From assembly GCA_020860605.1 (NCBI GenBank), contig JAJBTZ010000090.1, positions 124,001-188,000 on the forward strand: 64,000 nucleotides of DNA, given 5' to 3'. Numbering within the stretch: the first letter of the stretch is position 1; every line of letters begins with the position of its first letter. Positions 1 to 64,000 of this stretch are shown piece after piece. The notes under the pieces were generated by a model. That model saw only the letters and a list, made by a program, of their open reading frames with translations. It had not been told where the DNA came from and made no database searches. Made by a program: the position numbers and the translations under genes. The DNA comes from Ruminococcus sp. (GTDB taxonomy: Bacteria > Bacillota > Clostridia > Oscillospirales > Ruminococcaceae).

Positions 1-706
1 ACTTGGTCTTACCACCAACAGTAACTCTGCATCCGCCACACATTCCTGTACCGTCAATCATGATAGGATTGAGGGAAACCATAGTCTTGATATTGTAAGG
101 ACGAGTAACGCCACAGACGAACTTCATCATCGGAACAGGTCCGATAGCGATAACGAGATCATACTGCTCGCCGTTATCGATGAGCTCCTGGAGCTGATTG
201 GTTACGAAGCCCTTCTTGCCGTAAGTACCGTCATCGGTAGTGATGTAATAGTTGTCGCATACTGCTCTCATTTCGTCTTCAAGAATAACGATATCCTTGC
301 TTCTGAAACCAGCAATGATGTCAACCTTGACGCCCATGTTGTGAAGAGCCTTAGCGGAAGGATATGCAATAGCACAGCCGACGCCACCGCCTATGACACA
401 TGCATGCTTGACGTTCTCGCCGAACTCGGAAGCAACTCCGAGAGGTCCTACTACGTCGAGGATGCTGTCGCCCTGCTCCATTGTGCCGAGCTGATAGGTG
501 GATTTTCCGACCTTCTGGAAGATGATAGTGATTGTCCCCTTCTCGCGATCGTAATCAGCTACGGTCAGCGGGATTCTTTCGCCCATTTCATCAGTTCTGA
601 AGATGATAAACTGTCCGGCCTTTACCTTTTTGGCAATAAGCGGAGCGTCAATCACCATGAGTGTAACTGAATCATTGAGCTCGCGTTTTTCTAAAATTTT
701 ATACAC
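1..706 (-). CDS. NfnA/SudB-type FAD/NAD-binding flavoprotein (partial)
   Basis: This is the small subunit type of NADH-dependent ferredoxin:NADP oxidoreductase or sulfide dehydrogenase, related to PyrK, which passes electrons between NAD(P)H, FAD and a 2Fe-2S cluster in the cytoplasm. About 235 codons are present and the 3' end runs off the window. The start is GTG at 706, chosen because AAGGAGG lies 7 nt upstream. The FAD domain has RIPLTVAD near residue 45, the nucleotide-binding domain has IGGGVG near residue 105, and the visible C-terminal end has MCGGC, part of the usual 2Fe-2S ligand set. A large GltA-like subunit normally follows, which would lie outside the window. The split between NfnA, SudB and PyrK cannot be made here; no pyrD is visible. 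Confidence 0.85.
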   Translation of the reverse strand, partial: MYKILEKRELNDSVTLMVIDAPLIAKKVKAGQFIIFRTDEMGERIPLTVADYDREKGTITIIFQKVGKSTYQLGTMEQGDSILDVVGPLGVASEFGENVKHACVIGGGVGCAIAYPSAKALHNMGVKVDIIAGFRSKDIVILEDEMRAVCDNYYITTDDGTYGKKGFVTNQLQELIDNGEQYDLVIAIGPVPMMKFVCGVTRPYNIKTMVSLNPIMIDGTGMCGGCRVTVGGKTK

Positions 707-740
707 GGTTAGTCCTCCTTTGGAAACCTTATTACTTGCT

Positions 741-769
741 ATTATACTACATGCCTCGCGTAATTTCAA
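741..769 (-). promoter_or_regulatory. Promoter of the NfnA/SudB-type gene
   Basis: On the minus strand TTGAAA (764-769), a 17-bp spacer and TATAAT (741-746) lie just upstream of the GTG start at 706. This is a good sigma-A type promoter. Confidence 0.7.
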
Positions 770-776
770 GTATTTT

Positions 777-3722
777 TCATCGATTTGCAGCAAAGTATTC
801 TTCAATAGCCTCGACTATAGCGTCCGCAAGCCCATTTTGTACAGTAGAATCGTTCAGGGCCATGGCTTCTGTGTAGTCTGTGACGAATCCACACTCAACC
901 AGAATCGACGGAAACTCCTGTTCAAGCGTTACCGCAAAGTAATTATACTTCGCCCCCCTGTTTCGGCTCTTGCCGTCTTGATATACGTAATCCTCGTAAT
1001 ATTCCGCCATTTTCTCCGCCACAAGGCTTGCTATCGGCTCGGAGAATGGCGTGAAGTAGTACGTTTCAACCCCTCGGACCCCCTCTCCGTTTGTCACACT
1101 GTTACAGTGAATCGAAATATACAGGTCTGGGTCATATTGCCTTGCATATTCAGAGCGGTCATAGACGCTGATATATGTTGTATCGCTTGGAATCATGTAT
1201 ACAGTAGCGCCTTTGGCCTCAAGCTTTGAAACAAGAAGCTTGGCGATCGCAAGATTGATAACTCTTTCTACAACGTGTCCGACAGCACCGGGATCCAAGG
1301 TTGTTGAGCTAGTGTTATACCCATGTCCTGGATCAACCACTATAACCGCACCAGCAAGGCTCGAATTATAGCCATTGAATGTGAATGTCAGATTTCCGGC
1401 ATCGTCGTAGTCGGCTGAATATCCGGCAAAGACTCCACTCTTTCTGAGCTTGAGCTTGAGCTGAATCTTCGTCTCGCCATCGACCTCGACCGTCTGCCAT
1501 TCAGCGCTGCTGAATAGCGAATCGGAGCTGAAGGTCGGGAGACCAGAATAGCTTGTGACATAATCAAATGTGATAATGACATAATCAGGGTCGAAGCTGC
1601 TGACAGAATAGGTTCCGCTTACTCCTGTTCCAAATGTCAGTGGCGAATAAGAAATTGTGAACGGCGTCTGGTAGTCAAGATTAAACGTGAGAACCGTGTC
1701 TCCGTCGCTGTTCGTATACGAAGACGTTGATTCTATCGCGTTATTGACTATCGTGTAACCATCGACAAGGGCGCAGTCGGATGCCTTTAGTCTCAAGCCT
1801 GATGCAGTCAGATAGTACTTGACGGTCTGGCTGACGCCTTCGGAGGTGACGCTGTAGGTCACTTCGTTGACGAGTACGTCGATTGTACCGGCAGGAAGTC
1901 TCGGAGAAGTCGGGATTGCGACAGCGTCGGTTGTGTAGTAGTCGTAAGCCAGGGTGTTATCGTTCTTCACTACTACCAGCTGTGTGGCCTCTGCTGTAGG
2001 AGAAATAGCGTTGACTATAACTCTTGCAGCTGTTACATCCTCATAGCTGAGGTTCTTGTAGTTACCGCTGATGTAGATGTAGCCCAAATCCTGCTCTTCG
2101 CCAACGATTCCTTCGGGCGCTGACAAGGTGCCGGTAAATTTAGCATAACTTGAGTTCTCGTCGAGGTCATCAGAGCTTGATGTCTGCTCTGTAAGTGTTA
2201 TGGTTTCACCGTCAAGAGTTGCTGTGACGGTTGAGCCTGAGTATGCGATGACGCTTACAGAAATCTTAGTGGAGCCTTCAACGTTCATGGTGGTCCCCTC
2301 TTCGGGCTCAACTGACTGAATAACGTCGACCTTTCTGGTGATCTTGTAGGTCACAGTGTTGGCCTTGTTCTGGAATGTGAAGGTGTTGAGTCCTACCTCA
2401 AGCTCTTCTTCAAAGTAGAAGTTCCCTGCTTCGTTAAGGGTTATAATGTCGCCGTTGAAGTAGACATCAAAGTTCGAGTCGTAAGTGCCCTGGAACTTGA
2501 CTGTTGTCTCGTAAGTGGTGTAATTCGTCTTTGTAGGAAGAACCATCTCAAGCTGAGTGTAGAGAGAGTCTGTGTCGATAAGACCATCGTAGTACTTGAC
2601 AAGGGCATCAGTGCTGCTTCCGACATTATCCACAAGTGATTCATACGAGCGGAAGACGCTGCCTCTGTATGCTGAGTAATTTGCACACTCTTCGAGCTGT
2701 TTAAGGATCTGGTCTGAAGCCCATGAGGTGTCGGAGGTGCTGATTCGTTCATTGGCATGACTTATGAACATCGGAATATTGTTAGCTTCCGCAAGTTCGT
2801 TCCACCAGGAGATGATGCTTTCGAAGTTAAGCTCGACCGACTCGAGCCCACCATAGCAGGTGACTATAACGAAATCGGCGTAGCCATTTTCAATATAGGC
2901 TCTCGTGTCAGAATATCCGTCTGCAAGTGCTTCAAAGTCATCCTTGGTGTCAGAGCCTTCGGGATCATTTGAGTCATTCATCCAGGCATTGGTGGCTGCA
3001 AGGCCTACTGCAACAGTATTGCTGGTCGAGTGAATGGCGTTGCTGACAAGACTGAATATGTATTCACTATTGTCAAGGAGCCAGTTTTCATAGCCGATTC
3101 CAGAGCCGTACTTAAGGTAGTTTTCATAGCTGTTCTCGTCGATATCGGCATAGTAGCCATCGATGATGATTCCATCTATGAGATACTTATTAGTGAGCTT
3201 ATGGGCACACTGGGAGAGATAGTCGATCCTGTCGCTGACAGTTTCAAGCTCGTTTGCCTCTATAGCGTCCTCCAAATCGAAGGTTATGTAGACATAATAA
3301 TTCAGATTTCTCGCTGCTTCGATGAGCATGTCGAGCGGAGAACCGTTGAGGTAGACCTTTGCGTCAATTTCATAATAGATAACGCCGTCATAGCTTGTGT
3401 TGATGATAATCGTATTGAAGCCGTAGCTCTCGAGATTTGAGAATATATCGTTAATCTCCTCTGAAGTGACATCTGCCGATTGGTCGATATCGGTGAAGAA
3501 GTCGTAGCCGATGGTGATATAAGTAGCTCTCATGTCATCAGGGAAAGCGAATGCATCCTCAGCGGTTGCTGCCGTTATAATTTCAGCGGTTTCTGCGCTA
3601 TCAACTGTTTCCTCTTCGGAAACATCGTCGTCGGCGAACACAATCAAAGCCGTTCCGCTATAGGGAAAGACTGTTGTAAAGAGAAGTACCAGAGATAAGA
3701 GCAAAGAAAGAGTTTTTTTCAT
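777..3722 (-). CDS. Secreted GHL10-domain N-acetylmuramoyl-L-alanine amidase
   Basis: A 981-residue exported peptidoglycan hydrolase. The N-terminus is a signal peptide (MKKTLSLLLSLVLLF). Residues ~65-370 resemble a GHL10/DUF187-type TIM barrel (NLESYGFNTIIINTSYDG, then DGIIIDGYY). Residues ~400-780 are Ser/Thr-rich beta-type segments. The last ~190 residues are an Amidase_3 domain with the zinc and catalytic pattern DPGHG, a Glu in VVERVINL, SIHCN and VECGF, so it should cleave the MurNAc-L-Ala bond. It follows another GHL10 protein (3750-5498) by only 27 nt, so the two are probably co-transcribed. Joining a GHL10 barrel to an amidase suggests two activities on one wall substrate, but the role of the barrel is inferred. 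Confidence 0.9.
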   Translation of the reverse strand: MKKTLSLLLSLVLLFTTVFPYSGTALIVFADDDVSEEETVDSAETAEIITAATAEDAFAFPDDMRATYITIGYDFFTDIDQSADVTSEEINDIFSNLESYGFNTIIINTSYDGVIYYEIDAKVYLNGSPLDMLIEAARNLNYYVYITFDLEDAIEANELETVSDRIDYLSQCAHKLTNKYLIDGIIIDGYYADIDENSYENYLKYGSGIGYENWLLDNSEYIFSLVSNAIHSTSNTVAVGLAATNAWMNDSNDPEGSDTKDDFEALADGYSDTRAYIENGYADFVIVTCYGGLESVELNFESIISWWNELAEANNIPMFISHANERISTSDTSWASDQILKQLEECANYSAYRGSVFRSYESLVDNVGSSTDALVKYYDGLIDTDSLYTQLEMVLPTKTNYTTYETTVKFQGTYDSNFDVYFNGDIITLNEAGNFYFEEELEVGLNTFTFQNKANTVTYKITRKVDVIQSVEPEEGTTMNVEGSTKISVSVIAYSGSTVTATLDGETITLTEQTSSSDDLDENSSYAKFTGTLSAPEGIVGEEQDLGYIYISGNYKNLSYEDVTAARVIVNAISPTAEATQLVVVKNDNTLAYDYYTTDAVAIPTSPRLPAGTIDVLVNEVTYSVTSEGVSQTVKYYLTASGLRLKASDCALVDGYTIVNNAIESTSSYTNSDGDTVLTFNLDYQTPFTISYSPLTFGTGVSGTYSVSSFDPDYVIITFDYVTSYSGLPTFSSDSLFSSAEWQTVEVDGETKIQLKLKLRKSGVFAGYSADYDDAGNLTFTFNGYNSSLAGAVIVVDPGHGYNTSSTTLDPGAVGHVVERVINLAIAKLLVSKLEAKGATVYMIPSDTTYISVYDRSEYARQYDPDLYISIHCNSVTNGEGVRGVETYYFTPFSEPIASLVAEKMAEYYEDYVYQDGKSRNRGAKYNYFAVTLEQEFPSILVECGFVTDYTEAMALNDSTVQNGLADAIVEAIEEYFAANR

Positions 3723-3749
3723 GTGTTCACCTTTTGGGGTTAAGCTGGA

Positions 3750-5498
3750 TTAAAGGCCAGCGAGAGACTTGATGAGACCTGCGATTTCTCCTGCAAGGAG
3801 AGTGTCGGACGAGCTTGCGACCAATGATGAGTATCGATAGTAAGCGCATCCTGAATAGCCGGAAAGAGTTGAGATGTAATCGGTTTGCTTCGAAAGCATA
3901 CTGCCAGAGCTCCATTCTGTGGTTGTACCGACTTTGTATGCTGCGATTCCACAGATCAGCTTGACGGACGAGCTTGTGACCAGATTTTCCCACTGAACGG
4001 CTGTAGTGTCAAACGGGAGACTTCCCGAATAGCCATAATAAATCTGCGGGACGATGTAGTCGATATATCCCGTTGTCGAGCACCAGAGCTCAACATCGGC
4101 ATAGAGCTTGTTTAAGTTGTTGTCAAGGTTTCCTTGGGGAGAAACTCCGAACAGTACGCTCGAGTTGCAGCCCTTGACGGTTGAATAGATTTCCTTGACG
4201 AGCTGACTGACGGTGTCTCGCCTCCACTGGGCGAGATCGCTGCTCCTGGAAACTGAGAATGCGAGCTTGTCAAACGATTCATCCGTTGTCGGATAGAAAT
4301 AGTCATCGATATGTATTCCGTCGACATCATAATTCGAGACAATCTCCGCAATTCCAGCACAGATTAGCTCCCTGACTGCTGAATAAGCAGGACTCAGCCA
4401 GTAGTAGCCGGTGTCGCTGTCATAAACTAGATATGTCCCATTTGTTGAGCTCGATGAGTACCACTGCTTGAGCGTGTAGGATGAGCTCATGGCTTCGAAG
4501 TTCTTCTTGGTGGTGGTTCTCATCGGGTTGACCCAGGCGTGGAAGGAAAGTCCCAGCTTGTGAGCTTCGGAAATCATGATTTCGAGCGGATCATAAGAAG
4601 GCTTGTCCCCTACCGTCCCTGAATAAGCGGATGTGAAAGCATAATAATCGGAATAGTAGTAAGCATCGCCAAAGGCTCTTACATGTACATAAACGGTATT
4701 AAAGCCTAACGAAGCTACATATTCAAATGCTTCAGAGATGGATTCGGTAAATTCCGCTTCGGTAGCTCCTGCGAGCATGGTGTCAATGTCTAAGTAAGCA
4801 AACCAGACAGCCTTGACGGTGGAATAATTAAGAGCTGTATAACTGTTTGTCCCGAGGCTGGAAATGATTCCAGAGATGTCGTCCTCTTCGTCGAGGAGGA
4901 CTTCTTCCTCGGTTGTAGCTGCGGTTGTTGTGGTTGCTGTTGTGACAGTTGTGGCTATGGTAGTCGTGGCTGTGGTTGCAACGGTGGTCGCGGCTGTAGT
5001 TACAGTGGTTTCCTCTTCATCCTCTTCGTAGATATCCGAAAGATATTTGCCATTGACGAAATATTCTCCATTCTTGAATTCTATCCGATACCAACCGTTT
5101 GAGACGATTCCTGTGACATTGACCTTGTCTCCCTTGTCGAGGTGCCCGATTCTGTCACTGTCGGCATCAGGAAGAGCCCTCACGTTTACCGAGTTGACAG
5201 CGTACATTGTTGCTTCATAGTCGGTGATTGTGTAGTCAGCAGACACTTCAGTTTCAACAACTGCGGTTGTTTCAGTGCCAGTGTCAGGTACTGTTGTAAC
5301 AGAAGCTTCTGAGGTTTCGATTGTAGAATAGACTGGTGCGGTTTCTGATTCTTTGGTAGTTGCCTGAGTTGAGATGGAGGCATAGGTTTCTACAGTTACT
5401 GTTCCCTGAACGGCAGTGTCGTCTGAGACCTTCTGGGCGCAGGAAGTGAGAGTAAGAATAGTGAAAATAAGAGTGAAAAGCAAGACAGATTTTCTCAT
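3750..5498 (-). CDS. Lipoprotein with SH3b and GHL10-type glycosidase-like domain
   Basis: A 582-residue lipoprotein. The start is ATG 5498, preceded by GGAGG; an in-frame extension to 5531 is rejected because it lacks a ribosome binding site and would bury the signal peptide. The lipobox is LTSC. An Asp/Thr-rich stretch leads to a bacterial SH3 domain (residues ~90-150, NVRALPDADSDRIGHLDKGD), then a Thr/Ala linker (~160-200) rich in ETTV/TTAATT, then a GHL10/DUF187-like barrel (~215-580) with HAWVNPMR and DGIHIDDYFYP. SH3b domains often bind peptidoglycan, so this is probably a wall-bound glycan hydrolase. It is upstream of, and shares its barrel type with, the amidase at 777-3722. Confidence 0.88.
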   Translation of the reverse strand: MRKSVLLFTLIFTILTLTSCAQKVSDDTAVQGTVTVETYASISTQATTKESETAPVYSTIETSEASVTTVPDTGTETTAVVETEVSADYTITDYEATMYAVNSVNVRALPDADSDRIGHLDKGDKVNVTGIVSNGWYRIEFKNGEYFVNGKYLSDIYEEDEEETTVTTAATTVATTATTTIATTVTTATTTTAATTEEEVLLDEEDDISGIISSLGTNSYTALNYSTVKAVWFAYLDIDTMLAGATEAEFTESISEAFEYVASLGFNTVYVHVRAFGDAYYYSDYYAFTSAYSGTVGDKPSYDPLEIMISEAHKLGLSFHAWVNPMRTTTKKNFEAMSSSYTLKQWYSSSSTNGTYLVYDSDTGYYWLSPAYSAVRELICAGIAEIVSNYDVDGIHIDDYFYPTTDESFDKLAFSVSRSSDLAQWRRDTVSQLVKEIYSTVKGCNSSVLFGVSPQGNLDNNLNKLYADVELWCSTTGYIDYIVPQIYYGYSGSLPFDTTAVQWENLVTSSSVKLICGIAAYKVGTTTEWSSGSMLSKQTDYISTLSGYSGCAYYRYSSLVASSSDTLLAGEIAGLIKSLAGL

Positions 5499-5539
5499 CA
5501 CAACCTCCGAAAAAGATAGCGCCAACATCAACAGCTATG

Positions 5540-5568
5540 ATTATACCATTTTCCGAGCAATATTACAA
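5540..5568 (-). promoter_or_regulatory. Promoter of the GHL10 lipoprotein/amidase pair
   Basis: On the minus strand TTGTAA (5563-5568), a 17-bp spacer and TATAAT (5540-5545) precede the lipoprotein start at 5498. Confidence 0.6.
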
Positions 5569-5634
5569 GAGCTTTATGCCGACAATATCTGCTAATATCC
5601 GAGAAGATTTTCTGAAAAATATTTGGAAAATCTC

Positions 5635-5681
5635 TTGACAAGATGGCATGTATATGTTATCATAAATCAAGAATCATTCTT
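5635..5681 (+). promoter_or_regulatory. Promoter and Fur/PerR-type operator of the regulator gene
   Basis: TTGACA (5635-5640), a 17-bp spacer and TATCAT (5658-5663) are followed at once by a perfect inverted repeat, AAGAAT-C-ATTCTT (5669-5681), at the likely start of transcription. The AAT-N-ATT core matches the centre of Fur/PerR boxes, so autoregulation by the downstream gene is likely. Confidence 0.65.
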
Positions 5682-5697
5682 AATTTTGGTGATGAGC

Positions 5698-6084
5698 ATG
5701 ACAAAACAGCGAAAACTGATAAAGGAGATTATATATAACTCCGATCGCCACCTCACCGCCGAGGAAATCTTTACCGAGGCGAGGAAGAGTATGCCCAGTA
5801 TCGCCCTTGGGACGGTATATCGCAACTTAGGCAAGCTCTGTGAGGACAAGGAGATAAGGCTTATAAGCCTTCGGGGATTTTCCGATTGCTATGATAAATC
5901 TTTCAAGCCACATGGGCATCTTATCTGCAATTCCTGCGGGAAGGTTGACGACTTCCCTATCGAGGATATCGGCGAGGAGCTTTCAGAAAGGCTTGGAGTT
6001 AATCTCATCTATTACGATGTCAACGCTCACTACATCTGTGATGAATGCAAGCTAAAGAATTCGGTTACTGGCGACAGCCTTTAG
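5698..6084 (+). CDS. Fur-family regulator, PerR-like
   Basis: A 128-residue metal-dependent repressor. The start at 5698 (MTKQRKLIKEI) is preceded by GGTGAT; ATG 5692 is also possible, and an in-frame extension to 5623 would run through the promoter. The winged helix covers residues ~1-80. The Zn site is CNSCGK and CDEC. The metal-sensing region reads CYDKSFKPHGH: an Asp in the place used by PerR rather than Fur, plus HxH. The adjacent rubrerythrin gene fits a peroxide-sensing role. It could still be a Fur with iron control; the PerR call is inferred from one residue and the neighbour. Confidence 0.85.
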   Translation: MTKQRKLIKEIIYNSDRHLTAEEIFTEARKSMPSIALGTVYRNLGKLCEDKEIRLISLRGFSDCYDKSFKPHGHLICNSCGKVDDFPIEDIGEELSERLGVNLIYYDVNAHYICDECKLKNSVTGDSL

Positions 6085-6135
6085 AGCTGCCGTGTAATAT
6101 AAAACTAAAATCTAATTTTCAAAGGAGAACTCGAA

Positions 6136-6669
6136 ATGGAACTTAAAGGAACAAAGACTGAACAGAATCTTATGACAGCATTTGCCGGTGAATCTCAGGC
6201 AAGAAATAAGTATACATACTTCGCTTCTGTTGCAAAGAAGGAAGGCTACGAGCAGATCGCTGAGATCTTCTTAAAGACCGCTGAGAATGAGAAGGAACAT
6301 GCAAAGCTCTGGTTCAAGGCTCTCGACGGAATCGGCTCTACTCCTGAGAACCTCAAGGCTGCGGCTGAGGGCGAGAACTACGAGTGGACTGACATGTATG
6401 CTACCTTTGCAAAGGAAGCTGAGGAAGAGGGCTTCAAGGTTTTGGCTGCTCAGTTCAGAATGGTTGGCGAAATCGAGAAGGCTCACGAGGAGAGATATCT
6501 CAAGCTTCTTGACAACGTTGAGATGCAGAAGGTCTTCGAGAAGAGCGAAGAGACCATGTGGGAGTGCCGTAACTGCGGTCACCTCGTAATTGGCAAGAAG
6601 GCTCCGGCTGTCTGCCCTGTTTGCGCTCATCCCGGAAGCTTCTTCGAAGTAAGAAAAGAAAACTACTAA
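6136..6669 (+). CDS. rbr: Rubrerythrin
   Basis: A 177-residue non-haem iron peroxidase of anaerobes that reduces hydrogen peroxide in the cytoplasm. The N-terminal four-helix ferritin-like domain carries the di-iron ligands ([33 protein letters not shown] and EKAHEERY). The C-terminal rubredoxin-like Fe(SCys)4 site is CRNCGH and CPVCAH. It starts 51 nt after the PerR-like gene with a strong AAAGGAG, and the two are probably co-transcribed from the operator-bearing promoter at 5635. A terminator follows at 6686. Length and motifs are typical of the family. Confidence 0.97.
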
Positions 6670-6685
6670 TTCTACTTTCCTAAAA

Positions 6686-6719
6686 GAGCCCTGAGAATCT
6701 TTCTCGGGGCTCGGTTTTT
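6686..6719 (+). terminator. Terminator after rubrerythrin
   Basis: GAGCCCTGAGAA pairs with TTCTCGGGGCTC (6686-6712, one G-T pair), followed by a T5 tract. Confidence 0.85.
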
Positions 6720-6748
6720 CTTGAATACTTATATATGAGGAGATAAAT

Positions 6749-7480
6749 ATGAGGCTTTTGATTGTAAGACATGCTGATCCTGATTATTCAATAGATTCGC
6801 TAACAGAAAAAGGCTGGCTAGAGGCTGAGCTTCTCAGCGAAAGACTTTCAAAATTAGATGCAAAGGCTTTTTACTGTTCACCTCTCGGACGAGCAAAAGA
6901 TACCGCTTCCCTGACACTTAAAAAGATGGGAAGAGAGGCTGAAACGCTCGAATGGCTAAAGGAGTTCTACTACTGCCAAGTGACTCCGCCTTATCTAGAA
7001 GAGGGCGAAACGGTTATCACCTGGGATTTTATGCCGTCCTTCTTCACAAAGTGTGATGACCTTTACGATAAAGACAGGTTCATGCACGTTGATTTCATGG
7101 AGAAGGGCGACTACCCTGCTCTTTATAAAGCGGTCACAGATGGGCTCGATGAGCTTCTTGAGAAGCACGGTTACCGTCGTAACGGAAGATATTATGATGC
7201 AATTGAGCCCAACAGGGATACGATAGTCCTCTTCTGCCACTTCGGAATCGAGTGCCAGCTTTTGGGGCATCTTCTGAGCATATCCCCTGTTGTTCTCGGA
7301 CAGAATTTCTGCGCTGCTCCTTCGTCGGTGACAACACTTTACACCGAAGAGCGAGAGAAAGGGATAGCATCCTTCAGAATGGCTGCTTTCGGAGATACTT
7401 CTCACTTGTATGCAGCAGGAGAAGAACCGGCATTTGCAGCGAGGTTCTGTGAGACCTTTGATTCTGATGAGAGACACTGA
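6749..7480 (+). CDS. Histidine phosphatase family protein
   Basis: A 243-residue member of the phosphoglycerate mutase-like superfamily. The catalytic RHA motif is at residues ~7-9 (IVRHADPDYS), and the second conserved His lies in LFCHFGIECQ near residue 165. Members form a phospho-histidine intermediate and act on phosphorylated small molecules, but the substrate cannot be read from sequence. The start is ATG 6749 after GAGGAG. It stands alone between the rubrerythrin terminator and a bidirectional terminator shared with uvrA. Confidence 0.85.
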   Translation: MRLLIVRHADPDYSIDSLTEKGWLEAELLSERLSKLDAKAFYCSPLGRAKDTASLTLKKMGREAETLEWLKEFYYCQVTPPYLEEGETVITWDFMPSFFTKCDDLYDKDRFMHVDFMEKGDYPALYKAVTDGLDELLEKHGYRRNGRYYDAIEPNRDTIVLFCHFGIECQLLGHLLSISPVVLGQNFCAAPSSVTTLYTEEREKGIASFRMAAFGDTSHLYAAGEEPAFAARFCETFDSDERH

Positions 7481-7489
7481 TAGATAAAT

Positions 7490-7525
7490 AAATCCGTCGG
7501 TTTTTCAGCCGACGGATTTATTTTT
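7490..7525. terminator. Bidirectional terminator between the phosphatase gene and uvrA
   Basis: AAATCCGTCGG (7490-7500) pairs with CCGACGGATTT (7509-7519). T-rich tracts lie on both sides, so it can end both convergent genes. Confidence 0.85.
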
Positions 7526-10370
7526 ATCTCCATTCGAGAGCTTTTTTGAGGTATTGGCCTGTGTAGGAATTCGGATTCTCAGCGACTTCCTCAGGAGTGC
7601 CGGTTGCTATGACCGTCCCTCCACCAGAACCGCCTTCGGGTCCCAAGTCAATGATATAGTCGGCACACTTGATGACATCCAAGTTATGCTCTATTACTAC
7701 TACAGTGTTTCCGTTGTCGCAGAGCTGCTCGAGCATATCTATAAGTCTTGCGACATCGTCGGTGTGAAGGCCTGTTGTGGGTTCGTCGAGGATGTAGATA
7801 GTCCTGCCGGTTGCCTTTCTCGAGAGCTCTGTTGCGAGTTTGACGCGCTGAGCCTCACCTCCAGAAAGTGTTGTCGAAGGCTGGCCGAGCTTGAGATAAC
7901 CAAGGCCTACATCACGAAGAGTTTTGATCTTCCGATAAATCTTCGGCATGTTCTCAAAGAACGAGCAGGCTTCCTCGATGGTCATATCGAGGACATCTGC
8001 AATGCTCTTGCCTTTGTACTTGACTTCGAGAGTTTCCCTGTTGTAGCGGGAGCCATGGCAGACTTCACAGGGAACGTAGACATCAGGCAAAAAGTGCATC
8101 TCAATCTTGATGATACCGTCTCCCTCACACGCTTCGCAGCGACCGCCTCTAACGTTGAAGGAGAACCTTCCTTGAGTATATCCCCTCATTTTGGCGTCGT
8201 TTGTCATTGCGAAGAGCTCTCTTATATCATTGAACACGCCAGTGTAGGTTGCAGGGTTGGAGCGAGGAGTTCTTCCTATTGGGGATTGGTCGATATTTAT
8301 AACCTTATCGAGATTCTCAAGCCCTTCGATCTTCTTGAAGGTTCCTGGGACGATTTTAGCGCGGTTGAGCTTTACTGCGAGCTCTTTATAGAGAATTTCG
8401 TTGACGAGTGAGCTCTTTCCGCTGCCGGAAACTCCTGTCACACATGTAAACGTCCCAAGCGGGAAATCGACGTTAATCTTCTGTAGATTATTTTCGGCTG
8501 CTCCTATAACCCGAAGCTTGGCACCACTTCCCTTTCTTCGCTCAGAGGGAATCGGAATCTTCCTTCGGCCACTCAGATACGCTCCTGTGATGGAGCGCTC
8601 GCAGTTCATGATGTCCTGAGGAGTCCCTGTGCAGACGATTTCTCCGCCGTGAACTCCGGCTCCTGGTCCTACATCGACAATATAGTCAGCAGCAAGCATT
8701 GTTTCTTCGTCGTGTTCTACAACTATAAGGGTGTTTCCTAAGTCTCTGAGCCTCTTGAGAGAAGCAATAAGCTTGGCGTTGTCCCTCTGATGAAGGCCTA
8801 TGCTCGGCTCGTCCAGGATATAGAGAACACCTACGAGGGACGAGCCGATCTGAGTTGCAAGTCTTATACGCTGGCTTTCGCCACCTGAAAGGGTTGAGCT
8901 TGAACGGGAAAGGGAAAGATAATCGAGACCGACGTTTTTGAGGAACCCGAGTCTTGATTTGATCTCCTTCAGAATCTGTGAGGCAATGAGCTGCTCGCGT
9001 TCTGTGAGCGGCAAGTTTTCAAAGAAGTCGATGGCATCGCTTATTGAGAGCTTGCAGAGGTCAGCTATGTTCAATCCCCCAACTGTTACGCCCAAGACCT
9101 CTTTCTTGAGCCTGTCACCATGGCAGGTTTTGCACTTGACTTCGCTCATATATTCTTCGATCTTTGCCTTGGTAGCGTCACTTTCTGATGAGCGGTAACG
9201 CCTGTCGAGGTTATTTATGACGCCTTCGAATGGCTGGATCCAGTATCCCCCTCCCCATTCGTCAGGACGCTTGAATTGCAGCTTCTGGCCTTGGGTTCCA
9301 TATAGAAATATGTCAATAGCGTCTTTAGGCAAATCCTTAATCGGCGTATCAAGTGAGATCCCATACTTTTCACTGATGGCGTTGTAGTAAATCATGGTGA
9401 ACGAGTCATCGTTCAAAGTATTCCAGCCATCAGCTCTGATTCCGCCTTGCCTGATTGTCAGCTCATCGTTCGGAATGACTTTTTTAGGGTCAACCTGCAG
9501 GAACATTCCGAGACCTGTGCAATCGGGACAAGCGCCATATGGATTATTGAAGGAGAACATTCTTGGGGAAAGCTCTTCCATTGATATGCCATGCTCTGGG
9601 CAGGCATAGTTCTGAGAGAACATCATCTCTTCGCCGTCGATAACGTCGACGACTGCGAGTCCGCCAGAAAGCGAAGTGACAATCTCAATGCTTCCAGATA
9701 GTCTTGAACGGATTTCTGGCTTAATAACGAGACGGTCGACGATAACCTCGATTGTATGCTTCTTGTTCTTTTCAAGCTTGATTTTTTCAGCAAGGTCATA
9801 GATGATTCCGTCGATTCTGACCCTGACATAGCCTGACTTTTTGAGCTGTTCGAGCTCTTTGACATATTCGCCTTTTCTGCCTCTGACAATGGGAGCCAAA
9901 AGCTGGATTTTGGTGCCCTCCGGGAGCTCCATTATCCTGTCGACAATCTGATCGACAGACTGCCTTTTTATCTCTCTTCCGCAGACCGGGCAGTGAGGAA
10001 CACCAATTCTGGCGTAGAGAAGCCTTAAGTAGTCATAAATCTCAGTTACGGTTCCTACTGTTGAACGAGGGTTATTTGAGGTGGTTTTCTGGTCGATTGA
10101 GATTGCCGGAGAAAGGCCATCGATGCTGTCGACATCCGGCTTGTCCATCTGTCCCAAGAACATTCTCGCGTAAGAGGAAAGGCTCTCGATATATCTTCTC
10201 TGGCCATCGGCGAAAATCGTGTCGAACGCCAGCGAGGACTTTCCTGAGCCCGAAAGGCCTGTGAAGACCACGAACTTGTCTCTTGGAATAGTTACGTCTA
10301 TATTCTTGAGATTATGCTCTCTTGCGCCTTTTATTACAATCTGATTGTTTCCGGCGGTTTCATTTTCCAT
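7524..10370 (-). CDS. uvrA: Excinuclease ABC subunit UvrA
   Basis: A 948-residue ATPase that, with UvrB, detects bulky DNA lesions in nucleotide excision repair. It has two ABC ATPase modules: Walker [10 protein letters not shown] near residue 38 and GVSGSGKSS near residue 645, with LSGGESQR and LSGGEAQR signatures. Zinc-binding Cys pairs are CPVCGRE, CKTCHGD and CEACEGD...CEVCHGS. Length is normal. It starts 4 nt after uvrB ends, so the two form one operon, driven by the promoter and SOS box upstream of uvrB. Confidence 0.98.
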
Positions 10371-10374
10371 ATAA

Positions 10375-12333
10375 TCATCCTTCCTTTCTCAGTTCCGCAA
10401 TCTTGTCTCTTAAGTAAGCAGCTTGCTCGAAGTTGAGCTGTCTTGCTGCTTCCCTCATCTGTTTTGAAAGCTTATCTATCAATTCCATACGTTCGCGCTT
10501 TGTGTAGTGGACAGCGCTCTTGTTAACGTCTTTTTTCGATGAGATTTCGATGACGTCGTGGACCTCTTTTACGATTGTTTTTGGAGTTATTCCATGCTGG
10601 AGGTTGTACTCCTCCTGAATAGCACGTCGCCTTTCGGTTTCGGTGATAGCCTTTTCCATCGAATCGGTGACGCTGTCGGCGTACATGATGACTTTGCCTT
10701 CGGCGTTTCTTGCAGCTCTGCCTATCGTCTGGATAAGAGAGCGTTCGCTTCTTAAGAAGCCTTCCTTGTCAGCACCAAGAATTGCTACAAGCGAAACCTC
10801 AGGCAGGTCGAGGCCTTCTCTCAAGAGGTTAATTCCAACCAGAACGTCAAACTCACCTAATCTTAAGTCTCTTATAATTTCCATTCTTTCGATAGTGTCG
10901 ATTGAATGGTGCATGTATCTTACTCTGATTCCGAGCTTCTGGAGGTAACCCGTTAAGTCCTCAGCCATTTTTACGGTGAGAGTTGTCACTAAAACTCGTT
11001 CTTTTTTCTCAGCACGCTCATTGATTTCGAGGACCAGATCGTCGATCTGTCTAGCAGTTGGCTTGACTTCGATTACTGGGTCAAGAAGCCCTGTGGGACG
11101 GATAATCTGCTCGACAACCTGCCCCGACTCTGAGAGCTCGAAATCCCCAGGAGTCGCTGAAACGAACACTGCCTGATCGCATCTTGAGTAGAATTCGTCA
11201 AACGTCAAAGGCCTGTTGTCAAGTGCTGAAGGAAGGCGGAAGCCGTAATCCACGAGAGTCTGCTTTCTTGCTCGGTCTCCTGCAAACATCCCCCTGACCT
11301 GTGGGAGAGCAACGTGGGATTCGTCTACGATAAGAAGAAAATCATCCGGGAAGAAGTCTAAGAGTGTGAATGGAACAGCACCGGGTTCGCGTCTTGCAAG
11401 AACTCTCGAGTAGTTTTCGATTCCGCTGCAGAAGCCGACCTCCTGAAGCATTTCCATGTCATAGTTGACACGCTGCTCGATCCTCTGGGCTTCGATGAGC
11501 TTGTCCTGAGATTTGAAGAACTTAACTCGCTCATACATTTCATCTTCGATATCATGAATTGCAGCGTTGAGGCGGTCCTTGCCGGTAATGTAGTGAGATG
11601 CCGGGAAGATCGCGACATGCAGAAGCGACCTCACAGCCTCACCAGTGACGACGTTTACTTCAGTAATTCTGTCGACTTCGTCACCGAAGAACTCGATTCT
11701 GATCGCTGTTTCGTTATAGCTTGTCGGGAAAACGTCGACGGTGTCTCCCCTCACCCTGAATCGGTTTCTTTGAAAATCGATGTCGTTCCTTTCATACTGG
11801 ATAGAGACAAGCTCACGGATGAGGTCATCGCGAGATTTGGTCATACCTTTTCTGACGGAGACAATCATGCTCTTGTACTCTTCCGGGTCACCCAAAGAAT
11901 AGATACAAGAAACGCTCGCAACGATAACAACGTCACGCCTTTCGGTTAAGGCAGCAGTTGCGGAGTGTCTTAAACGGTCGATTTCGTCGTTTACGTCTGA
12001 GTCCTTTTCGATATAGACATCGGTTGCCGGAATATAGGCCTCCGGCTGGTAGTAGTCGTAGTAGGAGACGAAGAACTCGACAGCACTGTCCGGGAAGAAT
12101 TCACGAAGCTCAGAGCAAATCTGTGCTGCAAGGGTTTTGTTCGGCTCCAATACGAGTGTCGGACGGTTGACGTTTGCAATGACATTGGCCATTGTGAATG
12201 TCTTGCCTGAGCCGGTGACACCGAGGAGAGTCTGCTTTTTGATGCCATTCTTGATGCCTTCTGAGAGCTTTTCTATCGCCTGAGGCTGGTCGCCAGTGGG
12301 CTTGTATTTACTTTTAAGTACAAATTGATCCAT
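10375..12333 (-). CDS. uvrB: Excinuclease ABC subunit UvrB
   Basis: A 652-residue DNA damage verification helicase of nucleotide excision repair. It has Walker [13 protein letters not shown] near residue 40, the damage-probing beta-hairpin [12 protein letters not shown] near residue 95, DESH near 335, helicase motif [12 protein letters not shown] near 535, and a C-terminal UVR motif ([13 protein letters not shown]) that contacts UvrC. GGAGG lies somewhat far (about 10 nt) upstream of the ATG at 12333. It heads the uvrBA operon; the promoter carries a LexA-type box, so SOS induction is expected. Confidence 0.98.
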
Positions 12334-12354
12334 GACAGATGACAGCCTCCAAAA

Positions 12355-12398
12355 AGAACGTTTGTTGTTATGATATCACACCAGAGCTCAAATGTCAA
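12355..12398 (-). promoter_or_regulatory. uvrBA promoter with LexA (DinR)-type SOS box
   Basis: On the minus strand TTGACA (12393-12398), a 17-bp spacer and TATCAT (12370-12375) are followed directly by ACAACAAACGTTCT (12355-12368). This matches 11 of 14 positions of the Gram-positive LexA consensus CGAACRNRYGTTYC. LexA bound there would cover the transcription start. Confidence 0.7.
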
Positions 12399-12410
12399 TA
12401 GCTACATGAA

Positions 12411-12445
12411 AAATCAGGAGCTGCCGTTAGTGCATTTCCTGATTT
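12411..12445 (-). terminator. Terminator after the TSCPD gene
   Basis: AAATCAGGA (12411-12419) pairs with TCCTGATTT (12437-12445). On the minus strand the hairpin runs into a T5 tract. Confidence 0.7.
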
Positions 12446-12473
12446 GTTCATAGTTGAAGTTGAGGTCTGAAAA

Positions 12474-12716
12474 TCAGAGTGCGGACTTGAGTGCCTGAGC
12501 GAACTGGTCGGGGCAGGAGGTGTTCTTGGTGCCACACTTGATTCCGTCAAGCTTTGCGATAGCGTCCTCGACCTTCATGCCCTTGACGAGGCTTGAAATG
12601 CCCTTAAGATTGCCGTTGCAACCACCGACAAAGGAAACGTCGCCGATAATACCATTCTCAACCTCAAAATTGATCTGCCTTGAGCAGGTGCCTTTTGTCT
12701 GATAAGTGTAAGTCAT
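12474..12716 (-). CDS. TSCPD domain-containing protein
   Basis: An 80-residue protein named for its C-terminal T-S-C-P-D sequence, seen here as KNTSCPDQF. Cysteines also occur in KGTCSRQI, GGCNGN and KCGTK, a pattern that suggests metal or cofactor binding. The same domain is found near the C-terminus of some ribonucleotide reductases. Function of the stand-alone form is not known. It begins 38 nt after the RluA-type gene and is probably co-transcribed with it. Confidence 0.85.
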   Translation of the reverse strand: MTYTYQTKGTCSRQINFEVENGIIGDVSFVGGCNGNLKGISSLVKGMKVEDAIAKLDGIKCGTKNTSCPDQFAQALKSAL

Positions 12717-12754
12717 TTTTTTGCTACTCCTTCATTTTATACAAATTGTAATTT

Positions 12755-13714
12755 TTACTTGTGATCAGGGAAGAATTTCTCCTGAAACCAAGCTGTTTTT
12801 GCTGTGAATTCCTTGCCTTCAAGATATGAAAGGCTTCCGCCGATATCTCCGAGCTCGAATCTCAGGCTGTGAGCTTGCAGTGCCTGAGTTTTCACTGAAT
12901 ATCTCTTATTGATTTCTCCCAAGCCATACTTTCCATCACCTAAAACAGGGTGTCCGATATGAGCCATATGTGCTCTTATCTGATGGGTTCTGCCGGTGAT
13001 GAGGTCAATCTCACAGAGGGACAAATCGCCGTTTGTTGAGTGAACCTTGTAGCCTGTTGAAATCTCTTTTGCATTGTTTACGGGTTTATCGTAGATTCTG
13101 ACTGTGTTCTCGGCTTCGTTTTTGACAAGATACGCCTTTATCACTGCTTCATGAGGAATTGGCTCCCCTACCACGGCACAGAGATATTTCTTTCTGATCT
13201 TTCGCTCCTTGACGGCGAGATTCAGGATTCGGAGGCTTTCTGCGTTCTTGGCACAGATTACGAGCCCTTCGGTGTTCCTGTCGAGACGATTGCAGAGAGA
13301 CGGTGCAAAGCTTGCCTCTTCTTCAGGGCTATACTCCCCTTTTTCGTAGAGATATTTCTTGATGCGATTGATTAGAGTGTCGATGGTGTTTTCGTCGTCT
13401 TCGTGAACCACCAAGCCACAGGGCTTGTCTACTATCAGTATATTTTCATCCTCATAGACAACTTCGATCTTGCTGCTGACGAGGAGAAAATCGTTCTCTG
13501 ACGGCGCTTCGAAGAACTCATCGTTGATATAGAGTTCTAATATGTCGCCTTCTTTGAGCCTTGTAGATATTTCGCATCTTGAGTGATTCAGCTTGATTCT
13601 CTTGATACGGATATATTTGTACATAAGCGACTGCGGAAGCTTGGGGACAGTTTTTGTAATGAACTTGTCAACCCGCTGACCGGCATCGTTGCGATTAATC
13701 TTGTAGCTCTTCAT
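12755..13714 (-). CDS. RluA-family pseudouridine synthase
   Basis: A 319-residue RNA-modifying enzyme. Residues ~1-75 are an S4 RNA-binding domain (GQRVDKFI, IKRIKLNHSRCEI). The catalytic domain contains CNRLDRNTEGLV near residue 145 with the active-site Asp, and TGRTHQIRAHM near residue 245. The family isomerises uridine to pseudouridine in rRNA or tRNA; the exact site cannot be assigned. First gene of a short unit with the TSCPD protein, divergent from the CotH-type gene. Confidence 0.93.
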   Translation of the reverse strand: MKSYKINRNDAGQRVDKFITKTVPKLPQSLMYKYIRIKRIKLNHSRCEISTRLKEGDILELYINDEFFEAPSENDFLLVSSKIEVVYEDENILIVDKPCGLVVHEDDENTIDTLINRIKKYLYEKGEYSPEEEASFAPSLCNRLDRNTEGLVICAKNAESLRILNLAVKERKIRKKYLCAVVGEPIPHEAVIKAYLVKNEAENTVRIYDKPVNNAKEISTGYKVHSTNGDLSLCEIDLITGRTHQIRAHMAHIGHPVLGDGKYGLGEINKRYSVKTQALQAHSLRFELGDIGGSLSYLEGKEFTAKTAWFQEKFFPDHK

Positions 13715-13831
13715 ATCATACCTCGAAATCTTCTCTACAAGAATATTTTACTCGATTCTCATGTTGTTGTCAACAGTTTTGTTCGTAATGATCTCCGACA
13801 AATCTTAATGAAATTGTAACCGTATTGTATC

Positions 13832-13860
13832 TTGAAATGTACCGCACTGTGTGGTAAAAT
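13832..13860 (+). promoter_or_regulatory. Promoter of the CotH-type gene
   Basis: TTGAAA (13832-13837), 17 bp, then TAAAAT (13855-13860), 60 bp upstream of the start codon. Confidence 0.6.
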
Positions 13861-13920
13861 GTAGGTCGAAAAGAGTTTGACAGTCGGCTCGCCCGGTTTT
13901 ATATAAAGGAAGTATTGAAA

Positions 13921-15600
13921 ATGAATGACAAAAGAAGGATTATGGCGGTTGTGTGTGCCGTGACGGTTTTCACAAGCAGTCTTACAGCCTGTACACAGAC
14001 CGAAATATCTGATACAAACGAAAGCACAACCATAACAGCTTCATCATCTGAAGAAGTTACAACCGTGTCAGATAACGTGCCCTCATACGTGGTCACAGAA
14101 TCAGAAGCTTCAACTGCGACCGAGGCTACCACTGAAAGCACCGAATTATCGACTGAATCCACCACCGAAGAGGCTACAACAGAGAGCAGTGGCGTGATTG
14201 TGGATGACTACACAGAGGATTTCAATTACGATAATCTGACTCCTGATGATTTATACGAGATGTATGGTCTTTCGAGGAGCGAACGGAGCAGCTTCTATTC
14301 ACAGATTTGCTCGGAATGTGAGCTCCCGATTATCTCTGTTTCGACTGAAGATGAGCAGGAGGTTCTTTCACTCGATGAATATGTGAACTGCATTATAGAG
14401 ATTATGAACTGCGATTCCGAGTATGTCATGGATGCCACCGAGGCTCAGATCAGGGTCAGAGGTAATGCAAGCGCTTATTATGGCGATGTCGACCAGATAA
14501 GAGCCAACGGCGCTCCCTATCGGATAAAGTTTACGAAAAAACAGTCTGTTCTCGGGCTGAATGACGGTGCGAAATGCAAGTCGTGGGTGCTCCTAAAGAC
14601 ATACAATTATGGTGTAAGAGACCACCTCGCCTTTACCCTTGCAGCTGCTATCAACGCTGGAATGTATTACGTCTCCGACTCCACCTTTGTGCAGGTTTAT
14701 ATCAATGAAGAATACATGGGAATATATCTTCTCTGCGAGCAGACTCAGGAGAATGAAAACAGAGTGGCGATTACCGAGGCAGAGGAAGGCTACACTGGTA
14801 CTGATATCGGATATCTCGTTGAGCTTGACAACTATTCGAGCGGTGAGACATGGAGATTTCTTTTGAACTACAATAATGAGTCGATAACCGATGTCTATGG
14901 AACTTCGAGGGTCCCGGTCAAGTACTACTATACTGTAAGAAATGATTTGTACTCTGAGGAACAGCTCGACTTTATTGAGAGATATTTCGAGGTCTGCTAT
15001 GAGGTTGCAATGAGAGCCATCAAATATGGCGAGTATTATCGGGTCGACAGGGTTGACGACGATTTCACTCTCACATTGGCTCAGGATGAATTCGAGTCGG
15101 CATATGACTGCATTTCACAGGTCATGGATATCGAGTCGTTTGTCGACATGTACATCACCTATGAGATTGTAAACGATCAGGACGTTGGCGGAGGAAGCTT
15201 CTTCTTTGCAGTTGACTTCAGCGAGAATTCTATTTATCCTGTGCTAACCTGTGTTGCTCCATGGGATTTCAGCTGGGCATATGGTGACTATAGCTCTGAT
15301 TCAGATGGTGGGCTCTATGCTGCTAAGTTCAAGGACGATTATTTCGTCGAAAATTGGGGCGACCGCTCGAACCCCTGGTTCATTCTCCTCTACTCTGCAG
15401 ACTGGTTCCAGGAGCTTGTCAGCGAGAAGTGGCAGGAAAGATATTCATACATTCTGGAAGCCCTTGACGAGGTCACGGAAACAGTTGAGACTTATTCGGA
15501 TGATTTCGATAAAGACGGAAAGAGCCGTTCATCCAGCGCTCTTGCAACCATCAGGTGGACAAGAAACAGAGTTGAGTATCTTAACACTCTCTGGGGATGA
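13921..15600 (+). CDS. CotH kinase family lipoprotein
   Basis: A 559-residue lipoprotein with lipobox LTAC near residue 20. Residues ~25-90 are Ser/Thr/Glu-rich and probably a spacer. The rest matches the CotH protein kinase-like fold: RVRGNASAYYG-type entry (here IRVRGNASA), WVLLKTYNYGVRDHLA, YINEEYMGIYLLCEQ, IGYLVELDNY and PWDFSWAYGD. Bacillus CotH phosphorylates spore coat proteins; in ruminococci such domains are also found on surface and cellulosomal proteins. ATG 13921 has AAGGA at a good distance; a TTG at 13915 is the alternative. A bidirectional terminator follows. The substrate is unknown. Confidence 0.85.
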   Translation: MNDKRRIMAVVCAVTVFTSSLTACTQTEISDTNESTTITASSSEEVTTVSDNVPSYVVTESEASTATEATTESTELSTESTTEEATTESSGVIVDDYTEDFNYDNLTPDDLYEMYGLSRSERSSFYSQICSECELPIISVSTEDEQEVLSLDEYVNCIIEIMNCDSEYVMDATEAQIRVRGNASAYYGDVDQIRANGAPYRIKFTKKQSVLGLNDGAKCKSWVLLKTYNYGVRDHLAFTLAAAINAGMYYVSDSTFVQVYINEEYMGIYLLCEQTQENENRVAITEAEEGYTGTDIGYLVELDNYSSGETWRFLLNYNNESITDVYGTSRVPVKYYYTVRNDLYSEEQLDFIERYFEVCYEVAMRAIKYGEYYRVDRVDDDFTLTLAQDEFESAYDCISQVMDIESFVDMYITYEIVNDQDVGGGSFFFAVDFSENSIYPVLTCVAPWDFSWAYGDYSSDSDGGLYAAKFKDDYFVENWGDRSNPWFILLYSADWFQELVSEKWQERYSYILEALDEVTETVETYSDDFDKDGKSRSSSALATIRWTRNRVEYLNTLWG

Positions 15601-15630
15601 CTTCCCTGCTCTGAATTTAAGCATAAAAAG

Positions 15631-15660
15631 AATGCCTCCGAAAATGGAGGCATTTCTTTT
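15631..15660. terminator. Bidirectional terminator
   Basis: AATGCCTCC (15631-15639) pairs with GGAGGCATT (15646-15654). T-rich runs on both strands let it end both the CotH-type gene and the convergent surface-protein gene. Confidence 0.85.
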
Positions 15661-15690
15661 CAGTTGTCTTTCAGACGTTCCTTGAGGAAA

Positions 15691-15796
15691 TTATCTTCTC
15701 TTGGAAACTACAACAGCAGCAGCAGCGACAGCCATCGGGAGAACAGCCAATACAACGCCAGTGTCAGCGTTAGCAGTAGTGGTGGTCTCTTCAGCA
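15691..15796. repeat. Direct repeat, 3' block of the surface-protein paralogues (copy 1)
   Basis: About 106 bp nearly identical to 16550-16655. It encodes the NxxTG anchor, the hydrophobic tail and the start of the acidic linker. Confidence 0.85.
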
Positions 15797-16329
15797 GCGT
15801 CAGCATCGTCGGTAGTCTCAGCAACAACTTCCTCTTCTTCACCTTCAGTAACTATAGCTAAGTAGGTGATGGTGAGATTCTCAAGAGGAGTCTGATAGTC
15901 AATACCCTTGAAGATAATTTGATCTGAATAGTCATCTAAGTTACCATCATTATCGTTCATCTTAAGAGTGATGGTGAAATCGAACTCTCCACCATCAAAA
16001 CTCTCCCGAGAGGAAGAAATCCAAGGTTCAGAGTCGGTGTGACCTTCTTCATTACTGAGCCAAATTCTGAAAGCACCTTCAGAAGTACCTTTGGTGTGAA
16101 TGGTGATACTATCGCCGAACTCAACACTTTCAGGAAGTAAAATGCTGATTGCTACAGCGCTAGTATTAAGTCCGCCATCTACTTCGGTAACACTATCAGC
16201 GTACTCGGAAGTTCCACAGTAGCCAATGTTATCAAGAGTAAGGGCGACTTCTGTCTCAGCAGCAAAAGCAGTTACAGAAAGAGCCATAACCATTACGACT
16301 GACATAACGATTGCCAAAATTTTCTTCAT
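15691..16329 (-). CDS. Secreted wall-anchored-like protein, paralogue A
   Basis: A 212-residue exported protein. The signal peptide ends at AFAA. Residues ~25-155 look like a beta-sandwich (GAFRIWLSN, GGEFDFTITL, IIFKGIDYQTPLENLTITYLAI) and resemble small carbohydrate-binding modules; that is an inference. An acidic Ala/Glu/Thr stretch follows, then a sortase-like tail: NADTG, a hydrophobic run and KRR. It is a tandem paralogue of the gene at 16550-17254, with almost identical DNA at both ends but a diverged middle. It has its own consensus promoter (TTGACA/TATAAT) and AGGAGG, so high expression is expected. Confidence 0.8.
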   Translation of the reverse strand: MKKILAIVMSVVMVMALSVTAFAAETEVALTLDNIGYCGTSEYADSVTEVDGGLNTSAVAISILLPESVEFGDSITIHTKGTSEGAFRIWLSNEEGHTDSEPWISSSRESFDGGEFDFTITLKMNDNDGNLDDYSDQIIFKGIDYQTPLENLTITYLAIVTEGEEEEVVAETTDDADAAEETTTTANADTGVVLAVLPMAVAAAAVVVSKRR

Positions 16330-16370
16330 GTTATTTTCCTCCTAATATAATATGGTTTTTAACCACGTTC

Positions 16371-16399
16371 ATTATAGCATTTGCTGCAACACATGTCAA
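16371..16399 (-). promoter_or_regulatory. Consensus promoter of paralogue A
   Basis: Minus strand: TTGACA (16394-16399), 17 bp, TATAAT (16371-16376), all consensus. A GGTTAAAAACC inverted repeat and AGGAGG follow in the leader. The arrangement is duplicated in front of paralogue B. Confidence 0.85.
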
Positions 16400-16463
16400 T
16401 ACTTTTTGTGATAACTTCAAAAATTTACGCCTGATATCATAAAAATGACTATCATCTTTTTTG

Positions 16464-16494
16464 AAAAAACAAAGCCCTCTGAAATTTAGAGGGC
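16464..16494 (-). terminator. Terminator after paralogue B
   Basis: GCCCTCT (16474-16480) pairs with AGAGGGC (16488-16494). On the minus strand it is followed by a T-rich tract. Confidence 0.75.
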
Positions 16495-16549
16495 TTCGAC
16501 GGATTTGAATACCTCCAGAAGGAGGATTTCATTTCAATTGGTAGTCAGA

Positions 16550-16655
16550 TTATCTTCTCTTGGAAACTACAACAGCAGCAGCAGCGACAGCCATCGGGAG
16601 AACAGCCAATACAACGCCGGTGTTAGCGTTAGCGGTAGTGGTGGTCTCTTCAGCA
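16550..16655. repeat. Direct repeat, 3' block of the surface-protein paralogues (copy 2)
   Basis: Counterpart of 15691-15796, with only a few substitutions. Confidence 0.85.
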
Positions 16656-17254
16656 GCAGCCTCAGTGGTCTCCTCAGCAGCCTCAGAAGAAGCCTCTTCG
16701 GTCTCTTCAGCAGCAGCCTCAGCGGTCTCCTCAGCAGCCTCAGAAGCCTCTTCGGTCTCTTCAGCAGTCTCAGCAGCTACTTCTTCGCCGTCAGTGACTA
16801 TAGCAAGATAGGTGACGGTGAAGTTGTCAAGGTTAGTACCATAAGAGATACCCTTGAAGTCTACAGCAGTAGCACAGGTAGCGCCTTCGCTATTCCAGTT
16901 CTGAACAGTGAGGTCGATGGTAACATCGAAATCTCCGCCAGAAAGGCCCAAATCAGTAGTAGAATAGATCTGCTCTGAAGCGGTAGTAGTGTTGTCAACG
17001 AGCCAAACTCTGAAATCGCCATCAGAAGAGCCCTTGATGTGAAGAGTGATCGTTGTGCCGATCTCAAGAGTCTCAGGGAGATTAACAGTGAACTGTTCGC
17101 CACTGGAATTGAGTCCACCGTCAACTTCGGTAGCATCGGTGTAGTAGCCGAGGTTATCAGAAGTAAGAGCGATCTCAGTCTCAGCTGCAAAAGCGGTTAC
17201 AGAAAGAGCCATAACCATTGCGACTGCCATGACAATTGCCAAAATTTTCTTCAT
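16550..17254 (-). CDS. Secreted wall-anchored-like protein, paralogue B
   Basis: A 234-residue exported protein with the same plan as paralogue A. It has a signal peptide ending AFAA, a beta-rich domain (GDFRVWLVDN, GGDFDVTIDL, AVDFKGISYGTNLDNF), a longer Glu/Ala/Thr linker made of two imperfect tandem units, and a C-terminal NANTG, hydrophobic segment and KRR. The NxxTG tail is like sortase signals of clostridial surface proteins. Binding to glycans is inferred only from the domain pattern. It has its own promoter with perfect boxes and its own terminator, so it is transcribed independently of paralogue A. Confidence 0.8.
   Translation of the reverse strand: MKKILAIVMAVAMVMALSVTAFAAETEIALTSDNLGYYTDATEVDGGLNSSGEQFTVNLPETLEIGTTITLHIKGSSDGDFRVWLVDNTTTASEQIYSTTDLGLSGGDFDVTIDLTVQNWNSEGATCATAVDFKGISYGTNLDNFTVTYLAIVTDGEEVAAETAEETEEASEAAEETAEAAAEETEEASSEAAEETTEAAAEETTTTANANTGVVLAVLPMAVAAAAVVVSKRR
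16643..16753. repeat. In-frame tandem repeat in the acidic linker
   Basis: Two units, 57 bp (16643-16699) and 54 bp (16700-16753), differ mainly by one 3-bp AAG; a partial third unit starts at 16754. They encode Glu/Ala-rich spacer repeats and could change number by slippage. Confidence 0.8.
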
Positions 17255-17295
17255 GTTATTTTCCTCCTAATATAATATGGTTTTTAACCAATTTC

Positions 17296-17324
17296 ATTAT
17301 AGCATTTGCACAAATGCGTGTCAA
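17296..17324 (-). promoter_or_regulatory. Consensus promoter of paralogue B
   Basis: Minus strand: TTGACA (17319-17324), 17 bp, TATAAT (17296-17301). The flanking DNA is nearly identical to the promoter region of paralogue A. Confidence 0.85.
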
Positions 17325-17426
17325 CACTTTTTACGATATCATCAAAAATTTTCGCCTTTATTTATAAAAATGGCCACAATCTTTTGCATAGTAATTTCAC
17401 AAAAATAGAAAGTTCAAAAAAAGCTA

Positions 17427-17455
17427 TTGACATCTTCGAAAAATATCGCTATAAT
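17427..17455 (+). promoter_or_regulatory. tRNA-Pro promoter
   Basis: TTGACA (17427-17432), 17 bp, TATAAT (17450-17455), 18 bp before the mature tRNA. Confidence 0.85.
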
Positions 17456-17473
17456 ACTTGATGTTAAATCAAT

Positions 17474-17550
17474 CGGGATGTGGCTCAGTTTGGTAGAGCG
17501 CCTGCTTTGGGAGCAGGATGCCGCAGGTTCGAGTCCTGTCATCCCGACCA
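17474..17550 (+). tRNA. tRNA-Pro (TGG)
   Basis: A 77-nt cloverleaf: acceptor CGGGATG/CATCCCG, anticodon loop TTTGGGA giving TGG, T-loop GGTTCGAGTCC, encoded CCA. A short hairpin (TTGAT/ATCAA, 17458-17472) lies directly upstream. Confidence 0.97.
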
Positions 17551-17579
17551 CTTCGTTGTCGTTGTCGCGAGCGACAAAA

Positions 17580-17610
17580 AAGCCGACAGTTTCACGCTGT
17601 CGGCTTTTAT
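17580..17610. terminator. Bidirectional terminator between tRNA-Pro and fhs
   Basis: GCCGACAG (17582-17589) pairs with CTGTCGGC (17596-17603), with A-rich and T-rich flanks. Confidence 0.85.
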
Positions 17611-17617
17611 TATTTGC

Positions 17618-19288
17618 TTAGAACAGGCCAGTTATTACTCCATCTGAGCTGACGTCAATTCTTTCAGCTGCTGGGGATTTCGGAAGACCTGGCATGGTCA
17701 TTATATCCCCTGTCAGGACAACTACAAATCCCGCACCTGCTGAGACCTTGACATTCTTGACGGTGACGGTGAAGTCTTCAGGAGCGCCGAGCTTAGTGGG
17801 ATCATCGGAGAAGGAATACTGAGTCTTCGCAATGCAGACTGGGAGCTTTCCGAAGCCGAGCTCTGTGAGCCTTGCGAGCTCCTTTTTGGCTGATGGAAGA
17901 TAGGTTACGCCATTTCCTCCATAGACCTTCGTTACAACTGCATTTATCTTCTCCTCGAGGCTCATGTCATCGGAATAACAATAGGTGAAGTTCGGAGTTT
18001 CTTCTTCGCAGAGTCTGACAACTTCGTTGGCAAGCTCGATTCCGCCTTCTCCGCCCTTCGCCCAGACGTCTGAGAGAACGGTGTTGACGCCTAATTTGCG
18101 ACATTCTTCAATGACGAGATTTACTTCGGCATCGGTATCAGTCGGGAATCTGTTTACAGCGACTACTGACGGGAGACCATAGACGTTCTTAATGTTGGAA
18201 ACGTGTCTTAAGAGATTCGGAAGGCCTTTCTTGAGGGCATCAAGGTCCTCTTTTCCAAGCTCGGTCTTTGCAAGGCCACCATGCATCTTCAGAGCTCTGA
18301 CTGTTGCGACAATCACAACAGCCGATGGAGTGAGACCAGCCATACGGCACTTGATGTCGAGGAACTTCTCTGCTCCTAAGTCTGCTCCGAAACCAGCTTC
18401 CGTGACGGCGTAATCGCCGAGCTTCATGGCAAGCTTTGTGGCTAAAACTGAGTTGCAGCCGTGAGCAATGTTTGCGAATGGTCCGCCATGAACCAACGCA
18501 GGGGTGTGCTCAAGAGTCTGGACAAGATTAGGCTTGAGGGCATCCTTGAGAAGGGCAGCCATGGCGCCTACTGCCTTTAGTTGAGAGGCTGTGACGGGCT
18601 CACCTGAATAGGTGTAGCCGATTATGATTCTGCCGAGTCTTTCCTTAAGGTCATCAATGGAGTTTGCAAGGCAGAATACTGCCATGATTTCGCTTGCGAC
18701 AGTGATGTCGAAGCCATCTTCACGAGGAGTGCCATTAGGCTTTCCTCCCAAACCGTCAACGATGAATCTGAGCTGGCGGTCGTTCATGTCGACGCATCTC
18801 TTCCAGGTGATTCTTCTTGGGTCAATGCCAAGAGCATTCCCCTGCTGGATGTGGTTGTCGATCATGGCTGCGAGAAGGTTGTTTGCAGCGCCGATAGCGT
18901 GGAAGTCGCCTGTGAAGTGGAGGTTGATGTCCTCCATGGGGACGACTTGAGCGTATCCTCCGCCTGCTGCTCCGCCCTTGATTCCGAAAACGGGGCCCAA
19001 AGAGGGCTCACGAAGAGCAACAATCGAGTTCTTCCCTATTTTTCTTAAACCATCGGCAAGACCTATAGTAGTTGTGGTTTTGCCTTCACCAGCGGGAGTC
19101 GGGGTAATTGCGGTGACCAGAATGAGCTTGCCGTTCTTCTTGGAGCCGTCATTGATTATTTTCGGGTCGACTTTGGCCTTGTACTTTCCGTACTGCTCGA
19201 TCGAGTCCTCGTCAATTCCGGCGATTTCGGCAATCTTGGTTATAGGAAGCATCACAGATTCCTGAGCGATTTCAATATCTGTTTTCAT
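17618..19288 (-). CDS. fhs: Formate--tetrahydrofolate ligase
   Basis: A 556-residue cytoplasmic enzyme making 10-formyl-tetrahydrofolate from formate, ATP and tetrahydrofolate. The nucleotide-binding loop [15 protein letters not shown] is near residue 60, and the family motif [19 protein letters not shown] near residue 92. ATG 19288 is chosen over a GTG at 19297 because the GAGGTG just upstream is the ribosome binding site. It lies 24 nt after glyA, so formate and serine carbon are fed into folate by one transcript. Length is normal. Confidence 0.97.
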
Positions 19289-19312
19289 GATATTCACCTC
19301 TTGGGGAATTTC

Positions 19313-20548
19313 TTACTGATAGATCGGGAACTTCTCGCAGAGCGAGACAACCTCGTTTGTGACTCTTTCCTTGTTGGCATCGAAGTCGTTAATGCAGTCG
19401 CAGATCCAGCCGGCAATTAGCTTCATTTCATTCTCGCCGAAGCCTCTTGTGGTGACCGCAGGAGTTCCGACTCTCAAGCCACTTGTGATGAACGGGCTCT
19501 CAGGGTCGTTCGGAATTGCATTCTTGTTAGCAGTGATGTGAACCTCGTCAAGACGGTGCTCGAGCTCCTTGCCAGTGACGCCTGTGCCTCTCAGATCGAG
19601 AAGCATGAGATGATTGTCGGTGCCTCCTGAAACGAGCTTGATGCCATGAGCAGTGAACTCGCTTGCAAGAGTCTGGGCGTTTGCGATTATATTCTTCTGG
19701 TATTCCTTGAAATCGTCAGTGAGAGCTTCGCCGAAGGCAACAGCCTTGGCAGCGATAATGTGCATAAGAGGTCCGCCCTGAGTTCCCGGGAAGACTGCCT
19801 TGTCTATCGCCTTTGCATACTGTTCCTTGCAGAGGATGAGTCCGCCTCTCGGACCCCTCAAGGTCTTGTGGGTTGTGGTTGTAACTACATCAGCATAAGG
19901 AATCGGGCTTGGATGAAGTCCCGCTGCTACAAGGCCTGCGATATGAGCCATGTCTACCATGAGGTAGGCTCCGACCTCGTCTGCAATCTCTCTGAAGCGC
20001 TTGAAGTCTATAATTCTTGGATATGCTGAAGCACCAGCTAAGATGAGCTTAGGCTTGCACTCAAGTGCCAAGCGCTCGACTTCATCATAATCGATAGTCT
20101 GGGTTTCATCGGAAACCCCGTAAGGAACTATGTGGAAGTACTTGCCGGAGATGTTGACAGGTGAACCGTGGGAAAGGTGTCCACCGTGGGCTAGGCTCAT
20201 TGAGAGAACAGTGTCACCTGGCTGCAAAAGTGCAAAGAAGGTGGCAAGGTTTGCGTTCGCACCGCTGTGAGGCTGGACGTTAGCGTGTTCAGCTCCGAAG
20301 AGCTTCTTGGCACGTTCTCTTGCGATCTCCTCGACCTCGTCGACATACTGGCAGCCACCGTAATATCTCTTTGCAGGATAGCCTTCGGCGTACTTATTTG
20401 TAAGGACGCTTCCTGCTGCCAAGAGGACTCCTTCGGAAACGATATTCTCCGAAGCGATAAGCTCGATATTGTGGCGCTGGCGGTTAAGCTCTCGCTCACA
20501 TGATGCTGCTACCTCAGGGTCAAAGTTTTTAAGCTCTTCATAAAACAT
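19313..20548 (-). CDS. glyA: Serine hydroxymethyltransferase
   Basis: A 411-residue PLP enzyme that converts serine and tetrahydrofolate to glycine and methylene-tetrahydrofolate. The PLP lysine is in [16 protein letters not shown] near residue 225. N-terminal motifs IELIASEN and [16 protein letters not shown] are intact. A clear AAAGGAG precedes the ATG. It follows the Na/Pi transporter gene by 19 nt and precedes fhs, so the three may form one operon. Confidence 0.98.
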
Positions 20549-20567
20549 AATGTTTGCTCCTTTGCAT

Positions 20568-22337
20568 TTATATTACTTTTTTTGCGACTGGAAATAGATA
20601 TTTCTCCCGATAATCCTCGAGATTCTGCCTGAATTCGGGAGATTCGGGAATCTGGGCTACATATGTATGCCCTTCAGCGTTCAGATCATAGCTATGCAGG
20701 ACGGACAGAGCTATATTCGAGCAGTGGTCCGCAACTCTCTCAAAGTTTGTGAGAAGGTCACTGTATACAAAGCCGGTGACTATTGTGCAGGCACCCGACT
20801 GAACGCGATCGATGTGGTTATTTTTGATGACTTTCGTCATCTCGTCGATAGTTTCTTCAAGAGGTTCTACCTTGACTGCAAGGTCGCGTCTTCTCTCAAC
20901 AAAAGCGGAAGCTGCAAGATTAATTATTTCGCTGACGGCTTCTGTCAGAAGACGTAGTTCTTCTGCCGCTTCATCTGAGAAGACAATCTTCTTTTCATGG
21001 ATTTCTTCTGCATTTTCAGCAATATTTGCAGCGTGGTCGCTTATTCTCTCGAAATCGCCAATTACGCTTAGAAGCTCGCTCGAAATAGCCTGTTGCTTCT
21101 CATCCATGACATTCTTCCCTATCTTGACGAGATAGTTTCCGAGCTTGTCCTCGTATTTGTCGCAGAGGGTTTCCTTCTCAGCGACCTTCTGGTATTTCGA
21201 CTTGTCATATTCGGTTATGAGTCTGATTGCACGGAATATGTTCTTTCTTGCGATGTCACACATCTTGAGTGCAGCCTTACGGCTGACCTCAATTGCTGCT
21301 GGAACATAGTCGAGGAGGTTTTCGTCGAGGGAGTCGATTTCGCTAAGGTCTTCACTTTCGGAAGGATCGGGTTTGATGATGATATAGCAGATTTTCTCGA
21401 TAAGCTTGCTTGCAGGAAGCAGTGCTACCATCCCGACGACACTGATAACTGAGTTCATAAGTGCAATGCCAGTTGTTGTGGCGCTTTCATCCATAAATGA
21501 AAGCCCTCCGACAATTGCATTTATAGGAACAAGAACAATAGCTACAAGAACAGCTGTCAGTACATTCGCAATAAGATATACTAAAGCCGTTCGTTTGGAG
21601 TTTTTATTCTTTCCCACCATAGCAATAAGTACGGGAGAGCTTGCACCAATTTTTATGCCCAAAATCAAAGGAAGACAGACACTATAAGGGATGACAACTG
21701 AGGTACAGAGTGCCTGCATAATACCGACACCGGCAGAGCAGGACTGAATTATCGCTGCTACAAATATACCAGCAAGGACACCTAATATCGGGTTTTCGAA
21801 TAATAAGAGAATATTCTGGAAGGCTTCGCTTTCCTTAAGAGGATCGACGGAGTCGCTTATCAGGGACATCGACAAAAGAATGGTTGAAAGCCCCAAAAGG
21901 ACAAGCCCGATGCTCTTGGTCGAGTTCTTGTTTGTGAACATGTAAAGAAGAGCGCCGATAGTTGCAAATACGGCGATGAGAACCTCAGTTGAAAGCAGCT
22001 GACCAGCAACACTTTCAGAGCCTGAAATCGAAAGAATCCAGCCTGTCATTGTGGTACCGATATTAGTTCCAAGGACAATAGGAATTGCTTGAGTCAGAGT
22101 CATCATACCTGCGCTTACGAAGCTTATAACCATGACGGTTGTAGCTCCTGAGGACTGAATCACGGCAGTGACCAGAATTCCCAAGAAGAAGCCTTTTATT
22201 GCAGGGGAAGAAAGCCTGAACAGAATGCCTTCCATTCTGTTTCCAGCAAGGCTTTTGAGCCCGTTTCCCATCGTTTCCATTCCAAAGAGGAAGAACGCCA
22301 CACCGCCAATAAGAGAAATAATATGAGCTAAGTCCAT
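20568..22337 (-). CDS. Na/Pi-cotransporter family protein
   Basis: A 589-residue membrane protein. Two inverted Na/Pi transport repeats are visible with the signatures [12 protein letters not shown] near residue 60 and [12 protein letters not shown] near residue 200, spread over about eight hydrophobic segments in the first 330 residues. The C-terminal ~220 residues form a soluble PhoU-like helical domain. The family imports phosphate with sodium or is tied to phosphate homeostasis. It is upstream of glyA and may be co-transcribed; why it sits there is unclear. Confidence 0.92.
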
Positions 22338-22514
22338 AACTATCCTTTCAAGACGCCTTATTATCTTTTACATTCTCGTTACATAAATCACATTTTCACA
22401 CTTCTACTATATCAATTTGGCGGAATTATTTCAAGAGCAAATATTAATTTCGGCGTTATGCCAGAAAAAGTGCAACTTTCAGGGTCGGAAACAGGCGAAT
22501 TTGGGCATGGGTAT

Positions 22515-22554
22515 AAAAATTTCTGCCGTGACAATTCCGAGTCACGGCAGAAAT
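22515..22554 (-). terminator. Terminator after the P-type ATPase
   Basis: ATTTCTGCCGTGAC (22519-22532) pairs perfectly with GTCACGGCAGAAAT (22541-22554). On the minus strand a short T-rich tract follows. Confidence 0.8.
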
Positions 22555-22559
22555 ACAAA

Positions 22560-24440
22560 TCATAATTTTTTCACAAACAAAGCTCTTATCGCGTTTAATA
22601 CAGCAAGCACCATCACTCCAACATCTGCGAATATTGCAAGCCACATGCTTGCCATTCCGAGTGCTCCTAAAATCAGACAGATAAGCTTGACACCAATCGC
22701 GAAGACGATGTTTTCCTTGACGATCCTAAGGCACTTTTTAGAAATTCTGATTGCCTTTGAAATCTTTAGCGGGTCGTCGTCCATGAGGACAACGTCTGCT
22801 GCCTCGATTGCAGCGTCTGAGCCCATTGCTCCCATCGCAATTCCTATATCTGCTCTTGAGAGAACAGGTGCATCGTTGATTCCGTCACCGACGAAGGCAA
22901 GCTTTCCGCTTTGCTTCTTCTCAAGAAGCTCCTCAACCTTTGAAACCTTGTCGTCGGGCATCAGCTCTCCGTGAACCTCGTCAATTCCCAGTTCATTGCC
23001 TACACTTTCAGCGACAGATTTTGAGTCGCCACTGAGCATTATTGTTTTCTCGATTCCAGAACGTTTGAGAGACCTGATGGCTTCCTTGGAGTTTGGCTTT
23101 ATAACATCTGAGATAACAATGTGACCGCAATAGTTGCCGTCAACAGCAACATGTATTATGGTTCCGACTGAGTGGCAGGAGATGTACTCGCTCCCTACCC
23201 TCTTCATCAGCTTACTGTTACCGACCGCTACGCTATGACCATCAACTGTGGCTGTGACGCCTTCACCGCTGATTTCCGAAATATCCGAAACTCTGCTTCT
23301 GTCAAGCTCTTTGCCATAAGCGTGTTGGAGGCTCTTGCTTATAGGATGGGAGGACGCGCTTTCAGCAAGCGCTGCAAGCTCAATAAGCTTCTGATTGTCG
23401 ATGGTACCGTGATGGATGGCATTGACTTCGAAGGAGCCTTCGGTGAGGGTTCCAGTCTTGTCGAAGACGACATACTTTGTCTCTGAAAGAGTTTCAAGGT
23501 AGTTCGAACCCTTGATGAGGATTCCTTCCTTGCTTGCTCCACCAATTCCTGCAAAGAAGCTGAGAGGAATACTGACAACCAGGGCACATGGACAGCTGAT
23601 AACCAGGAATGTGAGTGCTCGGTAGATCCAGTCGCTGAATGCAGCGGGCAATCCCATGAGAAGTCTTACTACTGGCGGAATTATCGCCAGAGCGAGAGCC
23701 GAAAAGCAGACAACGGGAGTATAGATCCTCGCAAACTTCGAGATGAAGTCTTCAGACTTCGATTTACGGGAGCTTGCATTTTCTACAAGATCAAGAATCT
23801 TCGAGACGGTTGATTCTCCAAAGGCCTTAGTTGTCCTGACTTTCAGAACGCCTGTCATGTTGATGCAACCGCTGATTACTTCGTCACCAGTGTGGACGTC
23901 TCTCGGAAGACTTTCGCCAGTTAAGGCGGAAGTATTTAGCGTGGAAATTCCATCCTCAATAACTCCGTCAATTGGGATCTTTTCTCCTGGCTGGACAAGA
24001 ATTATGCTTCCTATCTCAACTTCGTCAGGCGAAACCTGAGTTAGCTTGCCGTCAACCTCGATATTGGCGTAGTCTGGCCTTATGTCCATCAGGTCGCTGA
24101 TGCTGCGACGGCTTTTCCCGACAGCGTAGCTCTGGAATAGCTCGCCTATCTGGTAGAAGAGCATTACCGCGATCGCTTCGCTATATTCCCCACTTTGCTC
24201 GTAGATAGCAAGCGCGAAGGCTCCGACAGTCGCAATTGCCATCAGAAAATTCTCGTCGAAAACTCTGCCATTCAGAATTCCTCTGAAGGCCTTGAGCAAT
24301 ATATCATAACCGATGATTATGTACGCTACAAAATAGAGAAAAAGTTGCAAGATGCCCGAAACGGGCAGTATCATCAGAAGAATCATCATCAGCACAGTGA
24401 TGAGAATTCTTGCAAGCATTTTCTTCTGCTTTTTAGTCAT
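22560..24440 (-). CDS. Heavy-metal translocating P1B-type ATPase (Zn/Cd class likely)
   Basis: A 626-residue metal pump. It has the membrane CPC motif (SCPCALVVSIP), the actuator TGES (ALTGESLP), the phosphorylation site DKTGTLTEG, the HP motif SSHPISK and the hinge GDGINDAP. The last helix contains ADVGVMVLAVLNAIRAL, with the D-x-G pattern typical of Zn/Cd/Pb pumps rather than copper pumps. There is no N-terminal metal-binding domain; the neighbouring 72-residue HMA protein probably supplies it. Expressed from a promoter with operator-like repeats and facing an ArsR gene. Confidence 0.94.
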   Translation of the reverse strand: MTKKQKKMLARILITVLMMILLMILPVSGILQLFLYFVAYIIIGYDILLKAFRGILNGRVFDENFLMAIATVGAFALAIYEQSGEYSEAIAVMLFYQIGELFQSYAVGKSRRSISDLMDIRPDYANIEVDGKLTQVSPDEVEIGSIILVQPGEKIPIDGVIEDGISTLNTSALTGESLPRDVHTGDEVISGCINMTGVLKVRTTKAFGESTVSKILDLVENASSRKSKSEDFISKFARIYTPVVCFSALALAIIPPVVRLLMGLPAAFSDWIYRALTFLVISCPCALVVSIPLSFFAGIGGASKEGILIKGSNYLETLSETKYVVFDKTGTLTEGSFEVNAIHHGTIDNQKLIELAALAESASSHPISKSLQHAYGKELDRSRVSDISEISGEGVTATVDGHSVAVGNSKLMKRVGSEYISCHSVGTIIHVAVDGNYCGHIVISDVIKPNSKEAIRSLKRSGIEKTIMLSGDSKSVAESVGNELGIDEVHGELMPDDKVSKVEELLEKKQSGKLAFVGDGINDAPVLSRADIGIAMGAMGSDAAIEAADVVLMDDDPLKISKAIRISKKCLRIVKENIVFAIGVKLICLILGALGMASMWLAIFADVGVMVLAVLNAIRALFVKKL

Positions 24441-24468
24441 ATTAATCTCTCCCCTTGCCGATTTAAGT

Positions 24469-24687
24469 TCAAATTTCTATTTCACAATCAGGCTCGACCT
24501 TTCTGCAGGCCTTGAGAACACTTTTCATCACCTTTGCCTGGTCGACACCCTCTTCAAACTCGACAATCATCTTCTGAGTCATGAAGTTCACAACAGCGTT
24601 CATAACGCCAGCAGTCTTCTTTGCAGCACCCTCCATGAGATTTGCACAGTTGGCACAGTCGACTTCGATATTATAGGTCTTCTTCAT
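24469..24687 (-). CDS. Stand-alone HMA metal-binding protein
   Basis: A 72-residue ferredoxin-like metal-binding domain with the CxxC site as VDCANCANLMEG near residue 10. It is 28 nt upstream of the P-type ATPase in the same operon. In most pumps this domain is the N-terminal part of the ATPase; here it is a separate chain, so it could act as a metallochaperone or a trans-acting regulatory domain. Other cysteines near the C-terminus (KACRK, PDCEI) may also bind metal. Confidence 0.9.
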   Translation of the reverse strand: MKKTYNIEVDCANCANLMEGAAKKTAGVMNAVVNFMTQKMIVEFEEGVDQAKVMKSVLKACRKVEPDCEIEI

Positions 24688-24729
24688 TTTGAATCACCTT
24701 TCCTGAGTAAGAGTTGGATTAGCAGTATT

Positions 24730-24792
24730 AAACGATTAAGCAGTCGTTTAAACGTCCTATTACATTATATGCTGCTCCTACGTATTTGTCAA
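24730..24792 (-). promoter_or_regulatory. Metal-efflux operon promoter with operator-like repeats
   Basis: Minus strand: TTGACA (24787-24792), 17 bp, TATAAT (24764-24769). Downstream of the -10 are the palindrome CGTTTAAACG (24745-24754) and AAACGA...TCGTTT (24730-24735/24744-24749), placed where a repressor such as the divergent ArsR protein would block transcription. Confidence 0.65.
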
Positions 24793-24852
24793 TAGGAAAA
24801 TGAAAAATTTTCGAAATTCGACAATTGTAGCAAAAATGCTCACGGATAAGCC

Positions 24853-24881
24853 TTGTCTAACTGGCGATATTGTGTTATAAT
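24853..24881 (+). promoter_or_regulatory. ArsR-family gene promoter
   Basis: TTGTCT (24853-24858), 17 bp, TATAAT (24876-24881). Confidence 0.6.
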
Positions 24882-24914
24882 ATAGTAAACAATATTTCCA
24901 AAGGAGACAAAAGA

Positions 24915-25280
24915 ATGCCCGAAGAATTGCTCCCCCATCATCACACCGATGAATATGATATAGAATCTTTGAAGAAAACCCTCGAGAAGACCGATTTTCA
25001 GGCTGTTGCTGACGTTTTTCGCCAGCTTGGCGATTGTAGCCGAGTCCAGATTTTCTGGCTCCTCTGCCACTGTGAAGAGTGTGTAATCAACATTTCCGCC
25101 CTGATGGGCATGACCAGCCCGGCGGTCTCCCATCACTTAAAGCTCCTCAAAGCCAGCGGCCTCATCACCAGCCGTCGCGAAGGCAAAGAGGTCTACTACA
25201 AAGCAGCCGACACCATCCAAAGCCAGTCGCTGCATCTCATAATTGAGAAGATTATGGAGATTACGTGCCCGGAGGAATAA
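24915..25280 (+). CDS. ArsR/SmtB-family metal-responsive repressor
   Basis: A 121-residue winged-helix repressor. The start is ATG 24915 with AAGGAG; an in-frame extension upstream would run through the promoter. Cysteines in helix 3 (LLCHCEECVINI) occupy the place of the CxC metal site of CadC/ArsR-type sensors, and an N-terminal LPHHHTDEYD adds histidines. The recognition helix is TSPAVSHHLKLLKASG. It is divergent from the HMA/P-type ATPase operon, so it very likely derepresses that operon when a thiophilic metal such as Cd, Pb or Zn binds. The metal is inferred. Confidence 0.9.
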   Translation: MPEELLPHHHTDEYDIESLKKTLEKTDFQAVADVFRQLGDCSRVQIFWLLCHCEECVINISALMGMTSPAVSHHLKLLKASGLITSRREGKEVYYKAADTIQSQSLHLIIEKIMEITCPEE

Positions 25281-25293
25281 CTTAATATCTAAA

Positions 25294-25331
25294 GAAAACC
25301 GAGCAAGGATCATTTCCCTGCTCGGGTTTTC
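25294..25331. terminator. Bidirectional terminator between the ArsR and flavodoxin genes
   Basis: GAAAACCGAGCA (25294-25305) pairs with TGCTCGGGTTTTC (25319-25331). Confidence 0.8.
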
Positions 25332-25343
25332 TTTACATATTGC

Positions 25344-25766
25344 TTACACCAAAGCCTTGCCGAGGGATTGGCAGGCTGATATCGCTTCGTTGTCGGGGGC
25401 ATCGTTGCAGATGACGCTGTCAGTGGCGAAGATAGCGCCGTCGTTACGGCAGGTTTCCTCCCAGGAACGCATCCATTCTCCATCACCCCAGCCATATGAG
25501 CCGAAGAGGGCGATCTTTTTGCCATTAAGAGCTGGTTCGCAGGCTTGGAACATTGGCTCGAATTCGCTTTCTTCGAGCTGCTCGTCTCCCATAGCGGAGC
25601 AGCCGAATGCTATGGCGTCATATGTTGATACTGTGGAGGTGTCGAACTCTGAGGCTGTGAAAAGCTCCGCCTCCCCTCCTGCTTTTCTGGCACCCTCCAG
25701 AACGGCGTTGGCCATCTGCTCGGTGTTGCCGGTACCGCTCCAATATACTACTGCTATTTTTGACAT
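25344..25766 (-). CDS. Flavodoxin
   Basis: A 140-residue FMN electron carrier. The phosphate-binding loop is VVYWSGTGNTEQMA near residue 10, and the isoalloxazine loops include FGCSAMGDEQLEE and SYGWGDGEW. In many bacteria flavodoxin replaces ferredoxin when iron is scarce. It starts 15 nt after the DUF3793 gene. The operon promoter carries two palindromes that look like sites for a metal-dependent regulator, which fits iron control, although the regulator is not in the window. Confidence 0.95.
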   Translation of the reverse strand: MSKIAVVYWSGTGNTEQMANAVLEGARKAGGEAELFTASEFDTSTVSTYDAIAFGCSAMGDEQLEESEFEPMFQACEPALNGKKIALFGSYGWGDGEWMRSWEETCRNDGAIFATDSVICNDAPDNEAISACQSLGKALV

Positions 25767-25781
25767 TACAATCTTCCTTTC

Positions 25782-26333
25782 TCAGGTGGCTACGAGGAGC
25801 CTTTCTAATGAATGATATTTGCTATAGTGTTTGCAATAGCTGCCGATGCACTGTCTGTACTGACGAAACTTCTCCTCGGCAGCTTTTTCGTCACCGTAAA
25901 CCTTCCAGAAACCTACACACTTGGCGCTTTCGGCTTTGTTATCGATAAAGCCCTTCACATCTTCAGGAGGATATCCTAAGAACAGCCCGATTTCGTGAGG
26001 AAATTCTGAGGATTCCGAGAGCCTGTCCCGAAGCCTCCAGAGACACCTGTTTATGTTGTTAGTAGGATACCCGCGTTCGTCGAGAATACTCTTCCCAAGA
26101 CTGTCAGAGAGGTCGGATTTCAGCATGTTTGGCCTGTAGAGATAGATAAGAGCGGTGCCATGCTGGCGCCTGAGGACTATCATGCACATGCCTTTCGGAA
26201 CCATGATTTTATTGAAGGCGCAGACGCTTTCGTGAAGCGAGTGCTCGTCTTCATAATGATAGTTGAACATGGCAGCGGTCTTTATTCCTGCCATGGTTGG
26301 TGCACAATGTCGCACCAGAAGTTCTTCGGACAT
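25782..26333 (-). CDS. DUF3793 family protein
   Basis: A 183-residue protein of a family with no established role. Visible features are HCAPTMAGIKTAAMF at the N-terminus, a Tyr/Leu-rich core (LIYLYRPNML), HEIGLFLGYPPEDVKGF and a Cys/Tyr-rich end (RQCIGSYCKHYSKYH). No signal peptide or membrane segment is apparent. It is the first gene of an operon with flavodoxin behind the GTTAG-N6-CTAAC sites, so a part in electron transfer or iron economy is a reasonable inference. Confidence 0.85.
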   Translation of the reverse strand: MSEELLVRHCAPTMAGIKTAAMFNYHYEDEHSLHESVCAFNKIMVPKGMCMIVLRRQHGTALIYLYRPNMLKSDLSDSLGKSILDERGYPTNNINRCLWRLRDRLSESSEFPHEIGLFLGYPPEDVKGFIDNKAESAKCVGFWKVYGDEKAAEEKFRQYRQCIGSYCKHYSKYHSLERLLVAT

Positions 26334-26356
26334 TAAATCACCTCTGTGAAACTGGG

Positions 26357-26442
26357 GTTAGCTTAAGCTAACTGACTTCTTTAAATAATAGTTAGACTCG
26401 GCTAACTGAGAATAGTATACACTATGTGAGAGCGGTTGTCAA
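26357..26442 (-). promoter_or_regulatory. DUF3793-flavodoxin promoter with two palindromic operators
   Basis: Minus strand: TTGACA (26437-26442), 17 bp, TATACT (26414-26419). Two palindromes follow: AGTTAG-N6-CTAACT (26390-26407), at the transcription start, and GTTAGCTTAAGCTAAC (26357-26372), perfect over 16 bp. Both contain GTTAG-N6-CTAAC and lie 34 bp apart. The half-sites resemble those bound by DtxR/IdeR-type iron regulators. Confidence 0.7.
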
Positions 26443-26502
26443 GGGGTATTTTCAGATTTTTTTCTTTCGGATAGTTTCTCACGGTCGTACTCAAATATGC
26501 AT

Positions 26503-26536
26503 AAACAAAAAGCACCCAGTCAACCTGACGAGTGCT
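26503..26536 (-). terminator. Terminator of the four-gene ABC operon
   Basis: AGCAC (26511-26515) and GTGCT (26532-26536) pair, with an inner GTCA/TGAC stem; a T5 tract follows on the minus strand. Confidence 0.7.
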
Positions 26537-26546
26537 CAATTTGTGA

Positions 26547-27215
26547 CTACTTAATCTTGCCATCTTCTATCAACACAACTCTGCCACATTTCTGCGCTGT
26601 TGCATTGTCATGGGTAACAATTACTATGGTTATCCCCTGTTTGTTGAGTTCCCCGAACACATCCATTATGTCGTTTGCAGTGGTTTTATCGAGTGCGCCA
26701 GTGGGCTCATCTGCAAGGATTATTTTCGGCTGATTCACGAGTGCTCTCGCAATGGCTGTTCTCTGTTGTTGACCGCCCGAAAGCTCGGAGATGTCGGCGT
26801 CGCGCTTGTCCTCGATCTGAAGACTTTTGAGAAGCCATGCGATTCGTTCGTCGGTGGCATTCTTGTTATACTTTCCACCAAGGCAGACAGGCACACGGAT
26901 ATTATCGTAAACCGACATATTCGGGATCAAGCCGAAATTTTGCAAGACTATGCCGATTTCTTTATTGCGGATTCTGGCAAGCTGATTGGGGCTGAGAGTT
27001 CTGACATTGACACCATTCAAGAGATATTCGCCATCAAAATCTGTATCGGCACAGCCCAATATTTTAAGGAATGTTGACTTGCCGGAGCCTGATTTCCCCA
27101 TAATCGCAAGCATTTCACCGTCATTGATTTCAAGACTGATGCCGTTCAACGCCTTGACTTCGCTTCCTTTTCCGGCATTGTAGGTCTTGTGAATGTTCTT
27201 AATTACTATCGACAT
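26547..27215 (-). CDS. ABC transporter ATP-binding protein (MacB/LolD type)
   Basis: A 222-residue ATPase with Walker A GKSGSGKST near residue 40, Q-loop LQNFGLIPN, signature LSGGQQQR near residue 142 and Walker [13 protein letters not shown]. This class powers FtsX-type permeases that act on periplasmic or extracellular peptides and lipids rather than transporting sugars or ions. Last gene of an operon with two FtsX-type permeases and a small membrane protein. GAGGAGG precedes the start. Confidence 0.95.
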   Translation of the reverse strand: MSIVIKNIHKTYNAGKGSEVKALNGISLEINDGEMLAIMGKSGSGKSTFLKILGCADTDFDGEYLLNGVNVRTLSPNQLARIRNKEIGIVLQNFGLIPNMSVYDNIRVPVCLGGKYNKNATDERIAWLLKSLQIEDKRDADISELSGGQQQRTAIARALVNQPKIILADEPTGALDKTTANDIMDVFGELNKQGITIVIVTHDNATAQKCGRVVLIEDGKIK

Positions 27216-27227
27216 GGTTATCCCTCC

Positions 27228-28175
27228 TCAAAGATTTCTCAAGACACTTATCACCACAAAAATGGCGACTGCGGCAATTATAGGGATTAAATCTGTGATG
27301 ATTTGGATTGTCCGACATTGTGCCGGGCTTGCTCCACAGGTGCAAATTATACGATATTTCTCCGCAAACACTGTTCTTGAAAGAATCGAGTTTGAAATAA
27401 CGCCGGCTAAGCAAAGAAGAATAGAGATAATTGCGAGCATCACCGTCATTCCCATAATTTCAAGCTCCAGAGCGCAGTATTCTGCGAAACCGTCGGCAGT
27501 TGATACAGCTGATTCCACCAACCCAGTGCTTACAATATTACTACAAAAATCAGTTATATCGCCGCTTGCAAGTGCGCCATAAACGTCTTTTTTCGTAAAA
27601 ATGCCATCGTCCTCGTCAGTTATGAGAAAAATATAGTTGCTCTGCTCAGAGACCACTGACGACGGGCTATCTTCGGAAGGCGTCAGATAGACAAAATCGT
27701 TTTTAAGTATGCCGACGACCGTGAATGTGATCTCGGTTTTATCCTTGCCGGAAAGGATTTCAGTGTAGGTCTCGCCGAGCGAATAGTAGCTCCCAAGGCT
27801 TGAAACCACCACGGCAGGGTAGCCGTCCACAACTTCAAAGCTCGTCTGTTTCTTGAAAGAATAGTTGAGATTCTCGAAATAATCTGCTTCGACCGGCTGT
27901 AAATAAGCGAAGCTGTCATAGGTGTATTTTCCGTGGAGGCTCACACCGAGATACTTTCCGCCTAAGTCTTCAACCACAGACTTTATATCTGAATAAGCAG
28001 TAATGGCAACAGCATTTTCAAGCCCAAGGTCCGAATAAGCTTGCCTTATCTGAATCAGTGGCAACAAGTCTCCCATAAGTGATGACAAGATGAACATCAT
28101 CACCATCAGCATAAGTGCCACTCTGACGTAGGCGGGAAATCTGTCTTTGAGATTCGAGAGAATAATAAGCCTCAT
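27228..28175 (-). CDS. FtsX-type ABC permease, second
   Basis: A 315-residue permease with one N-terminal membrane helix (VALMLMVMMFILSSLMG), an extracellular domain of ~190 residues (~40-230), then three C-terminal helices, the FtsX/MacB layout. Its start overlaps the stop of the upstream permease by 4 nt (ATGA), which implies translational coupling. Together the two permeases would form a heterodimer with the ATPase. Confidence 0.85.
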   Translation of the reverse strand: MRLIILSNLKDRFPAYVRVALMLMVMMFILSSLMGDLLPLIQIRQAYSDLGLENAVAITAYSDIKSVVEDLGGKYLGVSLHGKYTYDSFAYLQPVEADYFENLNYSFKKQTSFEVVDGYPAVVVSSLGSYYSLGETYTEILSGKDKTEITFTVVGILKNDFVYLTPSEDSPSSVVSEQSNYIFLITDEDDGIFTKKDVYGALASGDITDFCSNIVSTGLVESAVSTADGFAEYCALELEIMGMTVMLAIISILLCLAGVISNSILSRTVFAEKYRIICTCGASPAQCRTIQIITDLIPIIAAVAIFVVISVLRNL

Positions 28176-29248
28176 AGTCTGGCACCTCCCGAAAAAAGGC
28201 GGTTGTATTTCGGAACAGTTACCGAGAGCATGACGATTAGCATTATAGCAAAAACTACAACTCCGCTTGCCAAGTCAACCTGTCCATACATGTTGAGAAG
28301 CCTTTGGAGCGGTTTCGACAGGCAGAAAAGAGCATACCCCGCCACGAGTGAGACCACGGTCATGATGAAAAGAGGCAGATAAAGTAGCTCGAAAAGCCCG
28401 GCACGGGAAATACCCAGAAGCTTATAGATGTTGTATTCATAGGACGTGCTCCTGACCATGTAATCAAATAGCGACGACACGATGCAGATTACACAGAGTA
28501 TTATCCCGATGATTATAACAGTGCACTCCATGCCGTTCTCTAAAAAGTCGCTAAGCTCTGCCTGATACCTCGATTTCACGGTGCAATCGTTGGTAGTCGC
28601 GATGGCTTCGAGGATTTCAACCTCTGATTTTGTCGGGATTTCCGAGAATACCATGCCATTCAGCCTTATGTCGAAATCGTCGGTTTTCAGAGCCGTCGAG
28701 AAAGGAAGATAAATATCAGTTTCGCTTATGCCGATAACGGTGTAAACCCCGTTGCCGATAACCACACTGTCGCCGACAGACTTGTATTCCCTAAGACCGC
28801 TATTTATGTAGATTTCGTTATTGCACCAGATGATGACATTTTCACCGTTCTCAAGTTCACTTTCAGAGAAAGTTCTGCCAATGGTAACGTCAGGCTCACC
28901 AGTGATTCTTGAGTCGTTGGCACTGCAAAGGACAGCCTGAATATACTGATTACTCCCGCCTTTCGGGTAGGCACTCAGCCCGACAAATTCCGAGATTTGC
29001 GGCAGTAGTTCACTTTCAGAAAGTGCTTCAATAAGCTCAGAATTATCCGAAACGCTGGACGTTATCGTGAACGTTCTGCGGCTTTCGCCTTGGTGCAAGA
29101 AAAACGTTGTTGAGTAGAGAAGCTGGTTAATCAGGACAAAGAGCGAAAAAGCACAGACAGTGAACGAAAATACGATTATCGCAAAGTTCGCCGGCTTTGC
29201 AGTCATCTGCCGGAATGCTCTTTTCAGATAGAAAGCGTGACGGTTCAT
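28172..29248 (-). CDS. FtsX-type ABC permease, first
   Basis: A 358-residue permease. The N-terminal helix (FAIIVFSFTVCAFSLFVLI) is followed by an extracellular domain of ~190 residues and three C-terminal helices. It overlaps both neighbours by 4 nt. The substrate is unknown; similar operons export or resist antimicrobial peptides, but nothing here identifies the cargo. Confidence 0.85.
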   Translation of the reverse strand: MNRHAFYLKRAFRQMTAKPANFAIIVFSFTVCAFSLFVLINQLLYSTTFFLHQGESRRTFTITSSVSDNSELIEALSESELLPQISEFVGLSAYPKGGSNQYIQAVLCSANDSRITGEPDVTIGRTFSESELENGENVIIWCNNEIYINSGLREYKSVGDSVVIGNGVYTVIGISETDIYLPFSTALKTDDFDIRLNGMVFSEIPTKSEVEILEAIATTNDCTVKSRYQAELSDFLENGMECTVIIIGIILCVICIVSSLFDYMVRSTSYEYNIYKLLGISRAGLFELLYLPLFIMTVVSLVAGYALFCLSKPLQRLLNMYGQVDLASGVVVFAIMLIVMLSVTVPKYNRLFSGGARL

Positions 29249-29805
29249 AGCTTTAGTTTCCGATCAATCGATGGGAAAGCCCGCAGAATCAGCATCGAAA
29301 GAAGCCATCCGAGAGCGTAGCCGATGACGATTAGTATGAGATTGACGGGATAAATCCTCGTCATGGTGTACTGGGCGGTGGTGTTGATTACGACGTTGAC
29401 TACGAGATAGACCACCGGTGCACCGACAAGCGAAGCCAAGAATACAAGCGGCTTGCGAAGGTGTTTGAAAAGAACCGTTCCGAAAAATGTAAACAGAAAC
29501 GGCGCAGTTATGAACCTTGAACGGCTCGAAACATAGTCCCAGAAGTAGGTCGTTATCGCCGCTATGTCAAACTCGGCAAACTGGCTCATGAAATCGTAGC
29601 TGTATTCGTCGGGATATGTCAGTGCTATCGGAATCGGAAGGATTATCAGCGAGACGAGCTCACAGATGCCGAAGGCTCCCAGAAATACCAGCAGAAGTCT
29701 GATAATCGACCTGTGCCGGCGGTAACATACACAGCACGCGAGTACCGCTACTACAAACTCGACCACGACCCATTCAAAGCTGTAAGGAATAGAAGTTTTC
29801 AGCAT
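29245..29805 (-). CDS. Small polytopic membrane protein of the ABC operon
   Basis: A 186-residue protein with about five hydrophobic segments and no domain I recognise. It is first in the operon and overlaps the following permease by 4 nt, so a role with the transporter is likely. The start ATG 29805 follows GGGGTGAT. Confidence 0.7.
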   Translation of the reverse strand: MLKTSIPYSFEWVVVEFVVAVLACCVCYRRHRSIIRLLLVFLGAFGICELVSLIILPIPIALTYPDEYSYDFMSQFAEFDIAAITTYFWDYVSSRSRFITAPFLFTFFGTVLFKHLRKPLVFLASLVGAPVVYLVVNVVINTTAQYTMTRIYPVNLILIVIGYALGWLLSMLILRAFPSIDRKLKL

Positions 29806-29912
29806 ACAATCACCCCAGAATTATCTTGTCTTGAGTGTATTATATCACAGTTTGCAGGGAGGGTTCAATATTTCAAAGATTAAGATTTGATTAAGATTTC
29901 AGAGTGGGAATG

Positions 29913-29954
29913 GGCAAAAAATAACGCCAAACGGCGTAAATATGTCGTTTGGCG
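29913..29954 (-). terminator. Terminator after tRNA-Ser
   Basis: CGCCAAACG (29925-29933) pairs with CGTTTGGCG (29946-29954), with a T-rich tract on the minus strand. Confidence 0.8.
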
Positions 29955-29955
29955 A

Positions 29956-30043
29956 TGGCGGAGAGGAAGGGATTCGAACCCTTGTGGCTTTTGACCAAAC
30001 GGTTTTCAAGACCGCCTCGTTATGACCGCTTCGATACCTCTCC
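29956..30043 (-). tRNA. tRNA-Ser (TGA)
   Basis: An 88-nt class II tRNA. Acceptor GGAGAGG/CCTCTCC, anticodon loop CTTGAAA giving TGA, long variable arm, T-loop GGTTCGAATCC, encoded CCA. Confidence 0.97.
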
Positions 30044-30052
30044 ATATACGGG

Positions 30053-30116
30053 GTTGTGCTCACAATCGTGAGATTCACAACTCCAATATGATACCACATC
30101 AAAACTCAATTGTCAA
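30053..30116 (-). promoter_or_regulatory. tRNA-Ser promoter and leader hairpin
   Basis: Minus strand: TTGACA (30111-30116), 17 bp, TATCAT (30088-30093). The leader holds a two-part hairpin, GTTGTG/CACAAC with inner CTCAC/GTGAG (30053-30081), 9 nt before the mature tRNA. Confidence 0.75.
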
Positions 30117-30145
30117 TAGTTGATTTCAGATTTTTTACGGCATAA

Positions 30146-30880
30146 TCAGCCACTGTACTCCCCACCGAAGGTGAAATCGTCGTCGGCGTATCCGAGATCA
30201 AATTCTGGAGCAGTGCCGAAGTCAATGAAGGTGTATTCGGCGGTTACATATCCAGTCATCGTGTAACCGAGGACATCGATCGAAGCGCTACAGGAAAGAG
30301 TCATCACGCTGAGGTCGTTGTTCTTGTCGAAAACCATGATGTAGACTATGTCATTAAATGCAAGGTCATCAAGGTCGCTGACAAACGAGCCTAAGATGCT
30401 TTCAGCATCCTCACTTTCGAGAACAATCGCAATCTGCTTCGTACCGTCGTCGTTTTTCGTGACGCTGATGTTTTCGAAAATCTCTTCTGCAAGCTCAGGG
30501 ATGTTGACATCCCCTATCGACTCGGTCGATTCACTGTCGGAGACGGTGTAGTAAATCAAGGTGTCGCCATATTCGACATAGACCTTGTCGTCGATATAGG
30601 TGCTGATTATTTCTTCATCGTCAATCCAGGTGGTGATCTGAGTGCCAGTCTCGTTCTCCTTGATATTCATCTCAGTGTCTGTGGAAATGGTCTCTCCAAG
30701 AATGTCGAAGGACATGGTCATCACGCAATCGGCGTTATAGCCACCAGCTTTCGCAAGCTTTCTTACAGCTCTTGAATAGAGGCCATAGGCCGTCAGAGTA
30801 TCGAAAAACGAGCAGCTGCACATGGTCAGTGCAACTGTCGCTATCAGTATTACGGAAATTGTTCTTCTGAAAAGTTTCAT
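30146..30880 (-). CDS. Lipoprotein of unknown function
   Basis: A 244-residue lipoprotein. ATG 30880 is chosen because it gives a clean signal peptide (MKLFRRTISVILIATV) and lipobox MCSC; an in-frame extension to 30961 lacks these and overlaps the upstream gene. The mature part is acidic and beta-rich, with DTEMNIKENETGTQITTW and DDKVYVEYGDTLIYY, recalling lipoprotein families of the DUF6612 type. It follows the SPFH gene by 7 nt, the third gene of that operon. Confidence 0.75.
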   Translation of the reverse strand: MKLFRRTISVILIATVALTMCSCSFFDTLTAYGLYSRAVRKLAKAGGYNADCVMTMSFDILGETISTDTEMNIKENETGTQITTWIDDEEIISTYIDDKVYVEYGDTLIYYTVSDSESTESIGDVNIPELAEEIFENISVTKNDDGTKQIAIVLESEDAESILGSFVSDLDDLAFNDIVYIMVFDKNNDLSVMTLSCSASIDVLGYTMTGYVTAEYTFIDFGTAPEFDLGYADDDFTFGGEYSG

Positions 30881-30887
30881 AGCAGTG

Positions 30888-31751
30888 TTATTCGGCCTCC
30901 GATTCGGAAGTTGTCTCAGAATCAGAGCTTGTGTCGGAGGAATCGAGGATTGAGCTGACATCGAGCATCATGGAACTGCTTCCTGTGATTGTCGGGAGCT
31001 TGCCGTCCCACTTCTCGATCTTGTAGTACTCAACGAGCTCGTCGGAAATGGATTCCGAGAGGATTCTGTTGGCTTCAGCTTCCGCCTCGGCCTGAATCTT
31101 CATGGCCTCAGCCTCGGCTTCAGCATTGGTTATTGTGGTTTCCTTCTCAGTTTCAGCCTTGAGAAGCTGCTGCTGAGCGACCTGTTTCTCTTCAATAGCT
31201 GTGATATAGGCCTCAGAGAAGTCAAAGTCGATGATATTGACGTCGGTGATATAAAGACCGCTGTCGTTGAGCTTTTCGTTAAGGCCTTCAAGAAGTCCGT
31301 CAGAGATAAGAGTACGGTTTGTGACGCTCTCCTCTGCTGTGTATTGGGCAACAGTGGCTTTCAGAACTTCGTTGACGGCAGGAGTTATGAGAACCATCTC
31401 GTAGTCGCTACCGACATTCTTGTAGATGCTGTAAGACATGTTGGTGTCGACTCGATAGTTGATGGCAAGAGTGGTCGAGACTGTCTGAAGGTCCTTCGAG
31501 AACGCCTCAGTCGAGACCTCGAGCTTTGTTATACGATTGTCTATCTCAATGACCTCTTGTATGAAGGGAGCCTTGAAGTGGAGGCCTTCCTGGAAAACGG
31601 TTTCGTTAACCTTGCCTAAGGTTACGAGGACGCCAGTATGTCCGGCTGAGACTACTGTTATGCAGTTGGCCAGGAGGATAATTACGATTATAATTATAAT
31701 AATCGGAATGATAACTTTCTTGTTGAAAATCTTTGATAGTGTCTGCTGCAT
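30888..31751 (-). CDS. SPFH/band 7 (prohibitin-like) membrane protein
   Basis: A 287-residue protein with one N-terminal membrane helix (KVIIPIIIIIIVIILLA), then an SPFH domain (GHTGVLVTLGKV...GLHFKAPF) and an Ala/Glu coiled coil around residues 190-230 (KAETEKETTITNAEAEAEA). The C-terminal end is Ser/Asp/Glu-rich. SPFH proteins form membrane rings that organise proteases or lipid domains. It lies between a cohesin-like protein and a lipoprotein, all probably on one transcript; the functional link is unknown. Confidence 0.9.
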   Translation of the reverse strand: MQQTLSKIFNKKVIIPIIIIIIVIILLANCITVVSAGHTGVLVTLGKVNETVFQEGLHFKAPFIQEVIEIDNRITKLEVSTEAFSKDLQTVSTTLAINYRVDTNMSYSIYKNVGSDYEMVLITPAVNEVLKATVAQYTAEESVTNRTLISDGLLEGLNEKLNDSGLYITDVNIIDFDFSEAYITAIEEKQVAQQQLLKAETEKETTITNAEAEAEAMKIQAEAEAEANRILSESISDELVEYYKIEKWDGKLPTITGSSSMMLDVSSILDSSDTSSDSETTSESEAE

Positions 31752-31784
31752 GATGTTAACTCCTTTCGAAAACGAGCATGAGCC

Positions 31785-32765
31785 TTACTTTCTTCTGAAT
31801 AACTCGAGTGCTGTTACACCTGCGACAGTCAGAACCAGAATAACAATAACAATGGCTATTGTCGCGCCAGAAGCTTTTCCTGAGTCTTCGTCGTCGCTAT
31901 CGTCAACTGTCGCAAGAGTCTCTGTTACATCTGCTGAGACGAGGGTTACAGTCGAATCAGAGCTGACAATTTCCTCAGAGGTCGTGGCCTCAGTAGTTGT
32001 TGTTGCTTCTGTCGTGGTGGTAGCTTCTGTAGTGGTTTCCTGGGTTGTTGTAGTGGTAGCAGCTGTAGTTGTGGTTACTGTTGTGGTTGTTGCTTTAGTT
32101 GTTGTAGTGGCTTTTGTTGTCGTTGTAGCTTTGGTTGTTGTGGTGGCCTGAGTGGTAGTTGTAGTGGCAGCGGTAGTAGTCGTCGCTTCGGTGACTTCAG
32201 TTTCATCCTCGCCGAGGCCAACCTCTTCCTCTTCGGAAAGATCCACACCCTCTTCACTGTCATCGGAATCGTCATCAGTTGAAGTATCATAGAGATTTCC
32301 TTCGCTGTCGGCAATAACAATAACCGTTGTGTTGCCGTCGACAGTTACGGCGTTGCCTTCAGAATCAACACATCCTACTACTTCAACGCCTATATAGCAC
32401 TGAGTATAAGCCTCGGCAAGAGTCTGGAAGGTCAGTGTCGCAATACTTCCGTTAAGTGTTGTTCCTATCTGGTTATCAATGTTTATAAGAATCATTCCGT
32501 CGAATGCACTCACTGAAGATGCATAGCTAGTGTTGACATCATAAGTGACATAATGAAGCTGTTCTGCATTATATTGCAGGAAAACGGAGCCTGAAACTAT
32601 TCCAGAGGTATCCGAAATGGAAACATATACGGAAACCAATTCTCCCTGCTTTGCACTTGCCTGTGCTGAAGCGGTAACGCTTGACGCAGCAAAAACATTC
32701 ACTGCCGATAGCGACATCATCACAGCAGCCAATACGATGCAAATTATTCTTTTTATATTCATCAT
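31785..32765 (-). CDS. Cohesin-like surface protein with Thr-rich linker
   Basis: A 326-residue exported, membrane-anchored protein. The signal peptide ends at NVFAA. Residues ~25-150 resemble a cohesin beta-sandwich (AKQGELVSVYVSISD, GSVFLQYNAEQLHYV, GSIATLTFQT). A long linker of Thr with Ala/Glu/Lys (~185-260) follows, then a hydrophobic segment and FRRK. Cohesins bind dockerins in cellulosomes, but no dockerin is encoded in the window, so a scaffold role is a guess. The start could be 32777, 32765 or 32762. First gene of the operon with SPFH and the lipoprotein. Confidence 0.75.
   Translation of the reverse strand: MMNIKRIICIVLAAVMMSLSAVNVFAASSVTASAQASAKQGELVSVYVSISDTSGIVSGSVFLQYNAEQLHYVTYDVNTSYASSVSAFDGMILINIDNQIGTTLNGSIATLTFQTLAEAYTQCYIGVEVVGCVDSEGNAVTVDGNTTVIVIADSEGNLYDTSTDDDSDDSEEGVDLSEEEEVGLGEDETEVTEATTTTAATTTTTQATTTTKATTTTKATTTTKATTTTVTTTTAATTTTTQETTTEATTTTEATTTTEATTSEEIVSSDSTVTLVSADVTETLATVDDSDDEDSGKASGATIAIVIVILVLTVAGVTALELFRRK
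31975..32190. repeat. Thr-codon low-complexity repeat
   Basis: Short imperfect tandem units (about 15 bp, encoding Lys/Glu-Ala-Thr-Thr-Thr-Thr) in the linker of the cohesin-like protein. Confidence 0.8.
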
Positions 32766-32798
32766 GTACATCCCCATCCACAGAAATATGTTACGTAT

Positions 32799-32827
32799 AT
32801 TTTAGCACAATGCAGACATTTTTGCAA
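32799..32827 (-). promoter_or_regulatory. Promoter of the cohesin-like/SPFH/lipoprotein operon
   Basis: Minus strand: TTGCAA (32822-32827), 17 bp, TAAAAT (32799-32804). Confidence 0.6.
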
Positions 32828-32902
32828 TAGCAAAGTCGCAAATCATGTATCCAAGAGGATAAATTTTTATCTAGGATTGACCGATTCTCAGAAAAATAGT
32901 TC

Positions 32903-32935
32903 TTGACATTTCAGAAAAAATGATTCATACTGAAA
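32903..32935 (+). promoter_or_regulatory. AraC-family gene promoter
   Basis: TTGACA (32903-32908), 17 bp, CATACT (32926-32931). An inverted repeat TTTCAG...CTGAAA (32910-32915/32930-32935) lies over the promoter and could be a regulator site. Confidence 0.6.
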
Positions 32936-32963
32936 CTTAGATTCTTTTTAAGGAGGGTTCAAA

Positions 32964-33788
32964 ATGATTGATATAACGTTCATGCAGCTCAATGCAACAC
33001 ACCCTGAAGACTTTGTCTACGGCGTAAAAAGTGACTTCTGGCTACTTCTATATGTAAAATCTCCGGCACTGTTTCATCTGCCGTCAGGAGACGTTGTCTG
33101 CCATCCGAACAGCGCAATTTTGTATCCTCCGAATACATTAGCATATTATCAGGCGTATAATGCTCCTTATATCAATGATTATGTCAGGTTCAGAACTGAC
33201 GAGAGCTTTGTGACAGATGATAATGTCCCAACAGAAAAGCTGGTTCAGCTGAATTCTCCTGAAAGCTTCCAGAAGCTGTTTGAGCTTTTGTCGATGGAGA
33301 ATTATTTCAGATTTGATTATTCGTCGATGTCGATTTCGATGCTCCTTCGGATGCTTCTCTGGAAGGTTAAGGAATCGGCTCAGGAAAGTGAGATCACCGA
33401 CCAGCAGAGGGCTTTGATGGATCTTCGGTATGAGATAAGGCTCAAGCCTTATTACCACTGGAGTGTGGATATCATGGCGGAAAAGATGCATCTCAGTACC
33501 GGCTATCTTCAGAATATCTATAAGAAGCAATTTGGCGTCTCCTGTATGCAGGACGTTGTCAACATGAGAATAGACCTTGCAAAGAACTATCTCGTGACGA
33601 CCGATTTCAATACTCAGAAGGTTGCGAGCCTTTGCGGGTATCAGAATGTCGAGCATTTCTGCCGGCAGTTCAAAGCGGTTACCGGCACTTCCCCACTTGC
33701 TTATCGCAAGGGAGAACAGTTGAAACAAAAAGAAAAATCCTCGATCAGTCGGTCGAGGATTTTTTCTGGAGGTGTCACCCGGATTTGA
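32964..33788 (+). CDS. AraC-family transcriptional regulator
   Basis: A 274-residue regulator. An N-terminal cupin-like sensing domain (~1-130, with FHLPSGDVVCHPNSAILYPPN) precedes two helix-turn-helix motifs (WSVDIMAEKMHLSTGYLQNIYKKQFG and VASLCGYQNVEHFCRQFKAVTG, each split here). Regular homology should end near PLAYRKG; the remaining ~25 residues are translated from a terminator hairpin and from DNA antisense to tRNA-Cys. The start has AAGGAGG. The target genes are unknown; the divergent cohesin-like operon is the nearest candidate. Confidence 0.9.
   Translation: MIDITFMQLNATHPEDFVYGVKSDFWLLLYVKSPALFHLPSGDVVCHPNSAILYPPNTLAYYQAYNAPYINDYVRFRTDESFVTDDNVPTEKLVQLNSPESFQKLFELLSMENYFRFDYSSMSISMLLRMLLWKVKESAQESEITDQQRALMDLRYEIRLKPYYHWSVDIMAEKMHLSTGYLQNIYKKQFGVSCMQDVVNMRIDLAKNYLVTTDFNTQKVASLCGYQNVEHFCRQFKAVTGTSPLAYRKGEQLKQKEKSSISRSRIFSGGVTRI
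33733..33765. terminator. Terminator between tRNA-Cys and the AraC gene end
   Basis: AAAAATCCTCGA pairs with TCGAGGATTTTT (33733-33744/33753-33764). It suits both strands and lies inside the end of the AraC reading frame. Confidence 0.8.
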
Positions 33789-33840
33789 ACCGGGGGTCAA
33801 GGAGTTGCAGTCCTACGCCTTACCACTTGGCTATGACACC
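33767..33840 (-). tRNA. tRNA-Cys (GCA)
   Basis: A 74-nt tRNA. Acceptor GGTGTCA/TGACACC, anticodon loop CTGCAAC giving GCA, T-loop GGTTCAAATCC, encoded CCA. The last 22 bp overlap the AraC gene on the other strand. Confidence 0.97.
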
Positions 33841-33846
33841 ATATCC

Positions 33847-33903
33847 AGTCGGTCGATTCACAACCGACTTCAGTATTATACACGAGAAAACGCAGTTTGT
33901 CAA
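33847..33903 (-). promoter_or_regulatory. tRNA-Cys promoter and leader hairpin
   Basis: Minus strand: TTGACA (33898-33903), 17 bp, TATAAT (33875-33880). A 7-bp hairpin AGTCGGT/ACCGACT (33847-33853/33863-33869) is 6 nt from the mature tRNA. Confidence 0.8.
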
Positions 33904-33906
33904 GAC

Positions 33907-34776
33907 CTATTTTTCGATAAGCGAAAGAATTTCTTCGGAGCTGAACTTATATGACTTTCCACAGAAGTGGCATTTGACTTCAGTAGTCTCATCCTGTGAA
34001 AGATCTCTTAGCTCTTTTTCACCGAGGCTCCTGAGAATTCTTTCGGTTCTCTCCCTTGAGCAGTCGCAGCGGTAGCTGACTTCGAAATCGTCGAGGACGT
34101 TCGGCTCAAGACCATCGAGTGTCAGAAGAGCAATATCTTCGGCACTCATCCCTTGCTCCATAAGACTGGTGACGCTGGAAATCTTCGAGATGTTTCTTTC
34201 AATAACGTCTATTGATTCATCAGGAGCAAACGGAAGGAGCTGCAAGAGAAATCCTCCAGCACGCTTGACGGTTAAATCTGGATTGACGAGAACCCCGAGA
34301 GCACATACCGTCGGAGTCTGCTCGCTTTCGGCGAAGTACTGGGTGATATCCTCAGCTATCTCTCCGCTTACAAGAGCAGTCTGGCCGATGTAGGGCTCCT
34401 TAAGGCCCAAGTCTTTTATGACAGACAGAGTGCCGTCATTTCCTACAGCACCACCGACATCAAGCTTGCCATCAGGTCTCAGAGGTATCTCTACGATGTT
34501 ATTGTCGCAGTAGCACTTTACGTTCCCTAAATAATCGGAAACGGCGGTGAGGCTCCCTATAGGTCCTCCTCCGTTGACTCTTAGGGTAACGCTGTCGCCT
34601 TCGTCTTTCAAGCCGAAGCCAACGAGAGATGTTCCCATTGCGAGCCTTCCGAGAGCAGCTGTCACAACAGCTGAAGTGCCGTGAATTTTTTCTATTTCGG
34701 AGACGATATCTGTTCCGTCAATGGTGGAGCAGACGACAGAAGCGTCTTTTGAAATTGTTCTTACTATTCTTCCCAT
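33907..34776 (-). CDS. hslO: Redox-regulated chaperone Hsp33
   Basis: A 289-residue cytoplasmic chaperone switched on by oxidation. Four zinc-binding cysteines are present near the C-terminus as RCDCS (near residue 235) and CHFC (near residue 270). Motifs ALGRLAMGTSLV and GGPIGSLTAVSDYLG match the family. It is 15 nt after a methyltransferase gene in the yerC-methyltransferase-hslO unit. Length is normal. Confidence 0.96.
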   Translation of the reverse strand: MGRIVRTISKDASVVCSTIDGTDIVSEIEKIHGTSAVVTAALGRLAMGTSLVGFGLKDEGDSVTLRVNGGGPIGSLTAVSDYLGNVKCYCDNNIVEIPLRPDGKLDVGGAVGNDGTLSVIKDLGLKEPYIGQTALVSGEIAEDITQYFAESEQTPTVCALGVLVNPDLTVKRAGGFLLQLLPFAPDESIDVIERNISKISSVTSLMEQGMSAEDIALLTLDGLEPNVLDDFEVSYRCDCSRERTERILRSLGEKELRDLSQDETTEVKCHFCGKSYKFSSEEILSLIEK

Positions 34777-34791
34777 TTGTATCTTCCTTAG

Positions 34792-35559
34792 TTAAAGCTT
34801 TCCCGCAACGAAAAGAATTCTGTCAGAGTTCTTCTTCGGCGGTTTATGGCTGATGCCATCATAAATTTCTAGAGGAATCAGACCAGAACGGATTAGCATC
34901 CCAAAAACCTGCATCACGGGGTAAGCTTTTTCTCTGAACGACTCAGTATAGCGACTGATTTTACCGTCTTTGCCATTCGTAAAGAAATCAAGAGTTATGA
35001 GGACACTGTTGTCACACTCTCTATAATCATTCTGCCAGCCGAGATAAACGTCGTCTGTATCGAAGATAAAGCAGTTGTTCCCGAGCGTCTTCGAGTGCTT
35101 ATAGATTGTATTCATGTCGAATACAAATATGCCACCATGGCGGAGGTTTTTGGAGACTCTTGAGAAGGTCTTGGAAACTGCTTCAGCAGAGCTCAAGTGA
35201 TTGATGCCATCAAGAGTTGAGATTATCACATCGGCTTTTGATGGCAGAGATAACCTCGTCATGTCCTGGCGGACAAACGAGGCCTTTAATCCTGATTCTC
35301 TCATCTTCTTTTCTGCAACTGTCAGCATCTCCACAGAACGGTCAATTCCAGTCACCGAATAGCCCTTCTTTGCCAGAAGCAAATCGATGGTTCCTGTTCC
35401 ACAGCCGAGATCTACTATGGTTCCACGCTTCTTGTGCCTTTGCATGACGATTTCGTCGATCCTTTTGGCATAAGAAACATAGCTCACATTACGAGTGAAC
35501 CTGTCATAGTAGTCTGCAAAAATGCCGTAGCTATCAGTTGTCACTCTTTGCAGCATCAT
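34792..35559 (-). CDS. Class I SAM-dependent methyltransferase
   Basis: A 255-residue methyltransferase with motif I VDLGCGTGTIDLLLA near residue 50, GIDRSVEMLTVAEKK, and FVRQDMTRLSLP. The substrate is unknown. The start at 35559 (ATG-ATG, 35559/35556) is preceded by AAGGAG, so the gene begins inside the 3' end of the YerC-like gene, overlapping by about 25 nt. A longer in-frame start at 35604 lies deeper in that gene and is rejected. Confidence 0.88.
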   Translation of the reverse strand: MMLQRVTTDSYGIFADYYDRFTRNVSYVSYAKRIDEIVMQRHKKRGTIVDLGCGTGTIDLLLAKKGYSVTGIDRSVEMLTVAEKKMRESGLKASFVRQDMTRLSLPSKADVIISTLDGINHLSSAEAVSKTFSRVSKNLRHGGIFVFDMNTIYKHSKTLGNNCFIFDTDDVYLGWQNDYRECDNSVLITLDFFTNGKDGKISRYTESFREKAYPVMQVFGMLIRSGLIPLEIYDGISHKPPKKNSDRILFVAGKL

Positions 35560-35845
35560 TCTCCTTGATTCTCTCAAGTGCAATGTCGTATCCACCGTTA
35601 CCATAGTTGATAGAGCGGTTTACTCTACTGATTGTAGCAGTGGAAGCGCCTGTTGCGTTTACGATGTCGGCATAGATATGAGACTCTCTTAACATCTTTG
35701 CAACTTCGAAGCGCTGTGCCAGGGTGTCAATCTCGATTGATGTACAAAGATCTCCGAAGAAGCGGACACATTCCTCACGGGTTTCGAGTGTGAGAATTGC
35801 TGCATAGAGGTCGTCGATATGCTTTTCATTTGATTTTGGATTCAT
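35534..35845 (-). CDS. YerC/YecD family TrpR-related protein
   Basis: A 103-residue TrpR-type helix-turn-helix protein (LAQRFEVAKMLRESHIYADI, then ATGASTATISRVNRS). YerC/YecD proteins are thought to be DNA-binding regulators of unknown targets. First gene of the operon with the methyltransferase and hslO. An inverted repeat just upstream, next to a -10-like box, may be its own operator. Confidence 0.92.
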   Translation of the reverse strand: MNPKSNEKHIDDLYAAILTLETREECVRFFGDLCTSIEIDTLAQRFEVAKMLRESHIYADIVNATGASTATISRVNRSINYGNGGYDIALERIKENDAAKSDN

Positions 35846-35868
35846 GTTATCACCTTTTGATATTTCGC

Positions 35869-35895
35869 ATTTGTATTTCGTACAAATACATTTTA
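35869..35895 (-). promoter_or_regulatory. Inverted repeat and -10 before the YerC-like gene
   Basis: ATTTGTA-TTTCG-TACAAAT (35869-35887) follows a minus-strand TAAAAT (35890-35895). No good -35 is visible. Confidence 0.5.
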
Positions 35896-35962
35896 GCAGT
35901 TTGAAGGGGAAAAGTAAAGACCTTTATCGATATATTTGTGAAAGATTTTTGAAAATTATGTC

Positions 35963-36550
35963 CTACTCGGCGGTAACCTCTTCAATTATCTCTCTGATAT
36001 TCTCCGTTCCCTCTCCCGAAAGTGCAGAAAATGGTATTATAGTTATCTGAGAGTAACAGGGTATTTCGTCCTTGAGAGCTTCGAGACGAGCTGCTCTTTC
36101 CGATTTATTCAGCTTATCCGACTTTGTCAGGACAATGCAGAACGGGAGCTCGGTGTCGATGAGGAAGTTTATCATAGTAATATCATCCTCTGTCGGCGGA
36201 TGTCGCATGTCTATCAAGGAGAAAACTATTCCGATATCGCGCTCAGGGTCGGAAAGATATCCCGAAATGAGCTTGTTCCATCTCGCCTTCTCAGATTTCG
36301 AGACTTTTGCATAGCCGTACCCGGGAAGGTCCACGAAAAAGATCTCCCCGAGACGGTAGAAGTTGATTGTTCTCGTCTTTCCAGGCTCTGCACTGACTCG
36401 TGCCAGAGATTTTCTTGAGAAAATCTTATTTATCAGAGAGGATTTTCCGACATTTGACCGCCCTACGAAGACAATTTCTGGCTTCTGAGGTTCAGGCAGT
36501 TGTTCAAAGGTGCCGTATGCCCCATAGAATTCAGCGTTATCGAACCGCAT
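35963..36550 (-). CDS. engB: Ribosome biogenesis GTPase EngB/YsxC
   Basis: A 195-residue GTPase needed for large ribosomal subunit assembly. G1 GRSNVGKSS near residue 31, G3 DLPGYGYAKV near 75 and G4 TKSDK near 140 are present. It overlaps the lon gene end by 14 nt, the usual lon-engB arrangement in Firmicutes, with GTGAGG just before the ATG. Confidence 0.97.
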   Translation of the reverse strand: MRFDNAEFYGAYGTFEQLPEPQKPEIVFVGRSNVGKSSLINKIFSRKSLARVSAEPGKTRTINFYRLGEIFFVDLPGYGYAKVSKSEKARWNKLISGYLSDPERDIGIVFSLIDMRHPPTEDDITMINFLIDTELPFCIVLTKSDKLNKSERAARLEALKDEIPCYSQITIIPFSALSGEGTENIREIIEEVTAE

Positions 36551-38957
36551 CGAGCCTCACCCCCACGGGAGATTTATCAACCTGCTTGAAAGCTGCTGGA
36601 TTCATCAGCGGCCTCTGTTCGGCTTGCTCGTGAATAAGTGCAACATCGAGGACATCCTCAATGGTGTCTGCGAAGACGAAGTCTAGCCCCTGCTTGACCT
36701 TGTCGTCGACCTCTTCCATGTCGGGCTTGTTTGCTGAAGGGATTATTACAGTCTTGATTCCTGCCTTGTAGGCTGCCATTGTCTTTTCACGGAGGCCACC
36801 TATCGCCAGCACCTTGCCTCTCAAAGTTATCTCGCCAGTCATAGCGACATCTGAGCGTACCTTGAGGCCAGAAAGCTCAGAGATGATTCCTGTTGCGAGA
36901 GTTACGCCAGCTGAAGGGCCGTCCTTCGGAACTGCTCCTTCGGGAGCGTGAACGTGAATATCGCGCTTCTGATAGAAATCGCTGTCGATGCCATACTTGT
37001 CGGCAACGCTTCTTGTGTAGGTTACGGCAATCTTGGCACTTTCCTTCATGACATCGCCTAAAGAGCCGGTGAGCTCGATTGTGCCCTTTCCGGGAACCGA
37101 GAGGACTTCGAGTGGCATCAAGGTTCCGCCAACTGATGTCCAGGCGAGGCCGTTTACCTCGCCAACCTGAGGTTTATCCGACTTTAAGTCGCCCAAGAAC
37201 TTCCTTGCACCAAGGTATTTCTCGACTAACTCAGGAGAAACGGTCACTCTGTGAGATTGCCCGGTTACTATCTCCTTCGCTGCCTTACGGCAGATGGTTG
37301 CCAGAAGTCTTTCCAGGTTTCTGACGCCTGCTTCACGTGTGTAGTAGTCAATCATTTCGTAGAGAGCAGCGTCACTGAAACGGATTTTGTTGCCGTTTAG
37401 GCCGTTCTGTTTAACCTGCTTAGGGACGAGATGCCGCTTGGCTATTTCAAACTTTTCTTCGCGGGTGTAGCTCGGAAGCTCGATAACGTCCATTCTGTCA
37501 AGAAGCGGAGGCACTATGGTGTCAATATTGTTCGCTGTGGTAACAAAGATTGCATGAGACAGGTCGAACGGGAGCTCGATATAGTGATCTCTGAACTCCT
37601 TGTTCTGCTCGCTATCGAGAACTTCGAGCATTGCACTTGCGGGGTCTCCCCTGAAATCATTCGCCATCTTGTCGATTTCGTCAAGGAGAATGAGAGGGTT
37701 GCTTGAACCTGCCTGCTTGACAGCTGTGATGATTCTTCCGGGCATTGAGCCTATGTAGGTTTTCCTGTGGCCACGGATGTCTGCTTCGTCCTTGACGCCA
37801 CCTAAGGAAACCCGGACGTACTTTCTTCCGAGAGCATTTGCTATGGACTTCCCTATTGAGGTCTTTCCGACACCTGGAGGGCCTACAAGACAGATTATCT
37901 GGCCTTTGACGTCGCTGTTGAGAGCTCTTACTGAAAGGAGCTCGAGAATTCTCTCCTTGACCTTCTTCATGCCATAGTGGTCCTTGTCGAGCTGAGCTGA
38001 GACCTTTTCAATATCGAGATTATCCTCTGTTTCGACATTCCAGGGAAGCTCCAAAACTGTGTCGAGATAGCTCCTTATAACTGCTGCTTCCTGAGAGCCG
38101 TATGGCATCTTCATCAGCCTTTCAGCCTCTGAAATCAGCTTCTCAGTACATTCCTCATTGAGCTTGAGGTCGTATATCTTCTCAGCATACTCCTCTGCCT
38201 CTTCGTCAAGGTCGTCGCTTTCGCCGAGTTCATCCTTGATTATGCGGAGCTCTTCTCTAAGATAGTATTCCCTCTGGCCTTTGTCTATGGCTTCGCTGAC
38301 CTTTGTGTGGATGTCGTTCTCAATAGAGAGAACCTGAGTCTCCCTTGTGAGGAGAGCCAACAGTATCGAGAGCTTTTCGCTGATGGTGTTCGCTTCAAGA
38401 AGCTGCTGGCGGTCTTCTGTGAGCATCGGGATATTGAAGACAATGTTTTCAAAGAGAACTGTCGGGTCCTCTGCATTCATTACGGCCTGTCTGAGCTCGT
38501 CAGGCATCCTTGGGACTACGGAGGAATAGGCCTCGAATGCTGCCTTTACAACCCTGCAGAATGCATCGAGCTCTTCGTCGGTTATTTTATCGCGCTGGTA
38601 ATTCTTCATTGGCTTGACAATGGAGCGAACCATAGTGCCGTCATCATCATATTCTAAAAGCTTAGCTCTGTATAAGCCCTCTACCCTGACTCTCGAGGCG
38701 CCTTCGCTGAGGTTGATAATCTGCTTTATCTCGCAGACGGTGCCGACGGTGTAGACATCCTTTTCAGCTGGGTCAGCGACATTTATGTCGCGCTGTGCTG
38801 TCATGAAGATGAGCCTTTCGCCAAGCATAGCTTCCCTGAGACCGGCTGCCGACTTTGGCCTCATCACATCAAACTTCAGCGACATGTGAGGCATGACGAT
38901 GAAGTCCCTCGTCGGAATACACGGCAAACTCATCTGAGTATTTCTTGTAAGTGCCAT
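36537..38957 (-). CDS. lon: ATP-dependent protease Lon
   Basis: An 806-residue protease for damaged and regulatory proteins. An N-terminal LON domain (LPCIPTRDFIVMPHM), AAA+ motor with Walker A GPPGVGKT near residue 355, and a protease domain with the catalytic Ser in PKDGPSAG near residue 675 and Lys about 43 residues on. ATG 38957 is chosen for its AAGGAG; an in-frame extension to 39020 has no signal. A minus-strand TTGCAA, 17 bp, TATAAT promoter lies at 39061-39089. Confidence 0.97.
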   Translation of the reverse strand: MALTRNTQMSLPCIPTRDFIVMPHMSLKFDVMRPKSAAGLREAMLGERLIFMTAQRDINVADPAEKDVYTVGTVCEIKQIINLSEGASRVRVEGLYRAKLLEYDDDGTMVRSIVKPMKNYQRDKITDEELDAFCRVVKAAFEAYSSVVPRMPDELRQAVMNAEDPTVLFENIVFNIPMLTEDRQQLLEANTISEKLSILLALLTRETQVLSIENDIHTKVSEAIDKGQREYYLREELRIIKDELGESDDLDEEAEEYAEKIYDLKLNEECTEKLISEAERLMKMPYGSQEAAVIRSYLDTVLELPWNVETEDNLDIEKVSAQLDKDHYGMKKVKERILELLSVRALNSDVKGQIICLVGPPGVGKTSIGKSIANALGRKYVRVSLGGVKDEADIRGHRKTYIGSMPGRIITAVKQAGSSNPLILLDEIDKMANDFRGDPASAMLEVLDSEQNKEFRDHYIELPFDLSHAIFVTTANNIDTIVPPLLDRMDVIELPSYTREEKFEIAKRHLVPKQVKQNGLNGNKIRFSDAALYEMIDYYTREAGVRNLERLLATICRKAAKEIVTGQSHRVTVSPELVEKYLGARKFLGDLKSDKPQVGEVNGLAWTSVGGTLMPLEVLSVPGKGTIELTGSLGDVMKESAKIAVTYTRSVADKYGIDSDFYQKRDIHVHAPEGAVPKDGPSAGVTLATGIISELSGLKVRSDVAMTGEITLRGKVLAIGGLREKTMAAYKAGIKTVIIPSANKPDMEEVDDKVKQGLDFVFADTIEDVLDVALIHEQAEQRPLMNPAAFKQVDKSPVGVRLDAVR

Positions 38958-39060
38958 TATCTTTCTCCTTATCAATACTGCGTAAACGCAAAGTGTTATA
39001 TCATAATTATTCAGAAGCAATATGTCCCGCAGCTTATACGGAATTTCTTTTGCTTGTCCT

Positions 39061-39089
39061 ATTATAGCAAAAACCTTTCACATTTGCAA
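39061..39089 (-). promoter_or_regulatory. lon promoter
   Basis: Minus strand: TTGCAA (39084-39089), 17 bp, TATAAT (39061-39066). I see no CIRCE or CtsR box near it. Confidence 0.65.
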
Positions 39090-39161
39090 TAGCAAATAGA
39101 GGTACAAAATGTGGCAGTTGTGCGGAAGTGATTTTGGTGAAAGAATTTGAAGAAAAAAGCC

Positions 39162-39219
39162 TTGACAAAATCCGAGCGATGTGTTATTATATCTAACTGT
39201 GAGCGGAATACCGCTTGCA
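39162..39219 (+). promoter_or_regulatory. tRNA-Arg promoter and leader hairpin
   Basis: TTGACA (39162-39167), 17 bp, TATTAT (39185-39190). A 9-bp hairpin TGTGAGCGG/CCGCTTGCA with two G-T pairs (39198-39219) ends 3 nt before the tRNA. Confidence 0.8.
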
Positions 39220-39222
39220 AAT

Positions 39223-39298
39223 GCGCCCGTAGCTCAGTGGATAGAGTGCCCGGCTACGAACCGGTAGGTCGTGGGTTCGAATCCCCCCGGGCGCGCCA
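39223..39298 (+). tRNA. tRNA-Arg (ACG)
   Basis: A 76-nt tRNA. Acceptor GCGCCCG/CGGGCGC, anticodon loop CTACGAA giving ACG (read as ICG after editing), T-loop GGTTCGAATCC, encoded CCA. A terminator follows. Confidence 0.97.
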
Positions 39299-39328
39299 AC
39301 CTCCGAATTTTCGGAGGTTATTTTTTAT
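39298..39328 (+). terminator. Terminator after tRNA-Arg
   Basis: AACCTCCG pairs with CGGAGGTT, followed by ATTTTTT. Confidence 0.85.
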
Positions 39329-39370
39329 CTAAAATCACTCGTTTTGCGTTAATTGTCCCCTCTTCCCCTA

Positions 39371-39615
39371 TTGACAAAGCCCAAGAAATGTGGTATATTT
39401 ATCGCAACCGAATATTTTCGGCGAGTTTTTATTAGGAGTGTGAGACTTGATGGATGACAGTTCCGATGGGGATTGTGACCACAATACTGAGTATATAGTA
39501 GCATCTTGTGTCGTTTTAAACAGAATGATTGAGTAGGTATGGTCTTCACATTGGAGTGCAAGGCTGTGCCTTTTTGTGTTTCTTACTGTTTTTACGAAAG
39601 GATCTTATACTAATC
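39371..39615 (+). promoter_or_regulatory. Promoter and long leader of the CNNM/CorC transporter
   Basis: TTGACA (39371-39376), 17 bp, TATATT (39394-39399), then about 210 nt of leader. It contains a hairpin CCGAA/TTCGG (39408-39421), a small ORF (39450-39536), and a terminator-like AAGGC-TGT-GCCTT with a T5 tract (39560-39575). It matches no riboswitch class that I recognise. Confidence 0.6.
39450..39536 (+). CDS. Candidate leader peptide (28 aa, Asp-rich)
   Basis: A short ORF beginning MDDSSDGDCDH in the leader of the CorC-type gene. AGGAG lies about 12 nt upstream of the ATG, a loose but usable spacing. It ends 24 nt before a terminator-like hairpin. The N-terminus has five Asp in the first ten residues. 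Such acidic starts can destabilise ribosomes at low magnesium. Whether it is translated is unknown. Confidence 0.35.
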   Translation: MDDSSDGDCDHNTEYIVASCVVLNRMIE

Positions 39616-40947
39616 ATGGTTCAGGCAATTATATTGCAAATATTACTGATAGCATTTAATTCTGTCTTTTCCTGTGCCGAAATAGCCGTTATTTCTATGA
39701 ACGACGCAAAGCTCAAGCAGATGGCTCAGGATGGAGACAAGAGAGCGAAGAAACTGCTTGCTTTGACTGAGGAGCCTTCAAAGTTCTTAGCGACAATTCA
39801 GGTGGCTATCACTCTTGCGAGCTTAATCGGTGGTGCTGTTGCTGCTGATAACTTTGCAGATCCCCTTACAGAGCTTATTGTAAACGCTGGGCTTCCTGTT
39901 ACAAGGGCAGTTATTTATCCAGTTATCCTTGTAATTGTCACTCTGCTCGTCACCTATTTCAGCATAGTTTTCGGAGAGCTTGTTCCGAAGAGACTAGCAA
40001 TGAAGAAGACTGAGCAGATTGCTCTTGGGCTTTCTGGCGTAATGTATGTCATGTCGAAAATCTGTGCTCCACTTGTCTGGTTGCTGACAAAGTCGACTAA
40101 TGGTGTTCTCAGAATTTTAGGAATTGACCCTGAAAGCGACGATGATGTCGTCACTGAGGAGGAAATCAAGCTGATGCTTGCCGAAGGCAACGAGCAAGGT
40201 ACAATCATGGAAGAAGAAAGCGAGCTTATCAACAACGTTTTCGACTTCACGGATACGTCAGTTGAGCAGGTCAGCACCCGTCGAAGGGATGTTATTTTCC
40301 TCTATATCGAGGACGGTGACGAAGCTTGGGCGAAGACAATTATGGAGAGCCGACATACATACTACCCTGTATGTCAGGACTCGCCTGACAATGTTGTCGG
40401 CATTCTCGACACCAAGGATTATTTCCGCTCTGACGACAGAAGCATCGGAAATATGATGGAGCACGCTGTCAACAAGCCCTATTTTGTTCCTGAAGAGATG
40501 CGAGCCAATGCTCTGTTCGCTGAGATGAAGAAAACGAGGAACTACTTCGCAGTTGCTCTTGATGAGTACGGTGGAATGTCTGGCATCGTCACGCTTCATG
40601 ACCTTATCGAGGAGCTTGTCGGTGAGCTGGAGGAAGAAGAAGCGCCTCCAAAACCAGACGATATCTCAGAGATCGACGAGGAAACCTGGTGCATCCAGGG
40701 ATGTGCAGAGCTCGAAGAGGTTGAAGAGGCTCTTGGAGTCACTCTTCCGACAGACACGTTCGACACTTTCAGTGGCTTCATTTGCGAGATTATAAGCAGA
40801 GTTCCAGAGGAGGGCGAAAGCTTTGAATGCGAATCCTGCGGGCTTGCTATAAGCGTCAAGAACGTCCAGGATCACATGATCGACTACGCTATTGTCAAGA
40901 AGCTTCCTCCTGAAGAGACTGAAGACGAGGACGAAGAGAAGGAATAA
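39616..40947 (+). CDS. CNNM/HlyC-CorC family membrane protein
   Basis: A 443-residue protein linked to Mg/Co transport. An N-terminal CNNM (DUF21) membrane domain (~1-190) includes VAITLASLIGGAVAA and VFGELVPKRLAM. A pair of CBS domains (~210-330, with TRRRDVIFLYIE and YFAVALDEYGGMSGIVTLHDL) and a CorC_HlyC domain (~350-430) follow. ATG 39616 starts the first membrane helix; an extension to 39529 overlaps the leader ORF and hairpin and is rejected. The ribosome binding site (AAAGGA) is rather distant. Confidence 0.92.
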   Translation: MVQAIILQILLIAFNSVFSCAEIAVISMNDAKLKQMAQDGDKRAKKLLALTEEPSKFLATIQVAITLASLIGGAVAADNFADPLTELIVNAGLPVTRAVIYPVILVIVTLLVTYFSIVFGELVPKRLAMKKTEQIALGLSGVMYVMSKICAPLVWLLTKSTNGVLRILGIDPESDDDVVTEEEIKLMLAEGNEQGTIMEEESELINNVFDFTDTSVEQVSTRRRDVIFLYIEDGDEAWAKTIMESRHTYYPVCQDSPDNVVGILDTKDYFRSDDRSIGNMMEHAVNKPYFVPEEMRANALFAEMKKTRNYFAVALDEYGGMSGIVTLHDLIEELVGELEEEEAPPKPDDISEIDEETWCIQGCAELEEVEEALGVTLPTDTFDTFSGFICEIISRVPEEGESFECESCGLAISVKNVQDHMIDYAIVKKLPPEETEDEDEEKE

Positions 40948-40955
40948 TTTGCATC

Positions 40956-40989
40956 AAAAAAAGGCTCCGCCAACTGGCAGAGCCTTTTT
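40956..40989. terminator. Bidirectional terminator
   Basis: AAAAAGGCTC pairs with GAGCCTTTTT (40958-40967/40980-40989), between the CorC-type gene and the convergent tRNA-Ala. Confidence 0.85.
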
Positions 40990-40999
40990 AGTTATTCAT

Positions 41000-41075
41000 T
41001 GGTGGACCCGATGGGACTTGAACCCACGCTCTCCGCGTTGCGAACGCGGCGCTTTACCAACTAAGCCACGAGCCC
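41000..41075 (-). tRNA. tRNA-Ala (CGC)
   Basis: A 76-nt tRNA. Acceptor GGGCTCG/CGGGTCC with the G3-U70 wobble typical of tRNA-Ala, anticodon loop TTCGCAA giving CGC, encoded CCA. Confidence 0.95.
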
Positions 41076-41090
41076 TTATCAACGAGAATT

Positions 41091-41119
41091 ATTTTATCGC
41101 TATTCGCGCCATTTGTCAA
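41091..41119 (-). promoter_or_regulatory. tRNA-Ala promoter
   Basis: Minus strand: TTGACA (41114-41119), 17 bp, TAAAAT (41091-41096). Confidence 0.8.
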
Positions 41120-41160
41120 GACGTTTTCGAGAATTTTTTCTCGTTGACATATTTTATCAG

Positions 41161-42372
41161 TCAGGAATCCGATTCAGCTGTTGTTTCCGAGGCAGGAGCC
41201 GGAGCATTTTCTTCCTCCCCGCTGCTCTCTGAATTTCTCTTTCCAACATCAGTTTTGATGAGCTTATAGATTGCCGAGAAGAGTGGTACGCAGATTAACA
41301 TTCCAGGGATTCCGAAGAGTCCGCCACCGATGCTTACTGCTGCCAGCACCCAAACAGAAGGAAGCCCTATCGACCTGCCGACTATCTTTGGATAGATAAA
41401 GTAGTTGTCGATAAACTGGAGAACCAGAATGAAGAGAACGAATATTACTGCCTGGATAGGGCTTACTGTGAGTATCATGAAGGCGCCTATTATGGTCCCT
41501 ATCCATGCTCCTACAATCGGTATTAGGGCTGTGAGGCCAATCAGGGCTCCTATCATTGTTGGATATGGAAGTCCTAAGATGAGCATTCCTATTGTGCAAA
41601 GTGTTCCTAATAGAACCGCTTCTGTACACTGGACGACAATGTATCCATGATAGCTCTCGTTGAGAGTGCCCAAAACATAGTAGATTCTTTCATGCCACTT
41701 TGGCTTTAAGTATGTTTTGGAAAGCTTTCTCAGCTGACCTAAAATCCTGTCCTTTGCAGACAGGAAGTAGACTGAGAAAACGATTCCTACCAAAACAGTC
41801 GACAGAGCCGATACAACAGTGGGAGCGACGCTTGTAACGGTGTTTACTGTGCCCTGAATATCGCTTATAACGTCGGTTAAGCTTGCTGAAAGCAACGAAA
41901 TTATTCCGACTATGCTGCTGACGTTTGATGCGATTTCGTTCCAGTCAATTCCCTCGAGCCACTCTATAACAGCGTCAGGCAGGAGTCCGACGATGGTTTT
42001 GTTTTCCAGTATCTGAAGGACAAGCGACGGCAGCTGGTCGATAAATGTCTTTATGCAGGACACGAACTGAGGGATTACAAGAAGAAGTACTAAAACAATG
42101 ACCAAAACGATGGTCAGGTAGCCTAAAAGCATACAGACTGGCCTACGGCTTTTTGCCACCGCCTTTTTCTCGCTGTTCGGGAAATAGTGCTTTTCATAGA
42201 AGCTCGTTGGAATATTTACCACATATGCGATTATGAGCCCGGCGATAAGAGGATTCAGCGCGTTCATGACAATTCCCAGGGCTGCGAAGATGCTGTCTAC
42301 AAAGTGGATGAATAAGAAAAGAATAGCTGCGCTGACTATTGCCTTAAAACAGGTTTTCCATTCGAGTTTCAT
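41161..42372 (-). CDS. AI-2E family transporter
   Basis: A 403-residue polytopic membrane protein of the TqsA/YdiK type. It has about seven or eight helices, with the family motif PYPTMIGALIGLTALIPIVG near residue 280. Family members move small solutes or ions; the AI-2 link comes from one E. coli protein and does not define the substrate here. The C-terminal tail is polar and Glu/Ser-rich. The gene is divergent from a TetR gene, and an operator-like palindrome lies in the shared intergenic region. Confidence 0.9.
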   Translation of the reverse strand: MKLEWKTCFKAIVSAAILFLFIHFVDSIFAALGIVMNALNPLIAGLIIAYVVNIPTSFYEKHYFPNSEKKAVAKSRRPVCMLLGYLTIVLVIVLVLLLVIPQFVSCIKTFIDQLPSLVLQILENKTIVGLLPDAVIEWLEGIDWNEIASNVSSIVGIISLLSASLTDVISDIQGTVNTVTSVAPTVVSALSTVLVGIVFSVYFLSAKDRILGQLRKLSKTYLKPKWHERIYYVLGTLNESYHGYIVVQCTEAVLLGTLCTIGMLILGLPYPTMIGALIGLTALIPIVGAWIGTIIGAFMILTVSPIQAVIFVLFILVLQFIDNYFIYPKIVGRSIGLPSVWVLAAVSIGGGLFGIPGMLICVPLFSAIYKLIKTDVGKRNSESSGEEENAPAPASETTAESDS

Positions 42373-42394
42373 ACAGTTTCTCCTTACTGTGTTT

Positions 42395-42416
42395 GGACAA
42401 AAGCAGTAGATTGTCC
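42395..42416. promoter_or_regulatory. Operator-like palindrome A, GGACAA-N10-TTGTCC
   Basis: In the intergenic region between the AI-2E and TetR genes. A copy with the same spacing and the same 9-nt half-site CACGGACAA is at 45028-45049. Confidence 0.7.
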
Positions 42417-42438
42417 GTGATTCTTTAACTTGTTATAC

Positions 42439-42467
42439 TTGAAATTTTGTCGATTTTTTTGTACAAT
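42439..42467 (+). promoter_or_regulatory. TetR gene promoter
   Basis: TTGAAA (42439-42444), 17 bp, TACAAT (42462-42467). Palindrome A lies 22 bp upstream of the -35. Confidence 0.6.
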
Positions 42468-42497
42468 GATAATATTGCAACGAAGGGAGGAATAAAA

Positions 42498-43043
42498 GTG
42501 GCAGACTCAAATATCACAAAACGCGCTCTTGCGTCTGCACTTAAGGAGTTGATGACCGAAGAGCCCTTCTCAAAGATCAGTGTAACTGACATTTGTGAAA
42601 GATGCGGGATGAACAGAAAAAGCTTCTATTATCATTTCAAGGACAAGTATGACCTTGTAAACTGGATATTCGATTCTGAGTTTTTGCTACTAGTCAGAGA
42701 CAATTCAGCCAAGACCAGCTGGGAGCTTTTTGATGTTCTCTGCCATTATCTTTACGATAACAGAGAGTTCTATAAGCCTGCACTTCAGATAGAAGGTCAG
42801 AACTCATTTTCAGACCATTTCAGAGAAATGCTGCGGGTTACTCTTCGTTCGAGTTTCAGTGGGTTTCTTGACGAGTATGAGGATTTTCAGCTCAATTTCT
42901 ATGCTGACGCTCTTGTCTGCACAATAGAGAGATGGTTGACATCGAAGAAATGTGACACACCAGATGAATTTCTGAAAAAGATTGGTTCCTGTGCCCGTTC
43001 GTTCTCAAAGATTTCAGACAAGATTCTTCCTCCTGAGAACTGA
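42498..43043 (+). CDS. TetR/AcrR-family regulator
   Basis: A 181-residue regulator starting at GTG 42498 with GGGAGG 7 nt upstream; the longer in-frame start at 42447 overlaps the promoter. The N-terminal helix-turn-helix (FSKISVTDICERCGMNRKSFYYHFKDK, shown by its two ends FSKISVTDI and SFYYHFKDK) is typical of the DhaS-like branch. The ligand domain is not diagnostic. It is convergent with patatin and shares a terminator with it. Two matching palindromes suggest it controls itself or the AI-2E gene and the radical SAM region. Confidence 0.88.
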   Translation: MADSNITKRALASALKELMTEEPFSKISVTDICERCGMNRKSFYYHFKDKYDLVNWIFDSEFLLLVRDNSAKTSWELFDVLCHYLYDNREFYKPALQIEGQNSFSDHFREMLRVTLRSSFSGFLDEYEDFQLNFYADALVCTIERWLTSKKCDTPDEFLKKIGSCARSFSKISDKILPPEN

Positions 43044-43048
43044 TTATT

Positions 43049-43082
43049 CCCGTCGTTCAGTTTAAAAACGACGGGATTTTTT
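43049..43082. terminator. Terminator between the TetR and patatin genes
   Basis: CCCGTCGTT pairs with AACGACGGG (43049-43057/43067-43075), followed by T6. The patatin stop codon lies inside the hairpin. Confidence 0.85.
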
Positions 43083-43896
43083 CTGCATCTTTGATCCCCT
43101 TCTGATAAAGCTTATCGAGGGGTTCTTTTTCTTTTGTGAGAGTGTCAACTCCGCATGTATCATCAGGAGCAAGGATGAGAACCTTTCCTTCTGCTTCAAG
43201 CTGCTTTGCTGTTTCAAGCTGAGAATTATAGTGATCTGCTCTTCCGCTGATTCTTTCAGCAGAGATTGGATACTCTTTTTTGATTCTCTTTGCAATAGCG
43301 ACGTCTCGCTTCGGAAGCCTTAAGACATCGCGAGGCTTACTGAGAATCACAACTACTTTGTCGCAGCCCATTGAGATTGCTTTCTCAACCGGAATCGGGT
43401 CTCCGAGCGCTCCGTCAAAATACGGCTCGCCATCGATGACATAAGGCTTGCATACATAAGGAATTGAGCAGGAAGCCTTGACAATGTTAAGGTTGTCCTG
43501 ACTAACGTAATCTTTTATAAAGTACTTTGTTTCGCCTGTTCTGGCATTTTCGGCTACAACCAGAAGTTCTGCTGGATTTGAAAGAAGTGCTTCGAAATCG
43601 AAGGGGCACTCCCCTCCTGCGTTGCTGAGTGTACCGTAGATGTAATCCATGTCTATGTATGAGCCATTTTTGAGAAGATTTGAAAGGCTCATGGCTTCCT
43701 TGCGATGGTTGTAATCGGTGTAAAACTTGTAGTTTCTGCCCTTCTGGCCGGCAAAGAATGTGCAGATATTCGCAGCACCGGCTGAGACTCCGATTCCGAG
43801 ATCAAAGCTTATGCCATGCTCCATGCAGTAGTCCATAATGCCACAGGCATAGATACCTCTCATTCCGCCGCCGACATCGACAATACCCGTTTTCAT
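43057..43896 (-). CDS. Patatin-like phospholipase
   Basis: A 279-residue hydrolase. The oxyanion loop is DVGGGMRG near residue 8, the catalytic Ser is in GVSAG near residue 37, and the Asp of the dyad is in DGALGDP near residue 160. Patatins cleave acyl chains from lipids. ATG 43896 is used because AGAGGG precedes it; the extension to 43923 is unlikely. It is downstream of the cluster-less radical-SAM-like gene in the same operon (61-nt gap), and both start after AGAGGG. Confidence 0.92.
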   Translation of the reverse strand: MKTGIVDVGGGMRGIYACGIMDYCMEHGISFDLGIGVSAGAANICTFFAGQKGRNYKFYTDYNHRKEAMSLSNLLKNGSYIDMDYIYGTLSNAGGECPFDFEALLSNPAELLVVAENARTGETKYFIKDYVSQDNLNIVKASCSIPYVCKPYVIDGEPYFDGALGDPIPVEKAISMGCDKVVVILSKPRDVLRLPKRDVAIAKRIKKEYPISAERISGRADHYNSQLETAKQLEAEGKVLILAPDDTCGVDTLTKEKEPLDKLYQKGIKDAEKIPSFLN

Positions 43897-43956
43897 ATGT
43901 GATTTCCCTCTTTCTGCGTTCATGAGCTAAGCCACTTTGTGACTTAGCTCAATACT

Positions 43957-44961
43957 TCACTTTGTTACTTTAGGATAGCACTTTTCAAAGATTTCTGCAA
44001 GAGGCTGAGTCCTGAAATTGTTGCCACTATTGCAGTCCTTGACAGAGATAAGACTTCCTGATTCATTGAACACCGCTACACATGTATCATCCGAAATGAT
44101 TTCATCAATCATTCTTATAGTTCCTGAATACTCCATAGGAACGCTTGCAGCTGTTCTCGCGTCTCTAAGCTTGCAAATCTCATCATATACTTCGTTACAG
44201 CCGTTATAATCATCATGAGATTTGACGAAGAATGTCAGTACTGGATGAAGCTCATCTGCGATATTGAGCTGCTCCTCACACATTGGCTTTTCGTTATATT
44301 CGTACCAAATAGAATACAGAGCCTTGCTACTTCTTAACTTCTCACAGACCTTTGTTGCATAATCGGAATATTTGACACAAAGCATCAGGTTTCTGATTTC
44401 GCTTGCCTGATCCATAATTCCTTCAGAGATACTTTCTGCATCTGAGAACAGAATAAAGCCACACTCTGTTTCATTATCAAAGATTTCCGTAAGCTTTTCA
44501 GGTATTTCTGAGCAGAAGAAGACATAGGTGTAGATTCCAAGCTTTCTGCCTTGCCTGATGACCTTGGAATATGCCTCTTCGGAGAAGGAATCAGCGTCAA
44601 CATAGAAGGTTATTGCCCAGGGAATGTTATAACCGCGTTCTTTTTCAAGATTTCTGATTGTTTTAGCCCCAGATGTGAAGCTGTTATAGCCGACGTTCAT
44701 ACCGAATTTCAGGATATTACCCGTTCCCACATTTTTGATTGCATCATGAATAAGCGCATAGTAAGGGCTGTTCTCGTCTTCCAGCATCGAGTGAGCAATG
44801 GTTAAAAAGTGCTTCTGAAATCTTCCTGCAGAAAGATTTAGCGCCAGATCTACGAGATTTCTTGATTCCCTGTCGGGATTATCACGCATGTCCTCAAGTT
44901 TCTTGCCAACATAGGCTTCAATAATAGATTTTGCGTTGCTTTGAGTTGCTTTTTGTTCCAT
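43957..44961 (-). CDS. Radical-SAM-like protein lacking the CxxxCxxC motif
   Basis: A 334-residue protein that aligns by eye with the radical SAM enzyme encoded divergently at 45190. Shared landmarks are YNIPWAI (residues ~111-117, against CNIPWAI), VIRQGRKLGIYTYVF (IVKQGKELGCYMYIY) and, near the C-terminus, AVFNESGSLISVKDC...PLAEIF (LHINAKGDVEPC...LLDALR). The segment that carries the CxxxCxxC cluster ligands is missing, and the GGEP motif is replaced by CSEI, so classical SAM cleavage is not expected. ATG 44961 follows AGAGGG. No stop or frameshift breaks the frame, so it is probably functional as a partner or scaffold. Operon with patatin. Confidence 0.75.
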   Translation of the reverse strand: MEQKATQSNAKSIIEAYVGKKLEDMRDNPDRESRNLVDLALNLSAGRFQKHFLTIAHSMLEDENSPYYALIHDAIKNVGTGNILKFGMNVGYNSFTSGAKTIRNLEKERGYNIPWAITFYVDADSFSEEAYSKVIRQGRKLGIYTYVFFCSEIPEKLTEIFDNETECGFILFSDAESISEGIMDQASEIRNLMLCVKYSDYATKVCEKLRSSKALYSIWYEYNEKPMCEEQLNIADELHPVLTFFVKSHDDYNGCNEVYDEICKLRDARTAASVPMEYSGTIRMIDEIISDDTCVAVFNESGSLISVKDCNSGNNFRTQPLAEIFEKCYPKVTK

Positions 44962-45027
44962 AAGAAACCCTCTTTCAAACAAAATTCAGACGTACTAATT
45001 ATAAACTGCTGTAGATTTTTTAAACAC

Positions 45028-45049
45028 GGACAAATAATCTGTTTTGTCC
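45028..45049. promoter_or_regulatory. Operator-like palindrome B, GGACAA-N10-TTGTCC
   Basis: In the divergent intergenic region, next to a minus-strand TATAAT at 44998-45003 that probably serves the pseudo-radical-SAM/patatin operon. Same spacing as palindrome A. Confidence 0.7.
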
Positions 45050-45189
45050 CGAAAAGTAACACTTTTTTATGCGGTCCAATTTTACCACACATTTGGCTTT
45101 CGTGTCCAATGACTTTTTTAAGAAGTAGATTTAAAATATAGTAAAGAAAGCGGAGAAATATTCTCTGCACTAAGAAAGGACAGATACTA

Positions 45190-46557
45190 ATGAAAAGAAA
45201 TCTTCTGAAGAATTTCGGAATCAAGCAGGCTTATAACTACCTTGAAAAGAACCCGGAGGAAAATATCCCGAAGCTTGTGAACACGCTCGAAAAGAGCTAC
45301 AGCGGAGAAACATTTCAGAAGCAGATTGCTGTTATAAAGAAATCAGTTGAAGAGAAGGATAACTGGTATCAGTTCATGATGAAGCTCTATGACCTCGATC
45401 CTGGTGTAAGAAAGACCGTTTTCGAAAATCTCCTTCTCAATGACAGTATAAACGGTTATGTCTATCAGCAGGAAATGTCAAAGAAGTATAATTGCAATAT
45501 TCCTTGGGCAATTCTATTGGATCCTACCTCCGCCTGCAATCTCCATTGCACCGGCTGCTGGGCTGCTGAGTATGGTAATAAGCTTAATTTGAGTCTGGAA
45601 ACTATAGATTCTATCGTCAAGCAAGGCAAAGAGCTTGGCTGCTATATGTACATCTACACCGGCGGTGAGCCGATGGTCAGAAAGAACGACCTGATCAAAA
45701 TCTGTGAGATGAATCCCGATTGCGAGTTTCTGGCGTTCACTAACGGCACTCTTATTGATGAAGATTTCTGCAAAGAAATGCTCAGAGTCAAGAACTTCGT
45801 TCCTGCAATCAGTCTTGAAGGTTTTGAGGATGCAAACGACTCAAGACGTGGCGAAGGCGTTTATGACAAGGTTAAAAATGCCATGAAGCTTCTGAAGGAC
45901 CACAAGCTTCCGTTCGGAATTTCCGCTTGCTATACCTCTCGTAACTGCGACGACATCACTAGCGAAGAGTTCTTCGATATGATTATCGATGCTGGAGCTC
46001 TATTCATCTGGTTCTTCCACTATATGCCTGTTGGAAACAGCGCAGTGACTGAGCTTCTTCCCTCTCCTGAGCAGCGTGAGAAGGTATTGAGAAGAATCAG
46101 GGAGTTCCGCCATTCGAAGGCCATCTTCAGCATTGACTTCCAGAATGATGCTCAGTATATTGGTGGATGCATTGCAGGAGGCAGAAAATATCTCCACATT
46201 AACGCCAAGGGCGATGTCGAGCCCTGCGTATTCATCCACTATTCAAACGTCAACATCCACGACTGCACGCTATTGGATGCTCTGAGGAGTCCCCTCTTCC
46301 AGGCATACCACGACAACCAGCCGTTTAATGATAACATGTTAAGGCCTTGCCCGATGCTCGAGAATCCTGAAAAATTAAGAGCAATGGTCAAGGAGACGAA
46401 GGCGAGAAATACCGATTACGAGAACTACGAATCGGCTGATTACCTTTGTGACAAGTGCGAAAGCTATGCTGAGAACTGGAAACCGACAGCTGACAAGCTG
46501 TGGGATGAAATCCAGGCGAAAAAGGCAGAGGCAAGTGCTCAAAGCTCGAACACCTGA
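45190..46557 (+). CDS. Radical SAM protein with SPASM-like C-terminus
   Basis: A 455-residue enzyme. The 4Fe-4S ligands are Cys116, Cys120 and Cys123 in SACNLHCTGCW; the SAM-binding GGEP is at residue ~157. The C-terminal part has GDVEPC, RPCPMLENP and LCDKCESY, suggesting extra clusters of the SPASM type. An N-terminal helical region of ~100 residues precedes the core. The reaction is unknown; no precursor peptide is obvious nearby. It is divergent from its cluster-less paralogue and patatin. AAAGGA precedes the start. Confidence 0.93.
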   Translation: MKRNLLKNFGIKQAYNYLEKNPEENIPKLVNTLEKSYSGETFQKQIAVIKKSVEEKDNWYQFMMKLYDLDPGVRKTVFENLLLNDSINGYVYQQEMSKKYNCNIPWAILLDPTSACNLHCTGCWAAEYGNKLNLSLETIDSIVKQGKELGCYMYIYTGGEPMVRKNDLIKICEMNPDCEFLAFTNGTLIDEDFCKEMLRVKNFVPAISLEGFEDANDSRRGEGVYDKVKNAMKLLKDHKLPFGISACYTSRNCDDITSEEFFDMIIDAGALFIWFFHYMPVGNSAVTELLPSPEQREKVLRRIREFRHSKAIFSIDFQNDAQYIGGCIAGGRKYLHINAKGDVEPCVFIHYSNVNIHDCTLLDALRSPLFQAYHDNQPFNDNMLRPCPMLENPEKLRAMVKETKARNTDYENYESADYLCDKCESYAENWKPTADKLWDEIQAKKAEASAQSSNT

Positions 46558-46620
46558 AAATATCTGACAGTACCACTTTCAATCATATTCTTTCCTTTGG
46601 TGGCAACCCCAAGCCACAAA

Positions 46621-46657
46621 ATATCGGAGTCGTATCACTACGGCTCCGATATTTTTT
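46621..46657. terminator. Terminator after the radical SAM gene
   Basis: A 14-bp stem, ATATCGGAGtCGTA/TACGgCTCCGATAT (46621-46652), followed by T6. It can also serve the convergent permease. Confidence 0.85.
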
Positions 46658-46667
46658 ATCTTTAATT

Positions 46668-49361
46668 CTATTCAACTGACTTGAGCGATTCTGCCATATC
46701 TATGGCGGAAATTTTCTTTCTTAAAATCAGGTCTGTTATGACTGCGAAAACTATTACCAGAAGAACTGTGTACACAAAGCTCAGAGGACTAATCACTACT
46801 TTGAACGAGACCATGTCTACCTTTATCTGAGACATTACAAATGCATGTAGAAGAACTCCGAGAGGCAGGCCTATGATTATTCCCATGATAGTCAGGATTA
46901 TGTTTTCACGGAATACATAGTCATCCGTCTCACTCTTCCTGAAGCCGATTACCTTGATTGTCGCGATTTCCCTTGCACGTTCAGAAATATTGATATTTCC
47001 TAAGTTGAACATGACTATCAAAGCGAGTGCAGCTGCACAGAAGAGAATCAGCAGGACAACATAGTTGAGGCTCTGCATCATGTTGTCGATCGTCTGTCTT
47101 GTGTCGTTCACGACGGTAACAGTGGAAACGCCATCCATGTTGAGAAGAGCTGCGGAAACACTATAGTCGTCGACGTCATCATTGAGGCTGAGCATAAGTG
47201 TTGAAGGCTCATATTCTTCGCCGAATATCTCTTCATAAGCATCGCCAGTCATATAGATATAGTGCTGCACATAGTTATCCACGAGGCCTGAAACGACGGC
47301 TTCAGCCATCTCGCCATCGGTTGTGTAGACTGTAATACTGTCCCCAACATCAACACCGAGCATTGAAGCAAGCTTTTCCGAAACCAGAACTCCGCCATCG
47401 GTTGGCAGTGAAATTTCCTCATCGTCTAAGTGGAGACTTATCACATCGCTGAAATGCTCATCATCCGAAACAATATAGTACGCTGTCTTGTAGACATCAT
47501 TGGCACTGACGTCTGTCGAATAGGACATTGAAGTTGCTTGAGAAGAAATCGTGCCAGAAAGCTCATCAGAAATGTTTGCAAGGTCCTCTTCTGTAATCTC
47601 GTCAGAGAAGTTAACTGAGATATCGTAGGTCAGGATGTCGTCAAACTGGAAGTTACCGAGATTAGCAATCGAGTCATTGATTCCGAAGGCAGTGAGGACA
47701 AGCGCTGTACAGCCTGCAATTCCCATCAGCATCATTACCATTCTCTTCTTGAATCGGAAGATGTTGCGGACGGTTACCTTATGCATGAACTTGAGTCGTG
47801 ACCAGATTGGAGTTATCCTCTCGAGCCAGATTCTCTTTCCTGCCGGAGGCGATTTAGGTCTGATAAGGTCTGCCGGTGGGCACTTGAGTGCGCTTCGGCA
47901 GGCTATAACGGTTGGCCCAACAGAGCACAAAAGTGACAGCACAAGAGATACTATGAAATATCCGGCATCGAATATGTAGACAAAGCCTTCAAGGTTATAG
48001 AGCATCGTGTATGCCTTGATTATGACAAATGGGAACAAGAAGGTTCCGGCAAAATATCCGACTACACTTCCTATCACAGCAGCCGTTCCAGAGTAGATGA
48101 TATACTTTGAAAGGATTGCACCCTTGCCGTAGCCTAAAGCGCTCAGTATTCCTATCTGGGTTCTCTCGTCGTCTACCATTCTTGTCATTGTGGTTGAGCA
48201 GACGAGCGCTGCAATAAGGAAGAAGAATATCGGGAGAAGTCTCGCAACGTTGTTGACAATCAGTGAGTCGCTCTCGAATGTTACATAGCCCGAATTGATG
48301 CTTCTTGTAAAGGTGTAGAGCTCAGGCTCTTCGAGGTCTTCAAGCTCAGCTCTTGCATCAGTGATTTCAGCCTCGGCATCGGCTACTTCGGATTCAAATT
48401 CTGCAACAGCGTTCTCATATTCAGCCAGACCGTCATAGTACTCAGCCCAATATTCATTGAGATTGATCCCCAGAACTTCGTATTGCTCGAGAAGTGCAAG
48501 TGCGTCATCAAGCTGTGCCTTGGCATCGTCAAGCTCCTGCTGGGCCTCTGCTTTGTTTTCCTCGAGCTCTGCTTCCGCATCGGCAATTTCTGCTTCGGCG
48601 TCTGAAACTATGCCGTCAAAACGGGTATTGATGATTTCTTCTGTCTCATCCCCTACGAGCTCTGAGAACGAATCGATCATGTCGTTATATTCGTCGGTAT
48701 ATGGGTCGTATTTCTCTAAACTCGTGACATATACTTCTGTGTAGTATTCACTGTCAAAGCCTTCTTCAGGGATGATTATGAAGCCGGTTATACTTCCACT
48801 TCCAAGAGAGGTTGTTCCTCTTGAAATGTCGAGATAGAGCGGTGAGCGACAGATTCCGACTATGGTGTATTCGGTGTATGTGAAGGTGTCGAAGGTGTCC
48901 TCACTGTTGGAATCAGACAGGACTATGGTGGTTCCGATGTCTTCTTCCGAGAACACCTGCGAATCGGCAAGACATTCGTTTGCGGCTTCTGGAATCCTGC
49001 CAGAGACGAGCTGTGGCTCGTTTACACCCTCAGTCAGCATCATAGCGTGATAAACGTATTCATCACCGCCTATTTCAGTGATGAAATCGGCATTTATTGA
49101 GCCGACTGCTGTTTCTACTCCGTCTATTTCCGAAATACTATCGATATCTTCGTCCTCGAAGCCTATGGTTGAAATAAGTCTCAGGTCGTAAAGCTTAGTC
49201 TCTTCGAGATACTCAAATTCGATAGCAAGCATTGAGGAACGTGTCAGCCGGAGTCCTGCGAAGAAAGCAACTCCAAGCATGATAATGAGCATTATGGCTA
49301 TGTATCTGCCAAGGCTTCCAGTTATGCTTCGTCTTATATTTTTTCTGTATGCATTCTTCAT
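46668..49361 (-). CDS. Large FtsX-type ABC permease with coiled-coil extracellular domain
   Basis: An 897-residue permease. It has an N-terminal helix (YIAIMLIIMLGVAFFAGL), an extracellular domain holding a long Ala/Glu/Asp coiled coil (~260-365, DAEAEIADAEAELEENKAE), three helices, then a second FtsX unit with its own extracellular domain and C-terminal helices. This eight- to ten-helix fused form pairs with a single ATPase. ATG 49361 lies 7 nt after the ATPase gene. The cargo is unknown; such coiled coils usually contact the wall or a partner. Confidence 0.9.
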   Translation of the reverse strand: MKNAYRKNIRRSITGSLGRYIAIMLIIMLGVAFFAGLRLTRSSMLAIEFEYLEETKLYDLRLISTIGFEDEDIDSISEIDGVETAVGSINADFITEIGGDEYVYHAMMLTEGVNEPQLVSGRIPEAANECLADSQVFSEEDIGTTIVLSDSNSEDTFDTFTYTEYTIVGICRSPLYLDISRGTTSLGSGSITGFIIIPEEGFDSEYYTEVYVTSLEKYDPYTDEYNDMIDSFSELVGDETEEIINTRFDGIVSDAEAEIADAEAELEENKAEAQQELDDAKAQLDDALALLEQYEVLGINLNEYWAEYYDGLAEYENAVAEFESEVADAEAEITDARAELEDLEEPELYTFTRSINSGYVTFESDSLIVNNVARLLPIFFFLIAALVCSTTMTRMVDDERTQIGILSALGYGKGAILSKYIIYSGTAAVIGSVVGYFAGTFLFPFVIIKAYTMLYNLEGFVYIFDAGYFIVSLVLSLLCSVGPTVIACRSALKCPPADLIRPKSPPAGKRIWLERITPIWSRLKFMHKVTVRNIFRFKKRMVMMLMGIAGCTALVLTAFGINDSIANLGNFQFDDILTYDISVNFSDEITEEDLANISDELSGTISSQATSMSYSTDVSANDVYKTAYYIVSDDEHFSDVISLHLDDEEISLPTDGGVLVSEKLASMLGVDVGDSITVYTTDGEMAEAVVSGLVDNYVQHYIYMTGDAYEEIFGEEYEPSTLMLSLNDDVDDYSVSAALLNMDGVSTVTVVNDTRQTIDNMMQSLNYVVLLILFCAAALALIVMFNLGNINISERAREIATIKVIGFRKSETDDYVFRENIILTIMGIIIGLPLGVLLHAFVMSQIKVDMVSFKVVISPLSFVYTVLLVIVFAVITDLILRKKISAIDMAESLKSVE

Positions 49362-49368
49362 AGCTCGG

Positions 49369-50073
49369 TTACCACTCAATATTTTCGACGGGAACGACAT
49401 GGTCGTTCAGCTTGACCGAATGAATGGTTCCGCTCTTTACACGGATGATTCTGTCTGCCATTGCTGAAAGAGCAGAATTATGCGTTATGATGACAACTGT
49501 CATGCCGTCATTCCGGCGGCAATCCTGCAAGAGCTTGAGAATCGACTTGCCAGTTTCGTAGTCAAGGGCGCCAGTCGGCTCGTCACAGAGAAGAAGCTTT
49601 GGCCTTTTTGCAAGAGCACGGGCGATTGAAACTCTCTGCTGCTCACCGCCTGAAAGCTGTGCCGGGAAGTTGTCGAGCCTGTGGGAAAGACCAACAGAAG
49701 TCAGGGCCTCTTTTGCAGGAATCGGATCCTTGCAGAGCTGAGAGGCTATTTCGACGTTTTCGAGCGCTGTGAGGTTCGGAATCAGGTTATAGAACTGAAA
49801 AACGAAGCCGATGTCGTGACGGCGATAGTTGACAAGGTCGTCCTTCTTGAGGCTGCCAACATCATTTCCATCCATGATGACTTTTCCACTTGTCAGAGTG
49901 TCCATTCCGCCTAAGATGTTAAGAAGAGTGGTCTTCCCTGCTCCTGATTCTCCGACGATTACGCAAACTTCGCCTTTCTCAATAGTGAAGCTGGCTTCAG
50001 ATAAGGCTTTTACTTCGACATCGCCAGTTTTATATATCTTTGTTACTTTGTCAAATTCAATAAATGAACTCAT
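49369..50073 (-). CDS. ABC transporter ATP-binding protein (MacB/LolD type)
   Basis: A 234-residue ATPase with Walker [10 protein letters not shown] near residue 38, signature LSGGEQQR near residue 140, and Walker [13 protein letters not shown]. It partners the large permease immediately downstream. Two-gene operon. Confidence 0.95.
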
Positions 50074-50227
50074 AGTATCACTCCTATAATTCTGTCAGTA
50101 TAATTTTATCATAGATGGATTTATCTTTCATGAATATATTGTGTGAAGGTGATGAAATAGGAAAATGAAGCGACACACTTTATTACTTTTTGTCGACAAA
50201 AAATTTTTGGATTTTCTGAAAAAGATG

Positions 50228-50275
50228 TTGACAGTATAAGCTGGATGTGATATAATACCTACAATGCTGGTAGGT
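50228..50275 (+). promoter_or_regulatory. cysK promoter with inverted repeat
   Basis: TTGACA (50228-50233), 17 bp, TATAAT (50251-50256), followed directly by ACCTAC-N7-GTAGGT (50257-50275). The repeat covers the transcription start. A related half-site, GTAGGTTTT, occurs upstream of the adjacent Rrf2 gene. Confidence 0.7.
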
Positions 50276-50307
50276 TTTAATCCAGTAAAAACTCTAAGGA
50301 GGATAAA

Positions 50308-51240
50308 ATGATGACTGTATACAACAACATAACCGACTTGGTAGGCGGTACTCCCCTTCTCAGGCTCAACAATTACCTGAAGGCGGATAAGTATTACGCT
50401 GATATTCTTGCAAAGCTTGAGTATCTCAATCCCGCTGGAAGCGTTAAGGACAGAATCGCGAAGGCTATGATTGATGACGCAGAGGCAAATGGCAATTTGA
50501 AGGAAGGCTCAGTAATCATTGAGCCTACCAGTGGCAACACAGGAATTGGCTTGGCAGCAATTGCAGCTTCAAAGGGATATAGAATTATTCTCACCATGCC
50601 GGAGACGATGAGCGTAGAGAGAAGGAATCTTTTGAAGGCTTATGGTGCTGAGCTTGTTCTGACCGAAGGATCAAAGGGAATGAAAGGCGCTATTGCAAAA
50701 GCTAAAGAGCTTGCTGATACAATTCCCAATAGCTACACTCCTGGACAGTTTGTAAACCCTGCCAACCCGAAGGCACACTTTGAAACGACGGGTCCCGAAA
50801 TCTGGAACGACACTGACGGCAAAGTCGATATCTTCGTTGCAGGCGTTGGAACCGGCGGGACCATTAGCGGCGTCGGAAAGTATCTGAAGAATAGAAATCC
50901 TGATATCAAGATAGTCGCAGTCGAGCCGGCTGGCTCGCCAGTTCTATCAACTGGTGTTGCTGGCTCTCATAAGCTTCAGGGAATCGGTGCAGGATTCGTG
51001 CCCGATACTCTTGACACAAGCATTTACGACGAGATAATAACTATTGAGGATGAACAGGCATTTGAAACTGGCAGAAAGCTTGCAAGGTCTGAAGGACTTT
51101 TAGTTGGAATCACATCTGGAGCCGCAGTGTATGCTGCTTCGATACTCGCTAAACGCCCTGAGAACGAGGGAAAGATAATTGTAGCTCTCTTGCCTGATAC
51201 TGGCGACAGATATCTTTCGACTCCGATGTTTGCAGAGTAA
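50308..51240 (+). CDS. cysK: Cysteine synthase (O-acetylserine sulfhydrylase)
   Basis: A 310-residue PLP enzyme that joins sulfide to O-acetylserine. The PLP lysine is in [10 protein letters not shown] near residue 44, the phosphate loop GTGGTISG near 177, and the substrate loop [10 protein letters not shown] near 72. AAGGAGG precedes an ATG-ATG start. It is convergent with an Rrf2 regulator and has an inverted repeat in its promoter, which together suggest control by that regulator. Confidence 0.96.
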
Positions 51241-51244
51241 ACTC

Positions 51245-51276
51245 AAAACCATCTGCTGGTTACGGCAGGCGGTTTT
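51245..51276. terminator. Terminator between cysK and the Rrf2 gene
   Basis: AAAACC/GGTTTT with inner CTGC/GCAG stems; bidirectional, overlapping the end of the Rrf2 gene. Confidence 0.7.
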
Positions 51277-51679
51277 CATTATCCATTAAATCCTCAAGCG
51301 TTATGTTATTAAGATAGTCGGTTATTGCCTTGTAAAGGCCCTGCCAGACCGGCAGAGTCGGACAGCTATCTTTGCGTTTGCACTCTATCGGATCACATTC
51401 GAGGCAGGACACTGGTGCCAGGCTGCCTTCTGTTAACCTCAGAATCTCTCCCACTGTGTATTTGTCGGGTGAGCGTGAAAGCCGATAGCCTCCCTGATAT
51501 CCCCTGTTTGTCCTGAGTATGTCCGAGCCATTGAATGAAGGAACAATCTGCTCGAGGTATTTTTTTGAGATATCCTGCCTTTCGGCGATGTCTTTGAGGG
51601 AAACATAGCCGTCGCCCTGATTCTCGGCAAGGTCAACGAGCATCCGAAGGGCATATCTGCCTTTTGTCGATATTTTCAT
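51260..51679 (-). CDS. Rrf2-family regulator (CymR/IscR type)
   Basis: A 139-residue winged-helix regulator. The N-terminus MKISTKGRYALRMLVDLA and the recognition helix LKDIAERQDISKKYLEQIV (given by its start LKDIAERQD) are typical. Near the C-terminus four cysteines are spaced C-x2-C-x4-C-x5-C, which could hold an Fe-S cluster as in IscR. CymR-type members control cysteine genes, so cysK next door is a natural target. ATG 51679 with AGGTGG is preferred over GTG 51691. Confidence 0.9.
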   Translation of the reverse strand: MKISTKGRYALRMLVDLAENQGDGYVSLKDIAERQDISKKYLEQIVPSFNGSDILRTNRGYQGGYRLSRSPDKYTVGEILRLTEGSLAPVSCLECDPIECKRKDSCPTLPVWQGLYKAITDYLNNITLEDLMDNENRLP

Positions 51680-51727
51680 AGTCAGTACCACCTGTATTTT
51701 CGATACTCTAATAATAACATATATTCA

Positions 51728-51733
51728 GTAGGT
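51728..51733. promoter_or_regulatory. Half-site upstream of the Rrf2 gene
   Basis: GTAGGT followed by TTTCAATC. The cysK promoter has GTAGGT followed by TTTAATCC, so the two regions may be bound by the same regulator. Only one half is clear here. Confidence 0.35.
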
Positions 51734-51770
51734 TTTCAATCTCTATTTTCTGAAAACATCTGGAAATAGA

Positions 51771-51803
51771 TTGTCGCACGGAGTGGATAGCCCCGTGCGA
51801 CAA
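51771..51803 (-). terminator. Stable hairpin after the MacB-like permease
   Basis: TTGTCGCACGG pairs perfectly with CCGTGCGACAA. The following tract on the minus strand is only weakly T-rich. Confidence 0.55.
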
Positions 51804-51841
51804 ACATATATGGATAGAGGTACTGACTCTGACTAGCAAAG

Positions 51842-53254
51842 TTATTCATTCTTGATGGCTTCGAGCGCTGAAAGTCTGGTCGCTCTGATTGCAGGATAAA
51901 GCCCCGAAACAACGCCAACTGCAATTGCCAGGAGTATCGCAACGCCGTCAAGCCATGGTGGGATTACAGAGAGTGCTGAAGTGGAAGCGTCAATTCCGAG
52001 CATCGACATCCCGCCTGCACTCGCAAGATAGTTAACAGCTGCTGACGCTCCATAGCTGAATACCACTCCCAGAACTCCTCCGACAGCACCAATTATTCCA
52101 GCTTCGATGAGGAACATGCTTCTGATATCCGAAAGCTTGCAGCCCAGGACTTTCATGATGCCGATTTCTCTCGTTCTTTCGTAGATGGACATTACCATTG
52201 TGTTGGCGATACTGATAGCTGCAACAATGAACGCTACAACGCCGATCGCTCCCAAAATAGCTCTCAAGAACTTGGTCTGATCCTGAAGCTGGGTCAGGTA
52301 TTCCATCGAGGAATAGGTCTCATAGCCCATTTCATTGAGTTTAGCTTCAACGTCTTGAACATACTTTGAATCTTCAACCAGAACTATTGCCTGATCGTAG
52401 ATATTCTGGCGATTGTCCTCGTTGCTTTCCCTGTCTTCAGGAGTATAATCATAGCCGTAATACTTAGCTTGATTTTCTTCAAATTCATCGGTGAGAGCAA
52501 AGACTCCTCCTACGTCCATATAAACACTAGAATCATAATCGCCATTACCATCTGATACAAGTATTCCAACACAATTAGCTTCAATCAGTTCAATCTTTGG
52601 TTTTGATGTGTCAACCGCGCTTTCGCCATACGACCAATACCAAGTAAATTGGTAAGTGTGGTTACTGCCTACGGGATTAAACGGCAGTTCGTCATCCTCT
52701 GTTATCGTCTTCCACCATATCTCATCTTCCTCTCGCATTGTGTAGAAGTAGAAAGGCATGGCGTAGGTCATAACGAAGTTAGTTGTCCCTATATCGCTCT
52801 CGTCAAGAAGTCTGCCGTAGAGTATTTCATAGCCCATGTCCGCCATTGAAGCAGCGTCTATGCCTATAATCGACATTGAAGAGCATTTCTCGGTGTTGTC
52901 CATTATCAGGTAGCCCCAGTAGTATAGATACGGTGAAACCACCTGAACATGGTCCATTTCACTTATTTCCTCGATGGCGATGTTGTCAAGAACTGTGTTT
53001 GATTCCGTATAGACATACATGCCGCTGTCTTCGTCATATTGATACGAACCGCCATAGGAATAGATTGTTATCTGTTTAAGGTTTGAATAGGAGCTTATCT
53101 GGTCTTCGAAGCCCTTGTTCATACCAATTCCTATCGAAAGCATTATAACGACTGCTGCCGTGCCGATTACAACGCCTAAAACAGTAAGCATACTTCTGGC
53201 TTTTCGCCTTAAGAAGTTGGAAAAGGCAAATCTTATGATATCCGTTTTTCTCAT
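51842..53254 (-). CDS. MacB-like ABC permease
   Basis: A 470-residue permease. The N-terminal helix (SMLTVLGVVIGTAAVVIML) is followed by a ~250-residue extracellular domain and three C-terminal helices ending VVSGLYPAIRATRLSALEAI, a family landmark. It is the last gene of the ATPase/CARDB protein/permease operon. Confidence 0.92.
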   Translation of the reverse strand: MRKTDIIRFAFSNFLRRKARSMLTVLGVVIGTAAVVIMLSIGIGMNKGFEDQISSYSNLKQITIYSYGGSYQYDEDSGMYVYTESNTVLDNIAIEEISEMDHVQVVSPYLYYWGYLIMDNTEKCSSMSIIGIDAASMADMGYEILYGRLLDESDIGTTNFVMTYAMPFYFYTMREEDEIWWKTITEDDELPFNPVGSNHTYQFTWYWSYGESAVDTSKPKIELIEANCVGILVSDGNGDYDSSVYMDVGGVFALTDEFEENQAKYYGYDYTPEDRESNEDNRQNIYDQAIVLVEDSKYVQDVEAKLNEMGYETYSSMEYLTQLQDQTKFLRAILGAIGVVAFIVAAISIANTMVMSIYERTREIGIMKVLGCKLSDIRSMFLIEAGIIGAVGGVLGVVFSYGASAAVNYLASAGGMSMLGIDASTSALSVIPPWLDGVAILLAIAVGVVSGLYPAIRATRLSALEAIKNE

Positions 53255-53289
53255 AATCAGTCATCCCTCCTTATAGGGAAAAGCGGAAT

Positions 53290-55155
53290 TTATTCGTCAT
53301 CATCGTCATCGTCATCATCAAGGCCTTCAAGAAGAGCCTTCTTTTTCTTATGGTTGATAACTACGACCACTATAACTATTATCGCAATCACTACAACGCC
53401 TGCGCCGACGCCAATAGCAATCTTTGCAACAGTGCTGAGGCTGCCCTCAGAAACGTTATCGCCACTTGTATCTACAGAGAAATCGTCATCGAAATAGTAG
53501 TCGTCACCCCAGTATTCACTATCATCGAAATAGGTTGTCTCTTGCTCCTCGCAGATGAGGACATCGAATTCGTATTCGAGAGTGTGTTCTGCACCTGACT
53601 CATCCTCAAACGAGAAAGTGAGAATTGCTGTCTTGGTCTCCCCTACTGCGTCTGGGTCATTAGGATAAATCATACCGCTGAAGTAGTCATAGCTCGAAGC
53701 ACTGAGGGTGCCGTAGTATTCGGTAGCCATGTAGAAGTCTCCGCCGACACCGATTGTGAGGCTCGACATTGCAGTCTTAGACTTATTGAAGAACTGGAAG
53801 TAGATGCTGCAGCCCTGAGAGCCATAACATTCCGTCGGTGGATCCCACTCCATAAGTTCAAACTTGATGGCCTGGGAGACCTGAAGGTTGATGGTGATTG
53901 AGTTGCTGCTTGCAGAGTAGCTCGAGCCATTGTCATACTCGAAATCGTACTGGATGGTGATGGGATACGTACCGGCGCCAGCAGTGGCGCTTGTCTTGAG
54001 CTTGATTGAGTATTCCATCTCGCCGTCAGTTGGAATCTCTTCAGTATAGAATGAAGTAGTACCGTCGATAGCGGAGAAGATATTGGTGCTGGTGGTCGAA
54101 TTGCTGCTGCTTGCGGTTTCGACGTCAACAGTCATATTCTTTATAGCCTTGTCGTGGCTGGTGTTTCTTAAAGTGAATGTGAGGGTGAATTCCTCACCAG
54201 ATTCGACGGTGTCGACATCAAGGGTGTAGCCGGAGACGATAACCTTCGGCTCGAGAGACTTTTCAACCTCGGTTTCAGTGGTCGTTTCCGCCTTTTCGGT
54301 GGCTCTCAAATAGATATTGAAGGTCTCTGAGTGTTCAGCGCCACCGATATCGGTATAGGTAACCGTCGCCTGAAGTGTGTGCTGAGCAGAAGGATATTCA
54401 GGGAAGACTATCGGAAATTCAGCTGTTATCGACTCCCCTCCCTGAACGGTTCCGCAATCGACAGTGTCGGTATAGGTATTCAGGACCAGTCCTCCAAGGT
54501 TTGAGAGAACAACTTTGACGTTATTAGCAGTGTAGCCAGTGGAGTTCTCAAAGCTCAAGGTAAGCTTTGTCGAGAGATTCGACTTGCCCTTGCCTTCAGG
54601 AATGGAGGCATTGGTCATAGAGAAGCTTGGGGTGTTGTCTTCCTCGTCAAGAGTGACTTCGGATTCGTCAATGTCGATATTGAAGGTTCTCGAGTCAGAG
54701 GCGACAGAGCCAGTTTTTGAAACGCAGGTGACCGTTAAAGTAACCTGATATCTTCCAGACTCAAGCGAGCTGTCAGAAAGAACGGTGACAGAGTTATAGC
54801 CACTGTGGAGCTCCTGCTCGGCAAGGTAGCCTTCAAAGCTGAAGCCGGTTCCTGAGATGGAGGCTGTTGTCTGTGCAGTTGAATCCCAGGTTGAGTAGCT
54901 GTATGTACCATAGGTGTACTCATAATTAACGGTTGAGTTACTCGAAAGAGTAAATCCGATGGTGAAGGTGTCGCCAGCGTCGATTGTCTGAGTGCTGACT
55001 GTCGGGTTCTGGATAGTTACTCCATAAGAGGTTGTGATGGTTGGGGTGTTATTGACCGTGGTGTTGTCTTCGCCATCTTCTTCTGCGAAAACTCCCAAAG
55101 GAAGAATGCTTATTACGAGCAAGAGGCTTAGAATAATGCTTATTATCTTCTTCAT
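53290..55155 (-). CDS. Exported CARDB-type protein with membrane anchor and poly-Asp tail
   Basis: A 621-residue surface protein. The signal peptide ends at GVFAE. The extracellular part (~30-560) has at least three CARDB/NEW3-like beta domains (DAGDTFTIGFTLSSN, ESGEEFTLTFTLRNTS). A membrane helix is at ~575-600, followed by NHKKKK and a cytoplasmic tail of eight Asp and a Glu. It lies between the ATPase and permease genes of a MacB-type system, in the place of the usual MacA adaptor. A substrate-binding or bridging role is inferred. Confidence 0.8.
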   Translation of the reverse strand: MKKIISIILSLLLVISILPLGVFAEEDGEDNTTVNNTPTITTSYGVTIQNPTVSTQTIDAGDTFTIGFTLSSNSTVNYEYTYGTYSYSTWDSTAQTTASISGTGFSFEGYLAEQELHSGYNSVTVLSDSSLESGRYQVTLTVTCVSKTGSVASDSRTFNIDIDESEVTLDEEDNTPSFSMTNASIPEGKGKSNLSTKLTLSFENSTGYTANNVKVVLSNLGGLVLNTYTDTVDCGTVQGGESITAEFPIVFPEYPSAQHTLQATVTYTDIGGAEHSETFNIYLRATEKAETTTETEVEKSLEPKVIVSGYTLDVDTVESGEEFTLTFTLRNTSHDKAIKNMTVDVETASSSNSTTSTNIFSAIDGTTSFYTEEIPTDGEMEYSIKLKTSATAGAGTYPITIQYDFEYDNGSSYSASSNSITINLQVSQAIKFELMEWDPPTECYGSQGCSIYFQFFNKSKTAMSSLTIGVGGDFYMATEYYGTLSASSYDYFSGMIYPNDPDAVGETKTAILTFSFEDESGAEHTLEYEFDVLICEEQETTYFDDSEYWGDDYYFDDDFSVDTSGDNVSEGSLSTVAKIAIGVGAGVVVIAIIVIVVVVINHKKKKALLEGLDDDDDDDDE

Positions 55156-55179
55156 GATGTATTGTCCTTTCTTTGCTTA

Positions 55180-55980
55180 CTATACTGACTCGGCAGCCTT
55201 GATTATATCAGAGGCTTCCTCGGAACCAACTGCTATCTGTTTTGAACGGTTATCCTCAACGGCGGAGATTACTCCGTCGGTAATGTGGTAAATCTTGTCG
55301 GCATATGCCGCGATTTCAACGTCGTGGGTTACTATGACTAGTGTCTGGTGATTCTCTCTCGACATCGAGACCATCATTTCCATTACTTCGATTGTGGTCC
55401 TTGTGTCGAGGTTTCCCGTCGGTTCGTCGGCGAAGACTATTTTCGGCTTCGCAACGAATGCCCTCGCGATTCCGACACGTTGCTGCTGTCCACCTGACAT
55501 CTGAGTAGGTTTGTGCTTCATTCTCTTACCAAGACCAACGAGCTTGAGCATTGCTTTCGCCTGTTTAGTCCGCTCCTTTCGCTTGACTCCCGCGAACGCC
55601 AGAGGCATACTGACGTTGTCGATTGCATTTTGGGTCGGAAGCAAATTATACGACTGGAAAACAAAGCCCATGTTCTTTTGTCGGAAAACTGCGAGCTTTC
55701 GCTCACTCATCTTGTCGACTCGTTCACCGAAGATGGTGATTGAACCCTTTGTCGGCTTCTCGAGGCCTGCCATGAGGTTCAGAAGCGTTGATTTGCCGGA
55801 GCCTGACGTTCCCAAAAGACAAACAATTTCATCTTCGTAGATTTTCAGATTGACATTGTATAAAGCTCTCACTTTTTCTTTTCCAATAACGAAGACTTTG
55901 GACAGGTCGTCTATTATGATTGCTGGTTTCTTTTTTTCTATATTATTCTCAGGTGGAGAAATAACGGTTTCATCTTTCAT
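55180..55980 (-). CDS. ABC transporter ATP-binding protein (MacB type)
   Basis: A 266-residue ATPase with Walker A GTSGSGKST near residue 58, signature MSGGQQQR near residue 160, Walker B IVFADEPTGNLD. An N-terminal extension of ~20 residues and a C-terminal extension of ~25 residues are unusual for the family. First gene of the operon. Confidence 0.94.
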   Translation of the reverse strand: MKDETVISPPENNIEKKKPAIIIDDLSKVFVIGKEKVRALYNVNLKIYEDEIVCLLGTSGSGKSTLLNLMAGLEKPTKGSITIFGERVDKMSERKLAVFRQKNMGFVFQSYNLLPTQNAIDNVSMPLAFAGVKRKERTKQAKAMLKLVGLGKRMKHKPTQMSGGQQQRVGIARAFVAKPKIVFADEPTGNLDTRTTIEVMEMMVSMSRENHQTLVIVTHDVEIAAYADKIYHITDGVISAVEDNRSKQIAVGSEEASDIIKAAESV

Positions 55981-56172
55981 CCATTCTGCCTTCCTTTCTT
56001 CCTTAACTACCTTGTATTATAGGCGATTTTCCAATCTATTTCAAGATTCCAAGAGCAATCTTAATGAAATCTTAATAATTGAGTTGGTTCTGAGGTTTTC
56101 ACACTTTTCCAATATCTAATACACATTAGCTCCTCTGATTATTGCATCTCAAGGAAAAATTTTTTCAAAAAA

Positions 56173-56196
56173 ATCAGTCGCTTTAAAGCGACTGAT
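56173..56196 (-). terminator. Terminator of the GH30-like gene
   Basis: ATCAGTCGCTTT pairs perfectly with AAAGCGACTGAT; T7 follows on the minus strand. The stop codon is in the hairpin. Confidence 0.8.
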
Positions 56197-57769
56197 CTGT
56201 AGGCTTCTTTTTCTTCGAAAGAATTATAATTATTACTGCTATCGCTATAATTGCGACTATTGCAACTGCTATAACCACAATCAACCAGGTGTCGATTCCG
56301 TCTGAACGGGTTTTGACTAACGGGTTATCTTCCTTCTCGGTGGCGACTTCGACATAATCAGCATTGGCTGGCATGTCGATCACGTATGTTGTCACGCTTT
56401 GTGCTGGGAGATAGTTTCTTGTGTCTGAATAGGAAACCTCGTTCCAATAGGAATACATATACCGATTTTCAGCTCCTATTGTCTGATAGCCGAAGGAGTC
56501 GGTTATTTCAGCATTACCGATATTGAAGGTGATTTCATCGTCTTCGTCTGTATTGTTTACAGCAATGATAACAAGTCGCGAATCATCGGGAGCCTTGAAG
56601 GCGACTATTGTGGAGCTTGAATCGTTTTCGACTTCAACGCGCTCATAGCCACTTTTGACGTATTTGGAGAAATGCATCATTATGTAGTGATTTCCGTTTC
56701 TCGTAATGTCGGCGTCACTGCTTGAACTGCTTAGTTCTATAAGACAGTTTCCACTGTCAAATGGCCAAACGCCGTTCCAGTAGAGATAAGCGCTTATTCC
56801 CTCATAGATGAACTCATTCGCCATCTTTTCAGCGTGGTTTATGTACTCATTGTAGTACCATTCGGTTTGCCAGAGGGTGTAATCACCATAGTAGAGGTCT
56901 GCAACTTCAGAATACGTTGTGGGTGTGTTCTGACTGCCGTAGAGATGATGAGCAATAACTTCAAATGTGTCTGCACCGCCGTTTTCAATAAGAGGTGTAA
57001 GATATGCCTCCAGCCAGCTTGCAGTGTCGGCCATTACCTCAGCGCCAGTTATGCTGGGAGCGTACTCACCGAAGGCTTCCTGAAACGCCTCATAAACTGC
57101 TAAGTGAGCCTTCCAGTAGCAACAGTGGTATTCGTCCTCCTCTGCTCCGAAGAAGAACCCAGCTTCGTCACGGGCATTGCCATTTTCGTCAATCTGAAAG
57201 CCCTGAAGCTCAGTCTCGTTCGAAATTGAGAAGTAATCAACTGGGATTCCGGCATCGAAGAAAAGCTGAACCGATTCGACACAGAACTGGGCGAGTTCGT
57301 CATACATATACTCACCGTTTTCATCCTTTGCGAGAGTGTAATAGGTATAGCCGTTGTCATCAAGCTCGGTGAAAGCTACGAAGTCGAGGTCTCTGTCATA
57401 CTGTCCCCAGCTGGTTACAAGAACTATCGGCTCAATTCCACGCTCCAGGGCTGCAGAGTAGAAAGCATAATAGGTTTCGTAGCCATCCAAGGCGCTCTGA
57501 TATTCATCACCGACATGATTCAGGTCTCTGAATCTTAAAATATTGAATTCAGCGTCATTGAAGATCCAGTCGTATGCAGTCTCAGCGTTTTCGTTGTTCA
57601 CGAGCCAGTCGCTGTACCAGGTGTAGGATGCACCGAAGCCATCGATTGTCTGATAGGTTGTGTCCATGTCGATGTTTACTACCGTTTCAGCGAATGCCTC
57701 GATACCAAGTGCAGATATAGTGATAATCAGCACCAGTACAAGTGACAGAAGCCTGAATAATTTTCTCAT
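56183..57769 (-). CDS. Membrane-anchored GH30-like glycoside hydrolase
   Basis: A 528-residue surface enzyme. The signal peptide ends at AFAE. The catalytic (beta/alpha)8 barrel begins TIDGFGASYTWYS, with the likely acid/base Glu in FSISNETEL near residue 180 and the nucleophile Glu in LWQTEWYYNEY near residue 300. A side beta-domain follows (~380-480). A C-terminal membrane helix (WLIVVIAVAIVAIIAIAV) and KKKK anchor it. GH30 enzymes cut xylan or glucans; the exact substrate is not clear. The stop codon overlaps the terminator. Confidence 0.85.
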   Translation of the reverse strand: MRKLFRLLSLVLVLIITISALGIEAFAETVVNIDMDTTYQTIDGFGASYTWYSDWLVNNENAETAYDWIFNDAEFNILRFRDLNHVGDEYQSALDGYETYYAFYSAALERGIEPIVLVTSWGQYDRDLDFVAFTELDDNGYTYYTLAKDENGEYMYDELAQFCVESVQLFFDAGIPVDYFSISNETELQGFQIDENGNARDEAGFFFGAEEDEYHCCYWKAHLAVYEAFQEAFGEYAPSITGAEVMADTASWLEAYLTPLIENGGADTFEVIAHHLYGSQNTPTTYSEVADLYYGDYTLWQTEWYYNEYINHAEKMANEFIYEGISAYLYWNGVWPFDSGNCLIELSSSSSDADITRNGNHYIMMHFSKYVKSGYERVEVENDSSSTIVAFKAPDDSRLVIIAVNNTDEDDEITFNIGNAEITDSFGYQTIGAENRYMYSYWNEVSYSDTRNYLPAQSVTTYVIDMPANADYVEVATEKEDNPLVKTRSDGIDTWLIVVIAVAIVAIIAIAVIIIILSKKKKPTDQSL

Positions 57770-57833
57770 ATAGTAACCTCCCTATAATTTTTTGTCTGTT
57801 ACTATATTAACACAGGTGAGAAACTCGTGTCAA
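57768..57833 (-). promoter_or_regulatory. GH30 promoter with 10-bp inverted repeat
   Basis: Minus strand: TTGACA (57828-57833), 17 bp, TTAATA (57805-57810). ATATAGTAAC (57768-57777) and GTTACTATAT (57798-57807) are perfect inverted repeats, 20 bp apart. One arm overlaps the -10 and the other reaches the start codon; GGGAGG lies between. Confidence 0.6.
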
Positions 57834-57875
57834 TTGACAAATCTAAGAAGATTATTGATTTATTCTGAGATAGAG

Positions 57876-57905
57876 AAAATCGCCGACATAAGCCAGCGAT
57901 TTTTC
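57876..57905 (-). terminator. Terminator after the NCS2 permease
   Basis: AAAATCGC pairs with GCGATTTT (57876-57883/57896-57903). Confidence 0.65.
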
Positions 57906-57928
57906 ATGAAAATATAGAGAGGTGGCGG

Positions 57929-59359
57929 TTATGCTATAACGAAGAACTTGACAAGGAAGATGAGTGAGATGACAATTGTGAGCCATGAAACTTCCTTGAA
58001 CTTTCCTGTGCAGAGCTTGATAACGGTGTAGGTGATGAGACCCAGGCCTATAGCATGACCGATAGAGCCAGTTATAGGCATACCGATGAGCATGATTGCA
58101 GCAGGAGCGAGCTGTGAGAAATCGCTGAAGTCGAGATTCTTGAGGCCCGAGAGCATCAGAATTCCGACATAAACCAAAGCCGATGAAGTGGCAGCTGCAG
58201 GAATGATGGCAGCGATAGGAGCTAAGAACATGCAAGCCAAGAAGAGGATGCCGGTTGTGAGAGCGGTAAGGCCTGTTCTTCCGCCTGCCTCAACGCCTGA
58301 AGCAGACTCAACGAAGGTTGTGACGGTGGAAGTACCAGTTGCGGAGCCAACGAGAGTACCGACAGAGTCGGAAAGGAGAGCTTCCTTCATCTGAGGCATG
58401 TTGCCATCTTCATCAACCATACCAGCTCTTGAAGCGGTACCTACGAGAGTTCCGATGGTGTCGAACATGTCGATCATGCAGAAGGTGATGATAAGAGTGA
58501 TTACAGTGAACCAGCCAATGTCAAAGAGTGTTGAGAAGTTGAACTTGAAGAGTGTGGTTTCTGCCATGTCACCGAATGCAGGGAGGAAGGATGCGGTTGC
58601 GAGGCTTGCAAACGGATTAACGCCCAAGAAAATAGCTTCCCCTGCCCAGTAAACTACTGAACCGATGAGCATTCCCAAAAGTACATTAGCCTTGACATTA
58701 TAGTGCTTTAAGATGATCATCGCAAAGAGACCGATGAAGATTGTTACAACGGTGAGAACCATTGTTGGGTATGCTGTATCGCCTACCATCGAGTCCTTGA
58801 GGACAGAAGGAGTCAAAGAGCCGAAGAAGTTGCTGAAGACATAGTAGCAGTTTCCGGCATCATCATATACGCCTACGTTTGAGCCGAAGCCGATGTTTAA
58901 AAGCATAAGGCCGATTGCGGGAGCGATTGCAGTTCTTACTCCGACAGGAATAGCCTGAACGATCTTATCTCTGATATTGAAGATAGAGAGGAAGAAGAAT
59001 ACAACGCCTTCGACCAGGATTATGCAAAGACCAGCCTGATATGCTTCGAGATAAGTGCAGCTTGCCAGTGTTGCGATATTGGCGACTACTACAGCAAAGA
59101 AGCTGTTAAGGCCCATGCCTGGAGCCATAGCAAACGGCTTGTTCGCAAGGAAGGCCATGCAGATGGTGCCAATGCCGGATGCGAGACAGGTTGCCATGAA
59201 TACGCCATTCCAGAGCTCAGTTCCCTCAGCGCCAAAATTCGTCAGCAGATTCGGGTTCAGAGCAATGATATAGGCCATTGTCATGAACGTGGTCAAGCCA
59301 GCGAGGATTTCGGTTCTGACTGTTGTGCCGTTTTCCTTTAGCTTAAAAAGTTTTTCCAT
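57929..59359 (-). CDS. NCS2 family nucleobase permease (AzgA/PbuG type)
   Basis: A 476-residue membrane transporter of 12-14 helices. Family motifs include TYIIALNPNLL-type start (here MAYIIALNPNLL), APGMGLNSFFA near residue 80 and GTSTVTTFVESASGVEAGGRTG (shown by GTSTVTTFVESAS) near 340, which point to the AzgA-like purine branch (hypoxanthine, guanine or adenine). ATG 59359 is preferred over TTG 59368, which would sit on the ribosome binding site. No purine riboswitch is visible in its leader. Confidence 0.93.
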   Translation of the reverse strand: MEKLFKLKENGTTVRTEILAGLTTFMTMAYIIALNPNLLTNFGAEGTELWNGVFMATCLASGIGTICMAFLANKPFAMAPGMGLNSFFAVVVANIATLASCTYLEAYQAGLCIILVEGVVFFFLSIFNIRDKIVQAIPVGVRTAIAPAIGLMLLNIGFGSNVGVYDDAGNCYYVFSNFFGSLTPSVLKDSMVGDTAYPTMVLTVVTIFIGLFAMIILKHYNVKANVLLGMLIGSVVYWAGEAIFLGVNPFASLATASFLPAFGDMAETTLFKFNFSTLFDIGWFTVITLIITFCMIDMFDTIGTLVGTASRAGMVDEDGNMPQMKEALLSDSVGTLVGSATGTSTVTTFVESASGVEAGGRTGLTALTTGILFLACMFLAPIAAIIPAAATSSALVYVGILMLSGLKNLDFSDFSQLAPAAIMLIGMPITGSIGHAIGLGLITYTVIKLCTGKFKEVSWLTIVISLIFLVKFFVIA

Positions 59360-59685
59360 GTTTATCAATCCTTTCGGGTTTGCATGAAAGATTTTTACAA
59401 TCTTTTCTGCTTATATTGACGAGCCAGTCACCAATTGGTCATCTTGCAATAACCTGTTTGTAATCAACTCATCACACAATATATAGTACACGATAGAAAG
59501 ACAAATGTCAACCAGTTGGGGACGATTTTAAAAAATAATTTGTAATAGAAATTTTGAGTTCTAAAGGAATTTGTTTTGGTCATTATTACCACAAACTCAC
59601 TTCCCGTATTGCATTTTCGAACTCTTCATGCTATAATAAAATAAATACGCGTTAGCATTATCAAGCAAGAAAGGTGATTCTACTT
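59360..59685. other. Divergent intergenic region
   Basis: This 326-bp stretch holds the NCS2 promoter (minus: TTGACA 59506-59511, 17 bp, TACTAT 59483-59488) and a ~120-nt leader with AAGATT/AATCTT and ACCAATTGGT. On the plus strand TTGCAT (59609-59614), 17 bp, TATAAT (59632-59637) serves the proline operon. No gene is seen. Confidence 0.6.
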
Positions 59686-60114
59686 ATGAATATAGTTATG
59701 TCTTCAGTACTCCAGTCGAGATTTGCTCCCCTTCCCAGGAATATGCATATCATATTCTGCGTTATAGCAACGGTTGTTTTCCTCGCCCTTTATCTTAAGA
59801 AAAGGAAGATCAACGACCTTCTCTGGCTTTTCGTCTGTGATTTGCCTGTAATACTGCAGTTCTATGGTGATCCTACGACCGCTACCGTGGTTGGAGTCTG
59901 TGAAGTCATCTTACTAGTTGCAATCTTTGTATTCTATCTTCAGGACAGAAAGAAGGCTAAGAACCAGCCTAAAGATGAGGACGGCGAAGGTGGCGGGGAT
60001 GTTGATGATCTCAAGGATGTTGAGCAAGCTGTCAAGGTTGAGCGCTCGAAGCTTGCTGGAAACGATGCCGACGATAACGTTATCTCTCAGGCCTTCGATG
60101 GCATCAATCTTTGA
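59686..60114 (+). CDS. Small membrane protein with acidic tail
   Basis: A 142-residue protein with three hydrophobic segments in the first ~90 residues and a charged cytoplasmic tail (DEDGEGGGDVDDLKDVE). No domain recognised. ATG 59686 follows AAAGGTGAT. It heads the operon with a dehydrogenase, proB and proA (12-nt gap to the next gene). Confidence 0.7.
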   Translation: MNIVMSSVLQSRFAPLPRNMHIIFCVIATVVFLALYLKKRKINDLLWLFVCDLPVILQFYGDPTTATVVGVCEVILLVAIFVFYLQDRKKAKNQPKDEDGEGGGDVDDLKDVEQAVKVERSKLAGNDADDNVISQAFDGINL

Positions 60115-60126
60115 TGGAGGTTTTAT

Positions 60127-61062
60127 ATGGCAAGAGCTGTCATTTTAGATGCAGACACCGTTACAAGCGGTGACGTGTCGCTTGAACCGCTTACCTCATT
60201 AGTCGATACCAAAGTTTTCGGCTTCACTTCTCCTGATGAAATTGCTTCTAATATCGGTGATGCCGAGATTGTTCTCACGAACAAGTGCAGGATCACCGAA
60301 GAAGTGTTCGAAAAGTGTCCTGGGCTCAAGTTTATCGGGCTTTTTGCTACTGGGTACAACAATATCGAAATCGAAGCTGCCAGGAGACATAGTTGCGTTG
60401 TTGCGAATGTTCCTGGATACTCTTCCGACGCTGTTGCTCAGCACACTTTTGCACTGATTCTCAACCACTCTTCAAAGATTCACGAGTATAACGACTATGT
60501 TCAAAGTGGCAACTGGGGAAAGTCAAAGCTGTTTACTCACTTCGAGATTCCTCTTAACGAGCTTTCTGGCAAGACTATCGGAATTATCGGCTATGGAGCT
60601 ATAGGAAAGTCTGTTGCTAAGATAGCTATGGCGTTCAATATGAAAGTTTTGGTGTATACAAGAACTGGTCCGAGTAATACCTTGGAAGAGGTGTTGAAGG
60701 GCTCAGATATTGTCACCCTCCATTGCCCTCTCAATGATGGCACCAAAGAGCTGATAAACGCTGAAACTCTTTCGATGATGAAGCCGACTGCAATGCTTGT
60801 TAATACTTCCCGTGGCGGAGTGATTAACGAAAGAGACCTGGCGGAGGCTTTGAAAACTGGAAAGATCGCATTTGCAGCCATCGATGTCCTGACAACTGAG
60901 CCAATTTCGCCTGATTGTCCACTTCTGGGGCTTCCGAATTGCGTTATTACTCCTCATGTTGCTTGGGCACCGATTGAAACGAGGGTCAGGCTCATAGGCC
61001 TTGTCAGGGATAATATAAGGGCTTACCTTAATGGCAGCCCAATCAACAATGTAGCAGGATAA
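60127..61062 (+). CDS. D-2-hydroxyacid dehydrogenase
   Basis: A 311-residue NAD-dependent dehydrogenase. The Rossmann motif is GIIGYGAIGKSV near residue 157, the substrate Arg is in VNTSRGGV near 235, and the catalytic His is in TPHVAWAP near 285. It resembles glycerate/hydroxypyruvate-type members. Its position directly before proB and proA is curious: a keto or hydroxy acid linked to proline metabolism is only a guess. Confidence 0.92.
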   Translation: MARAVILDADTVTSGDVSLEPLTSLVDTKVFGFTSPDEIASNIGDAEIVLTNKCRITEEVFEKCPGLKFIGLFATGYNNIEIEAARRHSCVVANVPGYSSDAVAQHTFALILNHSSKIHEYNDYVQSGNWGKSKLFTHFEIPLNELSGKTIGIIGYGAIGKSVAKIAMAFNMKVLVYTRTGPSNTLEEVLKGSDIVTLHCPLNDGTKELINAETLSMMKPTAMLVNTSRGGVINERDLAEALKTGKIAFAAIDVLTTEPISPDCPLLGLPNCVITPHVAWAPIETRVRLIGLVRDNIRAYLNGSPINNVAG

Positions 61063-61086
61063 TTTAAAGAAAAGGTTTGATATTAT

Positions 61087-61875
61087 ATGTCAGATAAACT
61101 CAAGCGAGTAGTTATAAAAGTCGGCACCTCTACCCTCACCCATCCTTCCGGGGCACTCAATATTCGCCATGTTGAAGAGCTGGTGAAGGTCATTTCGGAT
61201 ATAAGAAACTCAGGCGTTGAGATAGTTTTGGTCACGTCTGGAGCAATAGGGCTTGGAGCTGCAAGGCTTGGACTTAAGGAAAGGCCAAAGGACACCCCTA
61301 CAAAGCAGGCGTGTGCTGCAGTCGGGCAATGCGAGCTCATGAATATCTACGAGAAGCAATTCAACGAGTACGGAATAACAGCAGCTCAGGTGCTTTTAAC
61401 AAAATTCGTTCTGACTGACGAGAGAAAAGAGAATGTTATTAACTCTTTAGGAAGGCTGATTGAATTCGGAACGATTCCAATTGTCAATGAGAATGACGTT
61501 GTTGCTATCGACGAGTTGGAGCTCGAAGTTGGAGAAAACGATTCTCTCGCTGCAATAGTCGCCATGATAACGAACGCAGATACACTTATCATAATGTCTG
61601 ACATTGACGGGCTTTATGAATGTGACCCGAAGATCAACAGCAATGCGAAGCTTATCTCAAAGATCACCGAGATTTCGGATGAGCTTGTGAAGATGGCGGG
61701 TGGTTCTGCTTCTGGTCTCGGTACAGGCGGAATGGCGACGAAGCTGAGGGCTGCGAAGCTTGCTATGAGCCAGAATATTGACATGATGATTATAAACGGC
61801 AAGCGCCCCGCAAATCTTTATGACGTCTTTGACGGCAAGCAGATTGGGACGCTGTTCACGACTGATAAGGAGTGA
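61087..61875 (+). CDS. proB: Glutamate 5-kinase, short form without PUA domain
   Basis: A 262-residue kinase making gamma-glutamyl phosphate, the first step of proline synthesis. It has KVGTSTLTHP near residue 12, LVTSGAIGLG near 50, and GTGGMATKLRAAKLA near 215. It ends after the amino acid kinase domain, unlike the ~370-residue E. coli enzyme, which has a C-terminal PUA domain; short forms are known. 5 nt before proA. Confidence 0.96.
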   Translation: MSDKLKRVVIKVGTSTLTHPSGALNIRHVEELVKVISDIRNSGVEIVLVTSGAIGLGAARLGLKERPKDTPTKQACAAVGQCELMNIYEKQFNEYGITAAQVLLTKFVLTDERKENVINSLGRLIEFGTIPIVNENDVVAIDELELEVGENDSLAAIVAMITNADTLIIMSDIDGLYECDPKINSNAKLISKITEISDELVKMAGGSASGLGTGGMATKLRAAKLAMSQNIDMMIINGKRPANLYDVFDGKQIGTLFTTDKE

Positions 61876-61880
61876 TAACT

Positions 61881-63128
61881 GTGATTGATTTTGAAACCAT
61901 CGGCAGGAATGCAGTTGAGGCCAAGAAGGAGCTCTCCTGCTCATCTGTGGATATGAGAAATTCGGCTCTTATGCTGATTGCGGATTCTCTTGACAAGCAC
62001 AAGCGTGAAATAATAGAACAAAACAGGATTGACGTCAAGGCTGCCGAAAAGGCAGGCATGAGTGACACCATGACCGACAGGCTTTATCTCAATGAAAAGA
62101 GAATTCTTGATATAGCGGATGGAGTCAGAAAGGTTGCAGCTCTCCCCGACCCTGTCGGAATTGTTGAAGGCGGAGAGATAAGGCCGAATGGACTTAAGAT
62201 TACAAAGATAAGCGTCCCAATGGGAGTTATCGGAATTATATACGAGTCGAGGCCGAACGTCACAGTTGATGCAGGAGTTCTCTGCCTGAAGAGCGGTAAT
62301 GCCGTCATCTTGAGAGGTGGAAAAGAAGCAATTTACACAAATACAATTCTCGCAATGATTATGAGAGACGCTGTAGAAGAAGCTGGGCTTCCAAAGGATT
62401 CGGTTCAACTCGTTGAGGATGTCACAAGGCAGTCAACTGAGCAGATGATGAAGGCGAACGGTGTCATTGACCTTCTCATTCCAAGAGGCGGTGCTGGACT
62501 CATAAATGCTGTCGTCCAGAATGCTACTGTGCCAGTTATTCAGACTGGAACTGGCAACTGCCACATCTATGTCGATTCTTCCGCAAGTATTCCTATGGCA
62601 GTTGATATTGTAAACAATGCCAAGACTTCGAGACCTTCTGTCTGCAACGCAGCAGAGACTTTACTCGTTCATAAGGACATAGCTGAGGACTTCCTCCCTG
62701 CTCTTAAGAAGAGGCTTGATAAGTTGAAAGTCGAGCTGAGGGGCTGTGAGCTTACGAAGATGATTTTAGGAAAATCGGTTGTTCCAGCTACTGAGGAAGA
62801 TTATGAGAAAGAATTCTTAGATTATATTCTCGCGGTTAAAGTTGTTGATAATATCTACGAAGCTATCGAGCACATCCAGAAGTACTCTTCAGGTCATTCG
62901 GAATGTATTGTAACCGAAAGCGTTTCCGCTGCTGAGGAATTCCAGAAGAGAATCGATGCTGCAGCTGTCTACGTCAATGCCTCCACAAGATTTACCGATG
63001 GCTATGAATTCGGCTTGGGTGCTGAAATAGGAATTTCCACCCAGAAGCTCCATGCAAGAGGACCTATGGGTCTTCGGGAGATGACTACTTACAAGTACTT
63101 GATAACTGGAAACGGACAGATTAGATAA
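61881..63128 (+). CDS. proA: Gamma-glutamyl phosphate reductase
   Basis: A 415-residue aldehyde dehydrogenase-fold enzyme reducing gamma-glutamyl phosphate to the semialdehyde, the second proline step. GVIGIIYESRPNVT near residue 115, GTGNCHIYVDSSA near 230, and the catalytic Cys in SVCNAAETLLVH near 255. The GTG start at 61881 follows AAGGAG; proB ends 5 nt upstream, so translation is probably coupled. Confidence 0.97.
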   Translation: MIDFETIGRNAVEAKKELSCSSVDMRNSALMLIADSLDKHKREIIEQNRIDVKAAEKAGMSDTMTDRLYLNEKRILDIADGVRKVAALPDPVGIVEGGEIRPNGLKITKISVPMGVIGIIYESRPNVTVDAGVLCLKSGNAVILRGGKEAIYTNTILAMIMRDAVEEAGLPKDSVQLVEDVTRQSTEQMMKANGVIDLLIPRGGAGLINAVVQNATVPVIQTGTGNCHIYVDSSASIPMAVDIVNNAKTSRPSVCNAAETLLVHKDIAEDFLPALKKRLDKLKVELRGCELTKMILGKSVVPATEEDYEKEFLDYILAVKVVDNIYEAIEHIQKYSSGHSECIVTESVSAAEEFQKRIDAAAVYVNASTRFTDGYEFGLGAEIGISTQKLHARGPMGLREMTTYKYLITGNGQIR

Positions 63129-63143
63129 ACACTGAGGTTAATT

Positions 63144-64000
63144 ATGGGTACAGATACTGAAAACAAAAACGAGATTAAAACAGAGACGGCTTCCGACGAT
63201 CTTACCAGCCTTGCAGATGCTGCTGGCCTTATTGAAGTTATTTCTGAGGAAAAGCCTTCAGAGCCTGCAAGCGAGCCTGAACAGACAAGTGGCAGGAAAT
63301 CCCGGAGGAAGAAAAAGCTCAAGGAAATTACTGAAGACGTCGAGAAGGAGCGAAAAGAGATCGACGAACAGGTCAAGGAAATGTTTGATGATGCCCTGGA
63401 CGAGGATTCTGAGAATCTCGGCGTTTCTGAAGACGAGCAGGAGTCGCAAACAGTCAACATTAGCCTTTCGCAGATTCTGACTGCTATTTTCGGCTTAGTG
63501 GTTCTCGGGTTTGCTATATTCGGGATTGTGACCGCTGTGATAGATTATCGGGCATATGTCGAATCCAGAAACGACAATTCGGCGCTCATAAACTCTCTTG
63601 AGAGGCTTGTCCTTCCGCTTTCAGCTGCTGATGTTCCTTCGTTTGAGAACACTTCCCTTCTCAATCAGGACGTCATCATCACAGCTGCTTGCTGGGATGT
63701 TATTCTTAATCCGTCTTCGACTTATACCGCCGAAAATGGCTACTACTCGATCTCCTACTTTGAGATTGATTCGAGAATAATAAAGCTATTTGGCTCTGGC
63801 TTAAGCTATACTCACGGAACCGTCGGCGACGAGGAGTTGAGCTTTGAATATGACGAGTCCACGGGAATGTATTCCATCCCTGTCAGTCCCCGTTCAATGG
63901 CTTACTACCCTGTTGTTCAGGATATTGAAGCCACCGATGATGGGTACACCATTCAGATTGCCTACTACGTTCCCATTTCCGAATGGGTTTCGACAGATGG
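63144..64000 (+). CDS. Membrane protein with coiled coil and extracellular domain (partial)
   Basis: The first 285 codons of a gene that runs off the window. A charged cytoplasmic N-terminus (~1-105) contains a basic patch (SGRKSRRKKKLK) and a short coiled coil. One membrane helix (ILTAIFGLVVLGFAIFGIV) is at ~110-135. An extracellular domain follows with WDVILNPSSTYTAENGYY and YYPVVQDIEATDDGYT. It lies 15 nt after proA. I do not recognise the family. Confidence 0.7.
   Translation, partial: MGTDTENKNEIKTETASDDLTSLADAAGLIEVISEEKPSEPASEPEQTSGRKSRRKKKLKEITEDVEKERKEIDEQVKEMFDDALDEDSENLGVSEDEQESQTVNISLSQILTAIFGLVVLGFAIFGIVTAVIDYRAYVESRNDNSALINSLERLVLPLSAADVPSFENTSLLNQDVIITAACWDVILNPSSTYTAENGYYSISYFEIDSRIIKLFGSGLSYTHGTVGDEELSFEYDESTGMYSIPVSPRSMAYYPVVQDIEATDDGYTIQIAYYVPISEWVSTD

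Follow-up and report, generated by a model that had tools for sequence, protein, structure and literature searches.

The primary metal site of DtxR consists of Met, Cys, Glu and His (DtxR numbering). Bacillus subtilis MntR is a short, two-domain member of the same family, and the MntR operator differs from a TTAG-N6-CTAA box. The Fur box has the consensus TGATAATNATTATCA. The IdeR/DtxR iron box of Actinobacteria (TTAGGTTAGSCTAACCTAA) has TTAG/CTAA half-sites and is located in the promoters of iron genes. According to the available part of its description, such a half site is occupied by a single IdeR dimer, with residue Gln43 of IdeR contacting the first base in the repeat (PMC8464063). In Clostridioides difficile, the flavodoxin fldX rises in low iron and has a Fur box upstream; the available part of that report does not mention DUF3793 (PMC6311696).

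Here we describe a window of 64,000 nucleotides from a Ruminococcus sp. genome. As with C. difficile fldX, a flavodoxin gene has a predicted iron-regulator site upstream, but the regulator appears to belong to the DtxR family, whereas it is Fur in C. difficile (available part of PMC6311696). Our literature search found DUF3793 named in a single paper, on a fungus, and nothing on such a box or regulator in Clostridia; RegPrecise, which may list the motif, was outside this search.

Promoter of the DUF3793-flavodoxin operon

The operon and its predicted control elements in the window are as follows.

25344-25766, minus strand: short-chain flavodoxin gene, 140 aa, second in the operon (TIGR01753, above cut-off)
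25782-26333, minus strand: DUF3793 gene, 183 aa, first in the operon (PF12672, E 3.8e-55); start codon at 26333
26338-26345, minus strand: probable ribosome-binding site, AGAGGTGA
26357-26372: downstream box GTTAGCTTAAGCTAAC, a perfect 16-bp palindrome, GTTAGC-N4-GCTAAC; predicted one-dimer DtxR-type operator
26391-26406: upstream box GTTAGACTCGGCTAAC; predicted operator covering the probable start of transcription
26414-26419, minus strand: -10 hexamer TATACT, ending 7 bp before the upstream box (consensus match only)
26437-26442, minus strand: -35 hexamer TTGACA, 17-bp spacer (consensus match only)

Both boxes match GTTAG-N6-CTAAC exactly, start 34 bp apart and lie between the -10 hexamer and the DUF3793 start codon. 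The original prediction had described two palindromes in this arrangement. Their positions, half-sites and spacing hold, but only the copy at 26357-26372 is perfect; the upstream box has intact half-sites around a non-palindromic centre. Because it starts 7 bp past the -10 hexamer, the upstream box should cover the transcription start.

The half-sites had been likened to those of DtxR and IdeR. The TTAG/CTAA letters and the spacing of a one-dimer half agree with this, but the spacing of the whole classical 19-bp box does not: in neither window box is there a further TTAG/CTAA pair shifted by 5 bp. In the available part of its description, repeats 1 and 3 of the IdeR/DtxR consensus read TTAG-N6-CTAA, spaced as in the window boxes (PMC8464063). 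Thus, the N6 spacing corresponds to one of two interlocked DtxR units standing alone, and not to a departure from DtxR recognition. We class the window boxes as predicted operators of the DtxR/IdeR type in a half-box variant only. Compared with the IdeR/DtxR box, the window-type box has a single unit, hence no interlocked second dimer, and a C next to TTAG (G at repeat position 1). The systems also differ in that the boxes here are often doubled 33-35 bp apart, occur in Bacillota and accompany a regulator without an SH3 domain.

The window contains two exact sites, against 0.035 per 64 kb in its dinucleotide shuffles (P ~6e-4). When up to two mismatches were allowed there was no excess in the window (12 found, 19 expected), so information comes from the exact form alone. 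In the 2.28-Mb genome there are nine exact sites compared with 1.25 expected (P ~7e-6, from the shuffles of the window). All nine carry the TTAG-N6-CTAA one-dimer unit and none is intragenic. Chance matches would account for the lack of an excess at two mismatches, but they would not account for the genomic count, nor for a box at nearly all DUF3793 loci in other genomes (see below), and we regard the probability of this explanation as negligible.

On the 3' side of the flavodoxin operon (window 22560-25280) lie genes for a heavy-metal P-type ATPase and an HMA-domain protein and an ArsR-family gene on the opposite strand. The ATPase gene is found downstream of the operon in close relatives also.

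Sites elsewhere in the genome

The original prediction, that the operon may be iron-responsive, would have failed had the motif been missing from other iron genes. The outcome was the opposite and supports that prediction: boxes flank both feoA-feoA-feoB and the sole DtxR-family gene. The sites outside the window, listed by contig, and the regulator gene are as follows.

C23:24491 and 24591: exact pair between feoA-feoA-feoB and the divergent DtxR-family gene
C23:24730-25116: sole DtxR-family regulator, 128 aa, divergent from feoA-feoA-feoB
C22: exact pair before a 39-aa frame
C27: one exact box before an ABC transporter
C80:139: one exact box before a ZIP transporter
C80:8653/8633: one exact box and a one-mismatch copy before a methyltransferase operon

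An additional ATTAGCATAGGCTAAT stands ahead of feoB itself. The box is located in iron-gene promoters, namely those of feo, dtxR and flavodoxin. At five of the seven targets (the window operon, feoA, the 39-aa frame and the ABC and ZIP transporters) the box starts 4-11 bp past the -10 hexamer, where a classical repressor would bind, and the promoters of these five are near-consensus (10-12 of 12). The methyltransferase operon has a weaker promoter, identified by visual inspection. For dtxR, the box on its side of the feo intergenic region precedes the likely promoter.

These positions also bear on the idea that the palindromes work at the RNA level, forming hairpins in the leader, and are not protein sites. 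In favour of it, the probable 5' leader contains both window boxes, one of them a perfect inverted repeat. However, the box on the dtxR side of the feo region is outside any leader. Furthermore, the letters of TTAG/CTAA themselves are conserved, whereas the four bases at the centre vary freely and often do not pair, and base 6 covaries with a protein helix, as described below. An RNA role is thus extremely improbable.

Thirteen stretches, a subset of all weaker genomic sites, were chosen and inspected, and many of these sites fall within reading frames. Possible targets among them are L011, where the site follows a TATAAT and lies 35 bp before a short-chain-dehydrogenase-like frame, and L010, where it lies at the start of a glutamate-synthase-like gene (both names were read from the sequence).

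The operon behind the C80 boxes (L008:4289-8622), which we predict to be iron-regulated, encodes methyltransferases, membrane proteins, an alpha/beta hydrolase, DUF6796 and ATC_hydrolase (PF14196). The 39-aa frame of C22 (L005:9725-9844) has a hydrophobic start, with two boxes and a strong promoter in front, and gave no match in Pfam or NCBIfam. The ABC transporter behind the C27 box (L007:7828-9544) is split into two overlapping frames, reflecting a frameshift or an assembly error.

The DtxR-family regulator

The C23 regulator is the only PF02742 protein in the genome, and both PF01325 and PF02742 are above cut-off. Like B. subtilis MntR, its best sequence match, it is a short two-domain protein; it ends after the dimerisation domain and lacks the C-terminal SH3-like domain of the DtxR/IdeR branch. 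Its residues include Met9, His78, Cys100, Glu103 and His104, and Met9, Cys100, Glu103 and His104 form the primary metal site of the iron (DtxR/IdeR) branch. Two of these positions, which decide between iron and manganese, distinguish it from MntR: Met9 and Cys100 are DtxR-type residues where MntR has Asp and Glu. The targets also differ, being iron genes here.

A regulator that senses manganese, as MntR does, would make the targets a manganese regulon or a mixed Mn/Fe regulon. The nearest solved relatives of the regulator are MntR structures (E 1.5e-15), and the NCBIfam MntR models outscore the DtxR model; both results count against the iron reading. All of these models are below cut-off, the MntR models reaching 79.4 bits against 153 and 74.3 against 138. 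Among the MntR structures, the top score belongs to the 1on2 chain, which has Met for Asp at position 8. The first ligand position in 36 feo-adjacent regulators is Asn in 13, Asp in 12 and Met in 11. Asp or Asn in 25 of the 36 would suit manganese, and we rejected Met at this position as a general marker of iron. One target is a ZIP transporter, from a family with broad metal specificity. Nevertheless, feoAB and flavodoxin are among the targets, the genome has no Nramp transporter, and Fur boxes stand on the same operon in other families. Given the DtxR-like ligand set, the lack of Nramp and the Fur replacement, we consider manganese sensing unlikely, although one ligand position varies among relatives (Met, Asn or Asp).

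A second possible iron sensor, which might itself read the boxes, is a Fur-family protein (window 5623-6084); no further member of that family was found in the genome. Its gene adjoins a rubrerythrin-like gene (window 5623-6669), and because of this neighbour we infer that it is probably PerR. The motif is not a Fur box: the best matches to the Fur consensus at six promoters of this genome reach 8-10 of 14 bases, with 9 of 14 before the window operon. Moreover, the boxes flank the DtxR-family gene. Thus, it is very unlikely that the Fur-family protein is the reader.

The association of box and DtxR-family gene extends to other genomes. Of 119 distinct regulators, 36 adjoin feo, and a box lies in the locus of 34 of them, compared with 6 of the 83 that are not next to feo, although some of these loci had been picked by motif. 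Among feo-adjacent regulators drawn by protein similarity, regardless of motif, 24 of 26 have a box (hand count; two share locus L135).

Conservation and replacement by Fur boxes

A protein-only search of named genomes supplied 34 DUF3793 loci, 10 of which are from close relatives of the window (86-93% identity). A box of the pattern [AG]TTAG-N6-CTAA[CT] occurs within 1 kb upstream at 33 of the 34, compared with 0.12 expected, and the one boxless locus has just 591 bp of upstream sequence. The set includes Oscillospiraceae, Lachnospiraceae, Anaerotignum, a Solobacterium and an Eggerthellaceae bin. In relatives, the boxes recur at the feo, DUF3793-flavodoxin, ZIP and ABC-transporter promoters, and in Lachnospira the gene order is DUF3793-fld-feoA-feoA-feoB.

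The strict form, GTTAGC-N4-GCTAAC, is present in 86 of the 148 genomes of the window's family; its absence from the other 62 counts against our reading. A reversed control pattern, whose dinucleotide make-up differs, occurs in seven. The strict box is commoner in genomes with the regulator (82 of 130) than in those without (4 of 18; P 0.0016).

A phylum-wide draw of 299 genomes gave DUF3793 in 52, and the gene could be placed in 54 of 55 loci (L283 gave none with the profile). The original prediction had raised the co-occurrence of DUF3793 and flavodoxin as a point to check: they are found together at 25 of the 34 loci from named genomes and at 24 of the 54 loci of the phylum sample. The TTAG-N6-CTAA box is present at 10 phylum loci, all 10 with flavodoxin. 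The remaining 14 flavodoxin-linked loci have no such box, and 13 of them were compared with the Fur consensus (L246, with less than 80 bp upstream, was left out). At least 11 of 14 bases match at 11 of the 13 loci, and at least 13 match at seven; none of 139 scrambled palindromes reaches either count. Only 2 of the 10 loci with a DtxR-type box reach 11 bases. One of the two boxless loci that fall short, L252, has GTTAGTTAAATCTAAA, which is nearly a DtxR-type box. A single family (f36) contributes seven of the 11 Fur-type loci, so few independent events are represented.

These results suggest that Fur boxes replace the DtxR-type box on DUF3793-flavodoxin operons and that iron control survived a change of regulator. 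The site of another iron regulator before the same gene pair in other families ties DUF3793 to iron shortage. Of 30 DUF3793 loci without a nearby flavodoxin gene, nine reach 11 Fur-box bases and 21 have neither site; thus, some DUF3793 genes have no recognisable iron box in front of them.

Covariation of regulator and box

We ranked 108 variable regulator columns by how well each accounts for the frequency of C at base 6 of the box. The set comprised 31 feo-adjacent loci with an unconstrained base 6; it left out L052-L080 (where the search pattern fixed base 6), the second regulator in L135, the site-less feo-adjacent loci L118 and L161, and identical regulators. The analysis was repeated with 32 loci, including identical regulators, thinned to 28 and 27.

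With the 31 loci, the top five columns were positions 45, 42, 46, 70 and 44, and positions 42-46 lie in the recognition helix. After thinning to below 85% and below 75% identity, 45, 42 and 46 still held ranks one to three. Non-helix positions 70, 32, 72 and 3 also reached the top six in the repeat, which counts against our reading. Base 6 is C in 29 of 34 half-sites when residue 45 is Gly and in 35 of 42 when it is Ser, compared with 2 of 12 for Ala and 12 of 74 for Lys. Position 42 aligns with IdeR Gln43 through a shared S-x-P-x-x-S motif. As the top three columns are in the recognition helix, these results link the regulator to the motif. The columns share one tree and the loci are related by descent; thus, the ranking is partly controlled for descent, but P values are not.

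A model for iron control of the operon

Iron-dependent repression by the DtxR-family protein through one-dimer boxes is the best reading of these sequences, and we hold it to be highly probable. Its iron component draws on the targets, the ligand residues and the Fur replacement. We propose that each TTAG-N6-CTAA box takes one repressor dimer, as one half of the 19-bp IdeR/DtxR box would. When Fe2+ is plentiful, the loaded repressor would sit over the transcription start and ~34 bp downstream of it, and the DUF3793-flavodoxin promoter would be blocked. The feo genes, the ZIP and ABC transporters and the methyltransferase operon would be repressed together with it. When iron is short, the operon would be released, flavodoxin would replace ferredoxin, and DUF3793 would be made along with it. 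If so, a likely iron-control operator has been defined for a large group of anaerobic Bacillota.

The paired arrangement has a preferred spacing. Among the 75 pairs listed, up to 47 bp apart (more pairs exist), 43 are at 33-35 bp (7.3 expected if even), 16 at 25-27 bp and four at 43 bp. The 33-35-bp spacing is common to feo, ABC and DUF3793 operons, and 34 bp does not correspond to an integer number of helical turns. The preferred spacings among these listed pairs step by 8-9 bp, which does not fit the 10.5-bp helical repeat. The middle of the 34-bp pairs is AT-rich, but these are mostly close relatives, and a third conserved element between paired boxes was dropped as a candidate.

DUF3793 and associated proteins

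We suggest that DUF3793 acts beside flavodoxin under iron shortage. A more far-reaching joint proposal is that DUF3793 serves Bacillota specifically under low iron, working with flavodoxin, that its iron control passed through a regulator swap (Fur box versus DtxR-type half box), and that helix residues 42 and 45 of clostridial DtxR-like proteins set the base beside TTAG. In this proposal, Arg at 42 with Gly or Ser at 45 would specify C, Val, Ile or Thr with Lys mostly T, and Tyr with Lys mostly A. We consider the joint proposal, the code included, evenly balanced between being right and being wrong. DUF3793 would thereby be placed in a definite setting, that of low iron alongside flavodoxin, in lineages of both the Fur and the DtxR type, and the recognition code can be tested at two residues.

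The conserved motifs of DUF3793 are FPHE(I/V)G, YP and WKVY, and Cys10 and Cys162 are near-invariant. An AlphaFold2 model has a pLDDT of 88.5 and a pTM of 0.85. A Foldseek search of the model against the PDB gave no confident match (best E 0.055). On a second look the best structure was 2guk, a functionally uncharacterised protein (Z 6.5, rmsd 3.7, 106 residues). This is below a meaningful level on its own, and function was not assigned by fold.

DUF2325 (PF10087) has only a sub-cut-off match in the Ruminococcus sp. genome. Elsewhere, it is the first gene behind the box in L032, L038, L061 and L229, and it precedes DUF3793 in L032, L038 and L229. It is possibly part of the same low-iron set as DUF3793.

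Follow-up and report, generated by a model that had tools for sequence, protein, structure and literature searches.

A TetR-family regulator related to DhaS, encoded in a 64,000-nucleotide stretch of Ruminococcus sp. DNA (the window), probably binds palindromic operators upstream of its own gene and in a nearby divergent region, and would through them activate itself, the gene of a 341-residue protein together with a patatin gene, and a radical-SAM gene. The unit for which we find support thus comprises four genes, namely tetR, the 341-residue protein gene, the patatin gene in the same run, and the radical-SAM gene (Table 1). A DhaS-type regulator with its operator is a known kind of system; for this regulon, its three-operator layout and the pairing of a dead with an active radical-SAM protein, no prior description was found in the literature searched. 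A literature pattern search for the operator gave no relevant match, and nothing relevant was found on the combination of radical SAM, patatin and TetR in Clostridia. In this way a predicted regulator, operator and promoter layout, conserved across many genera of gut Clostridia, can be assigned to a clostridial radical-SAM enzyme hitherto uncharacterised and to a widespread family of proteins that neither Pfam nor NCBIfam names.

Table 1. Features of the locus, in positions of the window
Feature	Position	Strand	Basis or context
AI-2E family transporter	41161..42372	-	divergent from tetR
Operator A (predicted), GGACAA-AAGCAGTAGA-TTGTCC	42395..42416	.	upstream of tetR promoter
Predicted tetR promoter TTGAAA-N17-TACAAT	42439..42467	+	consensus scan; TACAAT and CTTG(A/C)AA conserved in congeners
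tetR, DhaS-family TetR activator-like regulator, 181 aa, GTG start	42498..43043	+	TIGR02366, PF14278, PF00440
Hairpin, stem of ~10 bp and T-run, between convergent tetR and patatin	43048..43076	.	-16.1 kcal/mol, z -3.0
Patatin-like phospholipase with DUF6363	43057..43923	-	domain match; convergent with tetR
341-aa putative pseudo-radical-SAM protein, probable ATG 44961	43957..44982	-	hhalign, AlphaFold, fold matches
-10 of the 341-aa gene, TATAAT	44998..45003	-	exactly 24 nt from operator B
Operator B (predicted), GGACAA-ATAATCTGTT-TTGTCC	45028..45049	.	341-aa/radical-SAM divergent region
Operator C (imperfect, predicted)	45086..45107	.	good half TGTCC 45103-45107, adjoining radical-SAM -35
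Predicted radical-SAM promoter ATGACT-N17-TAAAAT	45109..45137	+	promoter scan
Radical SAM/SPASM enzyme, 455 aa	45190..46557	+	PF04055 (66 bits), PF13186, CxxxCxxC present

The palindromes A and B are a real pair and not a product of chance. Both have the 22-bp geometry GGACAA-N10-TTGTCC, so that the identical arms and 10-nt spacing reported in the preliminary description are found at exactly the positions it gave, as is the 9-nt half-site common to both, CACGGACAA, which on the forward strand reads TTGTCCGTG at A and CACGGACAA at B. It had noticed no further copy in the window, which holds for exact copies, and the genome-wide search it had called for returned these two exact sites and no more across all 2.28 Mb; they are separated by 2.6 kb, and both belong to the tetR/radical-SAM locus. 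From base composition about 0.13 exact copies would be expected, and the probability of two or more is about 0.008 before their proximity is counted. Near-matches elsewhere in the genome number six, five of them within reading frames of 187-482 codons and the sixth (L006) within a frame of 71 codons; neither A nor B falls within a likely gene, and the sole frame that B overlaps is an uncorroborated one of 124 codons.

Conservation extends the argument beyond a single genome. A close orthologue of TetR (89-95% identity) is present in 10 other genomes of the genus, and all 10 have site A, with the 12 arm bases constant and the 10-nt spacer variable; the arms of site B are likewise exact in these congeners, save for a single base in G024 (GGGCAA). 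Frozen arms around a drifting spacer are, at the level of sequence, the signature of a dimer binding site. Among the same-genus genomes without the locus that were searched, only two hold an exact match, in a single copy each and at an unrelated place. A search through some 85,000 species genomes yielded 80 TetR loci, of which 71 fall outside the close group, with TetR identities of 48-60%. These 80 clostridial loci, 887 kb in all, contain 75 copies of GGACA-N12-TGTCC, where permuted arms give 1.5 on average; the 12-nt spacing is the only one enriched, with at most 7 occurrences at any other, and GGACA ranks first there among all 1024 five-base arms. A 12-base palindrome is short, and with up to two mismatches allowed the count in the window is at about chance level, as one would expect if the pair were accidental or had been kept for some other reason, for example as part of a repeat element. 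The comparative data contradict such a reading, to which we attach next to no credence: the excess of exact sites over expectation, the constancy of the arms beside drifting spacers, and the abundance of the motif in the 80 loci with its sharp optimum of spacing all stand against it.

Where do these sites occur? Most are found either ahead of tetR or in the region that separates the 341-aa gene from its divergent radical-SAM neighbour. A and/or B sites are present in 43 of the 55 loci with a 341-aa gene versus 3 of the 25 without. Ten loci with both the 341-aa and the radical-SAM gene have no exact GGACA-N12-TGTCC at either place. Several TetR homologues, for example those of L099-L104 and L110, have neither these genes nor the operator; these latter loci form a separate group of close TetR proteins (55-60% identity) with another conserved neighbourhood, containing genes for proteins of about 1054 and 417 aa. 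A P-type cation ATPase gene stands beside a TetR of this type in roughly ten loci (L201, L106, L109, L133, L136, L137, L150, L151, L154, L156, L163), and in L201 an operator (L201:2005-2026) is found near the start of a tetR divergent from this ATPase gene, there without the 24-nt spacing described below.

The sites are set at fixed distances from the promoters. Read in the direction of the 341-aa gene, 24 of the 27 non-redundant B sites have a TAnnnT -10 element exactly 24 nt beyond them; averaged over all offsets, the count is 0.7. Site B would thereby cover about -58 to -37 of this promoter (centre about -47.5), directly upstream of a very weak -35 element which the consensus scan missed. 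On the opposite side, operator C, which had escaped the first reading of the sequence, stands exactly 24 nt from the radical-SAM -10 (TAAAAT, 45132-45137), its distal arm being degenerate in the window. At other loci site C is usually an imperfect GGACn-N12-TGTCC as well, with its TGTCC half 52-54 nt past B and beside a -35 of the form (A/G)TGAC(T/A). Of the B regions that have a divergent radical-SAM gene, 15 of 16 contain a site C; of those that do not, 2 of 10 contain one, and one of these two (L127) is truncated by a contig end. Site A lies further out, at about -79 to -58 of the predicted tetR start (centre about -68.5). In the window it is separated from the tetR -10 by 45 nt, which exceeds the B-type spacing by 21 nt (two helical turns); 12 of 21 loci show this 45-nt distance, and in 13 of 21 the TTG of the tetR -35 falls at offset 22 from site A. 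Where the radical-SAM gene is divergent, most loci (L107, L111, L117 and L122 among them) have a conserved block, AAAAGTAACA (45050-45060 in the window), right next to operator B on the radical-SAM side; it may represent an extended contact or the site of a second factor.

What kind of regulator would use these sites? The TetR protein scores 132.4 bits against TIGR02366, above the curated cut-off of 129, and both its domains, the TetR_N helix-turn-helix (PF00440) and TetR_C_8 (PF14278), exceed their gathering scores. Its nearest solved structures are PDB 4mk6, a DhaS-type protein, and 2iu5, the DhaS of L. lactis. DhaS is a TetR-family activator (PMC6534649), and DhaQ has been labelled a coactivator of the DhaS-controlled operon (PMC8952416). 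With its TIGR02366 score and the 22-bp geometry of its predicted operator, the regulator resembles L. lactis DhaS (PDB 2iu5), the activator of dhaKLM. The operator of the latter, by Christen et al. in 2006, is reportedly GGACACAT-N6-ATTTGTCC, its proximal half-site overlapping the -35. A closer parallel is offered by L180, where a DhaS-family regulator is divergent from genuine dhaK and dhaL genes (Dak1, Dak2) and GGACACATTTCGGAATCTGTCC is followed, after exactly 24 nt, by TACAAT in the direction of dhaK; as at the locus described here, the operator abuts a weak -35. Across diverse TIGR02366 loci, the operator occurs within 1.5 kb flanks in 4 of 26, the window included, and thus is not universal for the family.

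The predicted targets differ, however, from those of L. lactis DhaS. There is no Dak1 or Dak2 gene at the window locus, where the neighbours instead encode a patatin, the pseudo-radical-SAM paralogue and the radical-SAM enzyme; there are three operators rather than one, and the regulator apparently activates its own gene. As the association with dhaKLM is lacking at this locus, the equivalog name DhaS should not be transferred to the protein. This suggests that the label 'dihydroxyacetone kinase activator', borne by many TetR proteins, names the right mechanism and the wrong pathway.

In the mechanism we propose, a TetR dimer would bind GGACA-N12-TGTCC. Bound at B, beside the weak -35, it would activate the 341-aa gene and the downstream patatin gene; bound at the asymmetric C, in the same relative position, it would activate the radical-SAM gene; and from A, two turns further upstream, its own gene. 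Activation would resemble that by DhaS at dhaKLM, with a metabolite or a lipid-type ligand as the probable trigger. The geometry favours activation over classical TetR repression, as base-exact phasing at three promoters, the weak -35 and the far-upstream position of site A are more readily understood for an activator in contact with RNA polymerase than for a repressor acting by steric hindrance. Activation is the less common mode among TetR proteins, and the base-exact spacing opens it to direct test. Against the proposal count the ten loci that have both genes and no exact motif, the TetR homologues with neither genes nor site, the poor distal arm of C in the window, and the L201 operator with its different setting.

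TetR-family proteins are mostly repressors, and the same protein on the same sites could accordingly be one, leaving the DNA upon ligand binding and thereby derepressing its own gene and the locus. Operators B and C abut -35 elements, and a dimer bound there could equally well hinder RNA polymerase as assist it; some TetR regulators, moreover, act both as activator and as repressor (PMC12421961). Steric repression, however, does not need the spacing to be fixed to the base across genera, as it is for site B, nor would it be expected from site A, which ends some 58 bp upstream of the tetR start and beyond the core promoter. The very weak -35 of the 341-aa promoter likewise speaks against it, as does the recurrence of the 24-nt geometry at dhaK, a gene of the class that a known activator controls. 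We therefore regard repression as a minority reading, with perhaps a modest chance of being correct. Considerably less probable still is that a different regulator occupies the sites, with the neighbouring TetR as a bystander. We infer binding by this TetR from sequence, other TetR paralogues exist in the genome, and in three loci (L220, L228, L232) the fetched stretch contains operator and 341-aa gene but no DhaS-like TetR. Yet the interval between site A and the tetR promoter is constant in many genera, the sites track the presence of TetR within the genus, and the operator is the same as at the bona fide DhaS/dhaK locus; the paralogues in the genome, in turn, are only 28-33% identical, and the sole near-operator at one of them (L007) lies inside a coding sequence.

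The 341-aa protein, the first of the predicted targets, has no match in Pfam or NCBIfam. Its profile nevertheless aligns with the adjacent radical-SAM enzyme over 331 columns in hhalign (99.9%, E 7e-34), with a gap in the 341-aa protein where the enzyme has CxxxCxxC. This [4Fe-4S] motif is absent from the 341-aa protein and from all homologues checked, and present in the neighbouring complete enzymes. The AlphaFold model is confident (pLDDT 89.6), and its best 24 structural matches listed are all radical-SAM enzymes (Z 15.5 to 11.1), among them SuiB (Z 15.5, rmsd 5.0, 246 aligned), PqqE (Z 14.6) and SkfB (Z 14.2), giving it both the homology and the partial (beta/alpha) barrel fold of this class. 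Judged by profile match, modelled fold and missing motif, the family is one of radical-SAM paralogues that lost the cluster motif and were kept beside an active copy. Among 20 loci fetched with the 341-aa profile, a TetR lies nearby in 11 and a radical-SAM gene in 12, several of the loci being limited by contig ends.

What could such a dead paralogue do beside its active twin? One possibility is that it partners the enzyme without any catalysis of its own; another is that it acts as a sensing co-activator in the manner of DhaQ. DhaQ is a paralogue of DhaK, catalytically retired, and serves DhaS; by analogy the 341-aa protein might sense a ligand and co-activate the DhaS-type TetR, a concrete signal-sensing hypothesis which we put forward tentatively and consider doubtful. 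The likeness to DhaQ is that of a seemingly non-catalytic paralogue of the regulated enzyme, encoded together with a DhaS-type activator; the differences are that the ancestor here is a radical-SAM enzyme and not DhaK, and that the co-activator role of the 341-aa protein is hypothetical. If true, the locus would report the substrate or product of the radical-SAM enzyme itself through a dead copy of that enzyme, and DhaS-type activators would have a recurrent mode in which a retired paralogue of their target enzyme does the sensing.

The 455-aa enzyme belongs with the SPASM radical-SAM class (SuiB, SkfB, PqqE, CteB) by its CxxxCxxC motif and its PF04055 and PF13186 domains, and the 341-aa protein shares the barrel fold of these enzymes; unlike them, the latter and its homologues are devoid of the cluster motif, and, also unlike the class, no RiPP precursor gene was noticed at the locus. 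C116, C120 and C123 of the enzyme are constant in an alignment of 28 sequences, and its scores against NCBIfam equivalogs are far below every cut-off. Its assignment as Tes or a membrane-spanning lipid synthase was considered and rejected, as a PDB sequence search returned SkfB, SuiB and cytosylglucuronate decarboxylase. Radical-SAM relatives of this enzyme, about 460-520 aa in length, occur widely across the order and are found also where there is no 341-aa gene.

The patatin gene, separated by a 33-nt gap from the 341-aa gene, is probably co-transcribed with it, and the hairpin between it and the convergent tetR is likely a terminator. A patatin is present at only some of the 80 TetR loci. 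In about ten loci (L107, L111, L112, L113, L117, L120, L122, L137, L141, L155) the radical-SAM gene has a DegV-family gene (PF02645, FakB-like) in its vicinity or as its immediate downstream neighbour, and a VTT-domain protein is encoded nearby in eight relatives' loci. Together, the patatin, DegV and VTT neighbours give a weak hint of lipid or fatty-acid metabolism.

The preliminary description had let TetR control itself and the locus, in a direction that it left unspecified, as a five-gene unit that included the AI-2E transporter gene. The comparative evidence upholds the regulon shared by tetR and the radical-SAM locus and leaves the fifth gene unsupported: AI-2E lies directly beside tetR mainly in the window's genus, and site A keeps its link with the tetR promoter across many genera in which tetR has no AI-2E gene next to it, so that co-regulation of the latter is not supported. 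In the congeners, no -10 facing AI-2E is found at 24 nt from site A, and their alignment contains no conserved promoter in that direction. A tRNA gene (41003-41075, minus strand) separates the AI-2E gene from the gene before it, which encodes a 472-aa membrane-protein-like product.
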